This document shows, piece after piece, positions 1 to 12,570 of a DNA stretch of 12,570 bases. The DNA comes from Promethearchaeota archaeon (GTDB lineage Archaea > Asgardarchaeota > Lokiarchaeia > Sigynarchaeales > SOKP01). The translations under genes and the position numbers were made by a program. The stretch lies in NCBI GenBank assembly GCA_016839425.1, contig JAEOUI010000127.1, positions 1 to 12,570 of the forward strand. Direction: 5' to 3'. The notes under the pieces were generated by a model that saw only the letters and a program-made list of their open reading frames with translations, ran no database searches and had not been told where the DNA came from. The stretch's first letter is position 1; each line of letters begins with the position of its first letter.

Positions 1-2
1 CG

Positions 3-425
3 ATCGTGGGTGCTTTAATGCTTGCAAATTTTCAATACAAATTTTCCTGGAAGAAAATCGGAATTATAGGCGCCCTAAGTTCCTTTAATAAAGGTATTTC
101 TGGAGGTGGTTTCGGACCATTAGTAACCGCTGGACAGGTGGTCTCGGGAAGAGACACAAAAAACGCTATTGCCACAGCTTTGGCTTGCGAATTTCCCATA
201 TGTATTGCTGGTTTGATTACATACATTGCATTCAAACCAATTACAGAAACTTCCTTATTATTATGTCTTTTATTAACGATTGGTTCGATTCCAGCTTCGA
301 TAATCGGAGCTTTTTCTGTTACCAGAATGAAAGACGAGAGAAATTTCAAGATTTTAACGGGAATTTTTGTTGTATTTTTAGGAATATTCGTATTGCTAAA
401 AACTTACAAAATTATTTTTCCCTAA
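3..425 (+). CDS. TauE/SafE-family membrane exporter, C-terminal part (5' end outside window)
   Basis: This is the C-terminal half of a TauE/SafE-type integral membrane protein, a family proposed to move sulfite, sulfonates or other organic anions across the membrane. The reading frame is open back to the window edge and the first possible start (GTG at 6) lies inside a hydrophobic helix, so the gene begins upstream. About 140 residues are visible against about 250-300 for the family. The glycine-rich signature GISGGGFGPLVTAGQ, followed by SGRDTKNAIATALACEFP, is the hallmark that starts the second half-repeat of the family. Three further hydrophobic segments follow and the protein ends in a short hydrophobic tail. 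A T-run directly follows the stop codon. The substrate cannot be read from the sequence. The family call is based on remembered motif resemblance. Confidence 0.8.
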   Translation: MVGALMLANFQYKFSWKKIGIIGALSSFNKGISGGGFGPLVTAGQVVSGRDTKNAIATALACEFPICIAGLITYIAFKPITETSLLLCLLLTIGSIPASIIGAFSVTRMKDERNFKILTGIFVVFLGIFVLLKTYKIIFP

Positions 426-440
426 TTTTTTTAAATTTTA
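426..440 (+). terminator. T-rich stop after the exporter gene
   Basis: A run of seven T residues starts at the base after the stop codon (426-432) and is followed by AAATTTTA. Archaeal RNA polymerase commonly stops on such T-tracts without a hairpin, and none is visible here. The assignment rests on position and composition only. Confidence 0.4.
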
Positions 441-527
441 GACGTATTAATATTTTGTTTCGTACCCTCAATATTCATCCGTATTGGTACAAGTTATGAT
501 ATTACTTCATATACTTTTTCATAGGGA

Positions 528-854
528 TTGAACAGTTATGATGGCGAAATTTATTATGATACAATGAGTTTTTTATATCAAACGGTACCAGTTTTAATTG
601 TTCTCTCTGGAACTGTAGTACTCGTGGTGGCAACAATCTTGTTCATTACTAAGGAGTCGAATTCCATCTCCTACATGTGCGTGATTGGAGGTTGCTTGAT
701 GGTTATTGGAGAAATACTTTGGCTCACCTTACTTTTGGTCTATGATGCAATAGAATCCTCAGGAGTTTATATATCAATAGGATTCTCTAGTATTATAATT
801 CCTCTGATTTGTTTCATACCCATTCTAATCGGAATTTACTTGTTTAAACAATAG
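528..854 (+). CDS. small four-helix membrane protein, function unknown
   Basis: I do not recognise this 108-residue protein. It contains four clearly hydrophobic segments, at about residues 18-40, 47-63, 64-72 extending through the TLLLVYDA stretch, and 78-106, with few charged residues between them. It is therefore expected to sit in the membrane with short loops. The start is uncertain. TTG at 528 has a weak AGGGA just upstream, whereas the in-frame ATG at 564 gives a 96-residue product starting directly before the first helix but has no visible ribosome site. No cysteine or histidine motif suggests a cofactor. It stands between the exporter and the convergent hydrogenase operon, and nothing shows that it works with either. 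Confidence 0.55.
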   Translation: MNSYDGEIYYDTMSFLYQTVPVLIVLSGTVVLVVATILFITKESNSISYMCVIGGCLMVIGEILWLTLLLVYDAIESSGVYISIGFSSIIIPLICFIPILIGIYLFKQ

Positions 855-868
855 TACAAATTCCACTC

Positions 869-880
869 TTTTTTTATTTT
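869..880 (+). terminator. T-run between convergent genes
   Basis: CTTTTTTTATTTT lies 15 bases after the stop of the small membrane protein and just before the 3' end of the convergent minus-strand operon. It fits an archaeal T-tract terminator for the plus-strand gene. No stable hairpin precedes it. Confidence 0.45.
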
Positions 881-894
881 AAACAGGATTAGTG

Positions 895-1929
895 TTATTT
901 AGATTTAATTCTTTGCTGAAATATAGCCTTACGATCTTTATCCAACAAGCAAAAAATATATTCTTGATTCACGGTCGATTTAGGAACGCTAAATACCAGT
1001 TCTTCTTCGGGTAACCACTCTTCGATCATATCGAAAAGGATGGTTTGTTCGAAAAATTCCGTTAGGGATGTAATTTTCACTTGAAGGGCGTGGTAATGAT
1101 CTTTGGTGTTATTTTTCGTTATGATTTCTAATTCTTGCGTTTCTTCAACGAGAACTTTATCCGTGATGCTAAAATTGTTTTTTTGAATAGGGTTGGTTAT
1201 TGATTTTAATTTATTTTCGAAGAGTTTCATGCTCGAAAATCCCACCTTATCGCCTTTTTTGGCTATATGTTCGATAGGCACCCCCCGCAAGGAAAGATAC
1301 GAAATAGCTTTTTGGATTTTTAAAGTAGAAGTATCCGTTTTTTGGATTACTGATTTGAAATATTGAGAACACGAGTTTTTAATGAGAGCACCCATTCTTT
1401 TCTTTATCCTTTGTCCTTCCTCGAGCAATTGCTTTGTTGGAGGTGTTTTTATTAAATCTAAACTAGCAATATTTGCTTCGATCAAGCGAGTGAAGTGGTG
1501 TTTAAAATGCTTGATCATTTTTTCCGTCGTGCCTTTTACCAACGCAGCCCCAAAGATATCCATTTCTATAGGCAAAGCGAGAATGAGTACGATCGTCTCG
1601 TTGGGATTTTCCTCCGATCCTGCTCTCCTTTTCTCTCTATGCGATGGGACTAAAAACTTCTTTGCAAAATACATTTTCATACCGTATTCTAAATCAACGC
1701 GATCAAGCGCAGTTTTATCGCTTATATCTAAAAACCATATCGAATGAACCTTGAGAATGCGCATTGTCTCTTCGTCAGTATATCTTTCCTCGGGACTTTT
1801 TAGAAGCAAAATTTGACCTAACGACTCGTCGAAATAAAATAAAAACACTTCACATAATTGTTCTGGTTCGATCTGTTCGTAATTAAAATCTACTTCCTTG
1901 TTTTTGAATTTGAATTCTCTTCCGCTCAT
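895..1929 (-). CDS. unrecognised 344-residue soluble protein, last gene of the hydrogenase operon
   Basis: I do not recognise a named family. The protein is soluble: there is no signal peptide, no membrane helix and no CxxC metal site. Residues about 25-150 look like an alternating alpha/beta domain: a strand pair CEVFLFYFDESLGQILLLK, then VHSIWFLDIS, a hydrophobic strand ETIVLILALPIEMDIFG and an amphipathic helix ending near 'FTRLIEANIA'. This layout resembles longin- or profilin-like regulatory folds, which is a weak structural guess. A helical linker (about 165-195) and a C-terminal strand-rich domain (about 240-344) follow. The ATG lies 23 bases after the hydrogenase large-subunit stop on the same strand, with only a poor ribosome site, so it is probably co-transcribed and perhaps translationally coupled. 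A role in hydrogenase assembly, sensing or trafficking is possible but unproven. Confidence 0.6.
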   Translation of the reverse strand: MSGREFKFKNKEVDFNYEQIEPEQLCEVFLFYFDESLGQILLLKSPEERYTDEETMRILKVHSIWFLDISDKTALDRVDLEYGMKMYFAKKFLVPSHREKRRAGSEENPNETIVLILALPIEMDIFGAALVKGTTEKMIKHFKHHFTRLIEANIASLDLIKTPPTKQLLEEGQRIKKRMGALIKNSCSQYFKSVIQKTDTSTLKIQKAISYLSLRGVPIEHIAKKGDKVGFSSMKLFENKLKSITNPIQKNNFSITDKVLVEETQELEIITKNNTKDHYHALQVKITSLTEFFEQTILFDMIEEWLPEEELVFSVPKSTVNQEYIFCLLDKDRKAIFQQRIKSK

Positions 1930-1952
1930 TTATATAGGTTCCAAAGTTGTTT

Positions 1953-3254
1953 TTAATGCGTGGCACACGAGATGCAAGGGTCAAAAGCTCTAATCATGGG
2001 TTGAACTTCTTTTTTAACTTGCGAAATATCCTTTGTTTCATAAAGGCTTCGAGCGTATTTTGTGATCATTTTATTGACGATAGGTAAGTTAAACTCTGTT
2101 GCAATGAAGAATTTAGCGTCCTCAACGATATTCCTTTCGTTGATCTTATAATAATGCAAGAGGGACCCTCTTGGAGCCTCCACGGCAGAGATTGATTCGG
2201 TATTTTTGATGGAACGAATGTCAGGTAAGGGTAAGCTCGATTCCAACCTTAATCCTTCAAGATGTTGATTAATTTCCTTCATTTCAGAATACATCTCAAT
2301 TAAACGCAAGTAATTCGAATATAAAAGGTTTTTGTTCCATTCTTTTCCAAAAAGGTCAAGATAGCTATTACATTCTTCAATGCCGTAATTTTCTATTATA
2401 TTCTTTCGGGCTATTGGCCCTACTAGAATAGTTGCTTTCGGTTCGTTGAGAAAGTTTATTCCCCTTAAACCTGTATCTTTTTCAAAATATTGGAGAAAGT
2501 TCTCAGTAGAAAATTCGTCGTATTTCGAACGACTCTCCTTTAATGTCATCGTACCCTCATATCTATTGTAGATCTTGTTTTTACTTAAACTTAGATATTT
2601 AACTTTAGGGATAGAGAAAGATGCTGGGGGATCTATATTCGAAAATTGTTTTACGAAAAAATCAATAATTTCTTTAAGACCATTAATCCCTTTTGATAGA
2701 AGATTTTGAAAATTCCTTGAAAATTGAGATGTTGGTTTAAATATTATTCCTCCTGGTAAGATATTAACCAAATGCACGGATTTACTTCCTAGCATCTTAT
2801 TTATATCGTCTCCTATCTTGATAAGTTCGAATACATTTTTAGTAAGATTGTTGTCAAACGCTAATAATTGAGTTAAATCTAAATTTTTATTTGATATATT
2901 AAATAATTTCAATAGGTCAGGAAATGAGTGGAAGAAAAAATGAGTTGTGTGGGACTTAAGCATTTCTGCCGTCATTAATATTCGTCGAAGTACTATTGCT
3001 TGTTGAGTAGGCTTGATATTATACATATTTTCGATAACCTTACAACTCACGATTGATTGAGAGGCGTGACAAAGCCCACATATTCTCGAGACAATACGAG
3101 GTACATCCAAAATTTTCTTTCCTTTCAGCATTGCCTCGAATCCTCTATATATTGGAAGTTTAAATTCTGCTTGGATTAGTTGATCTTCCCTTGTATAAAC
3201 GCTTAATTCCCCATGTCCTTCAATTCTCGTACATAATTCTACAGTTTTAATCAC
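1953..3254 (-). CDS. mvhA: F420-non-reducing [NiFe] hydrogenase large subunit (MvhA/VhuA-like)
   Basis: This is the catalytic subunit of a cytoplasmic [NiFe] hydrogenase that would exchange electrons between H2 and the neighbouring small subunit and HdrA. The N-terminal RIEGHGEL motif (Glu12) is present. The first metal-binding motif is RICGLCHASQ (Cys59, Cys62), the family block SHTTHFFFHSFPDLL is at about 101-115, EAPRGSLLHYY is at 359-369, and the second metal-binding motif DPCISCATH (Cys427, Cys430, His433) is the very end of the protein. All four Ni-Fe cysteine ligands are therefore present. Two features are odd: the His usually found four residues after Cys62 is Gln66, and no cleavable C-terminal tail follows His433. 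The length of 433 is slightly short for the family. The GTG start at 3254 has GGAGG seven bases upstream inside the end of the small-subunit gene, and the two genes are separated by one base. Confidence 0.9.
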   Translation of the reverse strand: MIKTVELCTRIEGHGELSVYTREDQLIQAEFKLPIYRGFEAMLKGKKILDVPRIVSRICGLCHASQSIVSCKVIENMYNIKPTQQAIVLRRILMTAEMLKSHTTHFFFHSFPDLLKLFNISNKNLDLTQLLAFDNNLTKNVFELIKIGDDINKMLGSKSVHLVNILPGGIIFKPTSQFSRNFQNLLSKGINGLKEIIDFFVKQFSNIDPPASFSIPKVKYLSLSKNKIYNRYEGTMTLKESRSKYDEFSTENFLQYFEKDTGLRGINFLNEPKATILVGPIARKNIIENYGIEECNSYLDLFGKEWNKNLLYSNYLRLIEMYSEMKEINQHLEGLRLESSLPLPDIRSIKNTESISAVEAPRGSLLHYYKINERNIVEDAKFFIATEFNLPIVNKMITKYARSLYETKDISQVKKEVQPMIRAFDPCISCATH

Positions 3255-3255
3255 A

Positions 3256-4017
3256 TCAAGACCTCCATAAGTTTGGTTTAGAAAATCGATAGTATAACCC
3301 CTTATACTTCTTTAAATCTTTAGAAACATTTGCAAGACTTAAGAAATTAATTATATTTGATGTAATGTCTTTAGAAACAGGCCCCATACAGCCTTCGCAC
3401 GGTATTCCGGCCTTTATGCATTCGTAATCGCAACCCTGTCTCGTGATTGGTCCGAGGCATAATACACCTTTTTTCAAAAAACAGGTTTCTCCTTCTTCAT
3501 ACAATTCCTTGTTATCGGGTATTAATTTATTGATCGTGGTTTCCTTACTCAGAATAAAATCTGCCTTATTTGGACAATCATCACATAAATTTTTTTTAGG
3601 AAGTTCTATTTCTTTTCTTTCAAGAAGTTTAATCAAGCAATTTCCAAATAATTTATTAGGTGGAGGACAACCAGGGATTATTCCATTTATCTCTATTACA
3701 TCTTGTATGGGAATAGCGAACTTTTCCTTAGATAAACTTAAAATACCTCCATAAGCTGCACATGTTCCTAAAGCAATTACCTTTTTTGAGCTTTTTCGAA
3801 TTTTTTTTAAAAATTCTATCTGTAAATCGGTTGAGACGCATCCTTCAATTAAAGCAATGTCATAATCTTGGTTCTCAATAAATTCATTATCTTCAAGGAA
3901 AGGAAAATAACATAATTCCGTCTTTTCCAAAAATTGAGAGAAGAAATCGAGCGAAATCAAAGACGAAAGGCATCCACTACAAGAGGTTAAAGAAACAATG
4001 AGAAATTTAAGCTTCAT
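3256..4017 (-). CDS. mvhG: F420-non-reducing hydrogenase small subunit, FeS protein (MvhG/VhuG-like)
   Basis: This small subunit relays electrons between the [NiFe] site and the HdrA/MvhD protein. Counting from ATG 4017, the proximal [4Fe-4S] ligands are CSGC (Cys13, Cys16), GTCAAYGG (Cys86) and PGCPPP (Cys117). A further cysteine-rich tail holds CDDC (145, 148), Cys187, then Cys196, Cys200, Cys207 and Cys210 in LGPITRQGCDYECIKAGIPC and EGCMGP, enough for two more clusters as in MvhG. There is no Tat signal, which fits a cytoplasmic group 3 enzyme. I prefer ATG 4017 over GTG 4023: a GGTGG site lies nine bases before the ATG but only three before the GTG. The gene overlaps the end of hdrA by 11 bases and its 3' end carries the ribosome site of the large subunit, so translation is tightly coupled. 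Confidence 0.9.
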   Translation of the reverse strand: MKLKFLIVSLTSCSGCLSSLISLDFFSQFLEKTELCYFPFLEDNEFIENQDYDIALIEGCVSTDLQIEFLKKIRKSSKKVIALGTCAAYGGILSLSKEKFAIPIQDVIEINGIIPGCPPPNKLFGNCLIKLLERKEIELPKKNLCDDCPNKADFILSKETTINKLIPDNKELYEEGETCFLKKGVLCLGPITRQGCDYECIKAGIPCEGCMGPVSKDITSNIINFLSLANVSKDLKKYKGLYYRFSKPNLWRS

Positions 4018-6556
4018 ATTCACTTTCCACCTTTAATATGTTATAAAATTTATTACATATGTCTGAAAATTTGTTTCCTTCAACGGCGTTTAAATTTTTC
4101 AATATTATCTTGCGACCTAATCTTGGACCTAAGACTTTTTTTAGAAGGTGTATCTTGTTTTGCACTTTTTGAGTTCCGTCAATATATCTGCAAGCGTCTT
4201 TTCTACATCCAACAATCAACACGCCATCAAATCCATATTCTAAAGCTTTTAATATGAAATTCGCGTCGACTCTACCCGTGCAAGGGACTCGAACAATGAA
4301 TACACTTGGACGATAATTCAATTTTTTTAAGCCTGCATCATCTGCAGCCGCGTAGCCACATGAACGACAGCAAAAAGCAAGAATTTTTGGCTTTTTATTG
4401 AATTTAGACAAGACTTCGATAGTTTTTAGGATTTTATCCGTTGTATCTATATTCATATCAATTGCGTTGGTTGGGCAAACACTAACACAAGTCCCACATC
4501 CCTTGCATTTGAATTTGTCAATTGAAATCTTATCGTTTTCGATTAATAGTGCGTTATAAGGACATGCTTGAACACAAAGCGTGCATAAACCACAGGCATT
4601 CTCGTTTATCTCAATTCCCGTGAATTCCGCTAGGATGTAATCGTTTGAAAAAAGAGAAATTATGTTGAGAGCTACTTTATGTGCAGAATTTACTGTCTTA
4701 TAGTAATTGAGCGGTCCAAGAATAGCACCAGCACCATAAATTCCAGAAGCCAGCGTTTCTTCACTCATAAATCCCGTGTCGTTTAAAGTAAAATCCATTG
4801 TTTTTCTCAACAGTTTTAAGTCCTTATTTGGAATTAAATTTTGATTTAAGACTATTAAATCGCTCTCGTATTCAATAGAATCTGAAATAATAATGTTTTG
4901 ATCGTTTTTTCTAGCAATTTTTATATCTTCAACATAATGAAATCTCGGGTCAGTTGATTTAAATACGGGTGAGTCGTCTTTTATCAAAGATTTCGTCTTG
5001 CAAAATACATTTACAACACATTTAGGATTTTTTACTTTAATACAACCAATATATTTTTGAACGACATTATTTATGAGTTCTTGTTGGTCTCGCGTAGATC
5101 CCATATTTTGAATAATAGAAATAGCATTTGGGGGTTTCAAATCAGTCAATTTAAGGATTTTCCCCTCAGTGATTCCATCTGAAGAAAGCATTCGTTCGAA
5201 TTCTGCAGAAGATATGATATCAGTTTTAGGATCATAGCTATATTCCTCCAAATCATTGAATATATCCGCACCAATAGCTACTACTTTTGCGCCAACCTTG
5301 ATCTGAATATTTTCACTTTTTTCATTAAGATTTATTGCTTTATTCATACACGCTCGCTCACAAATCCTGCAATTTAAGCAATTATTAAGATCTTCTTCCT
5401 CAATAAGCGGAGCATATGGATAGCAATTTTGAAATGGAAAATATATGACCTTTCTATTCGTTAAATTAAACTCGTATTGATTTGGTTCCCCTACACCACA
5501 CACATCAATACATTGCTTGCATCCCGTACACTTTTTTTCGTCGACAAACCGAGGTTTTTTAACTAAATTTAATGTAAAATTTCCTACTTCTCCAGATACT
5601 CCTTCTATTTCCGTGTTAGTAAGAATTTGAATGTTTTTTTCTTTTACAATTTCTCCTACAAGTTCCGAAATGAAGCAAATCGAGCAATCTCCTATTCCGT
5701 GAACTTTATGCCACCTAGCAACTTTTCCTCCCAAGGTTGGACTTTTTTCAATAAGATACACCTTGATGCCTGATCTTGCTAAATCTAACGCAACAGTCAT
5801 ACCTGCAATTCCCCCACCTAATATTGCACAAGATTTTTCAATTTCTACACGTTTAATTTTTACTTCTTTTTGGAGCAATATTCTCTCTATTGCTGCTTCA
5901 ATTAATAATTGCGCTTTTTGCAATACAATGAAAGGATCTTCTTTACGTTCATTTGATGTGTGATGCACCCAGCAACATTGCTCTCGAATATTAGCAATTT
6001 CAATATTTGCGTGATCCACGATTCCATCAAAAATTCGTTCAAAAATATGTTGATGCGTTTTAGGAGAACAAGCGGCGATTACAATCTTATTAATAAAATT
6101 TTCTTTTACCCAGTTTGTTATTCTTTCTAAATTCTTTTCTTGACATAAGTTTTCAAATATTTTAACAGAAACAACACTTCTCAACTTAGTAATGTGCTTT
6201 TCTAACGATATAATATCTATAACATTGGAAATTTCTGTATTACAATTACAAATAATAACTCCAACGCGATTAATTTCGCTTCCTTTAGAATTAAGATAAT
6301 CAACTTCCTCGCCAGATAAAATTCGCTTGTTAATGTTTAAAATTTTTAATATTCGCTTACCATCTTCCGTAAGAAAATAATATTTTTTGTTTTTATTAAT
6401 CAGGGAACCAAGCTTTCTCAAATGAAAGTTTAATTGACCTGTTTGATCTAATCCCAACTTATCCATTAAATCAGTATATAAAACATATCCTTCTTTTTCA
6501 AGAAGTAATAAAATTTTTCTCCTGAATTCGTGAGATAAAACGGAATAGATATCCAA
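4007..6556 (-). CDS. hdrA: fusion: winged-helix DNA-binding domain + HdrA + MvhD-like domain
   Basis: An 849-residue flavin/FeS electron-transfer protein of the HdrA family with additions at both ends. Residues 1-75 form an ArsR-like winged helix (LSHEFRRKILLLL, TDLMDKLGLDQTGQLNFHLRKL, wing ending YYFLTEDGKRIL). Residues 97-200 are the HdrA N-terminal Cys domain (ICNCN, Cys138, Cys163, Cys194, Cys195). The FAD site GGGIAG is at 247-252, with DCSICF at 290-295. [4Fe-4S] motifs start at Cys343 and Cys393. Two more ferredoxin motifs start at Cys655 and Cys684, and an MvhD-like delta domain (FCCRSC, VPCTGR, VGCRKDACR) occupies 728-825. The TTG start at 6556 has AAGGA six bases upstream and an in-frame TGA just before it. 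No ATG, GTG or TTG separates the winged helix from HdrA, so the fusion must be translated as one. HdrB and HdrC are absent here. Confidence 0.9.
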   Translation of the reverse strand: MDIYSVLSHEFRRKILLLLEKEGYVLYTDLMDKLGLDQTGQLNFHLRKLGSLINKNKKYYFLTEDGKRILKILNINKRILSGEEVDYLNSKGSEINRVGVIICNCNTEISNVIDIISLEKHITKLRSVVSVKIFENLCQEKNLERITNWVKENFINKIVIAACSPKTHQHIFERIFDGIVDHANIEIANIREQCCWVHHTSNERKEDPFIVLQKAQLLIEAAIERILLQKEVKIKRVEIEKSCAILGGGIAGMTVALDLARSGIKVYLIEKSPTLGGKVARWHKVHGIGDCSICFISELVGEIVKEKNIQILTNTEIEGVSGEVGNFTLNLVKKPRFVDEKKCTGCKQCIDVCGVGEPNQYEFNLTNRKVIYFPFQNCYPYAPLIEEEDLNNCLNCRICERACMNKAINLNEKSENIQIKVGAKVVAIGADIFNDLEEYSYDPKTDIISSAEFERMLSSDGITEGKILKLTDLKPPNAISIIQNMGSTRDQQELINNVVQKYIGCIKVKNPKCVVNVFCKTKSLIKDDSPVFKSTDPRFHYVEDIKIARKNDQNIIISDSIEYESDLIVLNQNLIPNKDLKLLRKTMDFTLNDTGFMSEETLASGIYGAGAILGPLNYYKTVNSAHKVALNIISLFSNDYILAEFTGIEINENACGLCTLCVQACPYNALLIENDKISIDKFKCKGCGTCVSVCPTNAIDMNIDTTDKILKTIEVLSKFNKKPKILAFCCRSCGYAAADDAGLKKLNYRPSVFIVRVPCTGRVDANFILKALEYGFDGVLIVGCRKDACRYIDGTQKVQNKIHLLKKVLGPRLGRKIILKNLNAVEGNKFSDICNKFYNILKVESEYEA

Positions 6557-6608
6557 TATTCATCCTTAAAATTATGATTTTTATTTGATTATTAAAAATT
6601 AAAGATTC

Positions 6609-6622
6609 AAATTTATAAATTT
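6609..6622 (-). promoter_or_regulatory. TATA-like promoter element and 14-bp perfect palindrome upstream of the hdrA operon
   Basis: AAATTTATAAATTT is a perfect 14-bp palindrome whose centre reads as an archaeal TATA box on either strand. It lies about 53 bases before the TTG start of the hydrogenase operon, so transcription would begin near 6585-6590 and leave a leader of roughly 30 bases containing the AAGGA site. Because the first gene begins with a winged-helix domain, a regulator binding this palindrome would block TBP. That autoregulation is a guess from position. Confidence 0.45.
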
Positions 6623-6852
6623 CTAAAAGATCATGTTTATATGCAACGAATCCTATTCATTAATATTGATATATGCTGAATAATATTTAAGTGTTCCGCG
6701 TTGTTCCGAATGATCTTCGTTCTATAAATATAGGATGTGAAGTTCATTCTGTATGGAATAGAATGGTGAAAGACATGATTATACAAAATAAAGTTACTAA
6801 AATTGTTATTTTGAAAATTTTTCTTGTCAAAGCCATTCAAAATTTTGTTATC

Positions 6853-6867
6853 AAATTTTTTAAATTT
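6853..6867 (+). promoter_or_regulatory. candidate promoter of the C1-dehydrogenase operon
   Basis: AAATTTTTTAAATTT resembles an archaeal BRE/TATA element. It would place the start of transcription near 6888-6895 and give a leader of about 45 bases that begins at the inverted repeat 6896-6914 and includes GGAGG at 6920. A stronger-looking TATAAATA at 6723-6730 is an alternative that would give a leader of about 185 bases. Confidence 0.35.
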
Positions 6868-6895
6868 CGAGGAAAGCAATTGTCACTTAGGAACA

Positions 6896-6914
6896 CGATT
6901 CTTAATTAGAATCG
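6896..6914. promoter_or_regulatory. inverted repeat with 7-bp arms just upstream of the 204-residue gene
   Basis: CGATTCT and AGAATCG are perfect arms around the 5-base loop TAATT. The element ends five bases before the GGAGG ribosome site. It could be an operator bound by a dimeric regulator or a small hairpin at the 5' end of the transcript. The hairpin would be weak, being mostly A-T pairs, so an operator is the better guess. Confidence 0.4.
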
Positions 6915-6936
6915 AATATGGAGGTGTTTAATAAAA

Positions 6937-7551
6937 ATGGAAGTACTGGAATTAAAACCAATACAAAAAAAACACATTTGTGCATATGTTGCCAAAAAGA
7001 ATAAAGATGATTTTCATTATTTTGATATCGCGAAACTCAAACAATTTCTTGAAAAGAAAAAAATTGATTTTGTAACGATTGATTTTAACATTGATCTAAA
7101 AGAATTCAAGGAGTCCGAGCTTGCTAAGGCTTTAAATGATTTAAGTATAATGTACTTTCAAGTCGATATTCCGGAATATGCAATGGGATATCTCTACGAA
7201 GAAATCGTTGAGAAGGAAGAATTATTGAACGAATTATACGAAGAATTCGAATCAATGAGCGATAAAGAATCGTTGAAAGGAGAGAGCCTTAAAAATTGGA
7301 TTGATGTGTTAAGGGACGAGATTCAAGATAAGGAAAATTACATCACGCTGAAATTACGACCACAATGGATCGTGAAAAAAATGCTTGATGCGGTAAAAAC
7401 CGTTAATTCCAATGAGGTCCAATTTCTACATCTAGTTCAAGAAGATATCTGCGAAGATATATGCACAGAAGTAACCGAACAACTTAGAGAATTAAATGTT
7501 AAAGTGGTTCAATACACGAAAAAACACAATATAATAAATATTGAATTTTAA
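6937..7551 (+). CDS. unrecognised 204-residue protein, first gene of the C1-dehydrogenase operon
   Basis: I do not recognise this family. It is soluble, acidic and rich in Glu and Lys, with no membrane segment. It begins MEVLELKPIQKKH, a motif shared with the next two genes. Residues 30-80 look alpha/beta (FLEKKKIDFVTIDF, then MYFQVDI). Residues 84-137 are two long helices starting GYLYEEIVEKEELLNEL and containing NWIDVLRDEIQDKE; this module recurs in the 84-residue protein at 11914 and in the interrupted paralogue downstream. The C-terminal part (145-204) is another small alpha/beta unit with Cys172 and Cys176. The ATG follows GGAGG by 12 bases, the same spacing as in its paralogue. Its position before an MtdA-type dehydrogenase suggests a partner or regulator of that enzyme. 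The C-terminal layout faintly recalls TraB-like domains, but not enough to name it. Confidence 0.75.
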   Translation: MEVLELKPIQKKHICAYVAKKNKDDFHYFDIAKLKQFLEKKKIDFVTIDFNIDLKEFKESELAKALNDLSIMYFQVDIPEYAMGYLYEEIVEKEELLNELYEEFESMSDKESLKGESLKNWIDVLRDEIQDKENYITLKLRPQWIVKKMLDAVKTVNSNEVQFLHLVQEDICEDICTEVTEQLRELNVKVVQYTKKHNIINIEF

Positions 7552-7555
7552 CATG

Positions 7556-7562
7556 AAGGAGG
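7556..7562 (+). promoter_or_regulatory. ribosome binding site that fixes the start of the interrupted paralogue
   Basis: AAGGAGG touches the ATG at 7563 with no spacing, which makes that codon unlikely as a start. The ATG at 7575 lies 12 bases downstream of GGAGG, matching the spacing of the preceding gene. It also makes the N-terminus (MPKVLELKPLKKKH) line up with MEVLELKPIQKKH. Confidence 0.6.
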
Positions 7563-7574
7563 ATGATAAAAAAA

Positions 7575-7898
7575 ATGCCAAAAGTATTAGAATTAAAACC
7601 CTTGAAGAAAAAGCACTTGAAGTTGATAATGGTCGAAAGCGAGTTTCCTGTTGATTGGTGGTTTGAAGCGCCTAAAAAGGTAAAAGAAGACCTCGTGTGG
7701 AACTTGCATCTGATATCTAAAGAATATCTCGATGTGATTGATAATTTAGTTGATAAGTATAAGCCACATTTTGGAGCAGAGGAGAAACCCACGAATTGGG
7801 ACGAATCGCAAAATCAAGTGGATCCACTTGAGGAGCTTTTCAAATTGAAAGGATTACCATTTTCACGAGTGGATATCGACGATAATGCGCGCGATTAA
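7575..7898 (+). CDS. paralogue of the 204-residue protein, 5' part ending at an in-frame TAA
   Basis: This open frame of 107 residues is the N-terminal part of a second copy of the preceding protein family. It starts MPKVLELKPLKKKHL and includes an acidic, tryptophan-containing stretch (DWWFEAP, PTNWDESQ). It ends FSRVDIDDNARD followed by TAA at 7896. In the paralogue the matching stretch reads MYFQVDIPEYAMGYL, so the stop falls exactly on the conserved Tyr (TAT in both relatives). The same frame continues open for another 137 codons with clear family sequence. Either the protein is really made as this short form, or the gene is broken, or the base call is wrong, or the stop is read through. 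The gene begins 23 bases after the 204-residue gene and belongs to the same operon. Confidence 0.7.
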   Translation: MPKVLELKPLKKKHLKLIMVESEFPVDWWFEAPKKVKEDLVWNLHLISKEYLDVIDNLVDKYKPHFGAEEKPTNWDESQNQVDPLEELFKLKGLPFSRVDIDDNARD

Positions 7899-8312
7899 TT
7901 ATCTGCAGCTTTAGACGAGCATAGAAAAGCGGTCATCAGGTTGGAAAAACGCATTCGAGAGGAAATAACAAAGCAAGGAAAAGTTCCAGAACAGGACGAA
8001 TGGTTCCAAAAATTAGTAATTTGGAAGGAATATTTGGAACGCGACTATGCCACCCAAGAAGACGAAGTGAGATATAATGTGAGAGAAGCATGGATGATGA
8101 TGAATATAATCAACATGGCAAAAGATGTTGATGGCACGAAGCTTAAAGGCTTGTTCATCTGCGATTTAAGACACTTTAACGGAATTGAAAAACTCTGCAC
8201 TGACTTGGGTATTGACATCGAAAAAATTAAAATTAAAAGAACGATAAAAACCGAAGAATTAGAAGAGTTAGAAAAGGATGTGGAAGTTACTATAAAGGAG
8301 AAAACCACTTAA
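7899..8312 (+). pseudogene. paralogue of the 204-residue protein, 3' part after the in-frame TAA
   Basis: This is the continuation, in the same frame, of the gene stopped at 7896. It starts LSAALDEHRKAVIRLEKRI, which matches the two-helix module of the 204-residue protein (LYEEIVEKEELLNEL) and of the 84-residue protein (LWAEIRKQEEF), including the tryptophan-containing second helix (DEWFQKLVIWKEYLERD). A C-terminal alpha/beta unit then follows (NIINMAKDVDG, GLFICDLRHFNGIEKLC), aligned with the C-terminus of the first gene. The only start options are poor: a TTG at 7941 has AGG directly adjacent and no proper ribosome site. The frame is nevertheless intact over 414 bases with normal codon use, so decay, if real, is very recent. 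It ends 19 bases before the dehydrogenase ATG. Confidence 0.65.
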
Positions 8313-8331
8313 AATAAAGGAGGAATAAAAC

Positions 8332-9330
8332 ATGCAAGATCAAGATTTAGAAAAAGATGTACAAACAATTTTAGGACGAAAATCAATAATCGAACTCACA
8401 CCGATCAAGATTAAGAAGAAAGATTTGTCAGATAAGATATGTTATTTTTTCGATACTGATGAAAACGCTTCTCCATTTGACATTAATATGGCTTACGATG
8501 CAGGATTTGATATTGTCATTCCAATTAGTAAGATGACAGCTGATCAAGTTCCTAAACTCGTTCAAGACGCCACTTTCTCTCGAAAACCCAAGGCACCGAC
8601 TACATTTTTCATTGGAGGGTCGGATGTGAAAGAAGGAGAATTGATAGCCAAGGCAGTAGTCAAGAACTTGGTGCCTCCTTTTGAATGTCCCGTAATTATT
8701 GATCCTAGAGGCTCTCACACGACAGCATCGGCCGTAGTTGCAATGACCATTGATGTTGCAAACAAATTACACGGAATGAAAGAATTAAAGGGAAGAAAAG
8801 TAGTAATTTTCGGTGCTGGTCCTGTTGCGAGAATTGCTGCGATATTAGGAGCAAAAATAGGATGTAATGTGTTTTTGGTTGAGACGTGGGAAAAATCAGA
8901 CGAGGAATTTGTAAGAAAATTAGCTGAAGAGCTAACTGCAGAAGCAGGAGAAGGCGCAACAAAGATTCAAGGTGTCTTTGGGCCTACCTTGGAAGATAGA
9001 ATAGTTTTATCGAAAGACGCAGAGATTTTATGGTCATTAGCTGCTGCGGGTGTTGAGATATTGTCTGAAGAGGCGATAATGAAGTTAGAAGGTAAAAAAA
9101 TAGTCGTGGATATCAACTTGGTTCCTCCCTATGGAATTGAGGGAATTAAACCAAAACACTACAACGAAGAAATCTATCCAAATATTTTTGGAATAGGTGC
9201 CTTAGCGCTTGGTAGGCTTAAATCAAATTCAGAAGCCGAAATCCTAAAAGAAGCAGCAAATACGAATGGTTTAAAGGTATTTAACTATAATTACGCTTTA
9301 GATGTTGCTAAAAAATTATTAAATAAATAA
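8332..9330 (+). CDS. mtdB: methylene-tetrahydropterin dehydrogenase, MtdA/MtdB type
   Basis: This cytoplasmic dehydrogenase would interconvert methylene- and methenyl-tetrahydromethanopterin (or -tetrahydrofolate) with a nicotinamide coenzyme. After a 32-residue N-terminal extension the family pattern begins: CYFFDTDENASPFDINMAYD (37-56), DATFSR (79-84), FFIGGSD, PPFECPVIIDPRGSHTTASA (115-134), the nucleotide-binding loop VVIFGAGPVA (157-166), VVDINLVPPYGIEGI (258-272) and FGIGALALGRLK. Glu184 at the end of the second Rossmann strand, where the NADP-type enzyme MtdA has an SR/GR-like pair, hints at NAD rather than NADP. The extension contains SIIELTPIKIKKKDL, which resembles the N-termini of the two preceding proteins. 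The 332-residue length is about 40 more than bacterial MtdA. AAAGGAGG lies eight bases before the ATG. The choice between mtdA and mtdB cannot be settled by reading. Confidence 0.85.
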   Translation: MQDQDLEKDVQTILGRKSIIELTPIKIKKKDLSDKICYFFDTDENASPFDINMAYDAGFDIVIPISKMTADQVPKLVQDATFSRKPKAPTTFFIGGSDVKEGELIAKAVVKNLVPPFECPVIIDPRGSHTTASAVVAMTIDVANKLHGMKELKGRKVVIFGAGPVARIAAILGAKIGCNVFLVETWEKSDEEFVRKLAEELTAEAGEGATKIQGVFGPTLEDRIVLSKDAEILWSLAAAGVEILSEEAIMKLEGKKIVVDINLVPPYGIEGIKPKHYNEEIYPNIFGIGALALGRLKSNSEAEILKEAANTNGLKVFNYNYALDVAKKLLNK

Positions 9331-9339
9331 ATTTTTTTT

Positions 9340-9368
9340 AGTCGATAACTTCGACTTTATTTTTTTAT
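9340..9368 (+). terminator. hairpin plus T-run after the dehydrogenase gene
   Basis: AGTCGA (9340-9345) and TCGACT (9351-9356) form a perfect 6-bp stem with loop TAACT, followed directly by TTATTTTTTTATT. A second T-run precedes the stem. This looks like the end of the C1-dehydrogenase transcript, isolating it from cdc48, which has its own ribosome site 30 bases on. Confidence 0.6.
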
Positions 9369-9396
9369 TCTAAATATTTGAGAAGGAGGTTTTTAT

Positions 9397-11682
9397 ATGG
9401 TAGTTTTTCCCAAGGAATCTTTAAATAAAAAAGTTAGAGTTAAAGACGCATTCAAGCAGGACGCTGGAAGGGGCATTATTCGCATGGATCCAGATTTAAT
9501 GCGGCAATTGGATTTAAAGCTGGAGGACATTATCGAAATAAGTCAGCCTTTATATAATAAAAAAACCGCAGCAGTTTTAATGTCGGGAAAACCAGAAGAC
9601 CAAGGGACTAATATTATTCGAATCGATCCATCACTCAGGAGAAACATTGATGTTTCAATAGATGACTATGTAGAAATACGAAAAATCAACGCATATCCTG
9701 CCGATAGCTTGACATTTACGGGATTAAACGAATCCTATTTCATTCGCGACATACAACAATTAGCCCATAGATTGGAAAATAGAGTCATCACTAAGGGAGA
9801 TAGCTTGAGCTTTTACGCTATGGGTCGTAGAATTGACCTTGTTGTCCTCAATTACGAACCTAAAGTTGAAGCAGTAAAAATTCATTTAAGTACGAAAATC
9901 AAGCTAACTGAAAAAAAAATAAAAGAATTAATCAAACAAGAACCCTCACGAATCAAGAGGGTTCAATACGAGGCTATTAGCGAATTAGAAGAAGAAATGG
10001 AAAAATTACGCCAACGTGTGACTTACGAAGATATTGGTGGTCTCGAAGACATCATTCAAAGGGTTAGAGAAATTATTGAATTGCCCATAAGACACCCAGA
10101 GTTATTTAAAAAGATAGGCATTGACCCTCCAAAAGGAGTTTTACTTCACGGACCTCCTGGAACGGGAAAGACTCTTTTAGCAAGAGCCGTTGCTTTTGAG
10201 ACTGATGCGAATTTCGTGTCCATAAGCGGTCCAGAAATCATGAGCAAGTTTTTTGGACAAAGTGAGGAAAACTTGCGCAAGGTTTTCGAAGAAGCAAAAC
10301 AAAAATCACCAACAATTATATTTCTCGACGAACTTGACTCGATTGCACCACAAAGAGACGAAAATAAGGGACAAGTCGAATCTCGAGTCGTAGCACAATT
10401 ATTATCGCTGATGGATGGCTTGGAAGGACGTGGAGAAATTATCATAATTGGAGCAACGAATAAGATAAATAACATTGATATCGCCTTGCGAAGACCAGGG
10501 CGTTTTGATCGGGAAATCGAAATTGGAGCACCTACTATTGACGGAAGACAAGAAATTTTGTTAATACACACTCGTGGAATGCCTTTAGCAAGCGATTTAG
10601 ATTTAAGACTCATTGCTGAAAAAACTCACGGTTTCGTAGGGGCAGACATTAAGGCGCTTTGTAAGGAGGCAGCAATGCTTGCAATTAGAGAAATTTTACC
10701 GAATATCGACCTCGAAGAACCCATTCCAGAAAGCGTTTTAAACAACCTTGAGATCAAATCAAATCACTTTCTGGAAGCCTTAAACGGTATAGAGCCTTCC
10801 GCGTTACGAGAGGTGCTTATAACTAAGCCTACAGAAACCTGGGAAGATATTGGAGGCTTGGAAGATGCAAAACAGCAATTAAGGGAGACAATAGAATGGC
10901 CTTTAAAATATCCTCGTTTTTATAATTACATGAAATCACAACCACCAAGCGGTATTCTTTTATACGGACTCCCTGGAACGGGAAAAACGCTTCTTGCAAA
11001 AGCATTAGCTCACGAAGGTGAGATAAATTTTATTTCTGTCAAGGGTCCTGAATTTTTATCAAAATGGGTGGGAGAAAGTGCTAAAGCCGTGAGAGAAACT
11101 TTTAAGAAGGCTCGTTCTGCCGCACCTTGTATTATCTTTTTTGACGAAATCGATTCAATTGCTTCGAGAAGATCAGAATCATCAAACTCCCGAGTTGTTG
11201 AGCAGGTTGTAGCCCAATTATTAACGGAAATGGATGGTTTAGAAGAACTTACTAGTGTAATACTACTTGCTGCAACAAATAGGCCCGATTTACTAGATCC
11301 TGCTCTTCTAAGATCAGGGCGTTTTGGCAGACATATTGAAGTTCCGCTCCCTAATAAATTATCTCGAACAAAAATCTTTAAGATCCATTTAAAAGGAAGA
11401 CCTCTAGCAGAGGATGTGGATGTAGAAGCTTTGGCAAATATGTTAGATGGATATACGGGAGCAGATATTAAAGGCGTATGCGAAGAAGCAACATTATTGG
11501 CCGTGCGTCGTGACATATTAGAAAATACGATTAATGATGCAAATGAAAAGACTTTCTCAAAAGTCGCAATAAATATAAGCGATTTCAATCAAGCAATTAA
11601 TAAAATCATTGGTTCAGCAGAACGAGCCAAAAAATCGTATCAAGAAAAGCTGAAAGAACCTTTAGAAACAATATATGGATAA
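9397..11682 (+). CDS. cdc48: Cdc48/VAT-type two-domain AAA+ ATPase
   Basis: A hexameric unfoldase that uses ATP to extract and unfold proteins, normally feeding them to the archaeal proteasome. Residues 1-190 form the Cdc48 N-domain: a double-psi barrel (LNKKVRVKDAFKQDAGRGII, IIRIDPSLRRNI) followed by a beta-clam. The D1 ATPase has Walker A GPPGTGKT (252-259), Walker B IIFLDELDS (307-315), a sensor GATN and the arginine-finger segment RRPGRFDRE. D2 has Walker A GLPGTGKT (524-531, Leu for the usual Pro), Walker B IIFFDEIDS (579-587), AATNRPDLLDPALL and RSGRFGR. Length 761 is typical. The last three residues, Ile-Tyr-Gly, fit the HbYX proteasome-docking motif. AAGGAGG lies seven bases before the ATG. 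The gene follows a terminator, so it is probably transcribed on its own. Confidence 0.95.
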   Translation: MVVFPKESLNKKVRVKDAFKQDAGRGIIRMDPDLMRQLDLKLEDIIEISQPLYNKKTAAVLMSGKPEDQGTNIIRIDPSLRRNIDVSIDDYVEIRKINAYPADSLTFTGLNESYFIRDIQQLAHRLENRVITKGDSLSFYAMGRRIDLVVLNYEPKVEAVKIHLSTKIKLTEKKIKELIKQEPSRIKRVQYEAISELEEEMEKLRQRVTYEDIGGLEDIIQRVREIIELPIRHPELFKKIGIDPPKGVLLHGPPGTGKTLLARAVAFETDANFVSISGPEIMSKFFGQSEENLRKVFEEAKQKSPTIIFLDELDSIAPQRDENKGQVESRVVAQLLSLMDGLEGRGEIIIIGATNKINNIDIALRRPGRFDREIEIGAPTIDGRQEILLIHTRGMPLASDLDLRLIAEKTHGFVGADIKALCKEAAMLAIREILPNIDLEEPIPESVLNNLEIKSNHFLEALNGIEPSALREVLITKPTETWEDIGGLEDAKQQLRETIEWPLKYPRFYNYMKSQPPSGILLYGLPGTGKTLLAKALAHEGEINFISVKGPEFLSKWVGESAKAVRETFKKARSAAPCIIFFDEIDSIASRRSESSNSRVVEQVVAQLLTEMDGLEELTSVILLAATNRPDLLDPALLRSGRFGRHIEVPLPNKLSRTKIFKIHLKGRPLAEDVDVEALANMLDGYTGADIKGVCEEATLLAVRRDILENTINDANEKTFSKVAINISDFNQAINKIIGSAERAKKSYQEKLKEPLETIYG

Positions 11683-11692
11683 TTCCTTATAC

Positions 11693-11713
11693 TTTTTTTT
11701 TTACTTATTTTTA
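11693..11713 (+). terminator. T-run after cdc48
   Basis: Ten consecutive T residues (11693-11702) begin 11 bases after the cdc48 stop, followed by ACTTATTTTT. No hairpin precedes the run, which fits T-tract termination by archaeal RNA polymerase. Confidence 0.5.
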
Positions 11714-11803
11714 GTATTGAATGAAATCCAATTCTTCAATGATTATTTTTGTTATCAAGTAGTAAAAAAATATTTTTCATAAGAAGGAAGAAGAAAAATA
11801 AAA

Positions 11804-11818
11804 TTGTCAAATTGACAA
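11804..11818. promoter_or_regulatory. operator-like inverted repeat TTGTCA-AAT-TGACAA
   Basis: Perfect 6-bp arms around three bases, lying about 95 bases before the 84-residue gene and about 20 bases before a TATA-like TTTAAAT (about 11840). It is too short for a stable RNA hairpin and looks more like a protein-binding site. No binding protein can be named. Confidence 0.3.
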
Positions 11819-11913
11819 ATATTTTTCTTATCAAATTCTTTAAATCCTACAGTTTCAATTATTTAATTAGAATAAACTAAATAAAAATAATTTAAAATCA
11901 AGGTGATTCTAAA

Positions 11914-12168
11914 ATGGAAATGATGTCAAAAATGACCGTGAATGATATTGTCCAAGTAAGGGATAAAGTTAAAGAAAATGGATTTCTTTCCGAACTTGCT
12001 AAAGGATATTTATGGGCTGAAATACGCAAGCAAGAAGAATTCATTGAGGAATTAACCATTGCTCTTGAAAAAATCAAGGATAAAGATTCGTTCAAAGCAG
12101 ATTACTTGGAAACATGGATTGAGTCTCTAAAAATAGACCTTGCAAGAGATAAAAAGAAATTAAATTAA
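11914..12168 (+). CDS. 84-residue stand-alone helical-hairpin protein, paralogous to the C1-operon unknowns
   Basis: A small, charged, all-helical protein of no family I can name. From residue 31 it reads GYLWAEIRKQEEFIEEL, then KDKDSFKADYLETWIESL, and it aligns without gaps to residues 84-137 of the 204-residue protein at 6937 (GYLYEEIVEKEELLNEL, SDKESLKGESLKNWIDVL). I count about 20 identities in about 50 positions. It is therefore the two-helix module on its own, without the alpha/beta parts or the ELKP N-terminal motif. GGTGA lies seven bases before the ATG. It stands alone behind cdc48 with its own likely promoter. It could bind the same partner as the larger proteins, acting as a competitor or an adaptor; that is inference. 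Confidence 0.7.
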   Translation: MEMMSKMTVNDIVQVRDKVKENGFLSELAKGYLWAEIRKQEEFIEELTIALEKIKDKDSFKADYLETWIESLKIDLARDKKKLN

Positions 12169-12184
12169 TTTTTTCCACTTTTTT
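12169..12184 (+). terminator. T-runs after the 84-residue gene
   Basis: Two six-base T-runs (12169-12174 and 12179-12184) immediately follow the stop codon, in the gap between this gene and the convergent histidine kinase. They fit a T-tract terminator. Confidence 0.45.
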
Positions 12185-12241
12185 ATTATTGTGAATTAAT
12201 TAAGTAATATTGATATTAAAAAGTCTTATTAAACAACGATA

Positions 12242-12570
12242 TTAACGACATTCAGGAATTATTATATTCACATTTGTTCCTTTTGAGGAATCTCCTTCTA
12301 CATTATCTTCAATCCATATCTTTCCGTCATATGAATTGATGATTTTCTTTACCAAAGACATTCCAAATCCCATCCCTCGACTCCTCTTTGCTTCGCTTTT
12401 TCCGTTTGTAAAAATGATTTTTTTAATATTGTCACTAATACCCGTGCCATTATCAATAAATTCCAATCGAACGAACCAAGAATCCTTTCTTAAAACCCTA
12501 TGAATTCTCACATGAACTTTTACGATTGAATTGCTGGTATACTTTACTGCATTGGTTAGAATGTTGGTAA
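12242..12570 (-). CDS. histidine kinase, C-terminal ATPase domain (5' end outside window)
   Basis: The last 109 or so codons of a two-component sensor kinase; the frame is open to the window edge, so the sensor and phosphoacceptor parts lie outside. The N box reads NILTNAVKYTS (near 12560-12530), the G1 box is DNGTGIS, and the G2 region is GMGFGMSLVKKIINSYDGKI, followed by a last strand NVNIIIPECR. Together these form the HATPase_c fold that binds ATP and passes phosphate to the conserved His. The GTG at 12511 is internal, after the N box, and is not a start. The gene is convergent with the 84-residue gene and its partner regulator is not visible. Confidence 0.88.
   Translation of the reverse strand, partial: TNILTNAVKYTSNSIVKVHVRIHRVLRKDSWFVRLEFIDNGTGISDNIKKIIFTNGKSEAKRSRGMGFGMSLVKKIINSYDGKIWIEDNVEGDSSKGTNVNIIIPECR

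Follow-up and report, generated by a model that had tools for sequence, protein, structure and literature searches.

Flavin-based electron bifurcation by HdrA is central to the energy metabolism of anaerobic archaea, and the exchange of H2 is central in ideas of Asgard life with partners. The window studied here (a 12,570-bp stretch of contig JAEOUI010000127.1 from a Promethearchaeota archaeon) encodes an HdrA-MvhD protein that starts with a winged-helix domain. An earlier note, made from the sequence alone, proposed that such a protein could act on the transcription of its own operon. We asked whether this fusion is genuine, whether a candidate operator exists in the relevant promoters, and whether the winged helix is its probable reader.

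Fusion gene and its product

The ORF, its TTG start and the order of its three parts are as the note had described them (Table 1). Residues 2–71 match the Pfam family DUF7347 with 42.9 bits (cut-off 27.6), and with 48.1 bits in a scan restricted to the first 100 aa; this match and the winged-helix fold place the domain in the family. HTH_20, HTH_24 and HTH_5 match the same N-terminus below their cut-offs. The NCBIfam HdrA models match from residue 95–97 onward with 551 bits, that is, below their cut-off of 1100, so the protein is regarded as HdrA-like and not as the methanogen equivalog. Its assignment to HdrA follows from agreement in sequence and fold along the HdrA length, together with the FAD motif and the FeS ligands (PDB 8rvu, 5odc, 7bkb). 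The MvhD/FlpD domain scores 114.4 bits (cut-off 22.3). In an alignment of 78 sequences most FeS-motif cysteines are invariant, and C687 is conserved in 90% or more of the sequences. Domain order, FAD motif and FeS cysteines are shared with HdrA and MvhD of MvhADG-HdrABC and related complexes (5odc, 7bkb, 8rvu). Five PDB HdrA chains align only from residue 94–97, hence about 95 N-terminal residues are extra in the fusion.

Table 1. Features of the window discussed in the text.
Feature	Coordinates	Strand	Basis
Winged helix-HdrA-MvhD fusion	4007..6556	-	849 aa, TTG start; Pfam, NCBIfam, conserved domain order
Winged-helix domain, DUF7347, residues 1–80	6317..6556	-	PF24038 above cut-off; AF2; fold matches
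Recognition helix, residues 39–52 (TGQLNFHLRKLGSL)	6401..6442	-	helix in model; conserved residues
Linker, residues 81–96	6269..6316	-	pLDDT <50 at 82–93
HdrA core, residues 97–705; FAD motif, FeS cysteines kept	4442..6268	-	NCBIfam NF040770/NF041891; PDB HdrA chains
MvhD/FlpD domain, residues 725–841	4034..4384	-	PF02662; PDB MvhD 5odc_D, 8rvu_F
MvhG/VhuG-like hydrogenase small subunit	3256..4023	-	PF01058, NF045875
MvhA/VhuA-like [NiFe] large subunit	1953..3254	-	PF00374, NF041785; C59, C62, C427, C430 kept
344-aa protein without Pfam match	895..1929	-	operon continues to here
Candidate operator TTTGAAAATTTTTCTTGTCAAA, differing from TGAYAA-N6-TTRTCA at one position	6810..6831		palindrome scan
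Extra half-site TTATCAAA (6848–6855), then TATA-like TTTAAATTT (6859–6867), divergent promoter	6848..6867	+	similar order in relatives, by eye
First gene of divergent operon, 204-aa companion	6937..7551	+	no Pfam family above cut-off; operator upstream in relatives
Methylene-H4MPT dehydrogenase-like gene (Mpt_N), divergent operon	8332..9330	+	PF09176, E 1.9e-24

Within residues 1–110, in-frame start codons occur only at 1, 31, 34 and 46, so the join between the winged helix and HdrA has no start codon, as the note stated. The in-frame TGA upstream of the TTG is also present; it lies two codons before the start, with one ATA codon between, and not directly before it. The start site is conserved, the same place being occupied by ATG in 20 of 27 related loci, by TTG in four and by another codon in three. 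Residues 1–96 of the window fusion recur without a difference in its closest relative, L018, whose overall identity is 91%, and the identity of full-length relatives spans the range from 91% down to 38%, which excludes an assembly join. The winged helix-HdrA-MvhD fusion is genuine.

Distribution and phylogeny

We searched 227 genomes of the phylum with an E-value threshold of 1e-130. Matches were found in 63 genomes, in seven of which the sole match is a paralogue lacking the winged helix. By our own count, the fusion with the winged helix, matching from residue 1 or 2, is present in 55 genomes; one further genome has only a contig-cut C-terminal piece. Some of the 55 matches end at contig ends, and one genome has two fusions. 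The most distant members (38–41% identity) keep the winged helix. Hence the same domain order, for which the note had suggested a search, recurs widely. Among the matches listed (120 of 1122 homologues) 111 carry the DUF7347 tag and the other nine are called about 30 residues short (816–821 aa); all 120 listed region matches have DUF7347 together with HdrA-type domains. All organism-named homologues among the matches listed are from Asgard archaea. A separate locus search yielded 31 loci, 29 from Asgard archaea and two of ferredoxin noise.

Nine genomes searched in full contain one fusion each (62–91% identical), whereas the next full-length HdrA in them is at most 36% identical, with short partial matches reaching 44%. 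Matches to paralogues mostly begin at about residue 83–97; those reaching back to residues 42–73 are mostly interrupted by stop codons, and in two paralogues (L041, L043) the open frame starts just before the HdrA part. A phylogenetic tree was built for 24 fusions and 21 Asgard HdrA paralogues. In this unrooted tree, which carries a long-branch warning, all 24 sampled fusions group on the same side of one branch (support 100/100). The identity of the winged helix (residues 1–75) equals or exceeds that of HdrA (97–705) in 1217 of 1540 sequence pairs.

Winged-helix domain

The AF2 model of residues 1–82 alone has a pLDDT of 91.4, and its best fold matches are the DNA-binding winged helices of YodB, QsrR, RosR, CadC and CzrA. 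The single-chain model of the fusion predicts a standard winged helix with residues 39–52 as the recognition helix, separated from HdrA by a linker with pLDDT below 50 at residues 82–93, in line with the note's reading. The recognition helix is the most conserved part of the domain. In the 78 aligned sequences G40 and H45 are invariant, and T39, L42, N43, F44, L46 and K48 are conserved in 90% or more. The best-kept surface is formed by the recognition helix and the wing (T39, G40, N43, F44, H45, K48, K55, K58).

Gene neighborhood

In 27 of 30 sources the fusion is followed by the MvhG-like gene, and the remaining three end before this gene. The active-site cysteines 59, 62, 427 and 430 of the MvhA-like subunit are kept in 26/27, 26/27, 26/26 and 26/26 sequences having a letter there, respectively; the four cysteines in the large subunit, together with a small subunit in the operon, indicate a [NiFe] hydrogenase of the Mvh/Vhu type, neither of the two reaching the NCBIfam cut-offs for the named subunits. 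Judging by these motifs, the enzyme parts of the fusion operon look functional. No HdrB or HdrC partner was found among the window ORFs scanned, so the set required for an electron-bifurcating HdrABC is incomplete in the window; these partners may be encoded elsewhere in the genome. The dehydrogenase-like gene is present in 53 of 56 fusion-positive versus 18 of 171 fusion-negative genomes (a hand count that ignores kinship).

Candidate operator

The 380 bp preceding the fusion were scanned in 56 non-redundant loci, including the window. The palindrome TGAYAA-N6-TTRTCA occurs there in 35 exact copies in 31 loci, against an average of 0.04 and never more than 1 in 200 rounds of dinucleotide shuffling. 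With one mismatch allowed, 68 copies are found in 41 loci (mean 0.98 and maximum 4 in shuffles). The spacer is specific: length 6 yields 35 sites, lengths 5, 8 and 11 one each, and the other lengths from 0 to 15 none. This candidate operator is new here.

In the window the candidate operator is in the 380-bp region that separates the fusion start from the divergent gene (ATG at 6937), at a distance of 106 bp from this gene. The note had suggested a binding test on 6557–6640; the site was found elsewhere, at 6810–6831. The closest relative has an exact palindrome at −259. A TATA-proximal site is absent from both the window and this relative, the window keeping only a weaker distal site with a mismatch.

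Placement of sites relative to promoters was studied with a weight matrix. On the fusion-promoter side, 38 loci contain 39 sites with scores of 10 or more, at 57–129 bp from the first gene and upstream of it. For 22 of these 39 proximal sites the best TATA-like 8-mer (at least 7 of 8 matches) starts 9 bases before the 22-bp site. An example of this spacing is TTTATATA, one base, then TTTGACAA. In archaea, this position falls between the TATA box and the start site, which is the classic place of a repressor. The divergent side has 44 sites in 39 loci, facing the divergent gene; in most of the loci listed, the site is followed, by eye, by a half-site TTRTCAAA and then by a TATA-like stretch. If the operon is led by an FrhB-like gene, the sites precede that gene, which puts them 1300–1508 bp before the fusion. 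In the most distant clade (three loci, L095–L097) they are 57–62 bp before the fusion. Weaker sites (14.0–15.8) of this clade accompany a downstream dehydrogenase-like ORF: in L095 and L096 they are located about 100–150 bp before it, whereas in L097 they fall inside the initial codons of the ORF as called.

Specificity of the sites

Neither sites at leading FrhB-like genes nor the separate dehydrogenase operons of three loci (L003, L006, L022) were included in the matrix training set, and sites were nevertheless found upstream of these three operons. Sites with scores of at least 14 within 300 bp upstream were then counted by gene cluster. They precede 7 of 14 FrhB-like genes, namely, the seven that lead a fusion operon and have upstream sequence, as well as 20 of the 60 dehydrogenase/companion-cluster genes and 18 of the 44 HdrA-cluster genes. 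None of the 121 genes of clusters 2, 3 and 5–19 has such a site; cluster 20 has one at 1 of 3 genes, and rarely seen genes at 2 of 87. The scores for the fusion and its divergent partner are partly circular, since the matrix was derived from there.

In six genomes, 29 exact sites were found versus 10 for the reversed-pattern control. Thirteen of the 29 are at fusion, other Hdr/FrhB or dehydrogenase promoters; eight of the other 16 were examined in context, and most of these are inside ORFs. The two chromosome-level genomes (G001, G002) contain seven exact sites, five of them at promoters of fusion or dehydrogenase-like operons. Two of the four sites in G001 are at the FrhB-fusion promoter and one is 163 bp upstream of a separate dehydrogenase operon, while G002 has two sites at the fusion promoter and one within an ORF. 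G003 has one site at the fusion promoter and two about 145–165 bp before another HdrA gene's match; G007 has two at the fusion promoter and one overlapping the called start of another FrhB-like gene; G006 and G009 have one each at the fusion promoter. By hand count, an extended 20-bp pattern gave 51 sites (control 11) in 56 fusion-positive genomes and 56 sites (control 35), somewhat above control, in 171 fusion-negative ones.

Correlation of the site with the fusion

Fifteen fusion-negative genomes provided 21 loci surrounding the dehydrogenase-like gene, and no site with a score of 14 or more was found in them. The best site scored 12.6 (G107), above the cut-off of 10 used for placement, and all others 7.1 or less. 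Some of these loci are poor controls, because their A+T content varies from 0.47 to 0.76 and chance sites are rarer in GC-richer loci. Fair controls are L124–L126 (A+T 0.69–0.71) and G107.

Presence of the site varies with residue 41 of the fusion, which lies in the recognition helix. With Q or L at this position, 45 of 49 loci have a site (score at least 14, 450 bp before the operon), versus none of the seven loci with K, I or R. The Fisher p-value is 1.4e-6 if rows are independent, which they are not; the contrast comes from few independent branches, and the loci used to train the matrix were those with Q or L41. By plain consensus at one mismatch, one of the seven K/I/R41 loci (L088) has a site. 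These seven fusions, from two groups, keep the winged helix and have no site of score 14. Three exceptions, despite Q41, score below the threshold (L012, 11.0; L019, 4.1; L072, 12.8), and the fourth among the Q/L41 loci, L007, is on a short contig starting within the leading FrhB-like gene. These three indirect tests, that is, the fusion-negative loci, the co-occurrence with the dehydrogenase and residue 41, agree in favoring the winged helix as the reader of the site.

Proposed mechanism and alternative explanations

A DNA-binding domain on the fusion and a matching palindrome before both its own and the neighboring operon suggest that the enzyme switches its own genes. We consider it probable that the fusion is a working HdrA-MvhD electron-transfer subunit and at the same time an autogenous regulator of the PutA type, where binding by the winged helix, repression and the redox signal are what we infer. 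The targets would be the operon to which it belongs (fusion-MvhG-MvhA, in some cases with a leading FrhB-like gene) and the methylene-H4MPT-dehydrogenase-like operon, often divergent. HdrA is known as a dimer from Mvh-Hdr complexes, and two winged helices of such a dimer could occupy the two halves of TGAYAA-N6-TTRTCA. As the site directly follows the TATA box in many relatives, binding would block transcription of the fusion; at the divergent promoter the site precedes the TATA box. Autogenous control, most likely repression, is the reading that we propose; at the sequence level the conserved palindrome in the right promoters supports it well, and the note's proposal of control over its own operon gains support to this extent. 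Its interpretation as a whole is partly supported. The most likely signal would be the redox state or the partner occupancy and docking of the HdrA core, DNA being released while the enzyme works, as in PutA; we rate the chances of a redox signal at about even. A more far-reaching version, where the hydrogenase-Hdr complex itself is a redox- and H2-sensing transcription factor that grips or releases a dedicated operator depending on its flavin/FeS or docking state, is put forward tentatively, with slightly less confidence. It would imply a small regulon of the own operon, the dehydrogenase-like operon and some other Hdr operons.

The palindrome might instead be the true operator of a separate, unlinked transcription factor, the winged helix of HdrA having another role or other DNA. 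This would agree with the sites before other Hdr/FrhB genes in G003 and G007, with the presence of other DUF7347 proteins in these genomes, and with the stand-alone winged-helix HdrR of hdrBCA in Methanosarcina, for which the available part of PMC11218639 describes palindromic sequences upstream. We nevertheless regard it as unlikely: no other helix-turn-helix family was found among the neighbors scanned with Pfam, the 15 fusion-negative genomes scanned have no score-14 site around the dehydrogenase gene, and the site tracks residue 41 of the fusion's own recognition helix. Reuse of the winged helix for protein contacts, such as docking of HdrBC or ferredoxin, without DNA binding, is still less probable. 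A fixed protein partner would also account for strong conservation of the whole domain, and the palindrome is indeed missing in some fusions; on the other hand, the best-kept surface is that of the recognition helix and the wing, the domain is predicted to sit on a low-pLDDT linker, and most loci have the matching palindrome in their own promoter. An artefact (a mis-called gene pair, frameshift or assembly join) has a negligible probability and is refuted by the recurrence of the fusion from residue 1–2 in 55 of 227 Asgard genomes and of the domain pair in 120 of 120 listed matches.

Comparison with known systems

The available part of PMC5293562 describes PutA as a flavoenzyme whose N-terminal domain binds DNA and which acts as the repressor of its own regulon; it moves from DNA to the membrane according to the proline level and the flavin redox state. 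By sequence, the fusion resembles PutA in having an enzyme core joined to a domain of a DNA-binding family; the conserved palindrome in its promoter would be the corresponding operator. Unlike PutA, which has a ribbon-helix-helix domain and goes to the membrane, it carries a winged helix on the HdrA-MvhD of an archaeal hydrogenase operon, and its DNA binding and redox switching are proposed. The PRODH domain is absent from the best 25 of 30 Pfam matches, the remaining five having E-values above 0.0035. HdrR from Methanosarcina barkeri, as described in the available part of PMC11218639, is a winged-helix activator of the heterodisulfide reductase operon with palindromic sequences upstream. The likeness, drawn from that description, consists in the winged helix, the hdr-type operon and the upstream palindrome; however, HdrR stands alone and acts as an activator, whereas the domain of the fusion is within HdrA and the site geometry suggests repression. 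Family and fold relate this domain to DUF7347 and to the ArsR-MarR-like YodB, QsrR and RosR, but the solved ones are stand-alone regulators and here the domain heads an enzyme. By analogy, the fusion would combine the ideas of PutA and HdrR in one chain and extend a known kind of protein, the enzyme with a DNA-binding domain of its own, to an enzyme class where this is new.

Multiple HdrA copies in Thor- and Lokiarchaeota, as well as HdrA-HdrA and HdrA-MvhD fusions, are reported in the available part of PMC11237513, whose text has zero occurrences of 'winged' and 'DNA-binding'. No description of a DNA-binding domain on HdrA was found among the papers retrieved by open full-text searches, including the available parts of PMC11237513, PMC11291895 and PMC11218639; subscription journals and preprints are outside this scope.

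The analysis reduces the proposal to one claim that can be tested, for which the 18-bp site is defined and the list of targets is short. If it is true, self-regulation by a bifurcating enzyme would wire redox state directly to transcription; in the more far-reaching version, the H2 and C1 metabolism of these Asgard archaea would be set directly by the working state of the enzyme.

Neighboring genes and operator-like sites

Two further genes of the window are listed in the table below. The product of the gene following MvhA yielded no Pfam matches; cluster 7, to which it belongs, includes relatives from six further loci of the first set. In the divergent operon, the second gene retains the same reading frame before and after its in-frame stop codon; its relatives are uninterrupted at this position and encode proteins of 241–245 aa in loci L001 and L018. 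The stop codon may reflect gene decay or a sequence error.

Further genes of the window
Feature	Window position	Remarks
344-aa protein	895-1929	Downstream of MvhA
Second gene of the divergent operon	7563-8312	Broken by in-frame TAA at 7896-7898

In the divergent operons of the window and its relatives, the methylene-H4MPT dehydrogenase-like domain (Mpt_N) is either stand-alone (332 aa) or fused to a preceding domain of approximately 240 aa, for which no Pfam family scored above the cut-off. The Mpt_N gene is often accompanied by a companion encoding approximately 204–219 aa.

Additional operator-like sites were observed past the CDC48 gene in loci L020, L009, L001 and L016. In L001 and L016 they are located 5.2 kb upstream, and in L020 and L009 the site precedes a small ORF of 80–86 aa (2313-2573 and 2486-2728, respectively).

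Other HdrA paralogs and winged-helix fusions

Many Asgard HdrA paralogs are broken by 2–4 in-frame TGA codons (e.g. G001:C1:2064314-2066239, in a chromosome-level genome). This is in line with the selenocysteine-containing HdrA that PMC11291895 reports from Asgard archaea.

A second winged-helix fusion is present in all four Lokiarchaeal genomes searched, with open frames of 664–712 aa and N-terminal DUF7347 (loci L145, L150, L151, as well as G001:C1:1862185 and L148). In the two proteins scanned, from L145 and L151, DUF7347 is followed by an ATP-cone and a match to anaerobic ribonucleotide reductase (NRDD). Proteins with this domain order are possibly another enzyme-regulator.
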